Assembly (NCBI GenBank): GCA_002162795.1
Contig: MAAY01000062.1
Coordinates: 1 to 64,000 of the forward strand
Length of the DNA stretch: 64,000 nucleotides
Reading direction: 5' to 3'
Origin: Rhodobacterales bacterium 56_14_T64
GTDB taxonomy: Bacteria > Pseudomonadota > Alphaproteobacteria > Rhodobacterales > Rhodobacteraceae
Positions within the stretch are counted from its first letter, which is position 1. Every line of letters starts with the position of its first letter. This document shows, in pieces, positions 1 through 64,000 of the stretch. The notes under the pieces were generated by a model. That model was not told the origin of the DNA and did not search any database. It saw only the letters and a program-made list of their open reading frames with translations. The position numbers and the translations under genes are program-made.

Positions 1-46
1 GCAGGATCGCCAGAATTTGGGGTTCACTATATCTCGTCTTCTTCAT
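1..46 (-). CDS. IS3-family transposase orfA, 5' end only (cut by window edge)
   Basis: On the minus strand an ATG at 46 follows a good ribosome binding site (GAGGAG, 7-12 bases upstream) and opens a frame reading MKKTRYSEPQILAIL. This closely matches the first residues of IS3-family orfA helix-turn-helix proteins (usual form MKKSRFTEEQI). The rest lies outside the window, so integrity cannot be judged. The G/C-run about 100-117 probably belongs to the terminal inverted repeat of this element. Confidence 0.6.
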   Translation of the reverse strand, partial: MKKTRYSEPQILAIL

Positions 47-603
47 CAAAATCTCCTCAGTCATTCTTGCCGAGAAAATTCTACTTTCGCATCCCCTTAG
101 TTCCGGGGGGGATTACCCAATGGCTTGTTGGGTTTTATTGAAAACAAAGGAAGAAATAGGTTGAGTAGGCCAGATGTACAGCCAGATCAGATGCGCGGAA
201 ACTGGCGCGATTATGATAGTACTGATGAAACTCAATGACTTGAAATTCTGGATAGTGGCATCGAGCGCCAATAACAGGTTTGTCAAGATACGGTAAAGGA
301 GCGTGAAGCAATCCGCGCCCGGCTCATCCGCCGCTCCGCTGGCAAGACATGGGTTGGAAGCGGCCGTTAGACGTGAATTGCACCAAGGCCCGTAATTGTC
401 CATTCGCTACATTTATGGGCGAGTGAAGAGGGCCCAATTTCTTAACTAAGCACATTTTGACAACAAGGGCGGTGGGCCGACATTCAGTGCAGTGCAGTGA
501 TCGTGATTGGTCAAGTTGCGGACAAGCTTACCTTTCGCTGCATATTCGCCAATGACGACTTTTAGTAGGACAACTTAAGGTCGTTACTGTTGTGAAGCTC
601 ATT
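47..603. other. No convincing gene; IS end plus intergenic DNA
   Basis: The first part (to about 120) is the leader and probable end of the IS3-type element that runs off the left edge. The remaining roughly 480 bases hold a 96-codon minus-strand open frame (113-403) with no recognisable family features. There is also a short repeat, three overlapping CAGTG units near 488-500. I see no RNA gene here. Confidence 0.5.
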
Positions 604-1566
604 TCAGCCGAAGGCACTCTGGTATTCGCTGACATGAACGCCGAAACGGCGTTGGAATGCGCGCCGCATACGTTGCAGGTCACCAAACCCACTGTCAGCA
701 GCGACTTGTTTCAGAGTGAGGTTTTCGGACAATAATCCTCTGGCGTGATCAACACGGACCCTCTCCACGAATTGAGCGGGGGTCTCTTGCAAAACTCGCT
801 GGAAATGTCGTGACAGGGTGCGTGGGTTCATCCCTGCCGTCTGCGCCAAAGCATTGAGTGACCAGTCCAGGTGAGGTTGCGAAACGACTTTTTCAATCAA
901 ACGGGTCAGAGTGTCATCGCGGGTGAATTGACCCGCCAAGTGAATAGCATACTGGCTTTGTCCACCAGTGCGGCGCAATTGGACAACCAATTCTCGAGCG
1001 GCGGCAAGAGCAACCTTCGGGCCGCAATCTGCACGGATAATGGCCAATGCTAGGTCGATTCCTGTGGTCACGCCAGCAGACGTAAAGACACGCTCTTGTG
1101 ACGTGCTGATTAAGTCGAGATCCCAAAGGACATTCTCATACTGCAGTGTATCCACAGAGCGCGACCAATGGGTGGTCGCGGGGCGTCCATCCAGAACACC
1201 TGCTGCAGCCAACACAAGAGCACCGGAGCAGATTGATATAAGGCGCCCATCACCTTCACGTGCGGCGCGGTACTGGATTACCTCTCGGACCGCTGCGTGT
1301 TGGATAATGGCATCGACTCCACTGCCTCCGGGGATCAATAGATCATCGCTATTTGAATGCACTGAAAGCCGTCCATCAGCCATGAGCCTTAGACCGCAGG
1401 CCGCACGCACCGGTTCTCCATTAGGCGACACGTATCGCATGGCGTATTGGCTCCTGCCGTCGATCAAAGCGGCTCCAAATGCCTGAACCGGACCGGACAC
1501 GTCCAGCAAGTTCACATCATCGAAAAGCAAAACGTCAATTGTACGGGGCATAAAGGGTGTGTCCAT
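604..1566 (-). CDS. GlxA-family transcriptional regulator (DJ-1/PfpI domain + AraC HTH)
   Basis: A 320-residue protein with two parts. The N-terminal ~190 residues are a DJ-1/PfpI-like fold, with the usual 'VLLFDDVNLLDVSGP' opening and an 'ICSGALVLAAAGVL' nucleophile-elbow segment. The C-terminal ~100 residues are an AraC-type double helix-turn-helix ('LAQTAGMNPRTLSRHFQR' and 'LKQVAADSGFGDLQRMRRAFQRRFG'). Family members are DNA-binding regulators of small-molecule catabolism or transport genes. It is transcribed divergently from the MFS transporter at 1647, which it probably controls. ATG 1566 is preferred; GTG 1578 and ATG 1551 are alternatives, none with a strong ribosome binding site. A 219-bp degraded copy of part of this gene lies at 26375-26593. 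Confidence 0.9.
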   Translation of the reverse strand: MDTPFMPRTIDVLLFDDVNLLDVSGPVQAFGAALIDGRSQYAMRYVSPNGEPVRAACGLRLMADGRLSVHSNSDDLLIPGGSGVDAIIQHAAVREVIQYRAAREGDGRLISICSGALVLAAAGVLDGRPATTHWSRSVDTLQYENVLWDLDLISTSQERVFTSAGVTTGIDLALAIIRADCGPKVALAAARELVVQLRRTGGQSQYAIHLAGQFTRDDTLTRLIEKVVSQPHLDWSLNALAQTAGMNPRTLSRHFQRVLQETPAQFVERVRVDHARGLLSENLTLKQVAADSGFGDLQRMRRAFQRRFGVHVSEYQSAFG

Positions 1567-1646
1567 TTTTGATGCCACTTTGACATATTAGACATCTTTG
1601 ATTGCCGCTACAAAGCACTGTGTCAACCGCTTCGAATAGGACTCCA

Positions 1647-2834
1647 ATGATGTCTACCTCATTTTTTGGCCATAACAGTCGTTTCATCGGCCTGCTTTCA
1701 GCCAGTACGATCTTAGGGTCTGCTATGCCCATGCTGATCATTCTGGGCGGGCTTGCTGGGCTGACGTTGGCTCCGACAACTGCGCTTGCGACCCTGCCAG
1801 CATCGGTGCAAACGCTCGCCGGGCTGTTCGCGGCAGCCCCGTTTTCTTTTTTGATGGGGCGGTTTGGCCGTAAAACCGGTTTCTTTATCGGCGGAGGGCT
1901 TGCAATTGTAGGTGCGCTGATTGGCACCTGGGCGCTGATTTCAGGTAGCTTTATCCTATTATGTATAGCTCATTTTGCACTGGGAACAGCGCTTGCCTGC
2001 TATCAGTACTTTCGATTTGCCGCGGCAGAGTTGGTTCGTTCCGAATGGCAACCTGTGGCCATATCCTTGATGTTGACGTCTGGTTTGGTTGCGGCATTTG
2101 TCGGCCCGCAGATATTCATCATGGCCAATGATGCTCTTGCCCCCATCCCATTGGCTGGTGCCTATGTGGCAATTGGCGTGATAACCCTTGTCGGTCTTGG
2201 GCCGTTGGCATTTGTCAGTTTTCCAACAATCAAACCCGTAACACGGCGTACAACAGGCAGTCGCTTCGCTGCGCTTGCGGTTCTCAAGCGGCCTCCGGTC
2301 CGAACTGCAGTTGGCATCGGAGCCATATCGCAAGGGATTATGGTTTTTCTCATGATCCCAACACCTCTGGCTATGATCGGATGCGGGTTTTCAGAAGCGA
2401 TTTCGGGTGATGTGATCCGCTGGCATGTCGTTGCAATGTTTGCGCCCAGCTTTTTCACCGGGTTCCTGATCAAGCGGTTCGGCACCAGGCGCATAGCGAT
2501 GACCGGGCTGATATTGCTGATCATGGCAGCGCTCGTCGCAGCCAGCGGCCTGTCATCAGCAAATTTCTATGGATCTCTAATATTACTTGGTGTCGGTTGG
2601 AATTTCGGCTTCATAGGAGCAACAACCATGTTGGCAAATGTGGTTTCTGAAGATGAAAAATCGGTAGTCCAAGGAGTGAACGATACTATCATCGCCTTGG
2701 TCTCAACCCTGTGCGCCTTTGCGGCCGGTGCAATCATCGCCGGATTTGGCTGGGAGATCCTTGCCTTCGTCGCAGTGGTTATTCTTGTGCTGACCATTGG
2801 TGCCGTAACGTTTGAGAAACGGCAAACAGTTTAG
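1647..2834 (+). CDS. MFS transporter
   Basis: A 395-residue hydrophobic protein with about 12 predicted membrane segments. A major-facilitator loop is visible after the second segment ('FLMGRFGRKTGFFIGG', the G-x-L/F-x-D/R-R-x-G-R-K type motif) and a related loop sits mid-protein ('FLIKRFGTRRIAMTG'). ATG 1647 follows a TAGG about 7 bases upstream; an in-frame start at 1602 would add a non-family tail. The divergent GlxA-type regulator suggests an inducible import or efflux role. The substrate cannot be read from the sequence. Confidence 0.85.
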   Translation: MMSTSFFGHNSRFIGLLSASTILGSAMPMLIILGGLAGLTLAPTTALATLPASVQTLAGLFAAAPFSFLMGRFGRKTGFFIGGGLAIVGALIGTWALISGSFILLCIAHFALGTALACYQYFRFAAAELVRSEWQPVAISLMLTSGLVAAFVGPQIFIMANDALAPIPLAGAYVAIGVITLVGLGPLAFVSFPTIKPVTRRTTGSRFAALAVLKRPPVRTAVGIGAISQGIMVFLMIPTPLAMIGCGFSEAISGDVIRWHVVAMFAPSFFTGFLIKRFGTRRIAMTGLILLIMAALVAASGLSSANFYGSLILLGVGWNFGFIGATTMLANVVSEDEKSVVQGVNDTIIALVSTLCAFAAGAIIAGFGWEILAFVAVVILVLTIGAVTFEKRQTV

Positions 2835-3015
2835 ACCGTAGGTGATTGTCCTTCCCAGAAAAGACGCCAATGGTGCATCGCAGAATATCGGGAGATTGGG
2901 CTCAAAGTGTGAATGCGCAGCCCTTCCTCTGAATGGTGTTTTTTGCTCCAGAGAACGGTTTACGGGCCAGAGCCCTTTACAATTCGCTTGACGATTGAGT
3001 GTCGACCCAGCATCG

Positions 3016-4440
3016 TTATGGATTGGTTGATTTTGGTTTCATCGACACAAAGCAAACCATGGCAAACATGGCCAGAAATGCGAATGGCAGGCTGCCAGTG
3101 AAAATGGTGCGGGCAACGGTTTGGGCGGCATCCACTGAACCGTCTATCGAAAAACCAGCATAGTTGGCCAAAATACCGCAAACCGATGCGCCGACCGCAA
3201 ACCCAAGGCGCCCAGTCGTGGGCAGAGCGCCGGACAGGCGTTCCACATCATCATCTGCTGCCAGCCGTTTTGAGCGTCTAACAACAAACGTCCAGGCGGT
3301 GCCGTAACCAATTCCTTCGAGTGTCGCCAAGGCCGCCACCAGTAAGATCGGGCCATTTGCGACGGCAAATATCATGCCAACCACGCTAACACATACCAGT
3401 ACCATGCCGACTGCAATGTATATGGGGTCATGCTTTTCGGGGGCACCGGACACGATGAGGGCAGCAGAGCTCCAGCCGATGGCAACGCAGGCCAGAACAT
3501 AACCGGCCACAATTGTTGGTGTGCCATGGATGATCACCATCAAGAGTGGTCCATAGGCGCTGAGACCCATTGTTGATATGTTCAGGGTGAAGGTCATCAA
3601 CAGGGCCGCGCCGACAGGGTTGCGCGGATTGAACGGGTGTTTGGGGAGAATGCGGTTGCCAGGACTGTTGCCGTCGATGATCAAAAATGCCGCCAATATG
3701 CCCAGCCCACAGGTCAATAAAATCGGCGTACGCAGCACGGTTACCTCGATCCCCGCATAGGCGATGAACAACACTCCCAATGACAAGAGTAACAGGCGTG
3801 CCACCGGGATCGGCTTGCTGCGGTCTTGATTGCCCAAAGGTTCGCTGACGCGGCTACCGAACATCACGAAAGTCGCAAGAAACAGTGCCTGAACGGCAAA
3901 AAACACAAAACCCAACCGCCAGTTGGAATATGTGGTGAAAAGCCCACCAATCAGAGGCCCTAGGAACGCCGAAGACCCCCACAGCACCGAGATGGCGCCC
4001 ATAACGCGGGCGATCAGGCGGCCCGGAAACAGGCGCGCGGTGCCAATAAAGGCCAGCGCCGTCAACCCGCCGCCGCCCAAACCCTGAAACAGGCGCCCAA
4101 CCAGTAGTCCCTGCATGTTGAACGCGGCGGCGCTGATTAGACAGCCAAGGGCAAATGTCATGGATGCAATAAACATCGGCTGGCGAATGCCCATTTTCAG
4201 AACCAGAACAGCCCCGGAAGCGCCAGCAACGATTGAGCCGATTTCATACAGGGCAATGGACCAGGCAACGTAAGCTTCGCCGCCAAGGTCGGCGACAATG
4301 TTTGGCATCATAGTTGCAACGAGCAAACTATCGGCGGCATGGAGCCAGACCCCAAGGCAGACAAGCAACAATGGCGCTGCATATTCTCTGTTCAATATCT
4401 CGTGCCATCCGACGGGGGCAGTTTCTTGAAAATCCGTCAT
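3016..4440 (-). CDS. MFS transporter, DHA2-like
   Basis: A 474-residue integral membrane protein with roughly 12-14 hydrophobic segments. Its start resembles multidrug DHA2/EmrB-type permeases: 'ALYEIGSIVAGASGAVLVLKMGIRQPMF' corresponds to the loop 2-3 region, and 'GRLFQGLGGGGLTALAF' to the R-x-x-Q-G-x-G-G motif. That motif favours an export function driven by the proton gradient. ATG 4440 has GGAG 8-11 bases upstream; ATG-equivalent starts further out lack such a site. Two small palindromes lie upstream (4493-4528). Confidence 0.85.
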   Translation of the reverse strand: MTDFQETAPVGWHEILNREYAAPLLLVCLGVWLHAADSLLVATMMPNIVADLGGEAYVAWSIALYEIGSIVAGASGAVLVLKMGIRQPMFIASMTFALGCLISAAAFNMQGLLVGRLFQGLGGGGLTALAFIGTARLFPGRLIARVMGAISVLWGSSAFLGPLIGGLFTTYSNWRLGFVFFAVQALFLATFVMFGSRVSEPLGNQDRSKPIPVARLLLLSLGVLFIAYAGIEVTVLRTPILLTCGLGILAAFLIIDGNSPGNRILPKHPFNPRNPVGAALLMTFTLNISTMGLSAYGPLLMVIIHGTPTIVAGYVLACVAIGWSSAALIVSGAPEKHDPIYIAVGMVLVCVSVVGMIFAVANGPILLVAALATLEGIGYGTAWTFVVRRSKRLAADDDVERLSGALPTTGRLGFAVGASVCGILANYAGFSIDGSVDAAQTVARTIFTGSLPFAFLAMFAMVCFVSMKPKSTNP

Positions 4441-4492
4441 TCCTGGGCACTCCATTGGTTTGGGAACAGTGACCAAGACTTTCTAATTCCTA

Positions 4493-4528
4493 AAGTGCAC
4501 TTCAGGTCAAGAAGTACTTTCGTACTTC
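4493..4528. promoter_or_regulatory. Two adjacent palindromes upstream of the DHA2-like transporter
   Basis: A perfect 10-bp palindrome AAGTGCACTT (4493-4502) is followed nine bases later by GAAGTAC-TTTC-GTACTTC (4511-4528), a 7-bp inverted repeat. Both are 53-88 bp upstream of the transporter start codon, in a place suited to an operator. The core AAGTnC is shared. The binding protein is unknown; no TetR-type regulator is adjacent. Confidence 0.45.
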
Positions 4529-4806
4529 GCGGCAGTTTGCACGAACGGTTGCTGAGCGGACAAAACCGTTGTTTGCAGCACCACTGGCATGGTGCGAAAA
4601 AGGCTGACTTTTCTTCGTGCCCAACGGGTGTTGGCTGGCAAGGAGGAGCCTGACAGTCCAGCACTGGAGAGTGGCTTGGCTGAATGCTTCTGACGCCTCT
4701 ATTGAACGCGTCACGACCGCCCAAGTTACATCATGTCATTCCAACGGTCTCAAAGGTACATCAAAAATGGATCACATCTTGACATTCATTCAGAAATCTC
4801 TAGTAG

Positions 4807-4822
4807 TTCTGTTATGACAGAA
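4807..4822. promoter_or_regulatory. Operator 1 of the GbsR-type regulator, overlapping its own start codon
   Basis: TTCTGT-TATG-ACAGAA has perfect 6-bp arms, and its central ATG (4814) is the likely start codon of the regulator. The same 21-bp context (AGTTCTGT-N4-ACAGAAATT) recurs at operator 2. A possible -35 TTGACA lies at 4779-4784, so the operator would sit at or just after the transcription start. That fits autorepression. Confidence 0.7.
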
Positions 4823-5374
4823 ATTCTTGATATATCAGACGCCTCAGCAAAGTCGCAATTCGTCCTCTACTGGGGCGACATGGGTGGGCAATGGGGCGTC
4901 AATCGCTCTGTCGCGCAGATACATGCGCTGCTGTTTCTGAGTGTCTCTCCGCTCAATGCGGAACAAATCTCAAGTGAACTGGGAATTGCTCGTTCAAATG
5001 TTTCCAACTCTTTGAAGGAGCTGGTCGGCTGGAAACTGATCCGCCGCATCCCGGTCCCGGGTGATCGCAGAGAACATTTTGGTGCCGAGACAGACGTCTG
5101 GGAAATGGCGATGCGCATCGCTCAGGGACGCAAGGAACGTGAAATCGACCCGGCAATTTCAGCAATATCTGATTGCCTTGAAAAGGCGGAAACTGAGCCG
5201 GAAATTCACCCTGAGGTGCTAAAACGCATGCAGGAAATGCAAGCATTCCTGACGACTGTTGATACCTGGTATGGCCAGATGCTGAACGTGCCAAAATCAA
5301 AGCTGAATTTGCTTATGAAAATGGGCAACAAGGTGATTTCCCTCCTTACGTTGACCGGTAAGAAGTCGGAGTAA
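4814..5374 (+). CDS. GbsR/MarR-family transcriptional regulator
   Basis: A 186-residue protein with a winged helix-turn-helix: 'LNAEQISSELGIARSNVSNSLKELVGWKLIRRIPVPGDRREHF' spans about residues 52-94 and includes the DRR wing typical of GbsR-type proteins. A helical C-terminal part is the likely dimerisation region. The start at 4814 is chosen because upstream residues of the longer frame (from 4733) do not look like the family; no Shine-Dalgarno sequence precedes 4814, so a leaderless transcript is possible. Its start codon lies inside operator 1, and operator 2 lies just after its stop, before the two-gene operon it most likely controls. Confidence 0.85.
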   Translation: MTEILDISDASAKSQFVLYWGDMGGQWGVNRSVAQIHALLFLSVSPLNAEQISSELGIARSNVSNSLKELVGWKLIRRIPVPGDRREHFGAETDVWEMAMRIAQGRKEREIDPAISAISDCLEKAETEPEIHPEVLKRMQEMQAFLTTVDTWYGQMLNVPKSKLNLLMKMGNKVISLLTLTGKKSE

Positions 5375-5403
5375 GCCAACGACAATTTTTTTCGCTTAAA
5401 GAG

Positions 5404-5419
5404 TTCTGTAATTACAGAA
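5404..5419. promoter_or_regulatory. Operator 2 of the GbsR-type regulator
   Basis: TTCTGTAATTACAGAA is a perfect 16-bp palindrome in the 75-bp gap between the regulator and the DUF4166 gene. It matches operator 1 in both arms and in the flanking AG and ATT. The pairing of two sites around one regulator gene strongly suggests it is the binding site of that regulator. Confidence 0.75.
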
Positions 5420-5449
5420 ATTACTAACTGCTCTGATCAGGTGATTATC

Positions 5450-6097
5450 ATGCAAAATGACCCCACACTTCATTTAGACTTTGAGATAGTTGATACCCGT
5501 TTTAGCGCACTTTTGGGTGCGGCTATGTGGAAAGAACTACCGCTTGCTGTTCGTCAACGATTTGGCAAACGCGTCAAGGGCGGGGCCAGTGTGACCTACC
5601 AGGGCAGCGTTGAAACTATGAAGATGAATTGGGCGGGGAAGCTCCTGGCGCATGCAGCGCGGCTGGTTGGCGCACCGCTGCCTTTTGACATGTCCAGTGT
5701 TGGCCGGCCCGCCGTCGTGGTGGTGACCGAAGATATCGCAGGCAATGGGCAGTTCTGGATCCGTCAGTACGGCCGTGCATCTGGCTTTCCCCACGTGGTT
5801 CATAGCTCAAAGCGGTTTGCAGGTCCGACAGGGCTTGAAGAATACATCGGTTACGGCATCGGGATGGCCCTGAACGTTGTGGTCCAAGACGCGGACCTGT
5901 TCTTCAAAAGCGATCACTATTTCCTGGCTTTGTGGGGCCATCGTTTCCGGCTGCCCGGCTGCCTAAGCCCTGGCGCATTGGTCATTGGACATCACGACAT
6001 GGGGCAGGGCCAGTTCCGATTTTCGCTCCGGCTGAAAAACCGCCTGTTTGGCGACATGCTGGAACAAGACGCAATTTTTCAAGACGCAAAGGATTAA
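5450..6097 (+). CDS. DUF4166 domain protein
   Basis: A 215-residue soluble protein that looks like the DUF4166 family: 'LGAAMWKELPLAVRQRF' near the N-terminus, 'QGSVETMKMNWAGKLLAHAARLVGAPLP', then a beta-rich part with 'WIRQYGRASGFPHVVHSSKRF' and 'EYIGYGIGMALNV'. Function is not established for this family. ATG 5450 has AGGTGA about 6 bases upstream. It is followed after four bases by the epimerase gene, so the two are surely co-transcribed, and the GbsR-type operator sits 30 bp upstream of its start. Confidence 0.8.
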   Translation: MQNDPTLHLDFEIVDTRFSALLGAAMWKELPLAVRQRFGKRVKGGASVTYQGSVETMKMNWAGKLLAHAARLVGAPLPFDMSSVGRPAVVVVTEDIAGNGQFWIRQYGRASGFPHVVHSSKRFAGPTGLEEYIGYGIGMALNVVVQDADLFFKSDHYFLALWGHRFRLPGCLSPGALVIGHHDMGQGQFRFSLRLKNRLFGDMLEQDAIFQDAKD

Positions 6098-6101
6098 CCC
6101 G

Positions 6102-7589
6102 ATGGACAACCCAGTCTTATGGAGCCTTATTTCTATCCAAGTGTTTATGGGGGCATTTGATACGCTCGTTCACCACGAAGGCACCGAACGTTTGGCGTGG
6201 CGCGCATCCCAAAAGCAAGAGCTGCGCCTGCATGGCGTGCGCAATTTTTTCTATGCGGTGATCTTTCTGAGCTTCGCATGGCTGGAGCCGCACGGCATTT
6301 TTACCATGATCCTTACCGGCATTCTCGCGCTTGAAGTTCTGATAACCCTTTGGGATTTTGTCGAAGAGGACATGACCCGCAAGCTGCCCGCCACCGAACG
6401 TATCAACCATACCCTCTTGGCGCTGAACTATGGGGCCATCCTTGCACTGGCCGCACCATATTTCTGGCAGTGGTCTGCCCTGCCAAATGCGCTGATCCCG
6501 GTCAGCTACGGTTGGTGGAGTGTCTTTGCAACGGTGTCTGCGTTGGCTGTGGGAGTGTTCAGTCTCCGTGATCTGTTGGCCGCAAACCGTAGTATGCGAT
6601 TGGATCGCGGCGATCCGGCAAAATTGGTCGCTGCATTGCCAGCACGACAGCGCATCTTGATTACAGGTGGAACCGGTTTCATAGGTGCGCGTTTGGTACA
6701 GGCCCTTGTTGCTGCTGGCCACTACGTTACGGTTTTAACCCGAGATCCCAAGAAAGCGAGCGATCTGGCTCATCCCGTGCGTGTGATTTCTAACCTTGAG
6801 ATGATCCAGAACGAAGATGGTTTTGACGCAATCGTCAATCTTGCTGGAGAAGGGATCGCAACCGGGCTTTGGACTGCCGCTAAACGCGCACGTATTGTCC
6901 AGTCTCGCGTGGATGTAACCACTCAGATCAGCACACTTATTGCACGTTTAAACCATAAACCTGCTGTGGTGATTAGCGGTTCGGCAATCGGCTGGTACGG
7001 CCTGCGCGAGGATGATGAAGGATTGGCGGAAGACGCCGCCGCACAGCCCGCATTCGTGCATGACATCTGTGCCGCTTGGGAGGCGGCCGCAGCCCCGATT
7101 GCGGCGCAAGGAGTGCGATTGGTCTTGCTGCGCACAGGACTTGTGTTGGGAGTCGATGGCGGCATTTTGGCGAAACTGCTGACCCCGTTCGAATTTGGGC
7201 TCGGCGGCGCAATGGGCAGTGGTTCGCAGTGGATGTCTTGGATTGAACACGATGATCTTATCCGTGTGATTGCCTTTGCTATCGCCCAGCCGGACGTTGA
7301 AGGCCCCGTGAACGCGGTCGCTCCACATGCGGTTCAGAACACGGGCTTTACCGACGCGCTTGCGTCTGCCCTTCACCGGCCAGCAGTGTTTAATATACCG
7401 GCATGGGTTTTGACCAACGGGCTGGGTGATATGGGAAAGGAAACAATGGTTGGAGGTCAACGCGTTCTTCCAAAAGCGCTGCTGGGCCACGGGTTTCATT
7501 TCAACCACATCAAGCTTGAGGCAATGCTGAAGGAAATCACCGGTTCGAAAGACGCAAGCCGAATTATGCAAGAAGGTCAGGGTGTTTGA
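6102..7589 (+). CDS. TIGR01777-family epimerase fused to an N-terminal membrane domain
   Basis: A 495-residue two-part protein. Residues 1-~165 contain about four hydrophobic segments and a conserved-looking 'FDTLVHHEGTERL' start. From residue ~185 comes a Rossmann domain ('ITGGTGFIGARLVQAL') of the YfcH/TIGR01777 NAD(P)-binding epimerase type, with 'NLAGEGIATGLWTAAKRARIVQSRV' and 'SGSAIGWYG'. The protein ends in the DUF1731-like tail ('GGQRVLPKALLGHGFHF'). ATG 6102 has AAGGA nine bases upstream, and the gene lies four bases after the DUF4166 stop. Family members have no firmly assigned substrate; the membrane domain suggests an activity at the inner membrane. Confidence 0.85.
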   Translation: MDNPVLWSLISIQVFMGAFDTLVHHEGTERLAWRASQKQELRLHGVRNFFYAVIFLSFAWLEPHGIFTMILTGILALEVLITLWDFVEEDMTRKLPATERINHTLLALNYGAILALAAPYFWQWSALPNALIPVSYGWWSVFATVSALAVGVFSLRDLLAANRSMRLDRGDPAKLVAALPARQRILITGGTGFIGARLVQALVAAGHYVTVLTRDPKKASDLAHPVRVISNLEMIQNEDGFDAIVNLAGEGIATGLWTAAKRARIVQSRVDVTTQISTLIARLNHKPAVVISGSAIGWYGLREDDEGLAEDAAAQPAFVHDICAAWEAAAAPIAAQGVRLVLLRTGLVLGVDGGILAKLLTPFEFGLGGAMGSGSQWMSWIEHDDLIRVIAFAIAQPDVEGPVNAVAPHAVQNTGFTDALASALHRPAVFNIPAWVLTNGLGDMGKETMVGGQRVLPKALLGHGFHFNHIKLEAMLKEITGSKDASRIMQEGQGV

Positions 7590-7870
7590 TTATGCTCGCA
7601 CGGAGGGTGTCAGATAGTGGTCAATTTGTCATCCTAGCGTCCTTTCTAACGACTTCCTTCGGCGCATATCGTTACCAGCTCCATGGCACTCGAAGGCCAG
7701 CAACGGACCAGCATTGTATAAGGCAAATATGAAAAGTGCCAAATTCAGCTTCAATCATGTTTGAGATGGGTGTGCTCTAACCTGCCAGTTTCGACAAAGA
7801 GCACGACCGGCGGGTGTGGGCCATGCACTGCGGCAAAGGGATGAGTTGGTGCCAAGTGCACGAAACGTAA

Positions 7871-8722
7871 CTACAAAAAATAGTCCCAAATCCGTTTGCC
7901 AACGGGACCTAGCGACCGGTTGGCAAGTTTGGTCAGATAAATGGGGAGCGAAAGGTCACCTAAGGTACTAAGTACCACGAGCTTACCGCTGGATAATTCC
8001 GGCTCCGCAAAGTGATGCGGAAGCCGCCCCCAGCCGAGGCCCGCACAGATCAGTGCCTTCTTTGCGTGCAGATCTGTGACGTACCATTTCAAGGCATCAT
8101 CGAGGATCCCGACATCCGGCGACTTTTCATCGGTGGACTTTACAATGACCTGAGGGTGGCGGGCCAAATCGGTTTCGGAAATCTTCGTAGGGTCGTTCTC
8201 AATTAGGTCTCGGGAAATGACCAAAGGAACGTTCATGCTGTCGATTTGCTGGTAATCAATAAACACGCTTTGGCTCGGGGCTCCAAAAATCGCGATGTCC
8301 ACTTTTTCTTCTTGGAGGATACGCTCACCTGACGCGATTTCCATTTCCAGATGAATGGTTGTCGTGGGAAAGTCAGCCTTTAGGGACTTCAACAGCCCTG
8401 TGAGCTTTTCGAGTGGAAAGTGACTACTGACGCCAAGTCTCAGCTCTACTTCATTATCGCCCTTCAACTCGTGCACAAAATCCTCGAAATTTTGCGCCTG
8501 TTTCAACAGGTAGCGGATTTGCACGAGAAGGATTTTTCCGTCTGCGGTTAGCTCAGGTCGGTATTTTGAACGATCAAATATCTGAATTTGGTAGAATTCT
8601 TCGACCTGTTTAACCGAGTAAGACACCGCAGACCGGGCCTTGTTCAGCTTTTCGCTGGCCAGTTGAAAACTGCCCACGTCGCAGACGGTGCTTACAACAT
8701 TTAGGTGGTCGAGATTGGTCAT
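7871..8722 (-). CDS. LysR-family transcriptional regulator
   Basis: A 283-residue protein with the LysR winged HTH in the first 60 residues ('VCDVGSFQLASEKLNKARSAVSYSVKQVE'), a linker helix, and a type-2 periplasmic-binding-like effector domain ('LRLGVSSHFPLEKLTGLLKSL', 'VDIAIFG'). It is divergent from the SDR gene at 8828. A perfect inverted repeat with T-N11-A spacing covers its own start codon (8721-8741), the expected arrangement for autorepression and activation of the divergent operon. The inducer is unknown. Confidence 0.88.
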   Translation of the reverse strand: MTNLDHLNVVSTVCDVGSFQLASEKLNKARSAVSYSVKQVEEFYQIQIFDRSKYRPELTADGKILLVQIRYLLKQAQNFEDFVHELKGDNEVELRLGVSSHFPLEKLTGLLKSLKADFPTTTIHLEMEIASGERILQEEKVDIAIFGAPSQSVFIDYQQIDSMNVPLVISRDLIENDPTKISETDLARHPQVIVKSTDEKSPDVGILDDALKWYVTDLHAKKALICAGLGWGRLPHHFAEPELSSGKLVVLSTLGDLSLPIYLTKLANRSLGPVGKRIWDYFL

Positions 8723-8741
8723 GGTCTAATTATATGACCAT
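8721..8741. promoter_or_regulatory. LysR-type operator between divergent genes
   Basis: ATGGTC-N9-GACCAT forms a perfect inverted repeat. It contains a T-N11-A element (T8725, A8737) as in LysR-type binding boxes. The CAT at 8720-8722 is the complement of the regulator's start codon, so binding would directly cover translation and transcription start of the regulator. Confidence 0.65.
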
Positions 8742-8827
8742 CTTGTTCGATAAGCTATGCTTTTTACTGACCGATTTGACCTCTAGTTCCTACTCAACAC
8801 GTCATCAAACGTACAAGGGAACACCCC

Positions 8828-9427
8828 ATGAAAATACTCGTAGTCGGCGCCTCGGGCGTCATCGGCAGCGCCATCGTCAACGCTCTATCGGGCGAACATC
8901 AGGTCATTTCGGCCAGCCGCTCATCTGGAGACGTCACTGTTGACCTTTCCAACCCGGCCTCCATTCGCGCAATGTTCTCCCAGATTGATCAGGTCGATGC
9001 GATTATCTCTGCCGCTGGCGAGGCTGACGTCAAGCCGCTGGAGGCACTGACAGATCAGGATTATGACCGCGCTTCTGGCATGCAGCTCATGGGCCAGATC
9101 AATCTGTTTCGCTATGGCAAAGACAGCCTTGCCCCAGGTGGTTCAGTGACGCTGACATCAGGTGTTGCCAGCAAATACAATTTTCCGGGTGCTGCCGCCA
9201 TTGGCATGGCCTGTGCAGGGCTTGAACGCTTTGCTGACGCAGCGGCGCAAGAATTGACAGACATCCGCCTGAACGTCGTCTCGCCGACATCAGTGACCGA
9301 ATCCATGGAGAAGCTGGGTTGGCCAACCGAAGGGTCCATCACAGCTGCCAATACCGCCAAGTCTTATCTCGCCGCAGTCACCGGCACGATGACTGGCCAG
9401 ACATTGAACACAGCAGAATACGCGTAG
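8828..9427 (+). CDS. Short-chain dehydrogenase/reductase-like protein lacking the YxxxK motif
   Basis: A 199-residue Rossmann protein. The nucleotide-binding glycine motif is clear ('VVGASGVIGSAI') and an 'IISAAG' segment corresponds to NNAG. Where the family normally has Y-x-x-x-K the sequence reads 'GAAAIGMACAGLERF', so the catalytic tyrosine and lysine are absent. It belongs to a subgroup of short SDRs that may bind NAD(P) without the classical mechanism. First gene of the run divergent from the LysR regulator, with a 76-bp gap to the haloalkane dehalogenase. Confidence 0.8.
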   Translation: MKILVVGASGVIGSAIVNALSGEHQVISASRSSGDVTVDLSNPASIRAMFSQIDQVDAIISAAGEADVKPLEALTDQDYDRASGMQLMGQINLFRYGKDSLAPGGSVTLTSGVASKYNFPGAAAIGMACAGLERFADAAAQELTDIRLNVVSPTSVTESMEKLGWPTEGSITAANTAKSYLAAVTGTMTGQTLNTAEYA

Positions 9428-9503
9428 CACTTCCAACAGAGATAGAATGTGCGGGCGAACACCGGCTCGCATATCCTGATCCGCCAACACATCAGAGGCC
9501 ACC

Positions 9504-10502
9504 ATGTCCAAGCTTGAAACGTTTCAATCAACAGCCGTCAAATCCGGCGTTCTCAGAACACCCGACTCCGCGTTTGCCAATCTTCCCGATTTTCCGTTTG
9601 AGCCGAATTACATCGAAGTCGACGGGATGCGGATGCACTACGTTGATGAGGGACGTGAAAACCCAAGGACTATCTTTCTGCTACATGGTCAGCCATCGTG
9701 GAGCTACCTTTACCGCAAGATGATACCTCTGTTTGTCGCCGCTGGTTATCGCGTCATAGCCCCCGACCTTATTGGCTTTGGCCGCTCGGACAAGCCCGCA
9801 AGCTCGGATTCGCACAGCTATCAGGCACATGTGGACTGGATGACAACATTTGTGCAGAAATTGGGCATCAAGGACGCCACCGTCTTTATGCAGGACTGGG
9901 GCGGAATGATTGGCCTGCGGGTATTGGCAAACAACCCGGACTGGGCGTCGCATCTCGTGGTTGCCAATACGGCGCTTGGCAATGCCAAAGGTCCATTCAA
10001 GTATATTTTGCCACGCATGCTCAAGGCGATGCGGGTTTTTGCGGGCAAGCCGAAAATCGAGGATCTGGCGGTCAAACAATCCTATGGCAATTGGGCGGGC
10101 TATTTCCTGTGGTCTCCAAAACTGGACTTCGGCAAGGTTATGCAGATCCTTACCACGTCCAAACTGTCTGCCGCTGAGATGTCAGCCTACGACGCCCCCT
10201 TTGCGGATCATCGCTTTTACGCAGGCCCGCGTAAAATGCCTCAGATCGTAGCCGCACAGCAGGACGAAGGTCGTGATGCTTGGGCCAAACTGGGGCAAAG
10301 CAACAGGCCAGTTCTGACCTTGTTCAGTGACAAGGATCCGTTTCTGGCGCAGACCGATTATGACAAGCAGTTTCAGACGCTTCCAGGTGCGGCGTCGCAA
10401 CCGCACGACACAATCACCAACGCGTCGCATTTCCTGCAGGAAGACAAAGGTGTTGAGATTGCAGGCAAGGTTTTGAAATGGCTGCAAAGCAATGGCTATT
10501 AA
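9504..10502 (+). CDS. Haloalkane dehalogenase, subfamily I (DhlA-like)
   Basis: A 332-residue alpha/beta hydrolase. The oxyanion segment is 'HGQPSWSYLYR' (61-71), the nucleophile elbow is 'MQDWGG' with Asp131 in place of the usual Ser and Trp132 as halide-binding residue. The acid is placed after strand 7 ('SDKDPF', Asp278), the catalytic His is in 'ASHFLQED' (His309). This Asp-His-Asp layout is that of HLD-I enzymes, which hydrolyse carbon-halogen bonds to an alcohol and halide. Located with two SDRs, which could oxidise the alcohol product. A related esterase-like activity cannot be excluded without assay. Confidence 0.88.
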   Translation: MSKLETFQSTAVKSGVLRTPDSAFANLPDFPFEPNYIEVDGMRMHYVDEGRENPRTIFLLHGQPSWSYLYRKMIPLFVAAGYRVIAPDLIGFGRSDKPASSDSHSYQAHVDWMTTFVQKLGIKDATVFMQDWGGMIGLRVLANNPDWASHLVVANTALGNAKGPFKYILPRMLKAMRVFAGKPKIEDLAVKQSYGNWAGYFLWSPKLDFGKVMQILTTSKLSAAEMSAYDAPFADHRFYAGPRKMPQIVAAQQDEGRDAWAKLGQSNRPVLTLFSDKDPFLAQTDYDKQFQTLPGAASQPHDTITNASHFLQEDKGVEIAGKVLKWLQSNGY

Positions 10503-10556
10503 GGCAATCAGCTTTAGACCCGTGGTAAGCCAACTTCGGAAAAGGCGAGAGACGCA

Positions 10557-11426
10557 ATGAAAGAGCAGGTACAAAAAACCGCGATTGTCACGGGTGCAAA
10601 CACTGGCCTTGGATATGAAACGGCGCTTGAGCTGTATCGGCAGGGGATGCATGTCATCGTCGCCAGTCGCAATCCCGAAAAGGGGCGGGAAGCCTGCGAG
10701 CGTATGCAAGCCGCAGCCCCTTCTTCAGTCGGAAAAACTGAATTTGTGCAGTTGAACCTGTCGAGTCTTGAGGCCGTAAAAAGTTTTGCTGACTGGGCAA
10801 AAAACCGTTTGGAGCGACTGGATCTGTTGATCAACAATGCGGGTATCATGACGCCACCGCCCACAACGACCGATGATGGATACGAAGCCCAGTTTGGCGT
10901 GAATTTCGTGGCACATTTTGCTTTGACCGGATGTTTGTTTGCACTGCTGGAAAAAACACCAGGTGCCCGAGTTGTCTCGCTGAGCAGCAGGGCGCATCGC
11001 GGCAGTGTGATTGATCTCGCGAATTGCGCCCTCGAAAAACCATACGATCCTGGGCGTGAATACGCTCAAAGCAAACTTGCCAACCTGATTTTCGCGTTGG
11101 AATTTGACCGCCGCCTTCGTGTTTCAGGTCACCAGCTTAGGTCTCTGGCGGCGCATCCAGGGGTCAGTCAGACTGATCTTTTCCGCCATATAGGCCCAAC
11201 GCCGGATGGGATAAAGTTCATGTCTGCTGCAGAGGGTGCGGCTCCTACGGTCATGGCGGCGACCTTGGGTACTGCGCAGGGTGGTCAGTATTTTGGACCC
11301 GAAGGGCCGGGAGAGGCCAACGGCAAACCGGCTTTGGCAAAAATCAGTGCATCAGCACTGGACGCAACTGTGAACCGCAATCTCTGGCAATGGGCGCAAA
11401 AGGCGACGGGTGTGTACTACCCCTAA
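10557..11426 (+). CDS. SDR-family oxidoreductase (retinol dehydrogenase-like)
   Basis: A 289-residue classical SDR. It has the cofactor motif 'VTGANTGLGYETA' (about 11-24), 'INNAGIM', the serine segment 'VVSLSSRAHRG' and the catalytic 'YAQSK', followed by 'AAHPGVSQTDL'. The layout matches the WW-oxidoreductase/retinol dehydrogenase-like bacterial SDRs that oxidise or reduce lipophilic alcohols. AAGGCGAGAGACGC precedes the start. It lies 54 bp after the dehalogenase and 39 bp before the next gene, so likely in one operon. Confidence 0.85.
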   Translation: MKEQVQKTAIVTGANTGLGYETALELYRQGMHVIVASRNPEKGREACERMQAAAPSSVGKTEFVQLNLSSLEAVKSFADWAKNRLERLDLLINNAGIMTPPPTTTDDGYEAQFGVNFVAHFALTGCLFALLEKTPGARVVSLSSRAHRGSVIDLANCALEKPYDPGREYAQSKLANLIFALEFDRRLRVSGHQLRSLAAHPGVSQTDLFRHIGPTPDGIKFMSAAEGAAPTVMAATLGTAQGGQYFGPEGPGEANGKPALAKISASALDATVNRNLWQWAQKATGVYYP

Positions 11427-11465
11427 ACTCGATGGCCTGGCCTAATGTTCAAAAAGGAAACAAAA

Positions 11466-12188
11466 ATGCAATCTGATTTCCCAGCAACAACACCACACGG
11501 CGAAATTCGCCAGATTTTCCAAGATGTGTTCGTCGTTACCGGCAGTGTGATGATGGTGCCTGGGATACAGGTTAGCCGTAACATGATCATCCTGCGCGAA
11601 GGCGAGGCACTGACCCTGATCAGCACCGTTCGCCTCAACGATGAAGGCCTGAAGGTGCTAGAGGCCTTGGGAAGGGTTGAAAATATCGTCAAGCTTGGCG
11701 CCTACCACCTGGGTGTTCACAATGGGTTAGACGATTCGTTCTACGTGGAGCGCTACGCCGCCAATTTGTGGGCACTGGACGAGATGGAACACAAAGGCGG
11801 TCTAACAACCACACACCCTCTGCGCCCGCGCGGCGACATGCCGGTGACGCAGGCCTCCTTGTTCACATACGACAGTTCCAAAATGCCCGAAGGGATGCTT
11901 TTGCTTCACAAAGAGGGCGGTATTTTGGTCGCAGCTGACAGTTTGCAAAACTGGGCTGAGGTCGATGAGTTCTTCAGCGAAAACGCCGCGATCAGGATGC
12001 AGCAAGCGGAGTTTATTAAACCCGCAAACATCGGCCCGGAATGGCTGCGTGTATGCCAGCCAGAACCAAAAGAGTTTGCCAGGGTGGCTGAACTGGATTT
12101 CGCTCATCTCATACCCTCGCACGGAACTCCAATTCTGAACACTGCGAAGGAAGAGTTCAAAACGACGTTTGCGAAACAACCTTTCTGA
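11466..12188 (+). CDS. Metallo-beta-lactamase-fold-like protein, DUF4336-type
   Basis: A 240-residue protein resembling the N-terminal strands of metallo-beta-lactamase-fold proteins ('VFVVTGSVMMVPGIQVSRNMIILREGEALTLIST'). However, the HxHxDH zinc-binding motif is absent: 'LGAYHLGVHNGLDDSFYV' stands in its place, and 'LIPSHGTPI' is near the C-terminus. The family is therefore uncertain and metal binding doubtful. ATG 11466 has AAGGA 7 bases upstream; the earlier ATG at 11445 lacks one. Last gene of the LysR-adjacent run; its substrate is unknown. Confidence 0.6.
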   Translation: MQSDFPATTPHGEIRQIFQDVFVVTGSVMMVPGIQVSRNMIILREGEALTLISTVRLNDEGLKVLEALGRVENIVKLGAYHLGVHNGLDDSFYVERYAANLWALDEMEHKGGLTTTHPLRPRGDMPVTQASLFTYDSSKMPEGMLLLHKEGGILVAADSLQNWAEVDEFFSENAAIRMQQAEFIKPANIGPEWLRVCQPEPKEFARVAELDFAHLIPSHGTPILNTAKEEFKTTFAKQPF

Positions 12189-12408
12189 AAAATCTGGCCT
12201 GTGAGCGAACACTTGGGTGCTGTTAAACAAACGCTCAACCCGGAGCCTTAAACTCAGTACAAAAAAATTTGGCGAACGAGGATCCAAACTTACTCGGGGT
12301 CGGCCAAATTGAGGTGCAAGTGCGTGCTTTTCAGCGGCGATACTGTCAACAGTCAAAAATGATCGCGGAGCAGACATTGGTGGGGGGCGCAGCGAAGGGC
12401 TGCTAACC

Positions 12409-13948
12409 GCCGATTCTGTGGAAAAACACCGTGTTGCTGGCGCAGAAGATAAGGGACTGAACGTCGGGCGAGCGCCTTTCTTATCAGGCTTCGCTCGTTT
12501 GCTGCGGTGCAGGAAAGATCTTGGCCAACTTGCGGAGGTTTTGGGCGGTGGCGGCGAGCAAGAATTCATCATTTGCACCACATGGGCCGCGTAATCGCAA
12601 CCGCCCCACCCCAAGGATGCGTTTAAGGTGAGCGAAGAGCATTTCCACCTTCTTTCACGGCCGCATCGAGATCGCATATTGCTTGGTTTTGGCAATATCA
12701 CGGGCGACCTGGCGGGCGTCTTCATGTTCTTCGTGGGTGATCTTGCGAGCATCAGCTTTGGGGCAGCATTTCATTTTTGATGGACAGGCTTGGCAGGTGT
12801 GCTTCAGGGCCTGGTATTTCGCCACACCCTTGCCGCTGGGACCACGGTTGGGGTCGGAGTAATTACGCCTGAACTGCTTGAGCGTCTCACCTTCAGGGCA
12901 GATGTACTGGTTGTTCTCGGCGTCCCAATCAAAGTCAGCGCGGGACCATGTGCCATCCTTACGTCCAGCCTGATCAAGCACTGGGATGTGGGGTTTGATA
13001 TTCTGTTTCACGATCCAATCCAGCATAGGGCCCGATCCATAAGCTGCGTCCGCGATGAGCCGTTCAGGGTGAAGGTCAAATCGGTCTTCGACGCGGCCCA
13101 GCATGGTGCGCACTGATCTGACTTCAGCCTGGCGGATCGATCTCGTTGCTTCAACATCCACGATCACGCTGTGATCCGTATCGATCAGATAATTCGTGGA
13201 ATAGGCAAAGAATGCAGGACCCTTACGCGCTGCTGTCCACTGGCTGGATGGATCCGAATGAGAGGTGAACTTTGGCTCAACCACCGTTGCAGCCCCAAAC
13301 GCCGCATCATCCAGAACCTCAAGATATTCCTTTACCGCGCGTGGGGCATCTGCCGGATCAATGGCGCTGCGGTCCCACTTCTCCTTCGGTGTGGAGTTTT
13401 GTTTGTTGGCATCAGCTTCTATAAGGCTGGCATCAGCCGCAAAATGCTGACCGCTCACTAAACCGTCAGAAATGCACCGTGCCAGGGTCACCTCAAACAG
13501 ATGACGCAGCAGATCGCTATCGCGGAAACGGCCGTGTCGGTTCTTGGAAAACGTCGAATGGTTGGGCACAGGATCGGACAGATCAAGACGGCAGAACCAG
13601 CGGTACGCCAGGTTAAGATGCACTTCTTCGCAGAGCCTGCGTTCAGATCGAATGCCAAGACAATAGCCCACCAGCAACATGCGGATCAAGAGTTCGGGAT
13701 CAATTGATGGGCGTCCGGTGTGGCTGTAAAACTCAGAGAGATATCGGCGGATACTGGACAAATCCACGAAGCGATCAATCGAACGCAATAAGTGATCTTG
13801 AGGCACGTGATCATCGATTGAAAACTCGTAGAAAAGTGCGCTTTGCGCTTCTTGCTTAGGTCCTAACATCGTCAATCTCCCGCATTCACGGGTAAATTGA
13901 ATCAGTGATGGACCCTCAAATCAACAAGAGTTTTTCAACAGAATTGGC
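12409..13948 (-). mobile_element. IS1182-family insertion sequence (about 1.54 kb)
   Basis: Imperfect terminal inverted repeats flank the transposase. The left end from 12409 reads GCCGATTCTGTGGAAAAAC; the complement of the right end, reading leftward from about 13948, is GCCAATTCTGTTGAAAAAC (17 of 19 identical). The element carries a single transposase on the minus strand. I see no clear target duplication; CTAAC occurs near both ends but not directly abutting them. Confidence 0.75.
12484..13875 (-). pseudogene. IS1182-family transposase interrupted by one in-frame TGA
   Basis: The frame from ATG 13875 encodes a typical IS1182 transposase: 'SIDDHVPQDHLLRSIDRFVDLSSIR' at the start, 'FAADASLIEADA' as the first catalytic Asp region, and 'RLIADAAYGSGPML' as the second. 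It hits TGA at 12657-12655. Reading through this one codon continues in the same frame for 56 residues of normal family C-terminus ('KKVEMLFAHLKRILGVGRL') to TGA at 12484-12486. The full product would be 463 codons. The lesion removes the conserved DDE-domain tail containing the Glu-region helix, so the 406-residue product is probably inactive. Confidence 0.85.
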
Positions 13949-14225
13949 CATCCTAACAATCACCGCGCCTGCAGTATTGTCCGCTGAGTGTGCTAGGTCG
14001 GAGCTTTCTGTGTGTCGTTTGAATGCCAGCTTTCGGATGGAATTGTTCAGAAATGGTCTTGTCACGCTTGAGTTCTGGCCTCTCCACTCATTTCGGCTGC
14101 CTTTCGTTCGAAGGCCAAGGGACTTTTCCCGCCTAACGATGAATGCCGCCGCCGTAGATTGTAAAGGCCATTGATCTACTGGATACCCCCCTTCGACTTC
14201 AATGGGCAACTCTGACCGAATGTAC

Positions 14226-14483
14226 TCAGGCACGCCGTGAAGAATGAACCAGTCCGTCAACGCGTCGATGACTTCGGTCGAATCCAGCTTCCGATTCACC
14301 CGGATCGTCCCGCTGCCCGGCAGGTGATTGCGAAGCAATCGATGAGAGGGGGCACTCCCGGCTGTGTTCGTCCAAAAAGTTCAATGACCTGAACGCCCTT
14401 CCATCATAGGTTCGGTGGTGCATCGAGCCATTGAGAGCGTCATTGGTTCGAGCGACAATGGCGAGGGTCGTGCGACCAAACAT
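14226..14483 (-). pseudogene. IS3-family orfB fragment (integrase core)
   Basis: Two frames on the minus strand read 'HHRTYDGRAFRSLNFLDEHSREC' and, after the hairpin element at 14311-14350, 'TIRVNRKLDSTEVIDALTDWFILHGVPEYIRSE'. Together they are the middle of an IS3-type rve integrase core. Removing the hairpin joins them in frame. Both ends of the gene are missing. A further ~270 bp to the left (13952-14225) shows no recognisable gene. Confidence 0.75.
14311..14350 (-). repeat. Transposase-nested hairpin element, copy J (40 bp)
   Basis: Read on the minus strand it begins CCCTCTCA, has the stem GATTGC-TTC-GCAATC and ends CCTGCCGGGCAGCG. Removal joins GAG TGC CGG ACG ATC CGG in the transposase frame (E-C-R-T-I-R). 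Confidence 0.85.
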
Positions 14484-14511
14484 GATTGCGAACCTCGGGT
14501 CGTATCGGACC

Positions 14512-14561
14512 GGTGGACCAAAGGCTAACTTTCACCTTGGACCACGCAAGTGGGGCTGCTC
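14512..14561 (+). repeat. IS3-element right-end remnant
   Basis: About 50 bp closely match the right end of the IS3 derivative at 27127-27187 (GGTGGACCAAAGGC, then CTTGGACCACGCAAGTGGGG), lacking about 10 bp in the middle. It is in the same orientation as that copy and opposite to the neighbouring orfB fragment, so several IS3 copies have been rearranged here. Confidence 0.7.
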
Positions 14562-14783
14562 GGCTCTAACGGCCTTTCCCGCAATATCATTGCGCCTGGC
14601 GACAGCGTTTATGGGGTGGTATTCGGCCCGGGTTTCTGTTGGTAGATAGAGCATTTGTAACGCCAATCTAAGATTGGTGACCATGTTTTGGAATCCTCTC
14701 TCAATAAACTATCTTATCGAATTTGTTTTGATACTTATGGTTGCCGGTCATTTTTCTTATCGCCTCATTAATGAACGAAATAC

Positions 14784-15661
14784 ATGGCAGGAAACCCGGA
14801 GTACTGGTCTGAAAGTCTGCAGAACCAGTGGTCCGCGCGCAGCTATCACGGGTCGGTCGAGCATAACTCCCGTGCGGTCATCAACCGCTATCTGGGATAT
14901 TGGGATGCCAACCCGACCACGTTGATCCCCCTGTCTCCCAAAGCCTCTGCACCACTTTACGTCGAAATGATGGGCGGGGCAGCCCCAATCCTGACAAAGG
15001 GTCAAGAACTGTATGACGAAGGCTTGTATCTGCAAGCAACTGAAATCCTGAACAAACTGGTCTACTCCGAGCCGCAGAACCAGGACACCAAGGACATGCT
15101 GGCTGCTGCGTTTGAACAGATCGGCTATCAGAAAGAGAGCCCTTCGGTACGGAATTCGTTCCTGGCTGCGGCCTACGAATTGCGCAATGGGCTCCCACAG
15201 GGGCATCGATTGAAACCACTGGACCTGACACCATTAAGGCGATGCCTACGTCTATGTGGTTGGATTTCCTTGCCATCCGCGTGAACAGTGAAAAAGCGGC
15301 GGATATGGATTTCACCATCAACGTGAACATGCCGGACCGGGATGAACAGATTGTGGTCGAGATGAGCAATGCGACCCTGACCCACATCGTTGGATACACT
15401 GAAGACGATGCCACGCTGAGTGTTGAAATCAATCGTTCGGACCTGGAAAGAGTTATGACCGGGGAAGTTCGTTTGCTTGATCTGATCAAAGACGGCACCG
15501 CCAAATCCACTGGCGATACTTCGGTTCTGGATCAACTGGCTTCAGTTCTTGATCTGTTTGATCTTGGTTTCGAGTTGATGCCAGGCACCGGCGCTCAGGA
15601 TCTGACAAAAGCAGCCAATCCATTTGCCCAACCCGCGCCGGCCAACACCAACGGCGGCTAA
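14784..15661 (+). pseudogene. Alkyl sulfatase, C-terminal half with a frameshift
   Basis: The frame starting 'NPEYWSESLQNQWSARSYHGSVEHNSRAVINRYLG' matches the dimerisation domain of SdsA1/BDS1-type alkyl sulfatases. A second frame from 15242 ('MWLDFLAIRVNSEKAADMDFTINV') gives the C-terminal SCP2-like domain. One missing G in the run at 15200-15203 accounts for the shift: adding it gives a continuous 'LPQGASIETTGPDTIKAMPTSMW'. The whole N-terminal metallo-beta-lactamase catalytic domain is absent, replaced by IS debris. The gene cannot make an active enzyme. Confidence 0.9.
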
Positions 15662-15742
15662 TCAAGCCAATAGATGTTGGCGGTGCTCGACGATGGGACC
15701 GCCAAATTCACTTTTGTTGCTTCCCGGTTCCCTCGTACGGGG

Positions 15743-15780
15743 GACGACACTCATCTCCTACCGGAGATGCGCCGTCTTCT
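15743..15780 (+). terminator. Hairpin with T-rich tail after the alkyl sulfatase remnant
   Basis: CATCTCC-TACC-GGAGATG is a perfect 7-bp hairpin, flanked by outer GACG/CGTC pairs and followed by TTCTTTCCTT. It probably is the original terminator of the alkyl sulfatase transcript. Confidence 0.55.
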
Positions 15781-16096
15781 TTCCTTCAGCGGGGAGGGGG
15801 CGGTGTCGGCGATTTAGCAGCACAAAGCTCTTATCACCAAAACCCAACGCAGCATTTGTCTTTTGCGGCATGCATTGAATAGGAAAATCTTCAAAACTGA
15901 CATTCACCAAATGGAACACCCTGTGCCTCAAATAGAAACAGATGTGCATCGGATTGAGTAATTATGACGCGCTGCTTTGCCGGAACGCCATCCGCATTTT
16001 CAGCCTGATGCGGTTACTGAACTCTACTTCAGGCTTAACGGTACATCGAAACCGACAGAGGGCGTCCACGGAGAAAAAACTTGGCTGATACCAGCG

Positions 16097-18892
16097 TCAA
16101 CCGCCCAGAGACCTCTTGATTGCAGCCAAAAGATCAGCGCGCATAACTGGTTTGTTCAGGCGGATGTCTTCCGGCTGCAAACCGTTTCTGTGTACGGTTG
16201 CCTCGTTCGCATACCCGGACATAAAGACAACTGGCAGATCCGGTGCCTGCTTGCGAATAGCCTGGCTTAGTGCCGGCCCTTGAAGGCTTCCCGGCATCAC
16301 GATATCGGTCAATAAAAGATCGAAAGTTGGATTTACCTCAAACTGTGCAAGGGCTTCGTCCCCAGTCCCGACCGCTGTGACGTCGTAGCCCGCCTTTTCA
16401 AGGGTTTTAATCAGGATACTACGAACATTGTCTTGATCCTCGGCGACAAGGATCTGCTGCCCCCCACCTTTGGGACTTTCTGATTGGCTAGGCTCGACAA
16501 CTCTGGTTTTGGCTTCACCTGTGAACGCTTTGAAATATAGTCTAAAAGTAGTTCCAACGTCAGCTTCTGAGGTGAGCTGTACCGTTCCGCCAGACTGCTG
16601 CATGAAGCCCATGATCATCGACAGACCAAGGCCTGTTCCTGCGCCGGGCGCCTTGGTTGAGAAGAACGGTTCAAAGATGTGCTCTATTGTTTCGTCAGGA
16701 ATGCCGTGGCCAGTATCGCTGACTGCAAGCAAGACATACCGCCCAGGCTCCATTTTTTCATGATGCACATCAAGATAGGCCCTATCGACACGCACATTCG
16801 CGGTTTCGATCGTCAGCTTCCCCCCTTCGGGCATGGCATCACGGGCGTTCAATATCAGGTTCAGTAGCGAACTTTCGGTTGAACTGATATCCACCTTGAT
16901 CGGCCATAGCCCGGCTAACAGTGACGTTTCGACCTCTATTTTGGACGGCAGGGCGCGTCCGGCCCAGTTGCAGGTCTCGTTCACCAACGTGTTTAGCTCG
17001 ATCACACTGGGCTCCAAACTCGCCCGACGGGCGAAGGCCAGCATGTTGCGTGTCAATTCGGCTCCGCGCTGGGTAGCGCGAATTCCGGTGTCGATCAGGG
17101 ACAGCTGTTCTGCGTCAGTTTCGTCGTCACGCAACAATTCCAGGCTACCCAAAATTGCAGCCAACAAGTTGTTGAAATCATGCGCCACGCCGCCCGTCAG
17201 CTGTCCGATGCTCTCAAGTTTTTGAGCTCGATCTGCAATTGCTTTTTGTGCCTCCAATTGCTGCTGTGCCACCACTTCCGCAGTAACATCCGAGATAAAA
17301 CCAACGGTGAGAATACCGCCATCCTCTTGGGCAAAAACATTGGTGTTGGTTTCCAACCATTTGGGTTCGCCTGAACGATTGATGATTGGGTAACGGCTCG
17401 AATAAGGTTCAGGGGTTTCGACCGCTTTGACCCAGATTTGACGGATTTCTCGCAGATGTATTGGGTCAACCGTGGTCTCCAGAACGCCCTTGGTTGCGTA
17501 GATCTCTTTAGGGGTGTAGCCCCAAATATCCGCAGATTGAGGGCTCACATAGATGATAGCTTCACCTTCGGATTTCGTAATCCTTCGACTAATGATTGCC
17601 CCCGGCAAGCTGGTGATGATCTGGTCTAAACGGGCTTCTGCGAACGCACGGTCACTCTCAGCTTGGCACCGCATAGAAATATCACGCACCATTAGAGCCG
17701 TCTCGTCGGACCCGGCAATTGGACACAGGCGTGCCTCACGATCCCGTCGTTTTCCCTCAACCTCCAAGTGATACTCCCAAGTCACAACGCCCTGCGTGGC
17801 TTGTTGCTTGCGCATATTTTCTTCGAACAGCGCGCGGGCCTCAGGAGGCAATATATCGGCGAAATCGCGACCAATGTAGGTGGCTGGATCCTTGACCAGG
17901 CTAGGTTCAATACGGACTGTGAAATCCAGAATGGTTCCATTTTTGTCGAGGCGAACAAAGTTGTCCGGGAGCCCTTCAAGCAGTGCCGCCATCATCCTGG
18001 CGCGATCCTTAACCTCCGTTTCAAGCGCTTGTTCGCGAAGTATCGACTCACGGAAAACTGCCAACGCCTTTGCCATTGCTCCAATCTCATCTCGACGGTT
18101 TTGTCCCTTGATCGGGAACGCGATGTCCCCATCAGTAAGACGCCCCATCGACGCCGTGATGGCCTTGATCGCTTTGGCGTTGCGGGAACCAATGAGCCAG
18201 GCAAAACCGCTGCCAATCAAAATAGCGGCCGCGACTGCGGCAAGGATACTGGGTTTTGCCGTCTGAACGGACAGCTCGTTTTCAGCTATCCGCAGCTCTA
18301 TCAGTCTCTCTTCCTCGGCGGTGAACGCGGTCATGATTTCGCGGAATTGAGCGAAAATTATTTTGCCGCGACCCTGGCCGACAAGGTCGGCCATATCATC
18401 CATGGTTTTTGCGTTAGCACGGGTATGCATGTTTGGCGCGACAACGATGGCACGCCGCAATTCAATTTGCCGTTCGGCAACTTCGACCTGCCACTGCACC
18501 AGGATATGCTCTGCCTCGGTCAGCCGTGCAATTTGGGCCGGATCGTTGCTGACAATTTCCCGCAATCGAGCAAAATCTGAATAAACCCCAGTAACGCCGT
18601 TCTGGTACGATTCCAGGAAGGTTTCCTTTCCCGCCAGCAGATAACCGCGCATGCTGGATTCCATGTCGACCGCCGCAGCAACGATTGTATCGGCCTCTTC
18701 CATTACTGCATGTGTGTGGTTTACCCAGCGAGAGGTCTCTGACATGCGACCAAGGTTCAGGCTTGCGATAACAGCTATGCCGATGGTGAAGATCAGAGGT
18801 ACGGCGGCAACCATCATTATTTTGGTCTTAGTGTTCAAATTCGAGAGTGAAAATGGGTTTCGCGAAACCGTTGGATTTTCTCGATCTGACAT
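16097..18892 (-). CDS. Hybrid sensor histidine kinase with two PAS domains and a receiver domain
   Basis: A 931-residue inner-membrane protein. Membrane segments lie at about 26-47 and 216-235 and enclose a helical CHASE3-like sensor. After them come a HAMP region (~236-290), two PAS domains (~300-410 and ~420-545), HisKA with phospho-acceptor His571 ('GGVAHDFNNLLAAILG'), an HATPase domain (N-box 'NLILNARDAMPEGG', G-boxes 'DTGHGI' and 'GTGLGLSMI') and a C-terminal receiver domain with Asp863 ('LTDIVMPG') and Lys914. All catalytic residues are present. No partner regulator gene is adjacent, so it is an orphan; its signal is unknown. A promoter-sized 250-bp gap separates it from the IS debris. 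Confidence 0.93.
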   Translation of the reverse strand: MSDRENPTVSRNPFSLSNLNTKTKIMMVAAVPLIFTIGIAVIASLNLGRMSETSRWVNHTHAVMEEADTIVAAAVDMESSMRGYLLAGKETFLESYQNGVTGVYSDFARLREIVSNDPAQIARLTEAEHILVQWQVEVAERQIELRRAIVVAPNMHTRANAKTMDDMADLVGQGRGKIIFAQFREIMTAFTAEEERLIELRIAENELSVQTAKPSILAAVAAAILIGSGFAWLIGSRNAKAIKAITASMGRLTDGDIAFPIKGQNRRDEIGAMAKALAVFRESILREQALETEVKDRARMMAALLEGLPDNFVRLDKNGTILDFTVRIEPSLVKDPATYIGRDFADILPPEARALFEENMRKQQATQGVVTWEYHLEVEGKRRDREARLCPIAGSDETALMVRDISMRCQAESDRAFAEARLDQIITSLPGAIISRRITKSEGEAIIYVSPQSADIWGYTPKEIYATKGVLETTVDPIHLREIRQIWVKAVETPEPYSSRYPIINRSGEPKWLETNTNVFAQEDGGILTVGFISDVTAEVVAQQQLEAQKAIADRAQKLESIGQLTGGVAHDFNNLLAAILGSLELLRDDETDAEQLSLIDTGIRATQRGAELTRNMLAFARRASLEPSVIELNTLVNETCNWAGRALPSKIEVETSLLAGLWPIKVDISSTESSLLNLILNARDAMPEGGKLTIETANVRVDRAYLDVHHEKMEPGRYVLLAVSDTGHGIPDETIEHIFEPFFSTKAPGAGTGLGLSMIMGFMQQSGGTVQLTSEADVGTTFRLYFKAFTGEAKTRVVEPSQSESPKGGGQQILVAEDQDNVRSILIKTLEKAGYDVTAVGTGDEALAQFEVNPTFDLLLTDIVMPGSLQGPALSQAIRKQAPDLPVVFMSGYANEATVHRNGLQPEDIRLNKPVMRADLLAAIKRSLGG

Positions 18893-19493
18893 TGAAGTAA
18901 CTTCCTTATCCAGATTCTGAGGATCCCGTTTCGGCGCAGAAACTTAGCTGATCGACATTTCCCGTGTGGAAAGCCACTCGCCTCAAGTTGCCAATGACAT
19001 GAAGTTTGATCAAGCTTTTTTGGACACTAATTTATCGCTTCTGCAACTGTAGCACCCGATTCATGCTGTTATTTGCGTCATCTTCAGGCTTTGCTTTTGC
19101 CGCTCCTTGAATTGCCCCTAGAATTGTAGACGCCTTGCTTGGAGGTTTTGGAAGCAAGGAGACAGGGATTAGATTCACAGACGAGTTCAAGCGTGACGCG
19201 GTCGCGCAAGTGGTTGACCGAGGCTATTCGATTGGGGGTGTTTCGGAGCGTTTAGGGATCAATACGAAGTCACTTTACACATGGCGGGCGCAATTTTCGC
19301 GGCCGTGCAAGTAAGTAAAAGGGACGACCGCACAAGCTGCTGAGATCCGGCGCTTGAAGAACGAATTGGCCCGAGTTTCGGAGGAACGCGACATCTTAAA
19401 CTGAAGGGATCAGGAAAGGCCCCAGAGAGGCGTTTACCCAATGAAGGCCACCGCGTATTTCGCCAGGGATGCAAAGTGAGGTACGCGTTTATT

Positions 19494-19533
19494 CATTGCC
19501 CAGCAGGGTATTGCGTAGCAATGCACGAGAGGG
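19494..19533 (-). repeat. Transposase-nested hairpin element, copy A (40 bp)
   Basis: Minus-strand reading starts CCCTCTCG, has stem ATTGC-TAC-GCAAT, ends CCTGCTGGGCAATG. Its removal joins TTT ATT | GAA AAG CAT CAC in the orfB frame (F-I-E-K-H-H). Confidence 0.85.
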
Positions 19534-19980
19534 GAAAAGCATCACCAGCTGTTTTCGGCGCGCGGGATGTGCCGTTGTTTTCGCCTGCATCCCAGCGGTT
19601 TCTATGCATGGGTTAAAGTCCAGTAAGCCGAGGTGCGCAGGAGGATGCACGCCAGACAAAGCAACTCAGAGAGGCTTGGAAAGAAAGCGGCACTATATAC
19701 GGTTACCGCAATATGCAGGATGATCTCTTCGATCTGAGTGAGACGTGTTGCCCAAATCGCGTGGCTCGGTTGGCAAGATTAGCAGTCATACATGCCCAAA
19801 TCGGCTACCCATAATAAAACGCGCGAAGGGTTTGCGTATTTGGCAGTTGTAATCGACCTCTTTTCTCGCCGCGTGGTCGGTTGGTCGATGCAGAATAGGC
19901 AGCCAACAGATTTGGTTCTACAGGCATTACTCATAGCTGTTTGGAGGCGTAAGCCAACGAGCAAAGTATTGGTTCATTCC

Positions 19981-20020
19981 CCCTCTCGTGATTTGCTGTG
20001 CAATACCCTGCCGGGCAGCG
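19981..20020 (+). repeat. Transposase-nested hairpin element, copy B (40 bp)
   Basis: CCCTCTCG, stem TTTGC-TGT-GCAA(T)A, then CCTGCCGGGCAGCG. It splits the motif holding the second catalytic Asp of the DDE triad: removal gives CAT TCC | GAT CAA (H-S-D-Q of HSDQGSQF). Confidence 0.88.
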
Positions 20021-20149
20021 GATCAAGTTTCCAGTTCACCAGCATTGAATGGGCGTTCGGGCAGTCACTCTAACCGATGGAGTGCCAACCCTCACTTTCT
20101 CAAGCAGCACAATCTTGAACGCAATATAAGTAGACGCGGCAATTGTCAT

Positions 20150-20183
20150 CCTTCTCGGGCATGAAATGCCCTGTCAGGCAACG
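20150..20183 (+). repeat. Transposase-nested hairpin element, copy C (34 bp)
   Basis: CCTTCTCG, perfect stem GGGCAT-GAA-ATGCCC, end CTGTCAGGCAACG. It is the shortest copy apart from I. Removal gives TGT CAT | GAT AAC (C-H-D-N of the conserved NCHDNAVAES motif). Confidence 0.85.
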
Positions 20184-20222
20184 GATAACGCTGTCGCGGA
20201 AAGCGTATTCAACCTTCTGAAC

Positions 20223-20349
20223 TCACTTGTTCATCGTTGAAATTACAACCCCCAAATCTGATGTAACCTCTGGTCTTGTCAGGCCACTGCTGGTTGCGAT
20301 GCGCACCGCATCACGGCGAAACTCGTCTGTATATCTGATTGATTGCCAT
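20223..20349 (-). pseudogene. IS3-family orfA fragment
   Basis: Minus strand from ATG 20349: 'MAINQ', then after a one-base shift 'YTDEFRRDAVRIATSSGLTRPEVTSDLGVVISTMNK' to a stop at 20223. This is the HTH part of an IS3-group orfA different from that at 19165. A ribosome binding site (GGAGACAGG) precedes it. The region 20350-20527 has no further recognisable gene. Confidence 0.75.
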
Positions 20350-20527
20350 TTCCTGTCTCCTTCATGGCAATTATTGCTCTAAAGAAACCGGAACTAAACC
20401 GGGGCACGACCAAAGTCGAAATCTTGTCGAAATGGCCAAGCCGGCCCGTTGGTCAGACGTTCCTTAAGTAAGGGCGGACAGGTGCCATTCACTGCAGTTG
20501 CAACAATGTCGGCTTTGGGGGGTGGTT

Positions 20528-20982
20528 TCAACGGGTCGACGCAACACTTGCATTGAAACGCTCGGCTGGTGTCTCATATTCTAGCGTTTTTCGAGGTCGT
20601 TCGTTGAGTAGCCTTGCGACGGCACTCAGCTTCGCTTGACTATGTATCGACAATTCTGTGCCCCTTGGGTAGCACTGTCGCAGCAAACGGTTGGTTTCAA
20701 GGATCTAGCAGTTGATCGCACAGATAGTTGCGCAGTCAGGCCTGGTGATATCTCCTCGCGTTCAGCCAAACTCAGAGCCAAACGGGACCTCATGCGATCT
20801 AGCGGACGGATACCACCGGTGCGCACTGGCAGCGGATAAATTGAGGATGATGCGCGATCAAAACCACGTCCAGTCGAACTCATCGACTCTCCGCGTTGCC
20901 AACGATCCCAGATCTCTGATTTCTGTTTATCTGTAAAAAATGTCTGCGGTGATAGGCCATGATTTACACTCCATCTTTCCAT
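20528..20982 (-). pseudogene. IS30-family transposase with large internal deletion
   Basis: The N-terminus is well kept ('GLSPQTFFTDKQKSEIWDRWQRGESM', '[30 protein letters not shown]'), as is the C-terminal tail on the same strand ('[33 protein letters not shown]', stop at 20528-20530). The DDE catalytic core between them is missing and frames do not match. The remaining ~455 bp compare with roughly 1 kb for an intact gene. Confidence 0.8.
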
Positions 20983-20987
20983 AAAGA

Positions 20988-21449
20988 CTAAAGTGTTGCG
21001 CCGACCCGTTGAAATCGCCGCTGGAAACTACCGTCAGAGGGGTTAGGCACGAAGGGCCACTTAGGATCGTTCATGCGGATGCTGAACGTGGAAAATGCCA
21101 GAAACTGCATTCGGTGAGAGATGCGCGGGCGAGCATTGGCCTTGTCATAGCCCACTGGTGCAGCGACGCTGGACCGGGTTCTGGGGGGCTGCGATATAGA
21201 TTTCGGTGCCGCTGAAGGACTTGATAAAGCGCAGGGTGTCGTTCGAGGCTCAGGACCTCGACGTAGGGTGACTTTGGTGGTTGGTTTTGGATGTGTCAGC
21301 TCAGAAATGGTCATGATGGTCCCCTTTGAATGGTTCAGAGGCAAAGGCATCACGGTGGAGAGGAGGCAGTCGCGCATGTCCTTTCCACTGTCATCGGACC
21401 AGTGCCGGGCTGTCGGGGAGATAAAGGCCGTTTGTGCGGTGTTACTCAT
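20988..21449 (-). other. Unrecognised open frame, possibly prophage debris
   Basis: A 153-codon minus-strand frame starts 'MSNTAQTAFISPTARHWSDDSGKDMRDCLLSTVMPLPLNH'. The first ~65 codons look protein-like and the frame downstream of about 21260 seems shifted ('LRFIKSFSGTEIYIAAPQNP' in another frame). I recognise no family. Its closeness to the Mu-like gene fragment downstream suggests common phage origin, but that is inference. Confidence 0.3.
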
Positions 21450-21559
21450 GCGGCCAAATATTTAACCGGGCAAAAATGCAGACACCCTACAACTAGTTGT
21501 GGTTGCAGCGGTTCATGAGGGCCTGCCCAGATCGGTGGGGATTTGCGCGCCAGTCAATT

Positions 21560-22043
21560 TCGGCGGGTGGCAGCCTCTTCCAACCAGTCTACCAATTCGG
21601 CGACGATGTTGTCCTGGGCTTCATCCGATTGGCCGATGAATGGGCGGGCAGGGATGGTGCCCCAGGGGATTGAAGCGCCGGTTGAAGCCTTGCCAAAAAT
21701 TTCCATACCCGCGCCGAACTGCATCACGGCGGCCTGAATGACGTTTGAACCGTATTCAACGTTGCCTTGGGCGGCCTCATAAAAAGCGTGTCGCGCATAT
21801 CTCCCGAGACGGTCAGCGGTGCGCCAAAGGTCAGCCCCAGTTTGGTATAGCGGTCCAGGGTGGATTGCTTGCGCGGAGCAAAACGCGTGCCGTCGGGTTG
21901 CGCGCCGTCACGCATGCGGTCCTGGGCCGAGACCAGCAGTAACTCGCAATGGCCTCCATCACCGGGGTCATACCGGCCACAGCCGCAGCAACCGCAATCA
22001 GGGCAGGGTCCAGAGTGTCAGTATTGGATTCGGTTCTGGCCAT
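21560..22043 (-). pseudogene. Mu-like phage virion morphogenesis protein (gpG-type), frameshifted
   Basis: Three minus-strand frame segments join into one protein: 'MARTESNTDTLDPALIAVAAAVAGMTPVMEAIASY', then 'DRMRDGAQPDGTRFAPRKQSTLDRYTKLGLTFGAPLTVSGDMRDTLF', then 'AAVMQFGAGMEIFGKASTGASIPWGTIPARPFIGQSDEAQDNI'. The 'PWG-IPARPF-G-S' end is typical of the virion morphogenesis family found in Mu-like phages. Two frameshifts separate the segments, so it is a relic; no other clear phage structural gene remains nearby. Confidence 0.7.
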
Positions 22044-22257
22044 GGCGAATTCTACCTTCGCTGTTGATGTTGGCCTTAGGTAGCCAAGCTCTTTGGTTTA
22101 AGCCGTCAGCACATATTATTTGTAACCGATACGAATTACACAGCAATTGAGTAACGAGGGTGTGGATTGCTGATGGGGTGGATGGCTCCTGCTCCAATCG
22201 ACGTCGCAATGGGTCATACGGCAGATGTCACAAACTGCAAATGAGAGGAGCTAGCCC

Positions 22258-23196
22258 ATGAACGTTCCAACAATAGGCGTTGGTCTGGCTAAGAACATTT
22301 TTCAGGTTCACGGGATCACTGGAAATGATGAGGTCGTCAGCAACAAGCCTTTGAGACGCGCACAGTTGTTACCGTTCTTCGCCCAGCGTGTGCCTTGTCT
22401 GATCGGCATGGAGGCATGTAGCGGCGCACATCATTGGGCTCAGGAACTAACTACGTTGGGCTATGATGTCCGTCTGATCCCACCGATGTATGTCAGAGCA
22501 CATGTCAAACGCGGGAAGTCTGCTGCCATCGATGCCAAGGCCATTTGTGAGGCTGTGACGCGTCCGACGATGCAGTTTGTTGCGGTGAAGACGGTTGAAC
22601 ATCAAGCTCTACTGTTGATTCATCGCGCCCGGGCTCTGCTTGTCCGGCAACGTACATCGCGCGGGGCCTCGCGCGTGTCATCGGATTTGCAGAGGACATT
22701 TTGGCCGGCAAAGTGCTGAAACTACCCGAGATTGCCAATGAGTTGATCCATAATCTTTGTGAACATCACATGGCTTTGTATGCACGGGTCCGTTGGTATG
22801 AAAACCGGCCGAAGCTGGTCGCCAATGAAGATGCGCGGGTCCGTTTGTTGCGCAGTGGCCGCGATTTTGCAGCATGGCTTGGTCTGACACCTGCGAACAA
22901 GTCCAGCGGCGGCAAAGAGAAACTGGGACGCATTACAACCCCTCTCGGGACATCGCTTGCGATGCCTTGCCGGGCAGTGAATGGGTGATCAATACCTAAG
23001 ATCATTGCTCGCCGTTGGCATGACGTCGCTTGTTCGCCAGACCCGAGCGCACCCGGAACGCGCAAGCAAATGGCTAACATCGTTGCTGGACCGTAAACCG
23101 GCCCGTATCGCGACCGTCGCCATGGCGAACAAGACTGCAAGGATTATTTGGGCCGTTTTGATCCGCAACGAACCATATACGCCTCGCGCTGCCTAA
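22258..23196 (+). pseudogene. IS110-family transposase, multiply broken
   Basis: The N-terminal RuvC-like part ('MNVPTIGVGLAKNIFQVHG', 'RGKSAAIDAKAICEAVTRPTMQFV') is IS110-type, but the first acidic residue of the DEDD set appears changed (GVGLAK for GIDLAK). A later frame gives 'RGLARVIGFAEDILAGKVLKLPEI', then a deletion removes the 'PGVGPITA' segment before 'GRDFAAWLGLTPANKSSGGKEKLGRIT'. A hairpin element (22940-22979) precedes the intact C-terminus ('MGDQYLRSLLAVGMTSLVRQ' to the stop at 23196). Confidence 0.85.
22940..22979 (+). repeat. Transposase-nested hairpin element, copy D (40 bp)
   Basis: CCCTCTCG, stem GGGACATCGC-TT-GCGATGCC (A bulge), end TTGCCGGGCAGTG. Removal gives ATT ACA ACA ATG GGT GAT (I-T-T-M-G-D), restoring the IS110 frame. 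This shows the element is not confined to IS3 hosts. Confidence 0.88.
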
Positions 23197-23730
23197 AGGA
23201 GAAAGAACAACGAGCTAGCAAGACCCGCGAGATGATGGTGCATAAGTCTGCCGCTAGAACCAAGGCACCCCGCCGAATGGCTTGGGCGCTGCAGCCCGCA
23301 AAGCTGATAGGGACTTGGTTTGCGGACCCCTTCAGGGCCAGCGGTCAAAATCGCGCAAACAGGCCGGACACATGACTACGTCTGAGCCGGACACATGACT
23401 GCGTCTGACAAGTGCACAAATCAGATCAAATATATCTTGCTATGCAGGAGCCATCCACACAAGCAGCAGTCGCTGCGATGATCACAAATGGCCAGGCTGC
23501 GGACAATGCCCCTGCTTAATGTCATTGGGACTACAGGAGCGAAGGCTCCTAACCGGCCAATCGTGCCACACCCGTCTAACGGCAGACTTCAGCCTAAATC
23601 AGACCATTTTTACAGTGTATCCATCGTCACAGTGCAGCTTTCGCAATGCGACCCTCAGGAACATTGCAGCACTTTTAGGTCCTACCGTTCGCAATGATGC
23701 ATTCTTCATTTTAAGGTTTGGGAGGCTATG
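23197..23730. other. No gene recognised
   Basis: Between the IS110 remnant and the rsmJ-like gene I find short open frames only, none with family features. The stretch contains one 23-bp tandem repeat (23363-23408). Confidence 0.5.
23363..23408. repeat. 23-bp tandem duplication
   Basis: Two adjacent 23-bp units beginning GCCGGACACATGACT differ at a single position (A/G). The unit contains GCCGGACAC; it may be a duplicated IS end, since similar GGACA starts occur in IS3-type terminal repeats. Confidence 0.8.
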
Positions 23731-23764
23731 ACATGCGGAGAAAGACAGATACAATCCGAGGGAT

Positions 23765-24409
23765 GTGGGGTTGGAATATTATGCAGGTAATGGCGATGAA
23801 CGGAGTATGACGCAGATTGATGGGGAGTTGCGGGTTGATTTTGTCAGCGGTTCTGTTGCGCATCGACTCCGGTTTGGAGGGGGGCGCGGGCAAGCTCTGG
23901 CAAAAGCGATGGGCTTGCGAGCGGGTAAAACACCAGTGATTATTGATGCGACGGCTGGCTTAGGCCGCGACTCATTTTTATTGGCGTCGCTGGGAGCGCA
24001 GGTCACAATGATCGAGCGGTCGGAGAGAATTCATTCTTTGTTGGTTCAAGGCATGGATCGAGCAGCTAAAGAGGGAGGCGAATTCGCCGAGATCATTAGC
24101 CGCATGACACTCCTTAAAGGAGATGCCAAGGATTTGCTGCCTGAGCTGTCTGGCGAAGCAATTTTGATTGATCCAATGCATCCTCCACGTAAAAACTCGG
24201 CGCTGGTGAAGCGCGAGTTACGTCAAGTTCGCGAGATCGTTGGAACGGATGATGACGCTGTAGAATTGGTGCGCGTGGCGCTCAAATATGCGCGCACTCG
24301 AGTGGTTCTAAAGTGGCCATCAAAGGCTGATCCGATCAAAGGAATACAGGCGAGATCCCATCAAATACGGGGAAAAACAACGAGTTACGATGTTTTTATG
24401 GTCGGGTGA
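23765..24409 (+). CDS. RsmJ-like 16S rRNA methyltransferase, short N-terminus
   Basis: A 214-residue class I methyltransferase. 'FVSGSVAHRLRFGGGRGQALAKAMG' followed by the SAM motif 'IIDATAGLGRDSFLLASLGAQVTMIER', 'LIDPMHPPRKNSALVKRELRQVREIVG' and 'RVVLKWPSKADPI' match RsmJ (YhiQ), which methylates the guanine at E. coli position 1516 of 16S rRNA. E. coli RsmJ has about 35 more N-terminal residues, so the gene may be truncated at its 5' end. The GTG at 23765 or the ATG at 23807 are possible starts. It sits alone between IS remnants and its A+T content seems higher than the neighbouring core genes. This family is best known from gammaproteobacteria, so transfer is possible. Confidence 0.7.
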   Translation: MGLEYYAGNGDERSMTQIDGELRVDFVSGSVAHRLRFGGGRGQALAKAMGLRAGKTPVIIDATAGLGRDSFLLASLGAQVTMIERSERIHSLLVQGMDRAAKEGGEFAEIISRMTLLKGDAKDLLPELSGEAILIDPMHPPRKNSALVKRELRQVREIVGTDDDAVELVRVALKYARTRVVLKWPSKADPIKGIQARSHQIRGKTTSYDVFMVG

Positions 24410-24466
24410 GGCTTTGTTGCACAAATCGACCTGATGTTGGACTTCCCTTTCCCGGACGGACTTAGC

Positions 24467-24690
24467 CTAAGGCAAAACAGTTTCTGGTATGCCAAGAGCT
24501 GTGAAGCCATCGCGGACCGCGGCACGGATTTGGATCTCCGTAACCTGCCGATTGAAGTCTCGCGCAGAGAGACGCTGACCGAGCAGTCTTACAAATACAT
24601 CCACTGACCGGCAGGGCATCGCAGCGCGATGTCCCGAGAGGGGATCAGAAGGTGCAATGGCCCAGATGAACCCCTGTATGGAATGGCAAC
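24467..24690 (-). pseudogene. Transposase C-terminus, IS5-like
   Basis: Minus strand reads 'DVFVRLLGQRLSARDFNRQVTEIQIRAAVRDGFTALGIPETVLP' to a TAG at 24467-24469. This resembles the tail of IS5-family transposases (R-F/D-x-x-Q-V-x-E-x-x-x-R-x-x-V-x-x-x-F-T-A-L-G-x-P). The upstream part continues after removal of the hairpin element as 'PLHLLI|DVFV', but beyond 24690 it is not recognisable. Family assignment is tentative. Confidence 0.5.
24602..24642 (-). repeat. Transposase-nested hairpin element, copy E (41 bp)
   Basis: Minus-strand reading: CCCTCTCG, stem GGGACATCGC-GCT-GCGATGCCC... compressed to GACATCGC/GCGATGCC, end CTGCCGGTCAGTG (one change in the constant palindrome). Flanks after removal read GATC|GATGTA. 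Confidence 0.8.
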
Positions 24691-24991
24691 CGACAAGGTC
24701 CTCTGAGCTACTCCCTAATAGTTGGACAGTATCTGGCGTGACTTAAGCTACTTTCTGCTCCTGCTGACCGGGTTTGGTTGTTTGTTACTCAGCCAATAGA
24801 CCACGGCTGGTGACTTGCCGCCAAGCGCGGAATGAGGGCGCTTACGATTATAGAACTCCATCCATTTTTTGACGCCAGCTTTCGCCTCTGATCCGGTTTC
24901 CCAGGCATGAAGGTAAACACACTCGTATTTCATCGAACGCCATAGACGCTCAATGAAGATATTGTCGAGAAAGCGGCCCTTGCCGTCCATT

Positions 24992-25028
24992 CACTGCCCG
25001 GCAGTGCATGTTTACATGCACGAGAGGG
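24992..25028 (-). repeat. Transposase-nested hairpin element, copy F (37 bp)
   Basis: Minus strand: CCCTCTCG, perfect 8-bp stem GTGCATGT-AA-ACATGCAC, end TGCCGGGCAGTG. Removal gives ATC TCA ATG GAC (I-S-M-D), the exact IS3 motif RISMDGKG. Confidence 0.9.
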
Positions 25029-25253
25029 GAGATGCGGATGTTTGACCGTCGCAGCCGGTCCGTCCAGACGAAGGATGTGAACTGGCTGCCCTGGTCTGTG
25101 TTCATGATCTCGGGAGGCCCAAAGCGGTGGATCGCCTCGTTCAGCACCTCGACACAGAACTCTGCCTCCAGCGTATTTGAGATGCGCCAGGCCAGCACCT
25201 TGCGGGTGTGCCAGTCCATAATCGCGACCAGGTACAGGAACCCACGTCGCATC

Positions 25254-25294
25254 CACTGCCCGGCAGGCGATTGCAAAGCAATCTGCCGAGAGGG
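25254..25294 (-). repeat. Transposase-nested hairpin element, copy G (41 bp)
   Basis: Minus strand: CCCTCTCG, stem GGC(A)GATTGC-TTT-GCAATCGCC, end TGCCGGGCAGTG. Removal gives CTA CCG ATG CGA (L-P-M-R), restoring DITYLPMRRGF. Confidence 0.9.
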
Positions 25295-25679
25295 GGTAGA
25301 TAAGTAATATCGGAACACCAGACCTGATTGGGACGGGTCACTCGAAGGTTACGCAGCAGGTAGGGGTAAACTTTGTGCCCCTTCGCCGCCTTGCTGGTAT
25401 TGGGCTTCTGGTAGATCGGCATCAGACCCATCAACCGCATGTGCCGCCGAACGCGCTTTTCGTTCACCAGGTGGCCTTCGTTGCGAAGATGCCAAGTCAT
25501 CTGGCGTACGCCATAAAAGGGTGTTTCCAGGAACTGTTCATCAATCTGACGTATCAGATCCAGGTTCAACTCGCTCTCGCCCTTGGCTTCATAGTAAAAT
25601 GATGACCGTGAGATCGACAAAAGCCTGCACTGCTTGCCGACGGAAAGGCTTGGGGTGGTTGGCTCAATCATGTTCCGCC

Positions 25680-25973
25680 TCACTTGCCGGTCCAAGGCTT
25701 GAGCTTTCTTACCAAAAAACCGTTGGCGACAGCCAGCTCCCCGATTTTGGCATGCAGTTCTTTAACCTGTTCTTCGTCAACGTTCGCCACCTTCCGGCCG
25801 CCGCGCTCAAACACCCCGGATGCCCCTTCCAGTAGAGCTTTCTTCCCCTGATGGATCATGGTGGGGGGAGTCCCGAACCGGCTCGCCAGTTCCGAAACAG
25901 TCTCCTCGCCCTTCAGTGCTTCCAATGCCACTTTGGCCTTAAAATCTGGATGATGTTGCTTTCGTTTCGACAT
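25680..25973 (-). CDS. IS3-family transposase orfA
   Basis: A 97-residue HTH protein ('HPDFKAKVALEALKGEETVSELASRFGTPPTMIHQGKKALLEGA') with a C-terminal leucine/valine heptad region ('EEQVKELHAKIGELAVANGFLVRKL'), the usual layout of IS3 orfA. It overlaps orfB by 16 bases; in IS3 elements the fusion transposase is made by programmed -1 frameshifting across such an overlap. No lesion is visible. Confidence 0.85.
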   Translation of the reverse strand: MSKRKQHHPDFKAKVALEALKGEETVSELASRFGTPPTMIHQGKKALLEGASGVFERGGRKVANVDEEQVKELHAKIGELAVANGFLVRKLKPWTGK

Positions 25974-26034
25974 CGCCGATCTCCTTCAGATTGAAGATCA
26001 ACAGACAACAAATCGTAGCTTACGTCAGTGTCCG

Positions 26035-26374
26035 AATTTCGGGGGGTAGCTCACTCTGTCGTCGACACAAGGTGCTGAAGTCCGGCACGGTCAATCCAGC
26101 CCGACCAATTCCAAGGATTTCTACCAACCCGGTCATCTGCCTCAAGGGCAAACCTAACAGCACTTTGATAGTTGAATGGCCGCATCACCATAAGAATGCT
26201 GACGTCCCCGCTGGGCTGAAGGTTTTGCCTCCCACGCCATCTCACCGTCAAACCAGTATGATAAAGACCCGCGTTGCTTCAGCGTTCGATTATAGTTCGA
26301 CCAGTATCAAAGCTGCGTGCATCTTGGTCTATAACAACTTTTGGTCCGCCAACTTATGGTCGATTTATTGTGAA
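26035..26374. other. No gene recognised
   Basis: Only short frames without family features; one 66-codon minus-strand frame (26051-26251) has a plausible amino-acid mix but no recognisable motif or ribosome binding site. Probably remains of genes broken by the surrounding insertions. Confidence 0.45.
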
Positions 26375-26593
26375 GCCCACTGTCAGCCGCGACCTGTTTT
26401 AGAGGGAGGTTCTCGGACAATAGTCCTCTGACGTGATCAACACGGACCCTCTCCACGAATTGAGCGGGGGACTTTTACAAATCACGTTGGAAATGTCGTG
26501 ACAGGGTGCGCGGGTTCATCCGTGTTGTCTGCGCCAAGGCATTGAGCGACCAGCCCAGGTGAGGTTGCGAAACGACTTTTCAATCAAACGGGT
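26375..26593 (-). pseudogene. Partial, degraded copy of the GlxA-type regulator gene
   Basis: About 219 bp align, with scattered substitutions and a one-base deletion, to 688-906 in the HTH-coding part of the GlxA-type regulator; CGTGATCAACACGGACCCTC, for example, is shared by both. The copy ends exactly where the IS3 derivative at 26592 begins. The rest of the gene is missing. Confidence 0.85.
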
Positions 26594-26775
26594 GAGCCTC
26601 CCCCCAAAAAGTGGTCCGCACCTATGATTAGGATACCGGAGGACCATAGATGGCGATTAAGAGACCCAAGCCCGAAGAGATTGTCGTGAAGTTACGGCAG
26701 GTTGAAGTACTGACGCGGCAGTACGGCCGGTATGGCTACCGCCGGGTGGCTGCCTGTTACGAGACGCAGGCTGGT

Positions 26776-26810
26776 CCCTCTCGGGGTGTAGACACCGCCT
26801 GCCGGCAACG
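26776..26810 (+). repeat. Transposase-nested hairpin element, copy I (35 bp)
   Basis: CCCTCTCG, stem GGTGT-AG-ACACC, end CCTGCCGGCAACG (the constant palindrome shortened by one G). It interrupts the orfB motif normally reading AGW-x-VN-x-K-x-V; exact frame restoration requires an end one base shorter than in other copies. Confidence 0.8.
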
Positions 26811-26901
26811 GGTGAATAACAAATGTGTTAAGCGCTGGTGGAAACGTGAGGGGCTGAAGGTGCCTATGAAACAACCCAAGAAGGGGCGGTTCTGGCTAAA
26901 C

Positions 26902-26942
26902 CTCTCTCGGGACATCGCCGTGCGATGCCCTGCCGGGCAGTG
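26902..26942 (+). repeat. Transposase-nested hairpin element, copy H (41 bp), at a deletion junction
   Basis: CTCTCTCG, stem GGGACATCGC-CGT-GCGATGCCC, end TGCCGGGCAGTG. The transposase reads 'GRFWLN' on the left and 'PWENGYCESFN' on the right, so about 130 codons of core are missing exactly at the element. Confidence 0.85.
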
Positions 26943-27262
26943 CTTGGGAGAACGGATATTGCGAAAGTTTCAACGGGAGAATGCGGAATGAATTACTGAG
27001 CGGTGAAACCTTCTATTCGTTACGCGACGCCCAAATCATCATCGAAAGCTGGAGGAAACACTACAACACCAATCGACCCCACAGTGTTCTGGGCTACGGC
27101 CCACTCGCGCCTGAGGCCATCGTCCCGGTGGACCAAAGGCCAACCATGCACTAACTTTCAACTTGGACCACGCAAGTGGGGCTGCTCAATATCGCTATCT
27201 GCGCACAGCCGCCGTTGGAGCTGGCCGCAATGAAAGACTGCAATCCGCACTAATGTCGAAAT

Positions 27263-27540
27263 GTGCATGGTGCAGCATTGATCTCAAATGCTCTAGAGAA
27301 ACCCTGCTGTGAGCTGCTGAGCCTTGGCCTGACCTTTGATGTCAGCGACTTGGCCGAAGCGCTTGTTGTTGCGAGATATCGCAAAGAGCTTATGCAGTTC
27401 AGGGTAGATCTTGCTCCACTGACTGAAGCGCCCCGTGTTTTCGTCTACGATAGCGGCGAAGATATGCCGTTCAAGGCGGGTCGTTAGGCGATGCCAAATG
27501 CGCTGATTGAGGCAGCAGGTAGCACCAACATCATGGACGA
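27263..27540 (+). pseudogene. Siderophore/haem ABC substrate-binding protein, C-terminal fragment
   Basis: Two frames read 'RYRKELMQFRVDLAPLTEAPRVFVYDSGEDMPFKAGR' and 'MPNALIEAAGSTNIMDDLEKT', consecutive pieces of FecB/HmuT-type periplasmic binding proteins ('...RVFVYDSG-D-PFTAGR-AMP-ALIEAAGG-NI..'). The N-terminal lobe, signal peptide and end are missing. It precedes the permease remnant in the same order as in intact transporter operons. Confidence 0.65.
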
Positions 27541-27579
27541 TCTTGAGAAAACTGATCCACTGGTGGTTGAGCGACCATT

Positions 27580-28035
27580 ATGGAGAGGACAGCAAACCCA
27601 GATAGCCACAATATCACCGGTTTTTGCATAACGATGGGCTGCAGGCTGATCTTGCTTGTCCTGTCCATTTCTATTGCACTGAGCGTTGGGGCAATTTCAA
27701 TTCCCTTGCCCACCGTCTGGGAGATACCTCTGAACAAAATATCCCCGGGTACTGTGACGCAAGAATGGTCTGCCGGGCGCCAAGCGACTGTCTGGGATAT
27801 CCGCTTTCCCGGCGCGTTACAGGCTTGTCTGGTCGGGGCCTCTACGGGTCGTCACTCGCCCCCCTGGCGGATGCCCACTTGCATGGAATCTCGGCAGGAG
27901 GGGCTTAGTGCGACAAATCTGCTTTGGTCTGACGTCATCGCCCGCACAGTCATGGCACCTGATGATATACCCATTGGCATTGGCCTGATCGGCGGAGTAT
28001 TTTTCGTCTGGCTTTTGCGTCGCCGGCAAAGCTGA
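27580..28035 (+). pseudogene. FecCD-type ABC permease, internally deleted
   Basis: The start 'LILLVLSISIALSVGAISIPLPTVWEIPLNKISPG' and 'WSAGRQATVWDIRFPGALQACLVGASTG' are the first membrane segments of an iron-siderophore permease. 'LADAHLHGISAGGA' follows in another frame. The frame then ends with 'SDVIARTVMAPDDIPIGIGLIGGVFFVWLLRRR', the last segments. About 200 residues between are gone and two frameshifts occur, so it is non-functional. Confidence 0.75.
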
Positions 28036-28163
28036 ATCGGTGCTAAGTTGCCGTTGGTGAAAAGTGCCGCTAAGGGCGGCACTCCGCCGTTAGTGACGAA
28101 ATGTGCAGGGGGCAGCAACCAGGCCGCTTTCCTTGCCCCTCACAGTCACTAACGATGGTGGTT

Positions 28164-28523
28164 TCAGCCGATCACCGGATGACCAGCCTGCTGCATACAT
28201 TGCACCAAATAGTTGCGTTGCGCCTCTTTGACCTGAGCATCGCCGACTGCGGCACCTGCAATTGCGCCCAAGACTGCCCCAACGGCGGCCTTGTCGCGGT
28301 TTTCGGTTGCTCCGACTAATGCGCCACCAACGCCACCCACGGCGGCAGTTTTTCCAATGTGACCCTGACCAACCTGCCGCGCCAGGGACCGACACTGGGC
28401 CTCGTCGGCGGCAAAATTCGCGCCCGCTGCCCCGTTCAACTGCAGCGGCGCATCCACAGGGACGGTGTCACATGCCGCCAGCAGCAAGATTGATGCGGTG
28501 AGTGTCAGAAATTTACCGGTCAT
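28164..28523 (-). CDS. Glycine-zipper lipoprotein
   Basis: A 119-residue protein with a lipoprotein signal peptide ending 'LLLAAC' (Cys18). A glycine-rich zipper follows, 'AAVGGVGGALVGA' and 'AAVGAVLGAIAGAAVG', as in small 17-kDa surface-antigen/SlyB-like 2TM proteins. Two further cysteines (in 'EAQCRSLA' and 'VQCMQQAG') could form a disulfide. Probably anchored in the outer membrane. It lies downstream of rplI, beyond that operon's terminator, so is transcribed separately. Confidence 0.8.
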   Translation of the reverse strand: MTGKFLTLTASILLLAACDTVPVDAPLQLNGAAGANFAADEAQCRSLARQVGQGHIGKTAAVGGVGGALVGATENRDKAAVGAVLGAIAGAAVGDAQVKEAQRNYLVQCMQQAGHPVIG

Positions 28524-28604
28524 AGCCAGTTTCCTTTGCCAAAATGTTCAACCAATGGCGCAAGGATAGTGCCCCGACTGGCTTTGGACCAGTGCTATGC
28601 ATAG

Positions 28605-28633
28605 AAAAAGGCCGCCCATCACAGGCGGCCTTT
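28605..28633 (-). terminator. Terminator of the rpsF-rpsR-rplI operon
   Basis: On the minus strand AAAGGCCGCC-TGTGATG-GGCGGCCTTT forms a 10-bp stem directly continued by T residues. It lies 30 bp after the rplI stop. Confidence 0.9.
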
Positions 28634-28662
28634 CCCAAATTCTCAGCTCGAATAAGAAGAGA

Positions 28663-29262
28663 TTAGGCTTCTTCTTCGGCCGCTGGTGCGTCGTCATCAT
28701 CCGATGCGGCGCCGCCCAGATCGTCGAACAGTTCCGAAATCTCGAACTCAGCAGCGGCTTCTTCTTCCGCTTCCAGTTCCTGGATCGACTTGCCCGCAGC
28801 CTGCAGGTCGGCTTCTTCAACCGAACGTGCAACGTTCATTTCGATCTCAACGGTGACTTCGGGGTGCAGCATAACTGCAACGGCGTGCAGACCCAGGTCC
28901 TTGATCGGAGCGATCAGGGCAACCTGTTTCTTGTCAACCGAGAAGCCTTCGGCGGTGGCAGCGTCTGCGGCGTCACGCGGAGTGACCGACCCGTACAGAG
29001 CGCCGGCATCCGATGCCGAACGAATCACAACGAACTGCTGGCCAGCCAGCTTTTCGCCCAGGGCTTCTGCTTCTGCTTTGGTCTCCAGGTTGCGTGCTTC
29101 TAGCTGCGCTTTCTGGGTTTCAAAGTTGGCAATGTTGGCTGCGGAAGCAGACAAGCCTTTGCCCTGTGGAAGCAGGAAGTTACGTGCGAAGCCAGCTTTG
29201 ACGTCAACAACGTCGCCCATCTGGCCCAGTTTCGCAACGCGCTCAAGAAGGATAACTTTCAT
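28663..29262 (-). CDS. rplI: 50S ribosomal protein L9
   Basis: A 199-residue bL9. The N-terminal RNA-binding domain '[37 protein letters not shown]' is followed by the long central helix and the C-terminal domain ('[16 protein letters not shown]', '[21 protein letters not shown]'). It carries an acidic, alanine-rich C-terminal extension of ~45 residues ('[14 protein letters not shown]'), which makes it longer than the E. coli protein (149) and is common in Rhodobacteraceae. Third gene of the rpsF-rpsR-rplI operon. Confidence 0.97.
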
Positions 29263-29274
29263 GTCAGTTGCTCC

Positions 29275-29502
29275 TTATTTAACAGCGTAGGGCAGCAGGG
29301 CGAGAAAACGTGCGCGTTTGATGGCACGAGCCAGTTCACGCTGTTTTTTCGCCGAGACGGCGGTGATCCGCGAGGGAACAATTTTGCCGCGCTCAGAGAT
29401 GTAGCGCTGCAGCAGGCGGGTGTCTTTGTAGTCGATCGCAGGTGCGTTGTCGCCCGAGAATGGGCAAACTTTACGACGACGGAAAAATGGTTTTGCGGCC
29501 AT
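29275..29502 (-). CDS. rpsR: 30S ribosomal protein S18
   Basis: A 75-residue bS18 with the typical '[58 protein letters not shown]' core, quoted in part. It binds next to S6 on the 30S platform. It lies 12 bp upstream of rplI and 18 bp downstream of rpsF. Confidence 0.97.
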
Positions 29503-29520
29503 GGTTTAGCGTCCTTTCGA

Positions 29521-29874
29521 TCAACGACGGCTGCGACGGTCGTCGCGCTCGTCACGTTTCTGCATCTGGACCGAAGGGCCCTCTTTGTGCTCGTCCATCT
29601 TGATGGTCAGAACACGCATAACGTCGTCATGCAGACGCATCAGGCGCTCCATTTCCTGGATCGCCGGTGCCGGAGCATCGGTGCGCAGGAAGGCATAGTG
29701 GCCCTTGCGGTTTTTGTTGATCTTATAGGCCATCGTCTTGACGCCCCAGTACTCACTGTCGACCAGCGTTCCGCCGTTGTCGGACAGTACAGCACCGAAA
29801 TGTTCGATGAGACCTTCAGCTTGCGTGTTGGACAAGTCCTGACGCGCAATCATAACATGCTCATATAGCGGCAT
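29521..29874 (-). CDS. rpsF: 30S ribosomal protein S6
   Basis: A 117-residue bS6 starting 'MPLYEHVMIARQDLSNTQAEGL'. The ferredoxin-like fold and 'YWGVKTMAYKINKNRKGHYAFLRTDAP' are standard, followed by 'EMERLMRLHDDVMRVLTIKMD' and a charged tail ending in Arg/Asp repeats. ATG 29874 has AGGAG five bases upstream; the longer open frame upstream is not part of the protein. First gene of the operon; S6 and S18 bind 16S rRNA as a dimer. Confidence 0.97.
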   Translation of the reverse strand: MPLYEHVMIARQDLSNTQAEGLIEHFGAVLSDNGGTLVDSEYWGVKTMAYKINKNRKGHYAFLRTDAPAPAIQEMERLMRLHDDVMRVLTIKMDEHKEGPSVQMQKRDERDDRRSRR

Positions 29875-30175
29875 GTGTGCTCCTGTTATGTTCAAGGCGC
29901 ATTTCAAAGGTAGGGCGGTTAAACCTTCCGCTGCCCCACCACGAGAGTCTGCGCGGATCGAATTAGATACGGAAGGAAGCCCCCATATACAGGCTGTGGC
30001 CAAAAGGGCAAGCCAGCTTTGCTTGCATCGCTGCCGTTGCCACAACTCTCACAAGTTTGCCCGCTATTTACCCCGCATCTGCCCCATTGCCGTCGCATTC
30101 TTGGTCTTGATTGGGATTAACAACAGGTTAATGGCCAGCCCGAACAAGGGCGGCGGCAGAGGAAGGGCAGAGGAT

Positions 30176-30709
30176 ATGACCGCGACAGACCAGATCCCGA
30201 TGAATAGTTCCCACATGACCCCGGCACGCGGGCTCTATGCGATGGCCGAGGCCCTGCCACTGGTATTGACCTTTCGCCCTAACTACCATCTGCGCTCAGT
30301 CGTGATGCGGGTTGTCGGCGCGGCGATGGTGCTCAGCTCGACCGGTATCTGGCTGATGCCCGGTGCGGCCTATGACCCCGAGATGGCGTTGATCAAGATC
30401 GGCATTTCGGTGTTCTTCCTGTTTGCCGGCATGGCGCTGATGATGATCAATGACCCTGACAGCCACCCCGATGCCTATTTCGACCCGATCCGCCGCGAGC
30501 TGCGGGTATTGCAGCGCTCGGGCAAAGGACGACCGCGCACCGTGTTGCGCCGCGGTTATGACAGCCTGGGCAGTGTCCGCTTCAAGGATCGCTCGGTCGA
30601 GCTGTTCGAGATCGACGGCACTCTGTTGATCCGGCTGCCACTTAATCTTGGTTCCACCCGCCAGTTGCTGCGTGAACAGCTCAGCGGCGTGGTTCCGATC
30701 CTCAGCTGA
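30176..30709 (+). CDS. Small membrane protein of unknown function
   Basis: A 177-residue protein with two hydrophobic segments (about 41-60 and 73-92), then a soluble domain starting 'NDPDSHPDAYFDPIRRELRVLQRSGKGRPRTVLRRGYDSLGSVRFKDRSVELFEIDGTLLIRLPL' (in part), a beta-rich PH-like region. This pattern is typical of Rhodobacteraceae hypothetical proteins; I do not recognise a functional family. ATG 30176 has AGGAAGGG nine bases upstream; ATG 30131 is an alternative. Divergent from rpsF. Confidence 0.7.
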   Translation: MTATDQIPMNSSHMTPARGLYAMAEALPLVLTFRPNYHLRSVVMRVVGAAMVLSSTGIWLMPGAAYDPEMALIKIGISVFFLFAGMALMMINDPDSHPDAYFDPIRRELRVLQRSGKGRPRTVLRRGYDSLGSVRFKDRSVELFEIDGTLLIRLPLNLGSTRQLLREQLSGVVPILS

Positions 30710-30734
30710 TCCACATCACATCTGCGCGAGAATG

Positions 30735-30760
30735 CACCCGGTCCGACGTGGCCGGGTGTT
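30735..30760 (+). terminator. Terminator after the 30176-30709 gene
   Basis: CACCCGG-N10-CCGGGTG followed by TTTCGTT; 25 bp after the stop codon. Confidence 0.75.
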
Positions 30761-30865
30761 TCGTTCGTATGTTCACAGATAGTGTTGATTTTTGCTGACT
30801 TCCCATTTCGGGGGGCAGTTGCCATCTCTTTAGTCATATAAATTGTTCAACCGGAGCCTCTCCAA

Positions 30866-31441
30866 ATGAAAAAGACACTGATCGCCGCCGCTTTGGCCAC
30901 CGTCGCTGCCACTGCTGCTTTTGCGACTCCCGAAAAGTACGTGCTGGATTCCAGCCACAGCCAGATCCTGTTCAGCTATAACCACCTCGGCTTCTCAACC
31001 ACTTGGGGTCTGTTCTCGGGTTTTGAGGGCGATGTGATGTTCGACCAGGAAAACCCGGCGGGTTCTAGCGTCACCGTGTCGATGCCAACCAAATCGATGT
31101 TCACAGGCTGGGAAGAGCGCTTTGGCCACTTCATGTCGCAGGACTTCTTTGGCGCCGAGGACAGCGATCTGATCAGCTTTACCTCTACCGGCATCGAAGT
31201 AACCGGTGACACCACCGCGCAAATCACCGGTGATCTGACCATCAACGGCACCACCAAGCCAGTGGTTCTGGATGCGGTGATGAACCAGGCGGGCGATCAC
31301 CCGATGGCAGGCAAGCCTTGGGCTGGCTTTGATGCCAGTGCAACAGTGTTGCGGTCGGATTTCAACTTGGGCAAATTTGCTCCGTTTGTCAGCGATGAAG
31401 TCCAAATCAAGATCTCGATCGAGGCCATGAAGGCCGAGTAA
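30866..31441 (+). CDS. YceI-family periplasmic protein (copy 1)
   Basis: A 191-residue protein with a clear Sec signal peptide ('MKKTLIAAALATVAATAAFA'). The YceI lipocalin-like beta barrel follows: 'YVLDSSHSQILFSYNHLGFSTTWGLFSGFEGDVMFD', 'FFGAEDSDLISFTSTGIEVTGDTTAQITGDLTINGTTKPVVLDAV', 'GFDASATVLRSDFNLGKFAPFVSDEVQI' (in part). Family members bind polyisoprenoids or similar lipids in the periplasm. It is about 70% identical by eye to the next gene, indicating tandem duplication. Confidence 0.92.
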   Translation: MKKTLIAAALATVAATAAFATPEKYVLDSSHSQILFSYNHLGFSTTWGLFSGFEGDVMFDQENPAGSSVTVSMPTKSMFTGWEERFGHFMSQDFFGAEDSDLISFTSTGIEVTGDTTAQITGDLTINGTTKPVVLDAVMNQAGDHPMAGKPWAGFDASATVLRSDFNLGKFAPFVSDEVQIKISIEAMKAE

Positions 31442-31487
31442 GCAAAACTTTAGATCGGCGAACCGCCAGTCTGACAAAATCCAACTC

Positions 31488-31520
31488 AACCCTCGGCCAT
31501 TCATTGGTTGGGGGTTTTGT
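31488..31520 (+). terminator. Terminator between the two YceI genes
   Basis: AACCCTCGGCC-ATTCATT-GGTTGGGGGTT can pair over 11 bases (three G-T) and is followed by TTG. Each yceI copy therefore probably has its own transcript. Confidence 0.6.
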
Positions 31521-31615
31521 ACTATATAAGGGGTGTGCCAGCGCCGTCAGCCTTCCTTTGGCTCGTAAGGCGCTATTCTTACTGTAGTGTTTTTACCCAA
31601 AAGGAGCCTTTCGAT

Positions 31616-32191
31616 ATGAAGATAACTCTATTTGCTGCTTTGATAACGGCCAGCGCCGCCTCTGTTGCCGTTGCGGCGCCTGAAAAATACTTACTGGACG
31701 CCCCCCACAGCCAGATCGTGTTTAGCTACGACCACTTGGGATATTCGACATCACACGGAATGTTCTCGGGGTTTGAGGGCGTGGTGATGTTTGATCAGGA
31801 CGATCCCACCGCATCCAGCGTTTCTGTCTCCATGCCCGCCCAGTCGATGATCACCGGGTGGTCGGAACGATTTGACCACTTCATGTCCAAGGATTTCTTT
31901 GGCGCAGATGCAGACGAGCTGATCAGTTTCAAATCCACAGCGATCGAGGTCACAGGCGACAATACGGCCCTAATCACTGGCGATCTGACCCTAAACGGCG
32001 TGACCAGACCGGTGGTGCTGGACGCAGTCCTAAACCAGATCGGCGACCACCCAATGGCTGGAAAACCCTGGGCTGGTTTTAATGCCAGCGCCTCGATCCT
32101 ACGGTCTCAATTCGAGCTGGGTAAATTTGCGCCTTTTGTCGGCGACGAGGTGACCATCATGATATCGATTGAGGCGATGAAGGCCGATTGA
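31616..32191 (+). CDS. YceI-family periplasmic protein (copy 2)
   Basis: A 191-residue paralogue of the preceding gene, with signal peptide 'MKITLFAALITASAASVAVA' and the same barrel signature ('YLLDAPHSQIVFSYDHLGYSTSHGMFSGFEG'). ATG 31616 has AAGGAG about 10 bases upstream. A third YceI domain is fused to cytochrome b561 at 33762-35003, so three YceI domains lie within 4 kb. Confidence 0.92.
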   Translation: MKITLFAALITASAASVAVAAPEKYLLDAPHSQIVFSYDHLGYSTSHGMFSGFEGVVMFDQDDPTASSVSVSMPAQSMITGWSERFDHFMSKDFFGADADELISFKSTAIEVTGDNTALITGDLTLNGVTRPVVLDAVLNQIGDHPMAGKPWAGFNASASILRSQFELGKFAPFVGDEVTIMISIEAMKAD

Positions 32192-32242
32192 ACGCGTCCC
32201 TAAAATGACCATTGGTCGCCACTGGCCGACTGGTGGCAGCAC

Positions 32243-33658
32243 CTAGCCGTAGCTGCCGCCCAGCGCCACGTTGAGTTGAACAAAGTCGACGGCAAAATTA
32301 CGTCGGTCCAACGCCAAGGCATTTTCGCTGGTCAGCAGGGACCGTTCCGCATCAAGAACTTGCAAAAATCCAATTTCGCCTGCGATGTATCCTGTTCGGG
32401 CCAGTTGCAAAACGTCACGCTTGGCATCCAGAGAGTCCTTGGTTGCCGCGACGGCTTCCTTGTGAAACTTGAGGCTGACCAAGGCGTTTTGGACCTCTTC
32501 GACAGCCTCAACGACCTTTTCATTCCACTCCAGCAACAGCTCAGACGCACGCGCCTGTTGGGCGGCAACCTTGGCTTGGCGCTCTGGCAGGTCAAACAGA
32601 GGAACATCCAGCCCAACCCGGAAAAATCCAGCCGAGGGCAGCCAGTCGCTGCCCGAATAATTGATGTTCAAATTCCCAGTCAGCTGCAGCCGCGGGTAAA
32701 GTTCGGCCTCCACAGAACCAGCCAGCGCGACAGCCTCAGCCAGCCGGTATTCGGCAAACAAGACATCTGGGCGATTGCGCACCAGATCAACGGGAATGCC
32801 GACTTTCAGCTTTGATAGATCTGCTTCGGGTTGGGGGGCCTTTTTGTCCAAACCACTGCGCGGTCGTTCCCAGGCTTGCCCCAGCAACGCCCCAATCCGG
32901 GATGCGGATTTGAAGAACAAGATGGTCGCCTCTGGCAGCTCTGCCTTAGCGGTGGCAACCAGTGACCGCGCCTGAGCAACATCCAGTTCGGTGACTTCTT
33001 CCAACTCGGAGGATTCTCCAGCGGCCCGCTCGGACAGGGTGGCCTGTAGTGTTTCTTCGCGCGATGCCACAACACGTTGGTTGACGCGAATAAGCTCCTG
33101 ATAAAATCGAAGGTCGGCATAGGCCGTGACCAGTTCACTCAGCAGCGTCGTGCGCGCGACATTTGCATCGGCAAAAGAAGAGGCAAGTCGATACGAGGCC
33201 GCCTCGCGTTCACGTTTCAACTGGCCGTATAGGTCCAATTGCCAACTTGCCTCGGCCCGCACAAAGCCGCTGTCGCTGCGCCCGTCGGCGCCACCGCCTG
33301 TGGCCTTGGCTTCTCCTATGCGCGATACACCGGACACCGGATACCCGGCGCCACTCAGAATGGCGCGGGATTGTTCAATGCGTGCGATGGCTTTTCTTAT
33401 GTCCAGATTTTGCGCCAACCCCATCGAGACCAGCCGGTCAAGGGCCGGATCATTGAATTTCTTCCACCACTCGGCAGCCCCGCGGGCTTGGGCGTCTTTT
33501 TCCCGAGTGTGGAAGAACTGATCTGGCAATTCGGCGGATGGACTTTCAAAATCTGTCCCAATGGTGCAGCCTTGTCCCAGAAAAGCGATTGCCCCAAGGC
33601 CAGAACAGAAGGTCCGGCGCGATGGGGCGGGCTTTGTGTCGTCTTCAATGGGGCGCAA
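32243..33658 (-). CDS. TolC/NodT-type outer-membrane efflux protein
   Basis: A 471-residue RND-type outer membrane factor. N-terminal region 'GCTIGTDFESPSAELPDQFFHTREKDAQARGAAEWWKKFNDPALDRLVSMGLAQNLDIRKAIARIEQSRAIL' (in part) and the two OEP repeats ('YADLRFYQELIRVNQRVVASREETLQ', 'PLFDLPERQAKVAAQQARASELLLEW') are typical of OprM/NodT. Cys31 could be lipidated, but its lipobox (LGQGC) is atypical. It would form a trimeric exit duct; no RND pump or membrane fusion gene is adjacent, so it must serve a distant pump. Confidence 0.88.
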   Translation of the reverse strand: MRPIEDDTKPAPSRRTFCSGLGAIAFLGQGCTIGTDFESPSAELPDQFFHTREKDAQARGAAEWWKKFNDPALDRLVSMGLAQNLDIRKAIARIEQSRAILSGAGYPVSGVSRIGEAKATGGGADGRSDSGFVRAEASWQLDLYGQLKREREAASYRLASSFADANVARTTLLSELVTAYADLRFYQELIRVNQRVVASREETLQATLSERAAGESSELEEVTELDVAQARSLVATAKAELPEATILFFKSASRIGALLGQAWERPRSGLDKKAPQPEADLSKLKVGIPVDLVRNRPDVLFAEYRLAEAVALAGSVEAELYPRLQLTGNLNINYSGSDWLPSAGFFRVGLDVPLFDLPERQAKVAAQQARASELLLEWNEKVVEAVEEVQNALVSLKFHKEAVAATKDSLDAKRDVLQLARTGYIAGEIGFLQVLDAERSLLTSENALALDRRNFAVDFVQLNVALGGSYG

Positions 33659-33716
33659 TGTTTGAAAAGCCTTGGTCTGTGGTTCGTTACCGCACGATAG
33701 AAGACCACCCGATAAA

Positions 33717-33747
33717 GAGAAAGGATTGTCTCGTGCAATCCTTTCTC
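33717..33747 (-). terminator. Strong hairpin after the cytochrome b561-YceI gene
   Basis: GAGAAAGGATTG and CAATCCTTTCTC form a perfect 12-bp stem around a 7-base loop. On the minus strand TTTATC follows. It lies 15 bp after the stop at 33762 and 58 bp before the TolC-type start. Confidence 0.8.
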
Positions 33748-33761
33748 AGCTTCAAACTGCG

Positions 33762-35003
33762 CTATTTGGAACGCTGTGCGTCGAGTGTGATATCGACGTC
33801 GACACCAAACCCAAGTGAGCTTTCGTCTGGCATGCCGCGGCCAATGTCAAAATCCAGACGGTTCAGGCTGGCACTGGCAGTCATGCTGGCCACGTCCCCT
33901 TGCAGATCCAAAGTAAAGGGCAGGGTCAGCGGCAGCACCTTATCCCGGATCGTCAGCGTTCCGACCGCCTGATACCCTTCCTCCAGCTTCTCGATGTCCG
34001 CCTTGAACAGGGCAGTGGGGAAGGTGGTACTGTCAAAATAGTCCGCCCCCATCGCCTGGGCACTGACCGTGCCAAGATCAAAGGACGCAATAGCGATGGT
34101 TACTTCCACGTCTCCAGCCGGGCCAACTGGGGCGGTGTCATCAAAATTGATGGCGGCGGTCCACTCGGTGAAGCTACCCGAAACCTGACTACCCATCTGT
34201 GTGATACTGATGCCAAGTGTGCCATTTTGAACCTCCCAGCCAGACACCACTTGTTCCAATGGCGCCGATTGCGCAGGGGTGGCGTGTGTGGTGGCCTGAC
34301 TTCCAGACGAGAAGACACCAAAGGCAAACCCGGCACCCAGCGTTGCAACCCAAAAAGCCACCGCGGTGATCGCGGGTACCAAGCTGGCAACATGCTCTGG
34401 CGGCTGCGGCAGGGCAGGTGTTCCCGGTAGCATCCGGCGCAACGTGGCGTCGCGGTCGATCACGTGATGCTTCATCGCACCGGCAATATGCAACAACAGG
34501 GCGACAATCAGCACCCGGCCAAGGATGACGTGCAGCACTGCAAAGCCATGGGCGAGGCTCTCGGATTTAGGAACCAAGGGCAGATCTTGTCCAAATGGCC
34601 ACCAGATTGGCGCAAAGCCACTGGTTGCAGCATGTTCAATCCAACCACTCAGTGGCACCAGTACTAGTGAGCCGTACAGCAACCAATGCACGGTTTCTGC
34701 CGCCCAAGACTCGAGCTTGCGATCCGGGTGCAACAGCCCCGGCTTGGGTTGGCTTATGGCCCATAAGATGCGCAGGATGGCTGTGAAGAACACCGCCACA
34801 CCAATGGTTTTGTGTAGCGAAAACAGTAGGTAGACGCGTGAAATGGTGTCCTGAGAACCGTCAAAGTCAGGGCTGAGAATCTGCTGAGACAGATCATTGG
34901 CAATCAGCCCCAGTGGAATAGCAGACAGGATCAGCAGTGCTGTCAGCCAGTGAAAAACCTTGGCGATGCTACCGTATCTGGACGAACTGTTGTATCTGGA
35001 CAC
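33762..35003 (-). CDS. Cytochrome b561-YceI fusion protein
   Basis: A 413-residue fusion. Residues ~1-185 are a four-helix cytochrome b561 domain ('YGSIAKVFHWLTALLILSAIPLG', 'FSLHKTIGVAVFF', 'HGFAVLHVILGRVLIVALLLHIAGAMKHHVIDRD'), with histidines placed to coordinate two haems. After another hydrophobic segment (~215-235) a YceI domain follows ('GTLGISITQMGSQVSGSFTEWTAAINFDD'... 'SLNRLDFDIGRGMPDESSLGFGVDVDITLDAQR'). This joins a quinone-reactive membrane cytochrome to a lipid-binding periplasmic barrel. The two free YceI proteins nearby may work with it. Confidence 0.9.
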   Translation of the reverse strand: MSRYNSSSRYGSIAKVFHWLTALLILSAIPLGLIANDLSQQILSPDFDGSQDTISRVYLLFSLHKTIGVAVFFTAILRILWAISQPKPGLLHPDRKLESWAAETVHWLLYGSLVLVPLSGWIEHAATSGFAPIWWPFGQDLPLVPKSESLAHGFAVLHVILGRVLIVALLLHIAGAMKHHVIDRDATLRRMLPGTPALPQPPEHVASLVPAITAVAFWVATLGAGFAFGVFSSGSQATTHATPAQSAPLEQVVSGWEVQNGTLGISITQMGSQVSGSFTEWTAAINFDDTAPVGPAGDVEVTIAIASFDLGTVSAQAMGADYFDSTTFPTALFKADIEKLEEGYQAVGTLTIRDKVLPLTLPFTLDLQGDVASMTASASLNRLDFDIGRGMPDESSLGFGVDVDITLDAQRSK

Positions 35004-35186
35004 GCGGGTATACCTTTTGAACTATCTGTTGGTCACAACCTAACAATCATGTCTCCGGTTGCAATGTGCGAGGATGTCCGCTTGTGCACAGGTTTGGTGC
35101 GCAAACATGCAGTTCCCTTGTGTGAAACGTCATGGACCGCTAAACCGGCAAAAATCGCAGAGTATTCAGACTAGATGAGGTGTTGG

Positions 35187-36122
35187 ATGACAACCGCATT
35201 CGTTTTTCCCGGACAGGGCGCGCAGACAATTGGAATGGGCAAGGCGCTCGCTGATGCCTATCCGGCAGCGAGGGCTGTGTTCGACGAGGTGGACGCCGCA
35301 TTGGGCGAAAACCTCAGCAACCTGATCTGGGAGGGTGACATTGATGCCCTGACCCTGACCCAGAACGCACAACCTGCGCTGATGGCCACCTCTGTGGCCG
35401 CCATACGCGCGTTGGAAACCGAAGGTGTCACCCTCGACAAGGCCGCTTTTGTTGCCGGTCACTCGTTGGGTGAATATTCCGCACTGGCCGCTGTCGGCGC
35501 GATTTCCCTTGCCGACACTGCCCGCCTGCTGCGCACCCGTGGTCAGGCCATGCAAAGCGCCGTGCCGGTGGGCGTTGGTGCCATGGCCGCGCTTTTGGGG
35601 CTGGACTTTGAAGCGGTCAAGGAAGTGGCCGCCGAGGCCGCTGCCGAAGGTGAAGTTGTTCAGGCAGCCAATGACAACGACCCAACTCAGGTTGTGGTCT
35701 CGGGCCACAAGGCCGCCGTTGAACGCGCCGCCGAAATCGCCAAGGGCAGGGGCGCGCGTCGTGCGGTGATGCTACCGGTCAGCGCCCCTTTCCACTGCGC
35801 CCTGATGCAGCCCGCCGCCGAAGTGATGGCCGAAGCTCTGGCTGCAGTTACCATCAACGCGCCCGCAGTCCCTTTGATTGCTAACGTCCGTGCCGATGTT
35901 GTCACCGACCCCGCTGAAATCCGCGCGCTTCTGGTCGAACAGGTCACCGGGTCCGTGCGCTGGCGTGAAAGCGTGCAGGTCATGGCCGCCAAAGGCGTGA
36001 CCGAATTTTGGGAAATCGGCGCAGGCAAAGCCCTGTCCGGTATGATCCGCAAAATCGACCGCAGTCTGACCAGCCGTCAGGTGGGAACACCCGACGACGT
36101 CAAGGCCGCAGCCCAAGCCTAA
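35187..36122 (+). CDS. fabD: Malonyl-CoA:ACP transacylase
   Basis: A 311-residue FabD: 'AFVFPGQGAQTIGMGKALADAYPAARAVFDEVD', nucleophile 'GHSLGEYSALAAVGAI', and the conserved His region 'LPVSAPFHCALM'. It transfers malonyl from CoA to acyl carrier protein. ATG 35187 follows GAGGTG by about 5 bases. First gene of the fabD-fabG-acpP group; about 180 bp of upstream DNA probably holds its promoter. Confidence 0.97.
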   Translation: MTTAFVFPGQGAQTIGMGKALADAYPAARAVFDEVDAALGENLSNLIWEGDIDALTLTQNAQPALMATSVAAIRALETEGVTLDKAAFVAGHSLGEYSALAAVGAISLADTARLLRTRGQAMQSAVPVGVGAMAALLGLDFEAVKEVAAEAAAEGEVVQAANDNDPTQVVVSGHKAAVERAAEIAKGRGARRAVMLPVSAPFHCALMQPAAEVMAEALAAVTINAPAVPLIANVRADVVTDPAEIRALLVEQVTGSVRWRESVQVMAAKGVTEFWEIGAGKALSGMIRKIDRSLTSRQVGTPDDVKAAAQA

Positions 36123-36182
36123 TTGATATTCCAATTCCAGCGTTCCGAAACGGGGACGCTCCGGGACCCAAAAGGATAAGAC

Positions 36183-36920
36183 ATGTTTGATTTGACTGGT
36201 AAAAACGCGCTCATTACCGGTGCTTCCGGCGGCATTGGTGGCGATATCGCCCGCTCATTGCACGCCGCTGGCGCCACCGTGGTTCTGTCCGGCACCCGCC
36301 AAGAACCACTGGATGCTCTGGCCGCTGAGCTGGGTGAACGCGCCCATGTGCTGACTTGTAATCTGTCCGACAAAGAGTCAGTCGAGGCACTGCCCAAAGC
36401 GGCCATCGCTGCCATGGGCTCGGTTGATATTCTGGTCAACAACGCCGGCATCACCCGTGACAACCTGTTCATGCGCATGAAAGACGACGAGTGGGATAGC
36501 GTGATCAACGTCAACCTGACCTCGACCATGCGCCTGTGCCGTGGCGTGTTGCGCGGCATGATGAAGGCCCGTTGGGGTCGCATCATCAATATCTCGTCCA
36601 TCGTCGGCGCTACCGGTAATCCGGGTCAGGGCAACTATGCAGCGTCCAAGGCAGGCATGGTTGGTATGTCGAAATCACTCGCCTATGAAGTTGCCAACCG
36701 GGGCATCACCGTCAACGCTGTCGCGCCGGGCTTTATCGCCACCGCGATGACTGACAAGCTCAATGAGACCCAGAAAGACGCCATCCTGACCCAGATCCCG
36801 GCCGGCCGCATGGGCGAGTCGAAAGAGATCGCCGCCGCAGTGCTGTACCTTGCCAGCGCCGAGGCCGCTTATGTGACGGGCACCACCCTGCACGTCAACG
36901 GCGGCATGGCGATGCTTTGA
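36183..36920 (+). CDS. fabG: 3-oxoacyl-ACP reductase
   Basis: A 245-residue SDR with 'LITGASGGIGGDIA', 'VDILVNNAGITRDNLFMRM', catalytic Ser-Tyr-Lys ('ISSIVGATGNPGQGNYAASKAG') and the FabG-typical 'VNAVAPGFIATAMTDKL' and 'YVTGTTLHVNGGMAM'. It performs the NADPH-dependent reduction of 3-oxoacyl-ACP. AAAGGAT precedes the start. The fabD-fabG gap of 60 bp has a small hairpin (AGCGTTCC...GGACGCT) but no T tract. Confidence 0.97.
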   Translation: MFDLTGKNALITGASGGIGGDIARSLHAAGATVVLSGTRQEPLDALAAELGERAHVLTCNLSDKESVEALPKAAIAAMGSVDILVNNAGITRDNLFMRMKDDEWDSVINVNLTSTMRLCRGVLRGMMKARWGRIINISSIVGATGNPGQGNYAASKAGMVGMSKSLAYEVANRGITVNAVAPGFIATAMTDKLNETQKDAILTQIPAGRMGESKEIAAAVLYLASAEAAYVTGTTLHVNGGMAML

Positions 36921-37310
36921 TCGGCAGAGAATCACGCAGCGCACCACGTGAAGACTGTCGCCAAGAATAGCCTGAGTTTTCTTTGAGAACCCCCTGGCTT
37001 ATTCTTTGGCAGTGGGTTGTACCCGGTCAGGTTGACGCATATGTGCGCCAAGCTTACAACGGCATTCCAAGCCAAGACGTGGATTGAATGACTTTGTAAG
37101 CGGTATGCGGCGACCCAGTGAAACCGTTTGCCTCTGCGTCCGTCTGTGTTATAGGCGGCGCATCTCTGTTCCGGAGGGTTCCAATTGGGAATTCCGGACA
37201 AGCCCCCCGCACTTTGGGGATTGAACCGCCCAGATTGGGCAAAAGAACGCCATCCCCAGCGGGCAAGGGCAGAACTGGGCCAACAGGCCCCGAATGAACG
37301 AGGAATTGAC

Positions 37311-37544
37311 ATGAGCGACGTCGCAGACCGCGTAAAAAAGATCGTTGTAGAGCACCTGGGTGTTGAAGAAGACAAAGTAACCGAGAACGCTTCGTTCATC
37401 GACGACCTGGGCGCTGACAGCCTGGACACCGTCGAGCTGGTTATGGCCTTCGAAGAAGAGTTCGGCATTGAAATCCCTGACGACGCTGCTGAGACTATTC
37501 AGTCCTTCGGCGACGCGGTGAAGTTCATCACCGAAGCTTCCTAA
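37311..37544 (+). CDS. acpP: Acyl carrier protein
   Basis: A 77-residue ACP with the phosphopantetheine attachment serine in '[25 protein letters not shown]'. ATG 37311 has GAGGAA 7-12 bases upstream; the longer open frame reaching back to 37185 is not coding. The ~390-bp gap after fabG may contain a separate acpP promoter. Followed by two hairpins, the second an evident terminator. Confidence 0.98.
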
Positions 37545-37551
37545 GCTTTCC

Positions 37552-37608
37552 AATCACCCTATGGTGATTGCCTGAACGGCGCTTTCCTTGCGGAGAGCGC
37601 CGTTTTTG
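37552..37608 (+). terminator. acpP terminator (tandem hairpins)
   Basis: AATCACC-CTAT-GGTGATT comes first (37553-37570). The second, AACGGCGCT-N12-AGCGCCGTT (37575-37604), runs straight into TTTG and is a standard intrinsic terminator. Confidence 0.9.
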
Positions 37609-37701
37609 TTTGTGGCAAACGGCAAAAAACGGCCCAGTCTCAGATTCAACGGGCACGATATGGTATCATGCCCTGAGTGTTGCGATTGGAGGCTGTTCAC
37701 C

Positions 37702-38445
37702 ATGATGATTTATCCGACGATGGAATTGCAAAACGGGCATTGCGTGACCCTGGACAAAGGGCGGCTGGATGAACCAATGATGTGGCACGTAGACCCGGTC
37801 GAGACCGCCTGTGGTTTTGCTGCGGCTGGTGCAGAATGGATGCATCTGACCGATTTCAACGCGATTGAGGGCAATGGTGACAATGCAACCCTGATCGAGG
37901 AAATCATTCGCGGCGTAGGCATCCCGGTGCAATTGGGCGGCGGCATGCGCAGTCGCGAGCATATTGAGCATTGGATCGAGAAAGGCGCGGGGCGTATCGT
38001 TGTTGGCACTCTGGCGGCCCGTGATCCGCAACTGGTCGAGGAGCTGGCGCGCCATCACCCCGATCAGATCGTTTTGGCGGTGGATGTCTGGCAGGGTCAG
38101 GTGATGACCGACGGTTGGCGTCAGTCCGGCGCCTTTACACCCGAAGCCTTTATCGCCGCGTTCGGCGACGCGCCGTTTGCCGGTATTATCATCACGGACA
38201 TCGACAGCGACATGTCAGATGTCGACGCGCAGCTAGGGCTTATCGCCGGGTTGGCCAGCTCGGCGCGGGCTCCGGTTATCGCCAGCGGTGTGGTGCGGAC
38301 CGTCGATGACATTGCGCGGCTAAAATATGTCGGCGGCATTTCCGGCGCATTGGTTGGGCGGGCCCTGTTCCGCAAAACGCTGTCGGTCGAACAGGCCCTG
38401 AAAACGGCAATGCCCGAACCCGAAGCCGTGGCCGAACTGATCTGA
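37702..38445 (+). CDS. HisA-like protein (paralogue of phosphoribosyl-formimino-AICAR isomerase)
   Basis: A 247-residue (beta-alpha)8 barrel of the HisA/HisF type: 'GAEWMHLTDFNAIEGN', 'IPVQLGGGMRSREHIEHWIEKGAGRIVVGT', 'IVLAVDVWQGQVMTDGWRQSG', 'DIDSDMSDVDAQ', 'VIASGVVRTVDDI' (all typical phosphate-binding loops). At the first strand, where HisA has the catalytic Asp (P-A-I-D-L), this protein has Glu (P-T-M-E-L). It is outside any his operon, between acpP and fabF. It is therefore likely a divergent paralogue; the substrate is not evident. ATG 37702 with GGAGG ~11 bases upstream. Confidence 0.8.
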   Translation: MMIYPTMELQNGHCVTLDKGRLDEPMMWHVDPVETACGFAAAGAEWMHLTDFNAIEGNGDNATLIEEIIRGVGIPVQLGGGMRSREHIEHWIEKGAGRIVVGTLAARDPQLVEELARHHPDQIVLAVDVWQGQVMTDGWRQSGAFTPEAFIAAFGDAPFAGIIITDIDSDMSDVDAQLGLIAGLASSARAPVIASGVVRTVDDIARLKYVGGISGALVGRALFRKTLSVEQALKTAMPEPEAVAELI

Positions 38446-38497
38446 CTTCAGGTCGATCATGGGTCTTAAATCAGGCGCCATGGTCTCACAAAAACTT

Positions 38498-38540
38498 GAT
38501 GCAGACCGCGAAGGCGTGGCTCACGTTCGCGATCTGCATC
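38498..38540. other. Long imperfect hairpin between the HisA-like gene and fabF
   Basis: GATGCAGA-C-CGCGAA-GG-CGTG-GCT-CACG-TTCGCG-A-TCTGCATC pairs over 18 base pairs with small internal loops. There is no T tract after it on either strand. It may stabilise or process the upstream mRNA, terminate with factor help, or be part of a small RNA. Confidence 0.7.
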
Positions 38541-38753
38541 ATACCTGCCCCCGGGAACGCATTGAGGGCAGGGAACCAAATACTCGTTACCAAATTCATC
38601 TAAACATGAGCACGAGTTTGGCGGCTAAGGGTTAACCATGACCTACCGCCTCCGTCAGTTCCCCGTGAAATCAACAGGTACTTGGGCCACTTGCACTTTT
38701 GGGGCAATCTAAGTTATTTGAGAACAAATTGCCGAGGCAAAGGAGAGCAAAGA

Positions 38754-40019
38754 ATGCGTCGAGTTGTTGTTACCGGACTGGGATTGGTCACACCGCTGGC
38801 CTGTGGCGTCGAAGAAACCTGGTCTCGCTTGCTTGATGGGCAGTCTGGTGCTGGCCCCATCACCCTGTTTGATGCCGTCGAAAGTGGTGTCGCCACCACT
38901 TATGCTTGCGAAGTGCCGCGTGGCGACGGGACTGATGGCTCGTTCAATCCTGATGATTGGCTGTCCAAAAAAGAACAGCGCAAGATTGATGACTTTATCC
39001 TTTATGGAATCGCTGCCGCCGCTATGGCAGTGCGCGATGCAGGTTGGGTTGCCGAAACTGAGGATGATCAGTTCCGCACCGGTGTGATGATCGGCTCCGG
39101 CATTGGTGGTCTCAGCTCCATCGCCAACACCGCGGTGATGATCAAAGAACGTGGGCCCCGTCGGGTCTCGCCGTTCTTTATTCCCGGCGCGCTGATTAAC
39201 TTGATCTCCGGTCAGGTGTCGATCCAGCACGGTTTCAAAGGCCCGAACCATTCGGTTGTGACCGCCTGTTCAACTGGCGCCCACGCCATCGGCGACGCCA
39301 GCCGTCTGATCAAACACGGCGACGCCGATGTGATGATCGCCGGCGGTGCCGAAGCAGCCATCTGCGAAGTTGGTATTGCCGGTTTCAACGCCTGTAAGGC
39401 GCTGTCGACCAAAATGGCAGATGATCCGACCAAGGCCAGCCGTCCTTATGACAACGACCGTGATGGTTTTGTCATGGGCGAGGGCGCAGGTGTTGTGGTG
39501 CTGGAAGAATACGAGCACGCCAAAGCGCGCGGTGCGAAAATCTATGCCGAGGTGCTGGGTTACGGTATGTCCGGTGACGCCTATCACATTACTGCCCCCG
39601 CCGAGAGCGGCGAAGGTGGCGAACGCTCGATGCGGGCGGCGCTGAACAATGCCGGTCTGAAACCAACCGACATTGACTATATCAATGCGCATGGCACCTC
39701 GACCATGGCGGATACAATTGAATTGGGCGCTGTGGAGCGGCTGCTGGGCGATCATGCGGCTTCGGTCACTATGTCTTCCACCAAATCCTCCACGGGTCAC
39801 CTGTTGGGCGCTGCGGGCGCGATCGAGGCGATCTTCTCGATCCTGGCGATCCGCGATCAGGTTGCCCCACCCACAATCAACCTGGACAATCCGGCCGTGG
39901 ACTCGGTGGTCGACCTGGCCCCCAATGCCAAACGTGAACGCAAGATTGACGTGGTCCTGTCCAACTCCTTTGGCTTTGGCGGCACCAACGCCAGCGTGAT
40001 CTTCGGAAAGGCCGACTGA
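38754..40019 (+). CDS. fabF: 3-oxoacyl-ACP synthase II
   Basis: A 421-residue KASII. It has the Cys-His-His triad in 'VVTACSTGAHAIGDA', 'NAHGTSTMADTIELGA' and 'KSSTGHLLGAAGAIEAIF', and ends with the glycine-rich 'NSFGFGGTNASVIF'. It condenses malonyl-ACP with acyl-ACP. ATG 38754 has AAGGAG 8 bases upstream. Its stop overlaps the mltG start (TGATG), so the two are translationally coupled. Confidence 0.97.
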   Translation: MRRVVVTGLGLVTPLACGVEETWSRLLDGQSGAGPITLFDAVESGVATTYACEVPRGDGTDGSFNPDDWLSKKEQRKIDDFILYGIAAAAMAVRDAGWVAETEDDQFRTGVMIGSGIGGLSSIANTAVMIKERGPRRVSPFFIPGALINLISGQVSIQHGFKGPNHSVVTACSTGAHAIGDASRLIKHGDADVMIAGGAEAAICEVGIAGFNACKALSTKMADDPTKASRPYDNDRDGFVMGEGAGVVVLEEYEHAKARGAKIYAEVLGYGMSGDAYHITAPAESGEGGERSMRAALNNAGLKPTDIDYINAHGTSTMADTIELGAVERLLGDHAASVTMSSTKSSTGHLLGAAGAIEAIFSILAIRDQVAPPTINLDNPAVDSVVDLAPNAKRERKIDVVLSNSFGFGGTNASVIFGKAD

Positions 40020-41173
40020 TGTGGCGTAGCCTCGCTTCAAATATGCTGACGATGCTGGTGGTGGGCTTGTTCCTGCTGGGCGGCGTCATCCTTTGGGGGA
40101 AAACGCAATATACCGCCTCAGGACCGCTGGAAACGGCGATCTGTCTGCGGGTCGAGCGGGGCTCGAATATGACAAAAGTAAGCCGCGATCTGGAATCCCA
40201 GGGGGCGGTGATCAGCGGTGCAATGTTCCGTGTCGGTGCTAGATACAGTGAAAAAACCGGTGATCTGAAAGCCGGCAGCTTCCTGGTGGATGCCGGATCG
40301 TCGATGGAACAGATCGTCGCTCAGGTGACCACCGCCGGAGCCAGCTCTTGCGGCACCGAGATTGTCTACCGCGTTGGCATCACCCGGATCACGGCGCAGG
40401 TGCGCGAGCTGGATCCAGCCAGCAACAAATTTGTCGAACGTGCGGAGTTTCAGCTAAATACTGATGAAATTCCAGCGGTCTACACAGAGAAACGCGGCGA
40501 ACGTGACACCCGCTATCGCATCGCCCTGGCCGAAGGTGTGACCAGCTGGCAGGTGGTCGAGGCGCTCAAGATGATGGATATGCTCGACGGTGAAACCGGC
40601 GTGCGCCCCCCCGAGGGCATGCTCGCCCCCGACAGCTACGAGATTGTTCCCGGCACCAAACGCGTGGATGTTCTGGCCGAGATGCAGACCCGCCAGCAGC
40701 TGCGTATCAACGCCGCATGGGAGGCCCGTACAGACGGCCTGCCGCTGGCTTCGCCTGAGGAAATGCTAATCCTCGCCTCGATCATCGAAAAAGAAACCGG
40801 CGTCCCAACCGAGCGCCGTCAGGTCGCCAGCGTCTTCACCAACCGCCTCAATCGCGGCATGCGCCTGCAAACCGACCCCACGGTGATCTATGGCGTCACC
40901 AAGGGCGAGGGCATCCTGGGCCGGGGCCTGCGCCAAAGCGAGCTGCGCAAAGTGACCCCGTGGAACACCTATGTGATCGAAGGCCTGCCACCGACCCCGA
41001 TCGCTAACCCCGGCATGGCAAGCCTTGAGGCCGCTGTGAATCCGGATCAGACGAAGTACGTGTTCTTCGTCGCCGACGGCACCGGCGGTCACGCCTTCGC
41101 GGAAACGCTGCAGGAGCACAACCGCAACGTCCAAAAATGGCGTGCGATCGAAGCGGACCGGCAGAATAACTAG
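40019..41173 (+). CDS. mltG: Endolytic murein transglycosylase
   Basis: A 384-residue MltG/YceG protein: one N-terminal membrane segment (~9-27), a LysM-like subdomain, and the catalytic domain with 'ILASIIEKETGVPTERRQVASVFTNRLNRGMRLQTDPTVIYG' (part) holding the catalytic Glu, then 'PWNTYVIEGLPPTPIANPG'. It cuts nascent glycan strands at the inner membrane and sets their length. Coupled to fabF by a one-base overlap, an arrangement often seen in bacteria (fabF/pabC/mltG neighbourhood). Confidence 0.95.
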   Translation: MWRSLASNMLTMLVVGLFLLGGVILWGKTQYTASGPLETAICLRVERGSNMTKVSRDLESQGAVISGAMFRVGARYSEKTGDLKAGSFLVDAGSSMEQIVAQVTTAGASSCGTEIVYRVGITRITAQVRELDPASNKFVERAEFQLNTDEIPAVYTEKRGERDTRYRIALAEGVTSWQVVEALKMMDMLDGETGVRPPEGMLAPDSYEIVPGTKRVDVLAEMQTRQQLRINAAWEARTDGLPLASPEEMLILASIIEKETGVPTERRQVASVFTNRLNRGMRLQTDPTVIYGVTKGEGILGRGLRQSELRKVTPWNTYVIEGLPPTPIANPGMASLEAAVNPDQTKYVFFVADGTGGHAFAETLQEHNRNVQKWRAIEADRQNN

Positions 41174-41193
41174 ACTTGATTAACTGCTATGGG

Positions 41194-41218
41194 AAGAGGG
41201 CGCTACGGCGCTCTTTTT
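41194..41218 (+). terminator. mltG terminator
   Basis: AGAGGGCGC-TACG-GCGCTCT (one bulged G) followed by TTTTC, 20 bp after the stop. Confidence 0.8.
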
Positions 41219-41283
41219 CATTTCCATTTTACTGGCATGCCGCTTGTGTATCTAAAAAATCCCAGCTGAAGAGGAACAAAAAT

Positions 41284-41676
41284 ATGCTGTCAGGCGTATG
41301 TATCGGCACCAATGACATCACCGCTGCCACTCAGTTCTACGACACAGTTCTGGCGACCATCGGCATGCACCCTGTCCTGACCGAACTGCGCGAAGTGGGC
41401 TATGCAGGCGCTGACGGGCGAATAAGCGTGTTTCTAATCGTTCCCTACAACGACCAACCGGCTACCTTTGGCAATGGCACCCAGTTCATGTTCTACGCGC
41501 CAGATGCTCAGGCGGTGCGGGCGTTTCACGAAGCGGCGCTGCACTGTGGCGGCACAGACGAAGGCCAACCCGGCCCAAGGGACTATCATCCGGATTACTA
41601 CGGCGCCTATGTGCGGGATCTGGATGGCAACAAACTGAATGTTTCGGTGAGCTTGGAGACTAACTCTGGGGCATGA
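41284..41676 (+). CDS. VOC-family (glyoxalase/bleomycin-resistance-like) protein
   Basis: A 130-residue protein with 'GVCIGTNDITAATQFYDTVLATIGMHPV' and 'PDYYGAYVRDLDGNKLNVSV', both typical of vicinal-oxygen-chelate fold proteins. The metal-binding positions His/Glu of glyoxalase I are not clearly conserved, so the activity is open. ATG 41284 has GAGGAAC 8 bases upstream; it is a single-gene unit between mltG and the GTA promoter. Confidence 0.8.
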   Translation: MLSGVCIGTNDITAATQFYDTVLATIGMHPVLTELREVGYAGADGRISVFLIVPYNDQPATFGNGTQFMFYAPDAQAVRAFHEAALHCGGTDEGQPGPRDYHPDYYGAYVRDLDGNKLNVSVSLETNSGA

Positions 41677-41727
41677 TGCCGTGATGGTCTGTTGCCTACC
41701 GACCGCCCGCCCCCATCATTCCAAACC

Positions 41728-41756
41728 TTGACTTTTGTGAAATTTTCACGTATAGG
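41728..41756 (+). promoter_or_regulatory. Probable promoter of the gene transfer agent operon
   Basis: TTGACT (41728-41733), 17-bp spacer, TATAGG (41751-41756) fits a sigma-70-type promoter. The spacer contains a perfect inverted repeat GTGAAA-T-TTTCAC (41737-41749), positioned for a regulator. It lies about 100 bp upstream of the first GTA gene and after the end of the VOC gene. In Rhodobacter capsulatus GTA transcription depends on GafA with CtrA/quorum-sensing input; whether this repeat is a site for such a protein is not known. Confidence 0.6.
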
Positions 41757-41822
41757 TTGTGACGCAGTTGGAAGACATCAGGACGGCCTCAGGGGTCTAA
41801 TCCCGTGGTCGTTCTCGCGTCT

Positions 41823-41846
41823 CTCATGCGGATCATCACGCATGAG
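41823..41846 (+). promoter_or_regulatory. Leader hairpin overlapping the ribosome binding site of GTA g1
   Basis: CTCATGCG and CGCATGAG form a perfect 8-bp stem around GATCATCA. The 3' arm ends in GAG, which is the first part of the Shine-Dalgarno-like GAGGAA upstream of ATG 41859. Folding would hide it, so translation of g1 could depend on opening of the stem. Confidence 0.55.
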
Positions 41847-41858
41847 GAAATCCAGGTC

Positions 41859-42203
41859 ATGGTGCAAAACCCACTGACTCCCCAAATCGAAAGAACCGCT
41901 GATCTGCTCAGGTCACTGCAGGATTCCATCCAACGTTTGCGCAACACCGCCGAGGCCCTACGCGAACAGCTGGAGGCCGAGCAGGAGATCGGCGGCGAAA
42001 TCTCGACACCACATCTCACCAAGCTTGAGGGGCTTATCCGGGACTGCCAGAAAGTGGAGAAAACCCTTGTCGCACAAAGCAGCCAATTTGCCTCGCTCGT
42101 CGATACCGACCCCAGCCTTGACCTCGACAACTTGCGCACTGACCTTCGCTGCCGACTATCTAACCTGCGTGCCTGCTGCGATGAGCGAGATGTTTCTGGA
42201 TGA
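41859..42203 (+). CDS. GTA g1, small terminase-like protein
   Basis: A 114-residue protein with a central coiled coil ('IERTADLLRSLQDSIQRLRNTAEALREQLEAEQEIGGEI') and 'PHLTKLEGLIRDCQKVEKTLV', corresponding to RcGTA ORFg1, the small terminase. It is short of the usual phage DNA-binding HTH, in line with sequence-nonspecific packaging by GTAs. ATG 41859 is preferred; earlier in-frame ATGs at 41829 and 41805 lie in or before the leader hairpin. Overlaps g2 by 23 bp. Confidence 0.8.
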   Translation: MVQNPLTPQIERTADLLRSLQDSIQRLRNTAEALREQLEAEQEIGGEISTPHLTKLEGLIRDCQKVEKTLVAQSSQFASLVDTDPSLDLDNLRTDLRCRLSNLRACCDERDVSG

Positions 42204-43482
42204 ACTTCCGGATGAGCTGCTGATCGCGCTGCCTTATCTGTTCGAGGTCTGGGCCCTGCCGCATCAACTGCCACCCAGTGGCGACTGGCGCAATTGGATC
42301 ATTCTGGGCGGGCGCGGCGCTGGTAAAACCCGCGCTGGCGCCGAATGGGTGCGCGCCCAGGTCGAAGGCAACCTGCCGATGGAGGCAGGTGCGGCCCGCC
42401 GCGTAGCGCTACTGGGCGAAACCTATGATCAAGTTCGCGATGTGATGATCCAGGGCGACAGCGGCATCCTTGCCTGTTCGCCCCCCGATCGTCGCCCAAC
42501 GTGGAAAGCGGGTGAACGCAAACTGATCTGGCCCAATGGCGCCACCGCGCAGGTCTTTTCCGCCCACGACCCCGAGGCCCTGCGCGGCCCGCAGTTCGAT
42601 GCCGCTTGGGCGGATGAACTCGCCAAGTGGAAGAAAGCGCGCTCCAGTTGGGACATGCTGCAGTTTGCCCTGCGTCTGGGGCAGGATCCTCGGCTCTGTG
42701 TGACCACCACACCGCGCAACGTCGCCGTTCTGCGCGAGATCATGGCACTGTCGTCCACCGTGTTGACCCACGCCCCCACCGAGGCCAACCGCGCCAACTT
42801 GGCGCCGTCTTTTCTGACCGAAGTGCGCAGGCGTTATGCTGGCACCCGGTTGGGACAGCAAGAGCTGGACGGAGTGCTTCTGTCGGATATCGAGGGTGCG
42901 CTGTGGACGGACAAGATGCTGCAGGCCGCCTTGCTGGACCGTGCGCCGGATATGGACCGCATTGTTGTGGCCGTGGACCCGGCAGTGAGTGCCGGAAAAT
43001 CCTCGGACGCCTGCGGGATTGTCGTGGTTGGTGCCGCCCTCCAAGGCCCGCCACAGGACTGGCGGGCTTATGTGCTGGCGGATCGCACGGTACAAGGGGT
43101 TGGGCCGCTGGCCTGGGCTCAGGCCTCGATTGCGGCGATGCAGGAGTTCGGGGCCGACCGGCTGGTGGCCGAGGTGAACCAGGGCGGTGCACTGGTGGAA
43201 AACGTGCTGCGTCAGGTCGATCCATTGGTGCCGTACAAAGCCCTGCATGCCAGCCGCTCTAAATCGGCGCGCGCGGAACCGGTGGCGGCGCTGTACGAGC
43301 AAGGGCGGGTGCATCATCTACCCGGATTGGCGGAGCTGGAGCTTGAGATGAGCCAAATGACTCCGCAGGGCTATCGTGGGTCGGGATCTCCGGACCGGGT
43401 GGATGCGCTGGTCTGGGCGCTGCATGACCTGATTATCCTGCCAGGGTCACTGGCGCTCAGGCCTCGGCTTAGGGTGTTATGA
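42181..43482 (+). CDS. GTA g2, large terminase
   Basis: A 433-residue terminase. The ATPase part has Walker A 'LGGRGAGKTRAGAEW' and Walker B-like 'FDAAWADELAKW'. The C-terminal RNase H-like nuclease has 'VVAVDPAVSAGKSSDACGIVVVG' and 'DRLVAEVNQGG' with acidic residues at the expected places, and ends 'GSPDRVDALVWALHDLI'. It powers DNA packaging and cuts host DNA into headful pieces. Start chosen at 42181 (overlapping g1), where family similarity begins. Confidence 0.95.
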   Translation: MSEMFLDELPDELLIALPYLFEVWALPHQLPPSGDWRNWIILGGRGAGKTRAGAEWVRAQVEGNLPMEAGAARRVALLGETYDQVRDVMIQGDSGILACSPPDRRPTWKAGERKLIWPNGATAQVFSAHDPEALRGPQFDAAWADELAKWKKARSSWDMLQFALRLGQDPRLCVTTTPRNVAVLREIMALSSTVLTHAPTEANRANLAPSFLTEVRRRYAGTRLGQQELDGVLLSDIEGALWTDKMLQAALLDRAPDMDRIVVAVDPAVSAGKSSDACGIVVVGAALQGPPQDWRAYVLADRTVQGVGPLAWAQASIAAMQEFGADRLVAEVNQGGALVENVLRQVDPLVPYKALHASRSKSARAEPVAALYEQGRVHHLPGLAELELEMSQMTPQGYRGSGSPDRVDALVWALHDLIILPGSLALRPRLRVL

Positions 43483-43486
43483 TCAC

Positions 43487-43518
43487 AACCGCCTGCCTGT
43501 GTGGCGGGCGGTTTCTTT
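43487..43518 (+). terminator. Terminator-like hairpin between GTA g2 and g3
   Basis: AACCGCCTGCC-TGTGT-GGCGGGCGGTT pairs fully (11 bp, one G-T) and is followed by TCTTTG...ATTTTT. It begins four bases after the g2 stop. The rest of the 182-bp gap to g3 has no gene. It is unexpected in the middle of an operon and may attenuate g3-and-later expression. Confidence 0.75.
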
Positions 43519-43664
43519 GAGTATTTTTAGCAAAAAGAAGGTTCGGGCATAGGGGGTGTTGCGCAGCCGGCGTTCGCGCTGGATCGGAAATCTTCAGGCA
43601 CGTCAGGGATAAAAGTCTCAGCAAGGGGGCGACAGTGCCTCGAAGATGAGAATGAGGAAATGTC

Positions 43665-44846
43665 ATGGTGTTTGACCTCCTGCGGCGCAAGAAGACCCCT
43701 ATCGAGCAAAAGGCAAGCGCAGCCGCCCGTGTGGTGGCCTGGCAAGGCGCGGGCCGGGTGGCTTGGAGCCCGCGTGATAGTCAGTCGCTGATCCGTAGCG
43801 GATTTTTAGGCAACCCGGTTGGGTTTCGCTGTGTCAAACTGATCGCCGAGGCCGCCGCCGCGTTGCCGCTAGTGTTACAGGACCAGCAGCAACGGTTTGA
43901 ACAACATCCCATTTTGGCCCTGCTGGCGCGCCCCAATGTGGCGCAGGGGCGGGCCGAACTGCTGGAGTCGTTGTTTGGTCAGTTGCTGCTTACTGGCAAT
44001 ACTTATGTCGAGGCGGTGGCGGGCGATCAGGGCCTGCCGGTTGAGCTGCATGTGTTGCGTTCGGACCGGGTTTCGGTGCTGCCGGGGACAGATGGCTGGC
44101 CCTCGGGCTATGAGTATAAGGTGGGGAGCCGCAAACACCACTTTGAGATGACTGGTACGCGTGCTGCGATCTGCCACATCAAGAGCTTTCACCCGCAGGA
44201 CGATCACTATGGATTGTCACCGCTGCAGGCGGCGGCGATGGCGGTGGATGTGCACAACAGTGCCTCGCGCTGGTCCAAGGCGCTGCTGGACAATGCAGCG
44301 CGCCCGTCTGGTGCGCTGGTCTGGAAGGGTAGCGATGGGCAGGGCAGCATGGCGGATGATCAGTTCCGCCGCTTAAGTGATGAAATCGAAGCCAATTTTC
44401 AGGGCGCGCGCAATGCCGGGCGGCCTATGGTGCTCGAAGGGGGCTTAGATTGGAAACCGATGGGGTTTTCCCCCAGCGATATGGAGTTCCAAAAGACCAA
44501 AGAAGCCGCCGCGCGGGAAATTGCTCTGGCCTTTGGGGTGCCGCCGATGCTGCTGGGCATTCAGGGCGATGCCACTTACGCCAACTACCAAGAGGCCAAC
44601 CGCGCCTTTTACCGGCTCACGGTGGTGCCGCTGGTCACCCGCGTTGCAGCCGCCTTAATCGACTGGCTGTCAGGGTTTGAGGGCGCTCAGTTGACGTTGA
44701 AACCGGATCTGGATCAGGTGGCGGCGCTGTCGGCGGAACGCGATGCGCAATGGGCGCGGGTGTCTTCCGCCGCGTTTCTCAGCCGCAGCGAAAAACGCCG
44801 CTTGCTGGGACTGCCCCCCGAGGACGGAGGCACAGAAGATGCGTGA
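43665..44846 (+). CDS. GTA g3, portal protein
   Basis: A 393-residue HK97-type portal protein: 'GNPVGFRCVKLIAEAAAALPLVL', 'LLARPNVAQGRAELLESLFGQLLLTGNTYVEAV', 'AAAREIALAFGVPPMLLGIQGDATYANYQEANRAFYRLTVVPLV' (in part). It forms the dodecameric DNA channel at the capsid vertex. GAGGAA stands 8 bases before ATG 43665. Its stop overlaps g3.5 by 8 bp. Confidence 0.95.
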   Translation: MVFDLLRRKKTPIEQKASAAARVVAWQGAGRVAWSPRDSQSLIRSGFLGNPVGFRCVKLIAEAAAALPLVLQDQQQRFEQHPILALLARPNVAQGRAELLESLFGQLLLTGNTYVEAVAGDQGLPVELHVLRSDRVSVLPGTDGWPSGYEYKVGSRKHHFEMTGTRAAICHIKSFHPQDDHYGLSPLQAAAMAVDVHNSASRWSKALLDNAARPSGALVWKGSDGQGSMADDQFRRLSDEIEANFQGARNAGRPMVLEGGLDWKPMGFSPSDMEFQKTKEAAAREIALAFGVPPMLLGIQGDATYANYQEANRAFYRLTVVPLVTRVAAALIDWLSGFEGAQLTLKPDLDQVAALSAERDAQWARVSSAAFLSRSEKRRLLGLPPEDGGTEDA

Positions 44847-45057
44847 TGCTATGCCGCCGCCCTTTGACTGCGCGCCCGGGCTGCGTCTGGCGGCGCATGA
44901 ACGGCTGATGCAGCTGCAAACCGACCACCTGAACCGGCGTCTGGACCGTCTGGAACAGATGATGGAACGGCTGGATCGACGTTTGTGGTTCACCGTCTAC
45001 GGCGTGGCTGCGGTCATTCTGGGGCAGGCGTTCCGGTCCTTCATGCTGTTGCAATAG
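44839..45057 (+). CDS. GTA g3.5, small conserved protein
   Basis: A 72-residue protein: 'AHERLMQLQTDHLNRRLDRLEQMMERLDRRLW' is an amphipathic coiled coil, followed by one membrane segment ('FTVYGVAAVILGQAFRSFMLL'). Position and form correspond to RcGTA ORFg3.5, of no clear function. Overlaps the end of g3. Confidence 0.8.
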   Translation: MRDAMPPPFDCAPGLRLAAHERLMQLQTDHLNRRLDRLEQMMERLDRRLWFTVYGVAAVILGQAFRSFMLLQ

Positions 45058-45091
45058 CAACGTGTTAACAAAGTATTAATCGAGGTTTCTA

Positions 45092-45649
45092 ATGCAAAAT
45101 GAAACTCAGTTAGAGCAAAAATTCATGGCCGCCAAAACCGCGCTCAGCCTCTCTGACGGGCAGGTGATCGAAGGTTACGCCAGCCGATTTGGCGAGGTGG
45201 ACCAGAGCGGTGATGTGGTGCTGCGTGGCGCCTATGCGGCTTCGCTTGCGGCACTGCAGGCGCGCGGCGGTAAGGTCAAGATGCTGTGGCAACACGACCC
45301 GGCGCAGCCCATTGGGGTCTGGGATGACGTGCGCGAGGATGACCACGGGCTGTGGGTCAAGGGCCGCTTGCTGGTGGAAACCCGCCGTGGCGCCGAGGCC
45401 GCAGCCTTGATTGCCGCCGGGGCCATTGACGGACTGTCGATCGGCTATCGCACCAAATGCGCCAGCAAGGGCGACAAAGGCGAACGCCGCTTAAGCGAGG
45501 TCGAGCTGTGGGAGGTGTCTTTAGTGACTTTTCCAATGCTGCCCACCGCGCGGGTGACAGGCAAAGCGGCGGCGGATCCGGTCTTGGATGCATTGCAGGA
45601 CATGGCCGGGATCCTGGCACAGGCGCGACGTCAGATGACGCAGCGCTGA
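45092..45649 (+). CDS. GTA g4, prohead protease
   Basis: A 185-residue HK97-family (S78) serine protease: 'IEGYASRFGEVDQSGDVVLRGAYAASL', catalytic His in 'VKMLWQHDPAQPIGVWDDV', Ser in 'IDGLSIGYRT', and 'LSEVELWEVSLVTFPMLPTARV'. It matures the capsid by removing the N-terminal arm of g5. Confidence 0.95.
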   Translation: MQNETQLEQKFMAAKTALSLSDGQVIEGYASRFGEVDQSGDVVLRGAYAASLAALQARGGKVKMLWQHDPAQPIGVWDDVREDDHGLWVKGRLLVETRRGAEAAALIAAGAIDGLSIGYRTKCASKGDKGERRLSEVELWEVSLVTFPMLPTARVTGKAAADPVLDALQDMAGILAQARRQMTQR

Positions 45650-45682
45650 CAGGGGGCAAATCAAACCAAACAGGACACTCAG

Positions 45683-46864
45683 ATGAGCAAGACCATACCC
45701 CAACACGGGGCCACGGACGCTGCCCCTTTGATCCGGGACGTGACCCAGTCGATGGCTGGATTTGTCGAAGATTTCAAAGGCTTCCGCGACGACATCAAGG
45801 CAAAACTGAAACTGACCGAAGAGCGAGTAACCATGCTGGACCGAAAAACTCAAATCGCGGCGCGCCCGCAGCTGTCTGCCTGCAATGATGCTGGCGCCCC
45901 ACACCAAAAAGCCTTTCAGTCTTACCTTCGTTCAGGCGATGACGATGGGCTGCGCGGGTTGCAACTGGACGGCAAGTCGCTGTCGACAGCCGTGAACAGC
46001 GATGGTGGATATCTGGTCGATCCAGTTACTGCCGAGACGGTGATTTCAGTGCTACAAGCCACCGCCTCGATCCGCGCGATTGCGGCGGTGGTCACGGTCG
46101 AGGCGACGTCTTATGACGTGCTGATTGACCACACTGATGTGGGAGCCGGCTGGGCCACTGAAGCCGATCCTGCCTCGGAAACCGGCACCCCGGTTATTGA
46201 TCGGATTACCATTCCCCTGCATGAACTTAGCGCCCTTCCCAAGGCCTCGCAGCGGTTGCTGGATGACAGCGCTTTTGACATCGAGTCCTGGCTGGCCGGG
46301 CGCATTGCCGACAAGTTCTCGCGGGCCGAAGCCTCGGCGTTTCTGAACGGCGATGGTGTCGACAAACCAACCGGTATTCTGACTCATGCGGTGGTGGACA
46401 ATGACAGCTGGAGTTGGGGCAATATTGGCTATGTCGCCAGTGGCAGTGACGGCGGGATTGGCGATGGTGATGCCATTGTCGATCTGGTCTACGCACTGGG
46501 CGCGCAGTACCGGGCAAATGGCACTTTTGTAATGAATTCAAAGACTGCGGGCCTGATCCGCAAGTTGAAAGATGGCGATGGCCGCTTCCTGTGGTCCGAT
46601 GGTCTGGCGGCGGGTGAGCCCGCACGTCTGATGGGCTATCCGGTTCTGGTGGCCGAGGATATGCCGGATGCCGCCAGCGACAGCTACTCAATAGCCTTTG
46701 GTGATTTCTCGGCTGGTTATACCATTGCCGAACGTCCCGATTTGCGGGTGCTGCGGGATCCGTTCAGCGCTAAGCCGCATGTGCTGTTTTATGCCACCAA
46801 ACGTGTTGGCGGTGATGTCAGCGATTTTGCCGCCATCAAGCTGCTGAAATTCGGCCTGACCTAA
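45683..46864 (+). CDS. GTA g5, major capsid protein
   Basis: A 393-residue HK97-fold capsid protein. The first ~100 residues contain a coiled-coil scaffold arm ('FKGFRDDIKAKLKLTEERVTMLDRKTQIA') that is removed by g4. The mature part starts near 'HQKAFQSYLRSGDDDGLRGLQLDGKSLSTAVNSDGGYLVD' (in part), with 'DVLIDHTDVGAGWATE' and 'GVDKPTGILTH' typical of the fold. The most expressed GTA product; a stable hairpin lies right after its gene. Confidence 0.96.
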   Translation: MSKTIPQHGATDAAPLIRDVTQSMAGFVEDFKGFRDDIKAKLKLTEERVTMLDRKTQIAARPQLSACNDAGAPHQKAFQSYLRSGDDDGLRGLQLDGKSLSTAVNSDGGYLVDPVTAETVISVLQATASIRAIAAVVTVEATSYDVLIDHTDVGAGWATEADPASETGTPVIDRITIPLHELSALPKASQRLLDDSAFDIESWLAGRIADKFSRAEASAFLNGDGVDKPTGILTHAVVDNDSWSWGNIGYVASGSDGGIGDGDAIVDLVYALGAQYRANGTFVMNSKTAGLIRKLKDGDGRFLWSDGLAAGEPARLMGYPVLVAEDMPDAASDSYSIAFGDFSAGYTIAERPDLRVLRDPFSAKPHVLFYATKRVGGDVSDFAAIKLLKFGLT

Positions 46865-46880
46865 CTGGTCTAGCCGATGA

Positions 46881-46902
46881 CGTGACCGGCAGCCCGGTCA
46901 CG
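46881..46902 (+). other. RNA hairpin after the capsid gene
   Basis: CGTGACCGG-CAGC-CCGGTCACG is a perfect 9-bp hairpin 17 bp after the g5 stop, without a T tract. It could protect the capsid mRNA end from exonucleases after processing. The rest of the 164-bp gap to g6 has no gene. Confidence 0.75.
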
Positions 46903-47028
46903 TTGGCAGGCGTGTGTCTCAATCTTGTGCCGTCCAGCTGCTCCCCTCCGTCCGAGCGGCACAGGAAGACGCGCGCCTGCTGTATCAAAGTTCTGTCCCT
47001 CGCGGACGCAAGTTTCCGGAGTAATGAG

Positions 47029-47628
47029 ATGATGTTGAGTGAACAAACGCCGGTGCCCGAGACCGCGCTGCCGTTAGAGCCGTTCAAGGCACATCTGCGG
47101 CTGGGAACCGGATTTGGCGAAGGCAATCTGCAGGATGAAGTTTTGGTCAGTTTTCTGCGCGCTGCCATTGCCGCAATCGAAGCAAGGACCGGCAAGGTGC
47201 TGATAACCCGGCAGTTTACCCTCAACATGCATCAATGGCGCGATCCTGTAGCGCAGGTGCTGCCTTTGGTGCCGGTAACATCCGTAGGCACTGTTGTATT
47301 GGTAGATGCTGAAGGTGGCGAAGACACACTTGAGACAAGCTTGTATCATCTGGTTCAGGATAGCCAGCATCCTCAGCTTTGTCCCACCGGCAGTCTGTTG
47401 CCTGCGGTTGTTAACGGTGGTGCGCTGCGCATCACGTTGACAGCGGGCATGGCAGGTGATTGGGGTGGGCTCCCGGCTGATCTGGGGCAGGCGGTGTTAA
47501 TGCTGGCATCGCATTATTACAACTATCGCGACGACACCGGACTGTCGGGCGGCTGCATGCCTTTTGGTGTCACCAGCCTGATCGAGCGCTACCGCGTTGT
47601 CCGTCTCAGCCTGGGGCGGGTGCAATGA
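47029..47628 (+). CDS. GTA g6, head-tail connector (adaptor)
   Basis: A 199-residue protein of the gp6-like head-tail connector/phiE125 gp8 type: 'LEPFKAHLRLGTGFGEGNLQDEVLVSFLRAAIAAIEARTGKVLITRQFTL' (part) and 'GGLPADLGQAVLMLASHYYNYRD'. It attaches below the portal. ATG 47029 has GGAG 7 bases upstream; the frame upstream is not family-like. Overlaps g7 by 4 bp. Confidence 0.88.
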   Translation: MMLSEQTPVPETALPLEPFKAHLRLGTGFGEGNLQDEVLVSFLRAAIAAIEARTGKVLITRQFTLNMHQWRDPVAQVLPLVPVTSVGTVVLVDAEGGEDTLETSLYHLVQDSQHPQLCPTGSLLPAVVNGGALRITLTAGMAGDWGGLPADLGQAVLMLASHYYNYRDDTGLSGGCMPFGVTSLIERYRVVRLSLGRVQ

Positions 47629-47963
47629 CTGCGCCGGTTCTGTCGCGTCGTCTGACGCTCGAAGACCCACAACGCGCCAGTGATGGCAGCGGTGGGCATG
47701 TCGAGGCATGGGAGGCTCTGGGGGATCTTTGGGCTGAGGTTAAGCCTTTGACAGGTCGTGCCAAAATGCAGGGCGGCGTGGATCTGTCCTTGCAGCGGTA
47801 CCGCGTCACTGTGCGTGCGACACCAGTAGGATCTGCCAGCCGCCCGCGACCGGATCAACGGTTTCGCGATGGCACACAACTGTTTCTGATCCACGCCGTG
47901 GCCGAGGCCGATGCCTTGGGACGCTACCTAACCTGTTTTGTGCAAGAGGAGGTCTCGGCATGA
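47625..47963 (+). CDS. GTA g7, head-tail joining (stopper) protein
   Basis: A 112-residue protein with 'VLSRRLTLEDPQRASDGSGGHVEAWEALGDLWAEVKPLTGRA' and 'VRATPVGSASRPRPDQRFRDGTQLFLIHAVAEAD', matching the SPP1 gp16/HK97 gp10-like head closure family. ATG overlap with g6 (ATGA) and with g8. Confidence 0.88.
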   Translation: MTAPVLSRRLTLEDPQRASDGSGGHVEAWEALGDLWAEVKPLTGRAKMQGGVDLSLQRYRVTVRATPVGSASRPRPDQRFRDGTQLFLIHAVAEADALGRYLTCFVQEEVSA

Positions 47964-48358
47964 GTTACGCTTTGTCTGCTGCGCTGCAATCGGCGGTGTT
48001 TCAGCACCTGAGCAACGATCCCGCGCTGGTCGGCGTTGCCATCCATGACGCGCTGCCCTCGGGCACTGTGCCGCAGACCTATGTGCTGCTGGGAAGTGAA
48101 GATGTGCGGGATGGTTCTGATGTCTCGGGTGCTGGGGCGCTGCATCGATTTAACGTTTCAATTCATTCCGATAGCGCCGGTTTCCTATCAGCGAAACAGC
48201 TTGCCGCAACGCTGTGTGACACTCTGCTGGATGCGCCCCTGATCCTGTCGCGAGGGCATCTGATCGGCCTCTGGTTTGATCGCGCCAATGCAAGGCGGAT
48301 GAGCGACGGCAGCCGCAGGATCGAACTGCGGTTTCGCGCCCGGGTCGAGGATAGCTGA
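47960..48358 (+). CDS. GTA g8, tail terminator-like protein (DUF3168)
   Basis: A 132-residue DUF3168 protein: 'LQSAVFQHLSNDPALVGVAIHDALPSGTVPQTYVLLGSEDVRDGSD' (part) and 'FNVSIHSDSAGFLSAKQLAATLCDTLLDAPL'. The family supplies the ring that ends the tail tube and joins it to the head. Coupled to g7 by a 4-bp overlap. Confidence 0.88.
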   Translation: MSYALSAALQSAVFQHLSNDPALVGVAIHDALPSGTVPQTYVLLGSEDVRDGSDVSGAGALHRFNVSIHSDSAGFLSAKQLAATLCDTLLDAPLILSRGHLIGLWFDRANARRMSDGSRRIELRFRARVEDS

Positions 48359-48410
48359 TGTCCCGACCGACCTTTCAAATTAACGCGCTGAAATAACAGG
48401 AGAAATTACA

Positions 48411-48824
48411 ATGACAGCCCAAAATGGTAAGGACCTATTGGTCAAGGTGGACATGACCGGCGACGGGCAGTTCGACACTCTCGCAGGCCTGCGCGCCACG
48501 CGGATCAGTTTCAATGCAGAAACGGTGGATGTCACCAGTCTGGAAAGCCAGGGTGGCTGGCGCGAGCTGTTGTCCGGTGCTGGTGTGCGCTCGGCCTCGA
48601 TCTCGGGGTCTGGCGTGTTCCGCGATGCTGGGTCGGATGAGCGGGCTCGACAGTTGTTCTTTGACGGCGAAACTCCGGATTTTCAGGTGATCATCCCGGA
48701 TTTTGGCATTGTGGCGGGCGCCTTTCAGGTTACCGCGCTGGAATATGCCGGCAGCCACAACGGCGAGGCCACTTACGAGCTGTCACTGGCCAGCGCCGGG
48801 GTGCTTGCCTTTACGGCGGTCTAA
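48411..48824 (+). CDS. GTA g9, major tail protein
   Basis: A 137-residue tail tube protein: 'GKDLLVKVDMTGDGQFDTLAGLRATRISFNAETVDVTSLESQGGWRELL' (part) and 'FQVTALEYAGSHNGEATYELSLASAG', as in TP901-1-like major tail proteins. AGGAGAAAT precedes the start. Confidence 0.93.
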   Translation: MTAQNGKDLLVKVDMTGDGQFDTLAGLRATRISFNAETVDVTSLESQGGWRELLSGAGVRSASISGSGVFRDAGSDERARQLFFDGETPDFQVIIPDFGIVAGAFQVTALEYAGSHNGEATYELSLASAGVLAFTAV

Positions 48825-48827
48825 GCC

Positions 48828-49148
48828 ATGGCCAATCCCTGGACAGGCGAAGTGGAACTGGTGATTGACGGGACCCCACGGGTTATGAAGCTGACCCTGG
48901 GCGCGCTGGCAGAACTTGAGCAGGCGCTGAAAGTCGGGTCGCTGGTGGATCTTGTGCAACGGTTTGAAAGCGGTGGTTTTTCGGCGGCGGATGTCTTGGC
49001 GCTGATTGGGGCCGGGCTGCAGGGCGGCGGAATGCCGATATCTGCCGAGGATCTGGCCCATGCTGAAATAGACGGTGGCCCGATGGCAGCGGCTAGGGCA
49101 GCGGCGCAACTGTTGGCGCGGGCCTTTATGACGCCGGATCTGCCGTGA
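48828..49148 (+). CDS. GTA g10, tail assembly chaperone-like protein
   Basis: A 106-residue protein ('NPWTGEVELVIDGTPRVMKLTLGALAELEQALKVGSLVDLVQRFESGGFSAADVLALIGAGLQGGG', in part) of the gene-transfer-agent family GTA-gp10. It starts three bases after g9 and overlaps g10.1 by 4 bp. In phages two chaperone products from such neighbouring frames assist tape-measure folding. Confidence 0.88.
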   Translation: MANPWTGEVELVIDGTPRVMKLTLGALAELEQALKVGSLVDLVQRFESGGFSAADVLALIGAGLQGGGMPISAEDLAHAEIDGGPMAAARAAAQLLARAFMTPDLP

Positions 49149-49345
49149 GCCAGTTGGACTGGCCATCTATGATGCGGGCCGGGTTGTTGGGGCTGCGGTT
49201 GCTGCCCGCTGATTTCTGGCGGCTGACCCCAGCTGAATTGCGGTTGATGCTGGGGCAAAGCGCAGCTCAGACCCCGATGGGCCGGGCGGGGCTTGATGCT
49301 TTGATGAACGCCTATCCCGACCAGACAGGAGACGACGATGAGTGA
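49145..49345 (+). CDS. GTA g10.1, tail assembly chaperone
   Basis: A 66-residue protein: 'LGLRLLPADFWRLTPAELRLMLG' is the typical motif of the phage tail assembly chaperone family (rcc01693-like). GTG start at 49145 overlapping the g10 stop; overlaps g11 by 8 bp. Confidence 0.85.
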   Translation: MSQLDWPSMMRAGLLGLRLLPADFWRLTPAELRLMLGQSAAQTPMGRAGLDALMNAYPDQTGDDDE

Positions 49346-49997
49346 TCATGAGGCAATTGCGGACCTGGAACTGCAAAGCGAGAACCTGGGCGAAGCCCTG
49401 GGTGATGCGGCGGGAATGGCGGCAACATTTGACGCCGAATTGCGCCGGGTGCGCGAGGCATTTGCCGCCACCGGACGGGACGCAGCTACGTTGGAACGCG
49501 GCATGTCCAAGGGCCTGCGCCGCGCGTTTGATGGCGTGGTGATGGATGGCATGAAACTGTCCGATGCGCTGGAAACCGTAGCGCGCTCGATGATCCAGAC
49601 CACCTATAATGCGGCGATCAAGCCAGTGACGGATCACGTTGGCGGGGTGCTGGCAAGTGGCGTGACACAGCTGATCAGCGGCATTCTGCCTTTCGGCGAT
49701 GGTGCGGCGTTCTCACAAGGTCGAGTGATGCCTTTTGCCCGTGGTGGCGTGGTTAGCGGCGCCACCAGTTTCCCCATGCGTGGTGGTAGCGGATTGATGG
49801 GCGAGGCTGGCCCCGAGGCGATCTTGCCACTGGCACGGGGTCCGGATGGTTCACTCGGCGTGCGTAGTGGCGGCGCTGGTACGGTCAAGGTGGTGATGAA
49901 TGTCACCACACCAGATGTGCAGAGCTTTGCCCGCAGTCAGGGCCAGATTGCTGCACAGATGAGCCGGGCCTTGGGGCGTGGCAACCGCAATCGCTAA
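49338..49997 (+). CDS. GTA g11, tape measure protein
   Basis: A 219-residue protein with an N-terminal helical part, then 'MSKGLRRAFDGVVMDGMKLSDALETVARSMIQTTYNAAIKPV', a hydrophobic stretch ('GVLASGVTQLISGILPFG') and the glycine-rich 'GGVVSGATSFPMRGGSGLMGEAGPEAILPL' typical of tape-measure ends. Short like the other GTA tape measures, in line with the short tail. Followed by a 169-bp structured gap. Confidence 0.9.
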   Translation: MSDHEAIADLELQSENLGEALGDAAGMAATFDAELRRVREAFAATGRDAATLERGMSKGLRRAFDGVVMDGMKLSDALETVARSMIQTTYNAAIKPVTDHVGGVLASGVTQLISGILPFGDGAAFSQGRVMPFARGGVVSGATSFPMRGGSGLMGEAGPEAILPLARGPDGSLGVRSGGAGTVKVVMNVTTPDVQSFARSQGQIAAQMSRALGRGNRNR

Positions 49998-50032
49998 AGG
50001 GCCACTGTTTTGCCTGGCCGATAGGCCGGGCG

Positions 50033-50111
50033 CGCCTGACCTTCCCGTCAAACCGTAGGTTTGCCTTCGGCAAAACGGAGAAGGCGCTTTTCACCTCCCC
50101 AAGGTCAGGCG
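50033..50111 (+). promoter_or_regulatory. Structured RNA region between GTA g11 and g12
   Basis: A perfect 11-bp outer stem (CGCCTGACCTT 50033-50043 with AAGGTCAGGCG 50101-50111) encloses an inner CCGT/ACGG stem and two overlapping hairpins, CAAACC-GTA-GGTTTG and TTTGCC-TTC-GGCAAA. The latter share the GGTTTG segment, so only one can form at a time. This looks like a two-state regulatory RNA. No gene fits in this 169-bp gap, the longest untranslated stretch within the tail genes. Confidence 0.6.
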
Positions 50112-50166
50112 AGCCCTAGAGACCAAGACGAGACACAAGCCAAGAGCGCGTTTGGAGACAGCAGCA

Positions 50167-50799
50167 ATGACATTCCACGAGGTAAGATTTCCCGCCAGTC
50201 TCAGCTTTGGCTCGATTGGCGGACCAGAGCGGCGCACGGACGTGGTGACGCTGGCCAATGGGTTCGAGGAGCGCAACACCCCTTGGGCGCACTCACGTCG
50301 GCGCTATGACGCCGGGCTGGGGTTGCGGTCGCTGGATGATATCGAAGTGTTGATTGCCTTTTTCGAGGCGCGGCGCGGGCAAATGCACGGGTTTCGCTGG
50401 AAAGACTGGTCAGATTACAAATCGGCGCGCGCTACGGCGGATGTGGCGTTTGATGATCAGGTGATTGCCAGTGGCGATGGCACCTCGGTCACGTTTCAGT
50501 TGTGTAAGACCTACCGCTCGGGGAGTTACAGCTATGAACGGCCTGTTGCCAAACCCGTGGCGGGGTCGGTGCGCATCGGGATCGAGCAGGACGAGCTGCG
50601 CGAGACGGTGGATTTTGATCTGGACGACAGCACGGGCCTGATCAGTTTTGCACATCCACCAGCCGAGGGCATGGCTATCGTGGCCGGGTTTGAATTTGAC
50701 GTGCCGGTGCGGTTTGACACCGATCGCATCCTGACCAGTATCGCCAGTTTTCAGGCGGGTGATGTGCCCAATGTGCCGGTGGTCGAGGTGCGTGTGTGA
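50167..50799 (+). CDS. GTA g12, distal tail protein (DUF2460)
   Basis: A 210-residue DUF2460 protein: 'HEVRFPASLSFGSIGGPERRTDVVTLANGFEERNTPWAHSRRRYDAGLGLRSLDDIEVLIAFFEARRGQMHGFRWKDW' (part). It forms the ring at the tail end. ATG 50167 is the family start; stop overlaps g13 ATG by one base (TGATG). Confidence 0.93.
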   Translation: MTFHEVRFPASLSFGSIGGPERRTDVVTLANGFEERNTPWAHSRRRYDAGLGLRSLDDIEVLIAFFEARRGQMHGFRWKDWSDYKSARATADVAFDDQVIASGDGTSVTFQLCKTYRSGSYSYERPVAKPVAGSVRIGIEQDELRETVDFDLDDSTGLISFAHPPAEGMAIVAGFEFDVPVRFDTDRILTSIASFQAGDVPNVPVVEVRV

Positions 50800-51686
50800 T
50801 GGCGGTCATGTCACAGGCGTTTCAGGACCATGTGCAAGGCGGGCTGACCAGCCTGTGCCGGGCTTGGGCAATCAGCCGTCAGGACGGGGTGGTGCTTGGC
50901 TTTACTGATCATGATCGGGATCTGAGTTTTGACGGTTACAGCTTCAAGGCAGGCTCGGGCCTGAGCGCGCTGGCGTTGCAGCAGACCACTGGACTGTCAG
51001 TGGATAACTCCGAGGCGATCGGCGGTCTTAGCGATGCCTCGGTGACCGAGGCCGATATCAATGCGGGTCGGTTTGATGGGGCTGCCGTCCAATGCTGGCT
51101 GGTGAACTGGTCGGATGTCTCGGTGCGCTGGCTGATGTTTCGCGGATCAATCGGCCAGTTGCGTCGCTCGGGTGGTGCGTTCCATGCCGAGTTGCGCGGG
51201 CTGAGCGAGGTATTGAACCGGCCGTTGGGGCGGGTCTATCAGAAACCCTGTACAGCGGTGCTGGGCGATGGGGGATGCAAGTTTGCGCTGGACACGCCGG
51301 GATACAGCGAAGACCTGCCGGTCGAGCAGGTTGAGCGCGGCCAGGAGTTTCGATGGCAGGATCTGGCGGGGTTTGAGCCAGGTTGGTTTGCCCGTGGACG
51401 GCTAGAGGTGCTGTCGGGTCCCGCGCAGGGGCTGAATGGCGTCATCAAGCAGGATCGCAGTGACGATGCAGCTCGGGTGATCGAGCTGTGGCAGCCGATC
51501 CGCGCTGAGGTGCTGCCGGGTGATATGCTGCGGCTGCAGGCGGGCTGTGACAAGCGGATGCAGAGCTGCCGATTGAAATTCAACAATCTGGTCAACTATC
51601 AGGGCTTTCCAGATATCCCCGGCGAGGACTGGATGATGTCGGTGCCCAAGCAAAGTGGCACCAATAGCGGCGGCAGTCGCAGATGA
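50799..51686 (+). CDS. GTA g13, hub protein (DUF2163)
   Basis: A 295-residue DUF2163/phage BR0599 C-terminal family protein: 'LTSLCRAWAISRQDGVVLGFTDHDRDLSFDGYSFKAGSGLSALALQQTTGLSVDNSEAIGGLSD' (part). Cysteines occur as 'KPCTAVLGDGGCKF' and 'CDKRMQSCRLKFNN', a set that in RcGTA-like hub proteins has been linked with an iron-sulfur cluster (from memory). Overlaps g14 by 4 bp. Confidence 0.92.
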   Translation: MAVMSQAFQDHVQGGLTSLCRAWAISRQDGVVLGFTDHDRDLSFDGYSFKAGSGLSALALQQTTGLSVDNSEAIGGLSDASVTEADINAGRFDGAAVQCWLVNWSDVSVRWLMFRGSIGQLRRSGGAFHAELRGLSEVLNRPLGRVYQKPCTAVLGDGGCKFALDTPGYSEDLPVEQVERGQEFRWQDLAGFEPGWFARGRLEVLSGPAQGLNGVIKQDRSDDAARVIELWQPIRAEVLPGDMLRLQAGCDKRMQSCRLKFNNLVNYQGFPDIPGEDWMMSVPKQSGTNSGGSRR

Positions 51687-52168
51687 GCGCGCAGGGGGAC
51701 ATAATCCTTGCTGTGGCACGTAGCTGGGTCGGAACGCCTTATGTGCATCAGGGGGCCTGCAAAGGCGCCGGCTGTGACTGTCTGGGGCTGGTGCGCGGTA
51801 TCTGGAGTGAAGTGCACGGGCAAGAGCCGGAACAGGTGCCGGCCTACTCATTGGATTGGTCTGAACCTCAGGGCGAGGAACGCCTATGGCAGGCAGCTCT
51901 GCGGCATCTGCAGGCGAAACCGCTGGATCAGGCGGCTGCGGGGGATGTGATCCTGTTTCGCATGCGTGCTGGTGCGGTGGCTAAGCATCTTGGGGTGCAG
52001 TCTTGCGTTGCAGCATTAGCGCAAAGGAGCGCGCCTATCGGCAGTGCCAGAACCGCTTCAAAATTCATTCATGCCTACAGCGGCCACGGCGTGGTCGAAA
52101 GCCCGCTGAGCGCGCCCTGGCAACGGCGCATCGTTGCGCGGTTTCAATTTCCAAAGGAGACAGACTGA
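51683..52168 (+). CDS. GTA g14, NlpC/P60-type cell wall peptidase
   Basis: A 161-residue cysteine peptidase: 'ILAVARSWVGTPYVHQGACKGAGCDCLGLVRGIW' has the catalytic Cys, 'KHLGVQSCVAAL' the candidate His and 'FIHAYSGHGVVESPLSAPWQRRI' the C-terminal strand. It probably opens the peptidoglycan of the recipient during DNA delivery. Stop overlaps the g15 start by one base. Confidence 0.92.
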   Translation: MSAQGDIILAVARSWVGTPYVHQGACKGAGCDCLGLVRGIWSEVHGQEPEQVPAYSLDWSEPQGEERLWQAALRHLQAKPLDQAAAGDVILFRMRAGAVAKHLGVQSCVAALAQRSAPIGSARTASKFIHAYSGHGVVESPLSAPWQRRIVARFQFPKETD

Positions 52169-55100
52169 TGGCAACCATACTTTTGTCTGCAGCAGGTGCT
52201 GCCATTGGCGGTGCGGTTGGGGGCACCGTTGCTGGGTTGTCCTCGGTGGTGATTGGCCGCGCAGTGGGGGCAACGCTGGGACGTGCCATTGATGCGCGGC
52301 TACTGGGTTCCGGTTCAGCTGCGGTTGAGACCGGTAAGGTCGAACGTTTCCGTTTGACCAACGCCAGCGAAGGCGTGCCGGTGCCGCAGGTCTATGGACG
52401 GATGCGGGTGGGCGGTCAGGTGATCTGGACCTCGCAGTTCCGTGAAAGCACGACCACCAGCGGTGGGGGTGGCAAAGGCGCACCCAAGCAGCCGCAGACC
52501 ACCAGTTATAGTTACTCAGTATCGCTGGCGATTGCCCTGTGCGAGGGCGAAGTGACCAATGTGCAGCGCATCTGGGCGGATGGCGAGGAAGTGGCGCTGT
52601 CGGATCTGAACCTGCGGCTGTACCCCGGTACTCAAGACCAAGAGCCCGACCCGGTGATCACGGCAATCGAAGGCAGTGATCAGGTGCCCGCCTATCGCGG
52701 CACCGCCTATGTGGTGTTCGAGGATCTGGCGCTAGAGGCTTATGGCAACAGGGTACCGCAGTTCTCGTTTGAGGTGGTGCGGGCAGAACAGCCCTCCAGC
52801 GTCACATATGAACAGGATCTGGGGCAACTGTTGCGTGGCGTGGCGCTGATGCCGGGGACCGGGGAATATGCGCTGGCCACCACGGCGGTGCATTATGACC
52901 ATGGACCGGGACAGGCGCAGGCGGCCAACAGTCACGCGCCCTCGGGAATGACGGATTTTCTGACCTCGGTGGCGGCGCTTGAGGAGGAATTGCCAACCTG
53001 CGATGCCGCGTCCCTGATTGTGTCGTGGTTTGGCGATGATCTGCGCTGTGGCAATTGCAGCCTGCGTCCTAAGGTCGAACATCACCTGTCTGATGGTGCC
53101 AATATGCCCTGGTCTGTGTCTGGTGTTGCACGTGCTGCCGCGCAGGCGGTGGCGCAGGAGGACGGCCGACCGGTCTATGGCGGCACCCCGGCGGATGCGT
53201 CGGTGATTGAGGCGATCCAGCATTTGCGCGCACAGGGGCGTCGGGTGATGTTCTATCCCTTTATCCTGATGGAGCAGCAGGTGGGAAATGGTCTGCCCGA
53301 CCCATGGAGCGAAGCCGAAGATCAACCACATCTGCCCTGGCGGGGCAGGATTACCCTGTCGAAGGCACCGGGACGTGCAGGCTCGCCGGATGGGACAGCT
53401 GTAGCCGATGCTCAGGTCTCCAGTTTCTTGGGTACGGTGACAGCGGCGCATTTCACTGTGGGGGAAGGGACCGTCAGCTATAGCGGCCCCAGTGAGTGGA
53501 GCCTGTCGCGGTTCATCCTGCACTATGCGGCGCTTTGTGCGGCGGCAGGTGGGGTCGAGGCATTCTGTATTGGCTCCGAGATGCGTGGGCTGACCCAGAT
53601 CCGCGGCGCAACTGGCTTTGTCGTGGTAGATGCGCTGATAAGTCTGGCAGCTGAGGCGCGTATTCTACTGGGGGAGGAGACCAAGATCAGCTATGCTGCT
53701 GACTGGTCCGAGTATTTTGGCTATAACACCCCCGAAGGCGACCGTCTGTTCCATCTTGATACGCTGTGGGCGGATGACAACATCGATTTCATCGGGATTG
53801 ACAACTACATGCCGCTGTCTGACTGGCGTGAGGGGGAGGATCATCTGGATGCGCAGGCAGGCGCGCCCAGCATCTATGATCCCACCTATCTGGATAGCAA
53901 TGTCGAAGGCGGTGAGGGCTATGACTGGTATTATCACTCCCCCGAGGCTGAGGCGGCGCAGATCCGAACGCAGATAACCGATACTGCTCATGGCGAGCAC
54001 TGGATCTGGCGGTATAAGGATATTCGCGCTTGGTGGCAGAATGAGCATCACGAACGTATCGGTGGGCTCCGTCAGGCCATAGCCACCGCATGGGAGCCGC
54101 AGAGCAAACCGATCTGGTTTACCGAGCTGGGCTGTGCGGCCATCGATAAGGGCACCAATCAGCCGAACAAGTTTCTGGATCCCAAAAGCTCGGAATCGAA
54201 ACTGCCGAAGTTCTCAAATGGGCTGCGTGATGATCTTATCCAGATCCAGTACCTGCGCACGGTGCTGGGGCACTGGGGGAAAGGCGACAACAATCCTGTG
54301 TCAGACATCTTTGGCGCGCCCATGCTGGACATGTCCAATGCCTATGTCTGGGCCTGGGACGCACGACCCTATCCGGTGTTCCCCAATGCGGTGGAGGTCT
54401 GGAGCGACGGCGACAATTACACCCGTGGGCATTGGCTGAACGGACGGGTGGGGCAACGAACCCTGGCCTCGGTCGTGGCCGAGATCTGCGCGCGCGCTGG
54501 GCTGAAGGCCGACAGCTATGATGTTTCCCAGCTGCATGGGCTGGTGCGGGGCTATGTGGTGGCCGATGTCGGCGATGCGCGCGCGGCACTGCAACCGCTG
54601 ATGTTGCGTCACGGATTTGATGCGATCGAACGGGATGGCGTGCTGTTGTTTCGTCTGCGCAGTGGCACCAAAGCGGTGGAGCTGGACCCGGACCTGCTGG
54701 CGATGAGTGACGAGTTGCAAGGCGGTACAGAACAGAGCCGTGAGAGCGAGGCGGAACTGGCGGGACGGGTGCGGCTGCGCTTTGTGCAGGCGGGGGGCGA
54801 TCATGACGTGGTAGGTGAAGAGGCGGTGCTGCCGGATAAGGCCACCCATGCGGTCAGTCAGAACGATCTGCCCATGGCGCTGACCCGCGCCGAAGGGCGA
54901 CAGGTGGTCGAACGCTGGCTGACTGAATCCCGGGTGGCGCGGGACACGGTGAAATTCTCCCTGCCACCCTCGGCCATGGCGCTGGGCGCTGGTGATGTGG
55001 TGCGTCTGCCGAACGGCGAGGGGACCGGCACTCTGTACCGGATCGACCAACTGGAGCAGACCGAGCTGCAACTGGCCGAGGCAGTGCGTATTGAACCCGA

Positions 55101-56094
55101 GGTTTATACCCCCTCAGAGATCCCTGAGGATCTGCCGGGTCTCAGCGCCTTTGCCGCCCCTGTGCCGGTGCTGCCGCTGTTCATGGATCTGCCGCTGATG
55201 CGCGGTGACGAGGTGCCGCATGCGCCACATCTGGCTGTCACCGCACAGCCCTGGCCAGGCACTGTGGCGCTGTATGGCTCGGCGAGTGATGACAATTACG
55301 CCTTGGATCAAATCATTGCTGCTGGCGCGACAATTGGGGTCACGCAAACACCACTGCTGGCCGGGCCGTCTGGGCGCTGGGACATGGGGGCTGACCTGCA
55401 GGTCACGATGATCTCGGGCAGCCTGGAAAACCGCGAGGCGGAGGCGGTGCTGAACGGGGCTAATCTGGTGGCGATTGGTGATGGTTCGCCCGGTAACTGG
55501 GAGCTGTTGCAGTTTCAGGAGGCCGAGTTGATCGCGCCAGACAGCTATCTTTTGCGTCGGCGGTTGCGAGGGCAATTGGGCAGTGATGCGCTGATGCCTG
55601 TTGTCTGGCCTACCGGGTCCTGGTTGGTGCTGCTGGATGGCACAGCTGTGCAGCCCGAGCTGTCTCCAGCGCAACGCCGCATCTCTCGCCATTATCGCAT
55701 CGGCTCAGCGCGCCGCAGTTACGACGACCCTTCGTATGTGCATCTGGTCGAGGCTTTTGATGGCAATGGCTTGCGTCCGTACAGCCCTGTTCATTTGGCC
55801 CAAAGCGGCGCGCTGGGCGCCGATGTGGCGCTGACTTGGATCCGACGAACCCGGATCGAAGGCGACAGCTGGGACTTGCCCGAGGTGCCGCTGGGGGAAG
55901 AGATTGAGAGCTACCAGATTCAGGTGCTGCGGGGGGGGACGTTGCTGGGGGACTACACTGTAAGCAATCCCGTCTGGAGCTATAGCACCGCGCAGCAGAT
56001 GGCCGATGGCGTTTTGGCGGGTGACCGGGTTGAGGTTGCTCAGGTCTCGGCGCGGTACGGAGCGGGATTGTCGCGGCAGGTGACACTGACGTGA
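52168..56094 (+). CDS. GTA g15, tail tip / megatron protein
   Basis: A 1308-residue protein. The N-terminus is glycine-rich and hydrophobic ('AAGAAIGGAVGGTVAGLSSVVIGRAVGATLG'). A GTA TIM-barrel domain lies at about 400-750 ('GVEAFCIGSEMRGLTQIRGATG', 'DWSEYFGYNTPEGDRLFHLDTLWADDNIDFIGIDNYMPLSDW', 'PIWFTELGCAAIDKGTNQPNKF', all in part). It continues with phage-tail-3/baseplate-type beta domains. It is the receptor-facing hub of the tail, the largest GTA gene; length matches RcGTA ORFg15. ATG 52168 overlaps g14 stop. Confidence 0.95.
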   Translation: MATILLSAAGAAIGGAVGGTVAGLSSVVIGRAVGATLGRAIDARLLGSGSAAVETGKVERFRLTNASEGVPVPQVYGRMRVGGQVIWTSQFRESTTTSGGGGKGAPKQPQTTSYSYSVSLAIALCEGEVTNVQRIWADGEEVALSDLNLRLYPGTQDQEPDPVITAIEGSDQVPAYRGTAYVVFEDLALEAYGNRVPQFSFEVVRAEQPSSVTYEQDLGQLLRGVALMPGTGEYALATTAVHYDHGPGQAQAANSHAPSGMTDFLTSVAALEEELPTCDAASLIVSWFGDDLRCGNCSLRPKVEHHLSDGANMPWSVSGVARAAAQAVAQEDGRPVYGGTPADASVIEAIQHLRAQGRRVMFYPFILMEQQVGNGLPDPWSEAEDQPHLPWRGRITLSKAPGRAGSPDGTAVADAQVSSFLGTVTAAHFTVGEGTVSYSGPSEWSLSRFILHYAALCAAAGGVEAFCIGSEMRGLTQIRGATGFVVVDALISLAAEARILLGEETKISYAADWSEYFGYNTPEGDRLFHLDTLWADDNIDFIGIDNYMPLSDWREGEDHLDAQAGAPSIYDPTYLDSNVEGGEGYDWYYHSPEAEAAQIRTQITDTAHGEHWIWRYKDIRAWWQNEHHERIGGLRQAIATAWEPQSKPIWFTELGCAAIDKGTNQPNKFLDPKSSESKLPKFSNGLRDDLIQIQYLRTVLGHWGKGDNNPVSDIFGAPMLDMSNAYVWAWDARPYPVFPNAVEVWSDGDNYTRGHWLNGRVGQRTLASVVAEICARAGLKADSYDVSQLHGLVRGYVVADVGDARAALQPLMLRHGFDAIERDGVLLFRLRSGTKAVELDPDLLAMSDELQGGTEQSRESEAELAGRVRLRFVQAGGDHDVVGEEAVLPDKATHAVSQNDLPMALTRAEGRQVVERWLTESRVARDTVKFSLPPSAMALGAGDVVRLPNGEGTGTLYRIDQLEQTELQLAEAVRIEPEVYTPSEIPEDLPGLSAFAAPVPVLPLFMDLPLMRGDEVPHAPHLAVTAQPWPGTVALYGSASDDNYALDQIIAAGATIGVTQTPLLAGPSGRWDMGADLQVTMISGSLENREAEAVLNGANLVAIGDGSPGNWELLQFQEAELIAPDSYLLRRRLRGQLGSDALMPVVWPTGSWLVLLDGTAVQPELSPAQRRISRHYRIGSARRSYDDPSYVHLVEAFDGNGLRPYSPVHLAQSGALGADVALTWIRRTRIEGDSWDLPEVPLGEEIESYQIQVLRGGTLLGDYTVSNPVWSYSTAQQMADGVLAGDRVEVAQVSARYGAGLSRQVTLT

Positions 56095-56414
56095 TGCGGC
56101 CCGTCTTGAACGGTGATGTGACCTCGGCTGCGCGGGCGCTGTTGTATGTGCCGGCGAAACAGCGGCCGACGTTGTGTCGTCAGATTTTCGAACAGGCAGA
56201 AGTGGCAGACAGGCATGTTCGGCGGACCCGTCGCAGTCACCAGTTCGGCAATGGTTCCCTGATGGCTGCAGCGCGTCGTTACCCGTTGGCGGACGAGCCG
56301 ACGTTTGACTGTGCCGACTATTGTCGCTGTTTCAGCACGGTGTTGACTATGCTTCACTTCGCTAAAGTTGGAGGTATAGATGATTTTGGCTCGGGGCCAA
56401 CAGTGTGGCAATGA
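56094..56414 (+). CDS. GTA-linked small protein (DUF7742-like)
   Basis: A 106-residue protein: 'RPVLNGDVTSAARALLYVPAKQRPTLCRQIFEQAEVADRHVRR', 'GNGSLMAAARRYPLADEPTFDCADYCRCFSTVLTML'. Similar small proteins follow g15 in many Rhodobacteraceae; function unknown. Starts inside the g15 stop (TGATG), so translated with it. The last ~18 residues after 'LHFAK' look unrelated and may be a read-out of the frame. Confidence 0.75.
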   Translation: MRPVLNGDVTSAARALLYVPAKQRPTLCRQIFEQAEVADRHVRRTRRSHQFGNGSLMAAARRYPLADEPTFDCADYCRCFSTVLTMLHFAKVGGIDDFGSGPTVWQ

Positions 56415-56593
56415 GTTAAACAGGTCTACGCGACTGTCCAGTTGGGGTCCTCAAGCAAGCTTGAGGCCTTGTGGCTCGACGCACTGTGGAGTGATTTTAT
56501 TCATTCCAAACGACAATGTGAGCCATCAAATCTTTGCATTTGGCAAAAGACTTCTTAGATGCCACAGTTAAGCGCAGCATAGGATGCATAGAC

Positions 56594-57409
56594 ATGGTTG
56601 AAACACAACACGCCGTCACCTCGATCGATCCGGTCTGGGATCAGATCACTGCCGAAGCTCAGGATGCCGTGGCCACTCAGCCGCTGATGGGCGGGCTGAT
56701 CCATGCCTGTATCCTGCACCATACCTCGATCGAGAAGGCGCTGTCGTATCGTATCGCCGCCAAGCTGAGCTCGAACGAGATGTCGATGATGGTGCTGCGC
56801 GAAATCGTGGATGACGCTTTTGCCAAATCCCCGGCGATTGTCGAGGCAGCACGGGCTGACCTGATGGCGATCTATGACCGCGATCCGGCCTGCCACCGGT
56901 TGTTGCAGCCAATCCTGTACTTCAAGGGCTATCAGGCGGTTCAGGCCTACCGCGTTAGTCATTGGCTGTGGACCCAAGGGCAGCAGGATCTGGCTTATTT
57001 CTTCCAGATGCGCACCTCGGAAATTTTTGGCATGGATATCCATCCCGGTGCCAAGGTCGGGCAGGGGATCATGATTGACCATGCCCATTCCATTGTGATC
57101 GGTGAAACGGCTGTGGTGGGCAATAATGTCTCCATGCTGCACTCGGTGACCCTGGGAGGCACCGGCAAGGAAGAGGAAGACCGTCACCCTAAGATTGCCG
57201 ATGGTGTGCTGATCGGGGCTGGGGCCAAGATCCTTGGTAATATCAAGGTGGGTCGTTGCAGCCGGATTGCGGCTGGGTCGGTGGTGCTGAAAGATGTGCC
57301 AGAATGCACTACCGTGGCTGGGGTGCCGGCCAAGATCGTCGGCGAGGCCGGTTGTGATCAGCCTGCGGTCAATATGGATCAGGTGGTGCCCTGCGGCAGC
57401 GGTAAATAA
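56594..57409 (+). CDS. cysE: Serine O-acetyltransferase
   Basis: A 271-residue CysE. The N-terminal helical domain ('IHACILHHTSIEKALSYRIAAKL', 'YDRDPACHRLLQPILYFKGYQAVQAYRVSHWLW') is followed by the left-handed beta helix with hexapeptide repeats and the acetyl-CoA site ('DIHPGAKVGQGIMIDHAHSIVIGETAVVG', 'LGGTGKEEEDRHPKI', 'AGSVVLKDVPECTTVAGVPAKIVG'). It makes O-acetylserine for cysteine synthesis. ATG 56594. The 180-bp upstream gap has no gene. An intrinsic terminator follows. Confidence 0.96.
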   Translation: MVETQHAVTSIDPVWDQITAEAQDAVATQPLMGGLIHACILHHTSIEKALSYRIAAKLSSNEMSMMVLREIVDDAFAKSPAIVEAARADLMAIYDRDPACHRLLQPILYFKGYQAVQAYRVSHWLWTQGQQDLAYFFQMRTSEIFGMDIHPGAKVGQGIMIDHAHSIVIGETAVVGNNVSMLHSVTLGGTGKEEEDRHPKIADGVLIGAGAKILGNIKVGRCSRIAAGSVVLKDVPECTTVAGVPAKIVGEAGCDQPAVNMDQVVPCGSGK

Positions 57410-57432
57410 GTCGGCCATGGAAGGTTGACCGG

Positions 57433-57458
57433 AAGGGGCGTTTTGCGCCCCTTTTTTG
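57433..57458 (+). terminator. cysE terminator
   Basis: GGGGCG-TTTTG-CGCCCC followed by six T residues, 27 bp after the stop. Confidence 0.93.
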
Positions 57459-57503
57459 TTTCCAACAGGCGTGCGCCTTAGTTGCTTGCGTCGTCCGGAA
57501 AAC

Positions 57504-57533
57504 AAAAAGCCCCAGTCAATGGCCGGGGCTTTT
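57504..57533 (-). terminator. pdhC terminator
   Basis: On the minus strand AAAAGCCCC-N11-GGGGCTTTT then GTT; an 8-9 bp stem 20 bp after the pdhC stop, facing the cysE terminator. Confidence 0.9.
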
Positions 57534-57553
57534 GATATTTTGAAGTGTGCGGG

Positions 57554-58849
57554 TCAGGCCAGCATCATCATCGGATTCTCCAGGTTTTCAACGATGGCAT
57601 TCAACAAGTTAGCCCCCACTGCGCCGTCGATGACACGGTGGTCAACAGACATGGTGACGGACATCACTGTGGCCACTTTCAACTCGCCGTCTTCGCCAAC
57701 TACGGGCTGTTTTTTACCAGCACCCACAGCCAGAATGCCGGCATGGGGTGGGTTCACGATGGCATCAAAATTGTCGATGCCAAACATGCCGAGGTTGGAG
57801 ATCGCAAAGGAACCGCCCTGATATTCATGCGGTGCCAGTTTGCGGTCGCGGGCCCGTGCTGCGAGGTCTTTCATCTGGACCGACAGTGACGAAAGGGATC
57901 TTGTGTCAGCGTCCTGCAGAACCGGTGTGAACAAGCCGCCCTCAATCGCAACAGCGACGGCTACATCCGAGGCTTTGAGTTGCAAAACACGATCGCCTGC
58001 CCAGACCGCATTGGCCTCGGGGACGGTTTGCAGGGCGTTGGCGACGGCCTTGATGATGAAATCGTTGACCGAGAGCTTCACACCGCGTGCTTCGAGCTGT
58101 TTGTTCAGCTGGGCGCGGAATTTGAGCAACGCATCCAGCTGAATGTCGCGGCGCAGGTAGAAGTGCGGGATGGTCTGCTTGGCCTCGGACAGACGCGCGG
58201 CGATGACCTTGCGCATGCCGTTGAGGGGGATTTCTTCGTAGTCGCGATCCGTGTACATCTTCGCAACCATTTCGGCCGAAGGACCGGTTGGCGCAGCGAC
58301 AACTGCGGGTGCAGCCGCAGCGGCTGCCGGAGCAACCATGGGTGCTGCAGATGCATTTTCTACATCCGCTTTGACGATACGACCACGCGGGCCAGATCCC
58401 TGCAGCGTTGCCAAGTCCAGACCTTTGTCCGCCGCGATGCGACGGGCCAGAGGCGAGGCAAAGACGCGGGTGCCGTCTGCCGCAGCAGGGGATGCTGGGG
58501 CAGGTGACGCAGGGGCGGCTGCTTCAACCGCCGCAGGGGCGGCATCATTAGCCGCGGCTGCAGGGGCAGCGGGTGCGGCGCTGGTTGAGATGTCGTCGGC
58601 GGTTTCGCCGTCTTCCAGCAGGATGGCGATAGCAGTGTTGACCTTTACCCCTTCGGCGCCTTCGGCGATCAGGATCTTGCCGATGACACCTTCGTCAACG
58701 GCTTCGAATTCCATCGTCGCTTTGTCGGTCTCGATCTCGGCTAGCAGGTCACCGGAGGACACGGTGTCGCCCTCTTTGACCAGCCATTTCGCCAGGGTGC
58801 CTTCCTCCATGGTGGGGGACAGCGCGGGCATCAGTATTTCTGTAGGCAT
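57554..58849 (-). CDS. pdhC: Pyruvate dehydrogenase E2 (dihydrolipoamide acetyltransferase)
   Basis: A 431-residue E2. One lipoyl domain ('[19 protein letters not shown]', Lys43), an Ala/Pro-rich linker, the E3-binding domain ('[36 protein letters not shown]'), a second linker and the catalytic domain ending in '[18 protein letters not shown]' (catalytic His and Asp). It forms the core of the complex and transfers acetyl to CoA. 12 bp after pdhB, co-transcribed. Confidence 0.96.
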
Positions 58850-58861
58850 ACGTCTGTCTCC

Positions 58862-60223
58862 TTACCGGTAAGTCACTTGTTTCACGGCAGAAATCACCTC
58901 GTCGGTGGTGATCAGTGCGTGTTTTTCGAGGTTGGCGGCATAGGGCATGGGCACGTCCTTGCCGGTGCAGGTGATGATCGGCGCATCCAGGTGATCGAAG
59001 GCTTGCTGCATCACCTCGGACGCGATGTAGCTGCCGACGGAGCCCTGTGGCCAGCCTTCCTCGACGGTGACCAGACGGTTGGTCTTTTTCACCGACTTGA
59101 TCACCGTGGGCAGATCCATCGGACGCAGGGTGCGCAGGTCGATGACCTCGGCCGAGATACCGTCTTCGGCCAGCTTATCAGCGGCTTCCAGAGCGTATTG
59201 CATGCCGATGCTGAAGGAGACGATGGTGACGTCCGTGCCCTCGCGGCAAATTTTAGCCTTGCCGAAGGGAACGGTGAAATCATCCAGCTTGGGAACGTCA
59301 AAGGCGCGGCCGTACATGATTTCGTTTTCCAGGAAAATCACCGGGTTGGGGTCGCGGATGGCTGTTTTCAGCAGGCCCTTGGCATCCGAGGCCGAGTAGG
59401 GCGCGACGACTTTGAGGCCGGGGATCTGCATGTACCAAGCGGCAAAACACTGGCTGTGCTGCGCGCCAACGCGGGCTGCGGCGCCGTTGGCACCACGAAA
59501 CACCATCGGAGCGCCCATCTGGCCGCCGGACATATAGAGCGTTTTGGCGGCGGAGTTGATGATCTGGTCAATCGCCTGCATGGCGAAGTTGAAGGTCATG
59601 AACTCGACGATTGGCTTCAGGCCACCAAAAGCGGCGCCAACGGCGATGCCGGTAAAACCGTGTTCAGTGATTGGCGTGTCGATGACGCGCTTGGCGCCGA
59701 ATTCGTCCAGTAGGCCCTGCGAGATTTTGTAAGCGCCCTGATATTCGGCGACCTCTTCACCCATCAGAAAGACGTTTTCGTCACCGCGCATCTCTTCGGC
59801 CATGGCGTCGCGCAAAGCTTCGCGCACCGTGGATTGCACCAGTTCGGTGCCCTCGGGCCAGTCTGGGGTCAGATCGGCAGCAGGGGCTGCAGCAACGGGC
59901 GCAGCGGCGGTTGTTGGGGCCGGAGCCTCAACAGCGGCTGGGGCTGCAGCGGCGGCGGCCGGTGTTGCATCCAGAGCTTCGCCTTCTTCGACCAGGATGG
60001 CGATGGCGGTGTTGACCTTTACGGCTTCGGTGCCTTCGGCGATCAGGATTTTGCCGATCACGCCTTCATCAACGGCTTCGAACTCCATCGTGGCCTTGTC
60101 GGTTTCGATTTCGGCCATGATGTCGCCGGAAGCGACAGTGTCGCCTTCTTTGACTAGCCATTTTGCCAGCGTGCCTTCTTCCATGGTTGGAGACAGGGCG
60201 GGCATCAGAATTTCAGTTGCCAT
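58862..60223 (-). CDS. pdhB: Pyruvate dehydrogenase E1 beta subunit with N-terminal lipoyl domain
   Basis: A 453-residue protein. Residues 1-~80 are a lipoyl domain almost identical to that of pdhC ('[19 protein letters not shown]'), then an Ala-rich linker, then a complete E1 beta ('[43 protein letters not shown]', '[40 protein letters not shown]', '[21 protein letters not shown]', in part). Lipoylated E1 beta is known in alphaproteobacteria. It lies 14 bp after pdhA. Confidence 0.96.
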
Positions 60224-60237
60224 GTTGTATGTTCCCC

Positions 60238-61227
60238 TCAGGCGTAAATGTCGGTCCAGAGCTCGTCGAGCGCTGGTTCCGGGCTGGTGCGGGCAAATTC
60301 GGCGGCCTCGTTGACTGCGGCCTTGATGTCCTTGTCGATCGCTTTGAGGTCGTCCTCGGTGGCGTATTTATTGTCCAAGAGCATGGCACGGACCTGTTCG
60401 ATTGGGTCGCGTTCCTCGCGCATTTTCTGGACTTCTTCGCGGGTGCGGTATTTTGCCGGGTCCGACATCGAGTGGCCACGGTAGCGGTAGGTTTTGACCT
60501 CGAGGATATAGGGACCTTTGCCCGCGCGGCAGTGGGCAACGGCGCGCTCACCTGCTTCTTTAACTGTCAAAACACTCATACCATCGACCGCTTCGCCGGG
60601 GATGCCAAAGGCTTCGCCGCGGGTGTAGATGTCGGGGGTGACAGAGGATCGTTTTTGCGACGTGCCCATGGCGAAGCCGTTGTTCTCGATGACAAAGACG
60701 ACTGGAAGCTGCCAGAGTGCGGCCATGTTGAAGGTCTCGTAGACCTGACCCTGGTTGGAAGCGCCGTCACCGAAGTAGGTGAAGGAGACGCGATCGTTGC
60801 CCTTATACTTGTCGGCAAAGGCCAGACCAGCGCCGATGGGCACCTGAGCGCCAACGATACCGTGGCCGCCGTAGAAGTTTTTCTCTTTCGAGAACATGTG
60901 CATGGAGCCGCCCTTGCCCTTTGACAAGCCACCGATGCGGCCGGTGAGTTCGGCCATGACGCCGCCCGGTTCCATGCCGCAGGCCAACATGTGGCCGTGG
61001 TCGCGGTAGGAGGTCAGGCGCTTGTCGCCTTCCTCGGCGGCGGCCTCGAGACCGACAACAACCGCTTCTTGACCGATGTAAAGGTGGCAGAAGCCACCGA
61101 TCAGGCCCATGCCATAAAGCTGGCCTGCCTTTTCTTCGAATCGACGGATCATGAGCATCGAGCGAAAATGCTCGGTCAGTTCCTCGGCGGAAACATTTGT
61201 TTTCTTGACACTTTTTCTCGCAGCCAT
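60238..61227 (-). CDS. pdhA: Pyruvate dehydrogenase E1 alpha subunit
   Basis: A 329-residue E1 alpha with the thiamine diphosphate motif '[36 protein letters not shown]' (GDG...NN), '[11 protein letters not shown]', 'GKGGSMHMF' and the phosphorylation-loop-like '[20 protein letters not shown]'. It decarboxylates pyruvate and hands the hydroxyethyl group to lipoate. First gene of the pdhABC operon; about 250 bp upstream separate it from ftsB and should hold the promoter (AT-rich TTTAGTATTAAACTATCTAA region at 61257-61277). Confidence 0.96.
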
Positions 61228-61479
61228 GGTGGCGAACTCCCCCTGCAGGCTAGATAGTTTAGTATTAAACTATCTAATAAAGGATTTTACAGCCGGTGGC
61301 GAGGAATATTGTGACGTGGGGTTTCTGACTGGTAGATCCCTGCCTGTCTTCGGCCCAACGATAACGCCAAATTGGCGCAGGTTGCAACAGGACGCTGCAG
61401 ATCAGCGGCATCTGTGAAGGATTGATCGTGAGGGATGGGGGGGGGACTGTTCACAAAGGGAGAGCAGACGGTGGGGAGT

Positions 61480-61806
61480 TTAGCGGATGACGATTTCGTC
61501 AGCGCGTAACACGCCCAGAACCGAGCGCGCCTGTTCGTCTAGAAGATCCAGATCGAGGTAGTCGTCGGACAAGCGGTGGGTGAGGTTTTCCATCTGAGCG
61601 ATTTCGAGCTCAAGTCGGGTGAGATCGCGGCTTAAGGTCTCTGCCTCTGCCGCGATCTCGACCCTACGAAACAACCCGAAATCCCCTTGTACTGCCGCAA
61701 ATGTAAAGTATGCGCTAAGCGCAAATGCGGCGACAAAGAAGGCCAAGGAACCAATTGAGGGTCTGTGGTTTCGGGTCACGTGAGATTGCCTGTATGTACT
61801 GCTCAA
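61480..61806 (-). CDS. ftsB: Septum formation initiator FtsB/DivIC family
   Basis: A 108-residue bitopic protein: one membrane segment ('SLAFFVAAFALSAYFTFAAVQG', ~19-40), then a coiled coil ('RRVEIAAEAETLSRDLTRLELEIAQMENLTHRL') and the conserved 'DYLDLDLLDEQARSVLGVLRADEIVI' end. Family members join FtsL and FtsQ at the division site. Its neighbour pdhA is usual for alphaproteobacteria. The symbol is by family; sequence identity to E. coli FtsB is low. Confidence 0.85.
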   Translation of the reverse strand: MSSTYRQSHVTRNHRPSIGSLAFFVAAFALSAYFTFAAVQGDFGLFRRVEIAAEAETLSRDLTRLELEIAQMENLTHRLSDDYLDLDLLDEQARSVLGVLRADEIVIR

Positions 61807-62118
61807 GTTTTATTTAGCGCCAGTTGATCCAGCGTCTGCCACAGTTATGACACAAGCGATTCGGCTTGTGAATCCCCTTTGAGTCCAATGTTCGGAATTT
61901 TTTACGTTAAGGGTTTGGCAAGGTTTTTTTGTACTCCAAGGTCGGGTTGGCATTGCTGCTGACGATTTGAAGAGGCGCGGTTTGATCCTGCCCCGAATTG
62001 TTGTTTTATTGCTTTGTATTATGGCTTCCATTCGGCGACATCGGCCCATTCACCTCTGTTCAGAGAGCAAATAACTGGCGGCTGTATTGCCGAAAGGAGG
62101 AACTGGTTGTGGTTGTCA
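61807..62118. other. Intergenic region between ftsB and pgk
   Basis: No coding frame with family features (an 79-codon minus-strand frame here lacks any). It should hold the ftsB promoter and the pgk 3' end. No clear terminator hairpin was found. Confidence 0.5.
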
Positions 62119-63309
62119 TTAGCGAGTCAATGCTGCAACACCGGGCAGGGTTTTTCCTTCCATCCACTCGAGGAAGGCACCACCTGCGGTGGAAATGTAG
62201 CTGAAATCCGCCGCAACATTGGCTTGGTTCAGTGCGGCCACGGTGTCGCCACCGCCTGCAACTGAGATCAGATCGCCGGATTTGGTCAGAGCAGCGGCTT
62301 GTTGGGCGGCGGCATTGGTGGCCGCGTCGAATGGCGGTAGTTCAAACGCGCCCATGGGGCCATTCCAGATCAGGGTTTTGGATTGTGCCAGGATTTCACC
62401 CATGGCGGCGACCGTGGCGGGGCCCGCATCCAGGATCATGGCATCCGCCGGGCAGGCGTCGGCTGCAACCGTTTCATTATCGGCGTTTGCCTTGAATTCG
62501 CGGGCCACTACCACGTCGCTGGGCAACAGGATCTTGCATCCGGCGGTTTGTGCCTTGGCCATGATCTCACGCGCGGTGTCGGCCAAGTCGTGCTCACACA
62601 GGGATTTGCCCACATTCAGTCCCTGCGCCGCCAAGAAGGTATTGGCCATGCCGCCGCCGATCACCAAATGATCAACTTTTTCGACCAGATTTCCGAGCAA
62701 ATCCAGTTTTGAGGAGACTTTGGCGCCACCAACCACGGCAGTGACAGGGCGCTTGGGCTGGCCCAATGCGCCTTCGAGGGCGGAGAGTTCGGCCTGCATC
62801 AGGCGGCCGGCGCAGGCGGGCAGCAGTTTAGCCAAACCTTCGGTTGAAGCATGGGCACGGTGGGCGGCTGAAAACGCATCGTTGCAGTAGATGTCGCCGA
62901 GAGCGGCCATCTCTGCCGCCAGAACGGGGTCGTTGTTTTCTTCACCAGCATGGAAACGAGTGTTTTCCAGCAGCAGGACCTGGCCGGGTTGCAGGGCTGC
63001 GACAGCGGCTTGGGCTGCGGGGCCGCGACAGTCGGCACAAAACACCACGGGGGCGGCAAAGGCTGTTTCAAGTGCGCCTTGTAGTGGGCGCAGCGACATT
63101 TCCGGGACCACCTGGCCCTTGGGTCGGCCAAAATGCGCCAACAGGATGGGGGTGCCGCCTTGGGCCAGAATATCCGCAACGGTGGGCACAACGCGGCGGA
63201 TGCGGGTGTCATCGCTGACCTGACCATTTTCCACCGGTACGTTGATATCAACGCGCAGCAATACTTTTTTGCCTGCCAGTTCCATGTCGTCCAGCGTGTT
63301 CCAGCCCAT
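62119..63309 (-). CDS. pgk: Phosphoglycerate kinase
   Basis: A 396-residue PGK: '[31 protein letters not shown]', '[11 protein letters not shown]', '[17 protein letters not shown]', '[35 protein letters not shown]' and the nucleotide-binding '[14 protein letters not shown]'. It makes ATP from 1,3-bisphosphoglycerate in glycolysis. The short N-terminal start '[21 protein letters not shown]' is normal for Rhodobacteraceae. Confidence 0.97.
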
Positions 63310-63443
63310 GTCCGTCTCCTTGCAAAAATCGGTGTCAATCTGCGGTTTATTTCGGGGCTTTTGCCGGTAAGGTCAATGCTCCCTTGGCAATCTGCAGTGC
63401 GCAGCTTAAATATCACCGCAATTAGATAAGTCAGGAGAGCCAA

Positions 63444-63950
63444 ATGGCCGAGATCAAAGATCCCGAAAACACGATCATCATCGAGCTGAAGGACGGCAAT
63501 GTCGTCATCGAGCTGCTGTCGGATGTTGCCCCGAAACACTCTGAGCGCATGAAAGAGCTGGCGCGCGGCGGCGAGTATGACAATGTCTGCTTTCACCGCG
63601 TCATCGACGGCTTCATGGCGCAAACTGGTGATGTGGCCAATGGCGACATGGAAGACGGGTTCAACATCCGCAGCGCGGGCACCGGTGGCTCTGAGCTGCC
63701 CAACCTACCAGCTGAGTTTTCCAAACTGCCACACGATCGTGGCACCATTGGTGCGGCCCGTTCGGCCAGCCCGGACAGCGCCAACTCGCAGTTTTTCATC
63801 AACTTCAGCGACAACCACTTCCTGAATAATCAGTATACCGTCTATGGCCGGGTGATTGAGGGAATGGACCATGTGGATGCTATCGTGCGTGGCGAACCAC
63901 CAGTGGAACCGGATCGGATGATCTCGGTCAAGGTGGCGGCAGATGCTTAA
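63444..63950 (+). CDS. ppiB: Cyclophilin-type peptidyl-prolyl cis-trans isomerase
   Basis: A 168-residue cytoplasmic cyclophilin: 'DVAPKHSERMKELARGGEYDNVCFHRVIDGFMAQTGDV', 'LPHDRGTIGAARSASPDSANSQFFINFSDNHFLNNQYTVYGRVIEGMDHVDAI' (in part), with the catalytic Arg in 'FHRVI' and Phe/Gln of 'SQFFI'. It speeds proline isomerisation during folding. AGGAGAGCC precedes the start. Divergent from pgk. Confidence 0.96.
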   Translation: MAEIKDPENTIIIELKDGNVVIELLSDVAPKHSERMKELARGGEYDNVCFHRVIDGFMAQTGDVANGDMEDGFNIRSAGTGGSELPNLPAEFSKLPHDRGTIGAARSASPDSANSQFFINFSDNHFLNNQYTVYGRVIEGMDHVDAIVRGEPPVEPDRMISVKVAADA

Positions 63951-64000
63951 ACTTGCAGCTGCTCTTGCCCTGATGGCCGGCCCTGCGCTGGCCAGCGGCC
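63943..64000 (+). CDS. Start of a secreted protein (cut by window edge)
   Basis: ATG 63943 overlaps the ppiB stop by 8 bp and opens 'MLKLAAALALMAGPALASG', a typical Sec signal peptide with cleavage after ALA. In related genomes a second, periplasmic cyclophilin often follows here, which would fit, but the mature part is outside the window. Confidence 0.65.
   Translation, partial: MLKLAAALALMAGPALASG

Follow-up and report, generated by a model that had tools for sequence, protein, structure and literature searches.

Insertion sequences of the IS200/IS605 group and their RAYT relatives insert without target duplication, with a tetranucleotide on one side and subterminal hairpins, and hairpin inserts of about 40 nt in coding sequence are represented by the mitochondrial byp elements and the double-hairpin elements. 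To our knowledge, the movement of REPs, RPEs and similar palindromes remains largely unknown, partly because clean before-and-after sites are rare. As given in Di Nocera 2013 (PMC3733652), GTAG- and CGTC-tagged REPs are palindromes of 20-40 bp present in many copies, with an unpaired tag at one end; the CGTC REPs are mainly alpha-proteobacterial, without dedicated transposase, and the rickettsial palindromic elements RPE-4 and RPE-6 are equated with them, the words Rhodobacter and Dinoroseobacter being absent from the main text of that paper.

The element described here was met in a 64,000-nucleotide stretch of a contig of Rhodobacterales bacterium 56_14_T64 (hereafter the window) and is filed among the REP/RPE-like palindromic mini-elements. 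The mobile unit, CCCTCTCG–hairpin–CTGCCGGGCARYG, measures 34–45 nt (roughly 40 nt) and is a real mobile element rather than a product of chance, its strict form being matched 4 times in the window vs. 0.01 expected from shuffles. A covariance model (CM) gave 77 matches at E<=1 and 73 at E<=0.01 in the same genome (G000), with at least one place (C33:3374-3417) scored on both strands, as well as 145, 130 and 13 matches in the congeners G005, G007 and G003, respectively; elsewhere in the family, 40 were obtained in G074 and 28 in G020, and 63 of 149 family genomes had a match. At gathering thresholds, the window matched no Rfam family. Like a tagged REP, the element is a short, high-copy palindrome (34-45 nt; 73/145/130 matches in G000/G005/G007; covariation). 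In the following list of copies and hosts in the window, host families named by Pfam rest on PF01548, rve and HTH_21, the other family names being readings by eye.

14311..14350, minus strand: copy J, in an IS3-type transposase remnant (E-C^R-T-I-R); CM and nhmmer match
19494..19533, minus strand: copy A, antisense to an IS3-type host frame (frame by eye); CM E=8.7e-13
19981..20020, plus strand: copy B, in a V-H-S^D-Q motif; CM E=3.4e-13
20150..20183, plus strand: copy C, by its sequence with the T3-A form of the CCC/GGG helix; CM E=3.8e-8
22258..22719, plus strand: IS110-family transposase fragment, host of copy D (ORF upstream of D); PF01548, E=1.5e-7
22940..22979, plus strand: copy D, in the IS110-family transposase; CM match
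24602..24642, minus strand: copy E; CM E=2.3e-13
24950..25695, minus strand: IS3-family transposase ORF pieces, host of copies F and G; rve E=6.6e-16, HTH_21 E=3.2e-14
24992..25028, minus strand: copy F, in the IS3 transposase (I-S^M-D)
25254..25294, minus strand: copy G, in the IS3 transposase of copy F (L-P^M-R)
26776..26810, plus strand: copy H, degenerate, in an IS3-type ORF; CM E=1.9e-6
26902..26942, plus strand: copy I, in place of 319 bp

Comparison of 118 independent filled sites with uninterrupted relatives gave a net change of 0 at 65, one base lost at 32, one base extra at 8 and other values at 13, so that 53 sites differed from 0. No systematic target duplication was found at these 118 sites, and the original prediction that insertion adds the unit without a copy of the target is upheld. 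Exactness fared less uniformly: removal, predicted to restore the host frame, does so at 55% of sites but leaves a one-base deletion at 27%, and roughly one junction in three is inexact at base level. In the window, the net change was 0 at copies D (2/2 homologues), F (2/2), G (1/1, 90.7%) and J (5/5). The 11 copies with the best-matched flanks (identity of 95% or more) comprised 7 with net 0, 3 that had lost one base and 1 with three additional bases. ORF length after excision, tried as a measure of exactness, did not discriminate in this GC-rich DNA (34 exact, 21 + 37 shifted, n=92). At copy D, ...ACA AAA ATG in the empty homologue corresponds to ...ACA ACA ATG in the filled site, and at copy J the bases at -1 and +1 are both unlike those of the homologues. 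Copy B had a single homologue (84.5%), gap-free at the junction, and none under a stricter search; the search for uninterrupted homologues of copies A and E found none. As only near full-length nhmmer rows were retained (378 of 482), the empty-site comparison in the window excludes copies C and H, which nhmmer missed.

Several flanking bases duplicated or deleted had been named as the observation that would overturn exact insertion; the alignments revealed no systematic duplication. The flanks of copy I lie 319 bp apart in the uninterrupted L319 and L327, and 401 bp apart in L033, where an element occupies both sites. Clean insertion does not describe copy I, which, judging from these arrangements, probably arose when two copies recombined and the DNA between them was lost. 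In addition, the element at L036:4828 is a recombinant, with its left part from copy B and its right part from copy C.

Regarding the target, the unit inserts on the left side of C^GAYG, a motif already present in the empty state of the 97 sites with net 0 or one base lost (+1 G at 64, +2 A at 68, +3 T/C at 89, +4 G at 63). In short, this non-autonomous palindromic mini-element is inserted as a unit next to pre-existing C^GAYG, without target duplication. Its left edge is ragged by about 1 base, often with a C gained: at net-0 sites, base -1 became C in 14 of the 32 cases with another base there, and C was lost at 0 of 33. Of the 65 net-0 sites, 15 differ at base +1, and the empty sites with T at +1 (n=4) were all changed. 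The 60 tests for target-element covariation (smallest p=3.7e-5) gave no interpretable pattern. Unlike the tag of tagged REPs, the CRTY-like tag belongs to the target and pre-exists in empty sites. Like IS200/IS605 elements, the element combines absence of target duplication (118 sites), a one-sided tetranucleotide and a hairpin.

The element folds into a long stem supported by compensatory changes, including the CCC/GGG helix at its base, where such changes occur at 3 of 3 pairs (Fisher p 8e-11, 7e-4 and 4e-4; 298 distinct but related elements); this closing helix sets it apart from tagged REPs. The covariation score over all helices was 0.213 vs. 0.060 for shuffled alignments (0 of 500 reaching 0.213), with slid versions at or below 0.064, on an alignment fitted to model R1, which holds hairpin 1 and CTG/CAG without CCC/GGG. 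The only pairing found between the two ends of the element is CCC/GGG, which, together with the lack of systematic target duplication, distinguishes it from a MITE of a DDE transposase with its terminal inverted repeats. The fold also contains a conserved bulge. On the plus strand, symmetric scoring of wobble pairs gave 79 A.C vs. 22 G.T and the fixed alignment 25 vs. 9 in hairpin 1 and 30 vs. 2 in CTG/CAG, the latter count stemming mostly from one pair, whereas CCC/GGG leans the opposite way (13 G.T, 7 A.C, p=0.26). Wobble pairs thus moderately favour the strand opposite to the unit as originally read. RNA folding found the minus strand more stable in 217 of 298 elements; DNA folding of 4 window copies was weak (z -2.5 to -0.3), with no consistent difference between the strands. 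The fold and its strand asymmetry fit a single-strand substrate.

Among the mechanisms considered, a single-strand, REP-like mode fits best, and our tentative reading is a mini-element with a ragged edge at C^GAYG whose mobile form would be a folded single strand, moved in trans. Read on the complement of the original unit, the order would be the target tag CRTY, on the 5' side of the element, a short unpaired CRYTG and the stem, whose closing CCC/GGG helix stands at the element's 3' end; such an anatomy of tag, unpaired stretch and closed stem resembles REP elements and IS200/IS605 ends. A HUH-like enzyme, absent from or unrecognised in the present genomes, would make its cuts behind the tag and behind the G run, the ragged edge could result from the G run slipping along the C run, and the insertion sequences that hold the copies may carry them further. 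Exact ends are expected from Y1 chemistry, so the off-by-one junctions at a third of sites and the changed -1 and +1 bases count against a single-strand Y1 model.

The mobilising enzyme was sought among two kinds. PF01797 (Y1_Tnp) had no match in G005 (145 element matches), G003 (13), G074 (40) or G020 (28). Across the family, Y1 was present in 12 of 63 element-bearing genomes vs. 4 of 86 others (p=0.007), a weak association in a family element search that, over 40 genomes, used stricter filters and 44 candidates scored per genome. The 9 Y1 loci of the genus had no element match and, among the 11 family loci listed, one (L371) had an element, 560 bp off and not at the border. The inspected loci look like ordinary IS200-type elements, with ends that appear unrelated to the element; unlike IS200/IS605, no linked Y1 gene was found for the element, and its edge is ragged. 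Y1 was rejected as mobiliser, being uncorrelated with the element in the genus and having ends unlike it at the inspected loci. Reverse transcriptase was likewise rejected, as RVT_1 was unmatched in six of eight genus genomes (G000, G002, G003, G004, G005, G007), high-copy ones included. The HUH/Y1-like, recombinase or retro-type mechanism originally proposed is thus only partly supported: the single-strand aspect suits the fold and its asymmetry, but neither HUH/Y1 nor a retro-type route is demonstrated. A longer autonomous form was sought through solo left ends (118 found, 70 listed), without an autonomous partner being found; a recurring GAGTATCCGTATTGG junction seen in that search reads like the end of an IS110 inserted into elements.

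The best-surviving alternative, though unlikely, is that a double-strand recombinase or transposase of tyrosine, serine or DEDD type uses the element ends, the hairpin being only a protein-binding palindrome: the absent target duplication, the highly conserved ends and the recombination of elements with one another in place all agree with it, but the ragged edge and the wobble asymmetry do not.

Regarding hosts, transposase homology placed transposase genes next to 236 of 321 sites, the other 85 being unclassified after nine ORF families had been dropped by eye beforehand as spurious, which left the sites of one (L217) unassigned; in retrospect, L217 looks like a real transposase. Tagged REPs are mainly extragenic, lying between genes, unlike these sites. 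Many of the host genes are decayed, which, with the 34 of 317 site clusters holding at least 2 copies at one site, would suit old REP-like debris, immobile alone and spread only with carrier insertion sequences; we regard such passive spread as improbable, since the 118 independent empty/filled sites, some with 95-98% flank identity, require repeated and fairly recent insertion. Slightly less credible still is a retro-type origin, in which nicked targets would receive a copy of a small structured RNA, with priming at the right edge and with the ragged, C-rich left edge as the end made without template. It would account for the one-way gain of C at -1 and for the target motif on the opposite side, but conflicts with the unmatched RVT_1 in the six genomes above and, with right-edge priming, makes the better-folding strand the cDNA instead of the RNA.

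Like RPE-4 and RPE-6, the element is a small palindrome inside open reading frames but, unlike RPEs as there described, which sit in frame in cellular genes, it lies mainly in insertion sequence genes, in each of the three phases and in either orientation. Sense orientation, found at 43 of 53 sites by longest ORF, amounted to 150 of 236 by transposase homology (86 antisense), a count in which 22 best matches had a query from the same site; the bias thus softened from 43:10 to 150:86. The 131 sites crossed by one transposase match comprised 85 sense and 46 antisense, and the sense fraction expected from the target motif is 0.51. The single-strand model does not account for this bias, which counts against it. 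In G005, all 5 IS110 matches at 99-100% carry the element in the gene, the next match being partial at 68%, and excision leaves the frame open in the 4 checkable copies of these 5. In G082, two loci share an IS3-type insertion sequence with five insertions, some in each orientation, and a third locus has it with three insertions; its presence at several loci indicates that mobilisation in trans suffices. The element resembles byp and double-hairpin elements as an approximately 40-nt hairpin insert in coding sequence, but differs from them by its antisense copies and common one-base losses. Splicing from mRNA or ribosomal bypass that keeps the interrupted transposases functional, to which the sense bias and the fully occupied, frame-restoring G005 copies could point, is the least likely of all, given the 86 antisense sites, the 32 of 118 sites one base short after removal, the G082 copies for which trans mobilisation is enough and a fold whose moderate strand preference is for the complement of the sense mRNA.

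Beyond the single element, there are many insertions into the jumping genes of marine Rhodobacterales, and it is conceivable, if doubtful, that they represent a class of approximately 40-nt selfish hairpins with machinery of their own (neither DDE, Y1 nor reverse transcriptase), specialised on insertion sequences across Rhodobacterales. The 118 mapped insertion sites define the junctions, target and fold nearly to the base and, as the element adds only itself and no target is copied, its mode of movement is open to direct testing. With such sites at hand, the movement of tiny repeats becomes directly testable in cultured marine bacteria.

Each copy of the element is built of CCCTCTCG, a variable hairpin and then CTGCCGGGCARYG. 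Ten copies (A-J) lie between 14.3 and 27 kb of the window, within decayed insertion sequences (IS); in the whole window, a strict pattern of the element occurs four times against 0.01 expected.

Window (G000:C18): part of a draft genome with Rhodobacterales as its relatives at the DNA level

With a covariance model trained on 13 copies, matches at E<=0.01 numbered 73 in this source genome (G000), at least one place being scored there on both strands, and, for the other genomes of the genus, at least 145 in G005, at least 130 in G007, 22 in G006, 13 in G003, one each in G002 and G004 and none in G001; up to 150 candidates per genome were scored, making the high counts lower bounds in that respect. 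In the family, the element is present in 63 of 149 genomes (E<=1e-4, stricter filters). Among named genomes, a pattern scan matched at least 119 stretches, and the names among the 80 matches listed are mostly ones that we take to be Rhodobacterales, exceptions among them being one Gammaproteobacteria MAG and one Brevibacterium MAG. Matching plasmid records (102 and 79 for two element forms) are dominated by Rhodobacterales genera, Shinella (2) being an exception, and two phage records matched, each to part of the query only.

Regarding the junctions, 378 near full-length copies, 344 of them distinct by flank, were sampled; an uninterrupted relative was found for 161 of the latter, giving 118 independent empty/filled sites with flank identity >=78%. 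The net change (target bases lost counted as positive, extra bases as negative) was 0 at 65 sites and 1 at 32; a further 8 had lost two to four bases, another 8 had a single extra base, and 5 had more than one (one site with -2, three with -3, one with -12). For the 11 copies with flank identity >=95%, it was 0 in seven, one base lost in three and -3 in one; L137_1184, the best-matched of all copies (99.3%), has -3, and clear examples of 0 are L325_18908 (98.2%) and L063_4998 (95.5%). The original prediction of exact removal with no target duplication is thus borne out as to duplication, none being found systematically across the 118 sites, and only in part as to exactness, given the 32 one-base losses. 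Aligned at nucleotide level with uninterrupted homologues, window copies J, D, F and G show a net change of 0, as predicted, and D and J preserve the frame, yet with a scar codon unlike the homologues.

Empty sites with a net change of 0 or 1 (n=97) already carry C^GAYG (^, insertion point), with C at -1 in 54, G at +1 in 64, A at +2 in 68, T or C at +3 in 89 and G at +4 in 63, and the right-hand motif is therefore part of the target. Net change by itself cannot tell which edge lost a base; the loss is assigned to the left edge because the right motif is intact and the lost base is C in 21 of 32 cases, and because, at net-0 sites, position -1 shows 14 changes to C and none from C, -2 differing at no more than 4 of 65. 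Changes reach the right edge as well: base +1 differs at 15 of the 65 net-0 sites, and of four empty sites with T at this position, none keeps it in the filled form. For the remaining flank positions, the count is 3 to 16 of the 65.

As for the fold, 117 distinct aligned elements gave 93.8% standard pairs over all helices; doubly changed cells numbered 112 (22.6 in shuffles), and the covariation score was 0.213 (0.060 in shuffles, none of 500 reaching 0.213). These counts lean to hairpin 1 and the CTG/CAG helix, since the model behind the alignment included both and lacked CCC/GGG. In 298 distinct elements, the left-end CCC pairs with GGG near the right end, with compensatory changes A1-T in 8 of 9 A1 elements, A2-T in 2/5 and T3-A in 3/4. 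In hairpin 1, most non-standard pairs read A.C on the + strand and hence G.T or G.U on the minus strand (A.C vs. G.T 79 to 22 by symmetric scoring; 25 to 9, p=0.009, in the fixed alignment). In the fixed alignment, the CTG/CAG helix gives 30 to 2, almost all from one pair, and CCC/GGG leans the opposite way (7 to 13). Folded as RNA, 217/298 elements are more stable on the minus strand and 78/298 on the plus strand; DNA folding of four window copies gave no clear difference between strands. With moderate confidence, the minus strand is the likelier working form, and would be a stem with an internal loop, a flush 3' end and a 5-nt unpaired 5' end adjoining the target tag CRTY.

The element is structured and inserts as a unit, at a defined target and with a ragged edge. 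It may have been moved in trans as a folded single strand, a tentative reading held at somewhat under even chances, and slightly lowered because base +1 is also often changed. The IS200/IS605-type transposase Y1 (PF01797) has matches in 4/8 genus genomes, and none in the high-copy G005 or in G003. Across the family, Y1 occurs in 12/63 element-bearing genomes vs. 4/86 without the element (p=0.007). Of eleven Y1 loci with borders examined, several resemble IS200 elements with ends of a different kind; at one of the eleven, L371, an element lies 560 bp away. The nine genus-level Y1 loci are all without an element match. Reverse transcriptase (RVT_1) matched in G001 only among the genus genomes, plus G006 below the cut-off.

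Transposase homology adjoins 236 of 321 non-redundant element sites, the other 85 falling outside this classification. By our reading, the hosts would include IS3, IS5, IS30, IS110, IS21, IS66 and IS6 types; within the window, Pfam bears out IS110 and domains of IS3 type. Orientation favours the host sense strand (150 vs. 86, p=1.5e-4; 0.512 expected from the target motif), a bias over all assigned sites for which the single-strand model gives no explanation; a first estimate from longest ORFs was 43 vs. 10 (n=53), the sense sites falling in phase 0 (17), 1 (11) and 2 (15). At L292:2501-2541 (Sulfitobacter sp. D7 plasmid p4SUD7), an annotated IS3 transposase reads, as we see it, in frame across the element, with about 14 extra residues. 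Besides, one IS5-type site holds different variants (L068:8415, L325:18908, L269:7072), pointing to a hot spot or exchange in place.

That elements are spliced out like introns, leaving interrupted IS genes functional, is very improbable. Five IS110 copies of G005 (L057, L060, L061, L066, L067) do look that way, with the element at one site inside the gene and elements at two sites shared by all five; excision leaves the frame open in 4/5, the four readable by script, and the G005 genome search found no uninterrupted copy. Against it, 86 of the 236 sites are antisense, one-base losses would disrupt the frame, and at each of two loci of genome G082 an IS3-type IS bears five elements, in both orientations, with three in its copy at another locus, so that the interrupted IS evidently spread in trans. 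The three G082 loci are L386, L387 and L388. Of 23 positions that vary across the IS110 set (alignment 460-1548), 7 lie within the 41-nt element, a compensatory change in the stem among them, and elements therefore change or are exchanged in place.

Neighbouring elements probably recombine, deleting the DNA between them: L036:4828 has the left flank of window copy B on one side and, on the other, the right flank of copy C, and L031:5747 is the equivalent junction of two L032 copies. In L319 and L327, both uninterrupted, the flanks of window copy I (26902-26942) are separated by 319 bp, and in L033, where an element occupies both sites, by 401 bp. An IS110-type end (GAGTATCCGTATTGG...) directly adjoins truncated elements at L115:4243, L116:4395, L135:5732, L040 (-) and L044:5047, which suggests that an IS110-type IS may use elements as target. 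Some IS use REPs as targets.

A search of open-licence papers, hence a weak negative, on palindromic or REP elements in Rhodobacteraceae, Roseobacter and Rhodobacterales found no description of this element. The closest anatomy is that of REP/RPE elements, as described in PMC3733652, of which two defining features fail here, namely the tag inside the repeat and the extragenic location. On these grounds, we take the element as a variant within the REP/RPE kind that is itself new.
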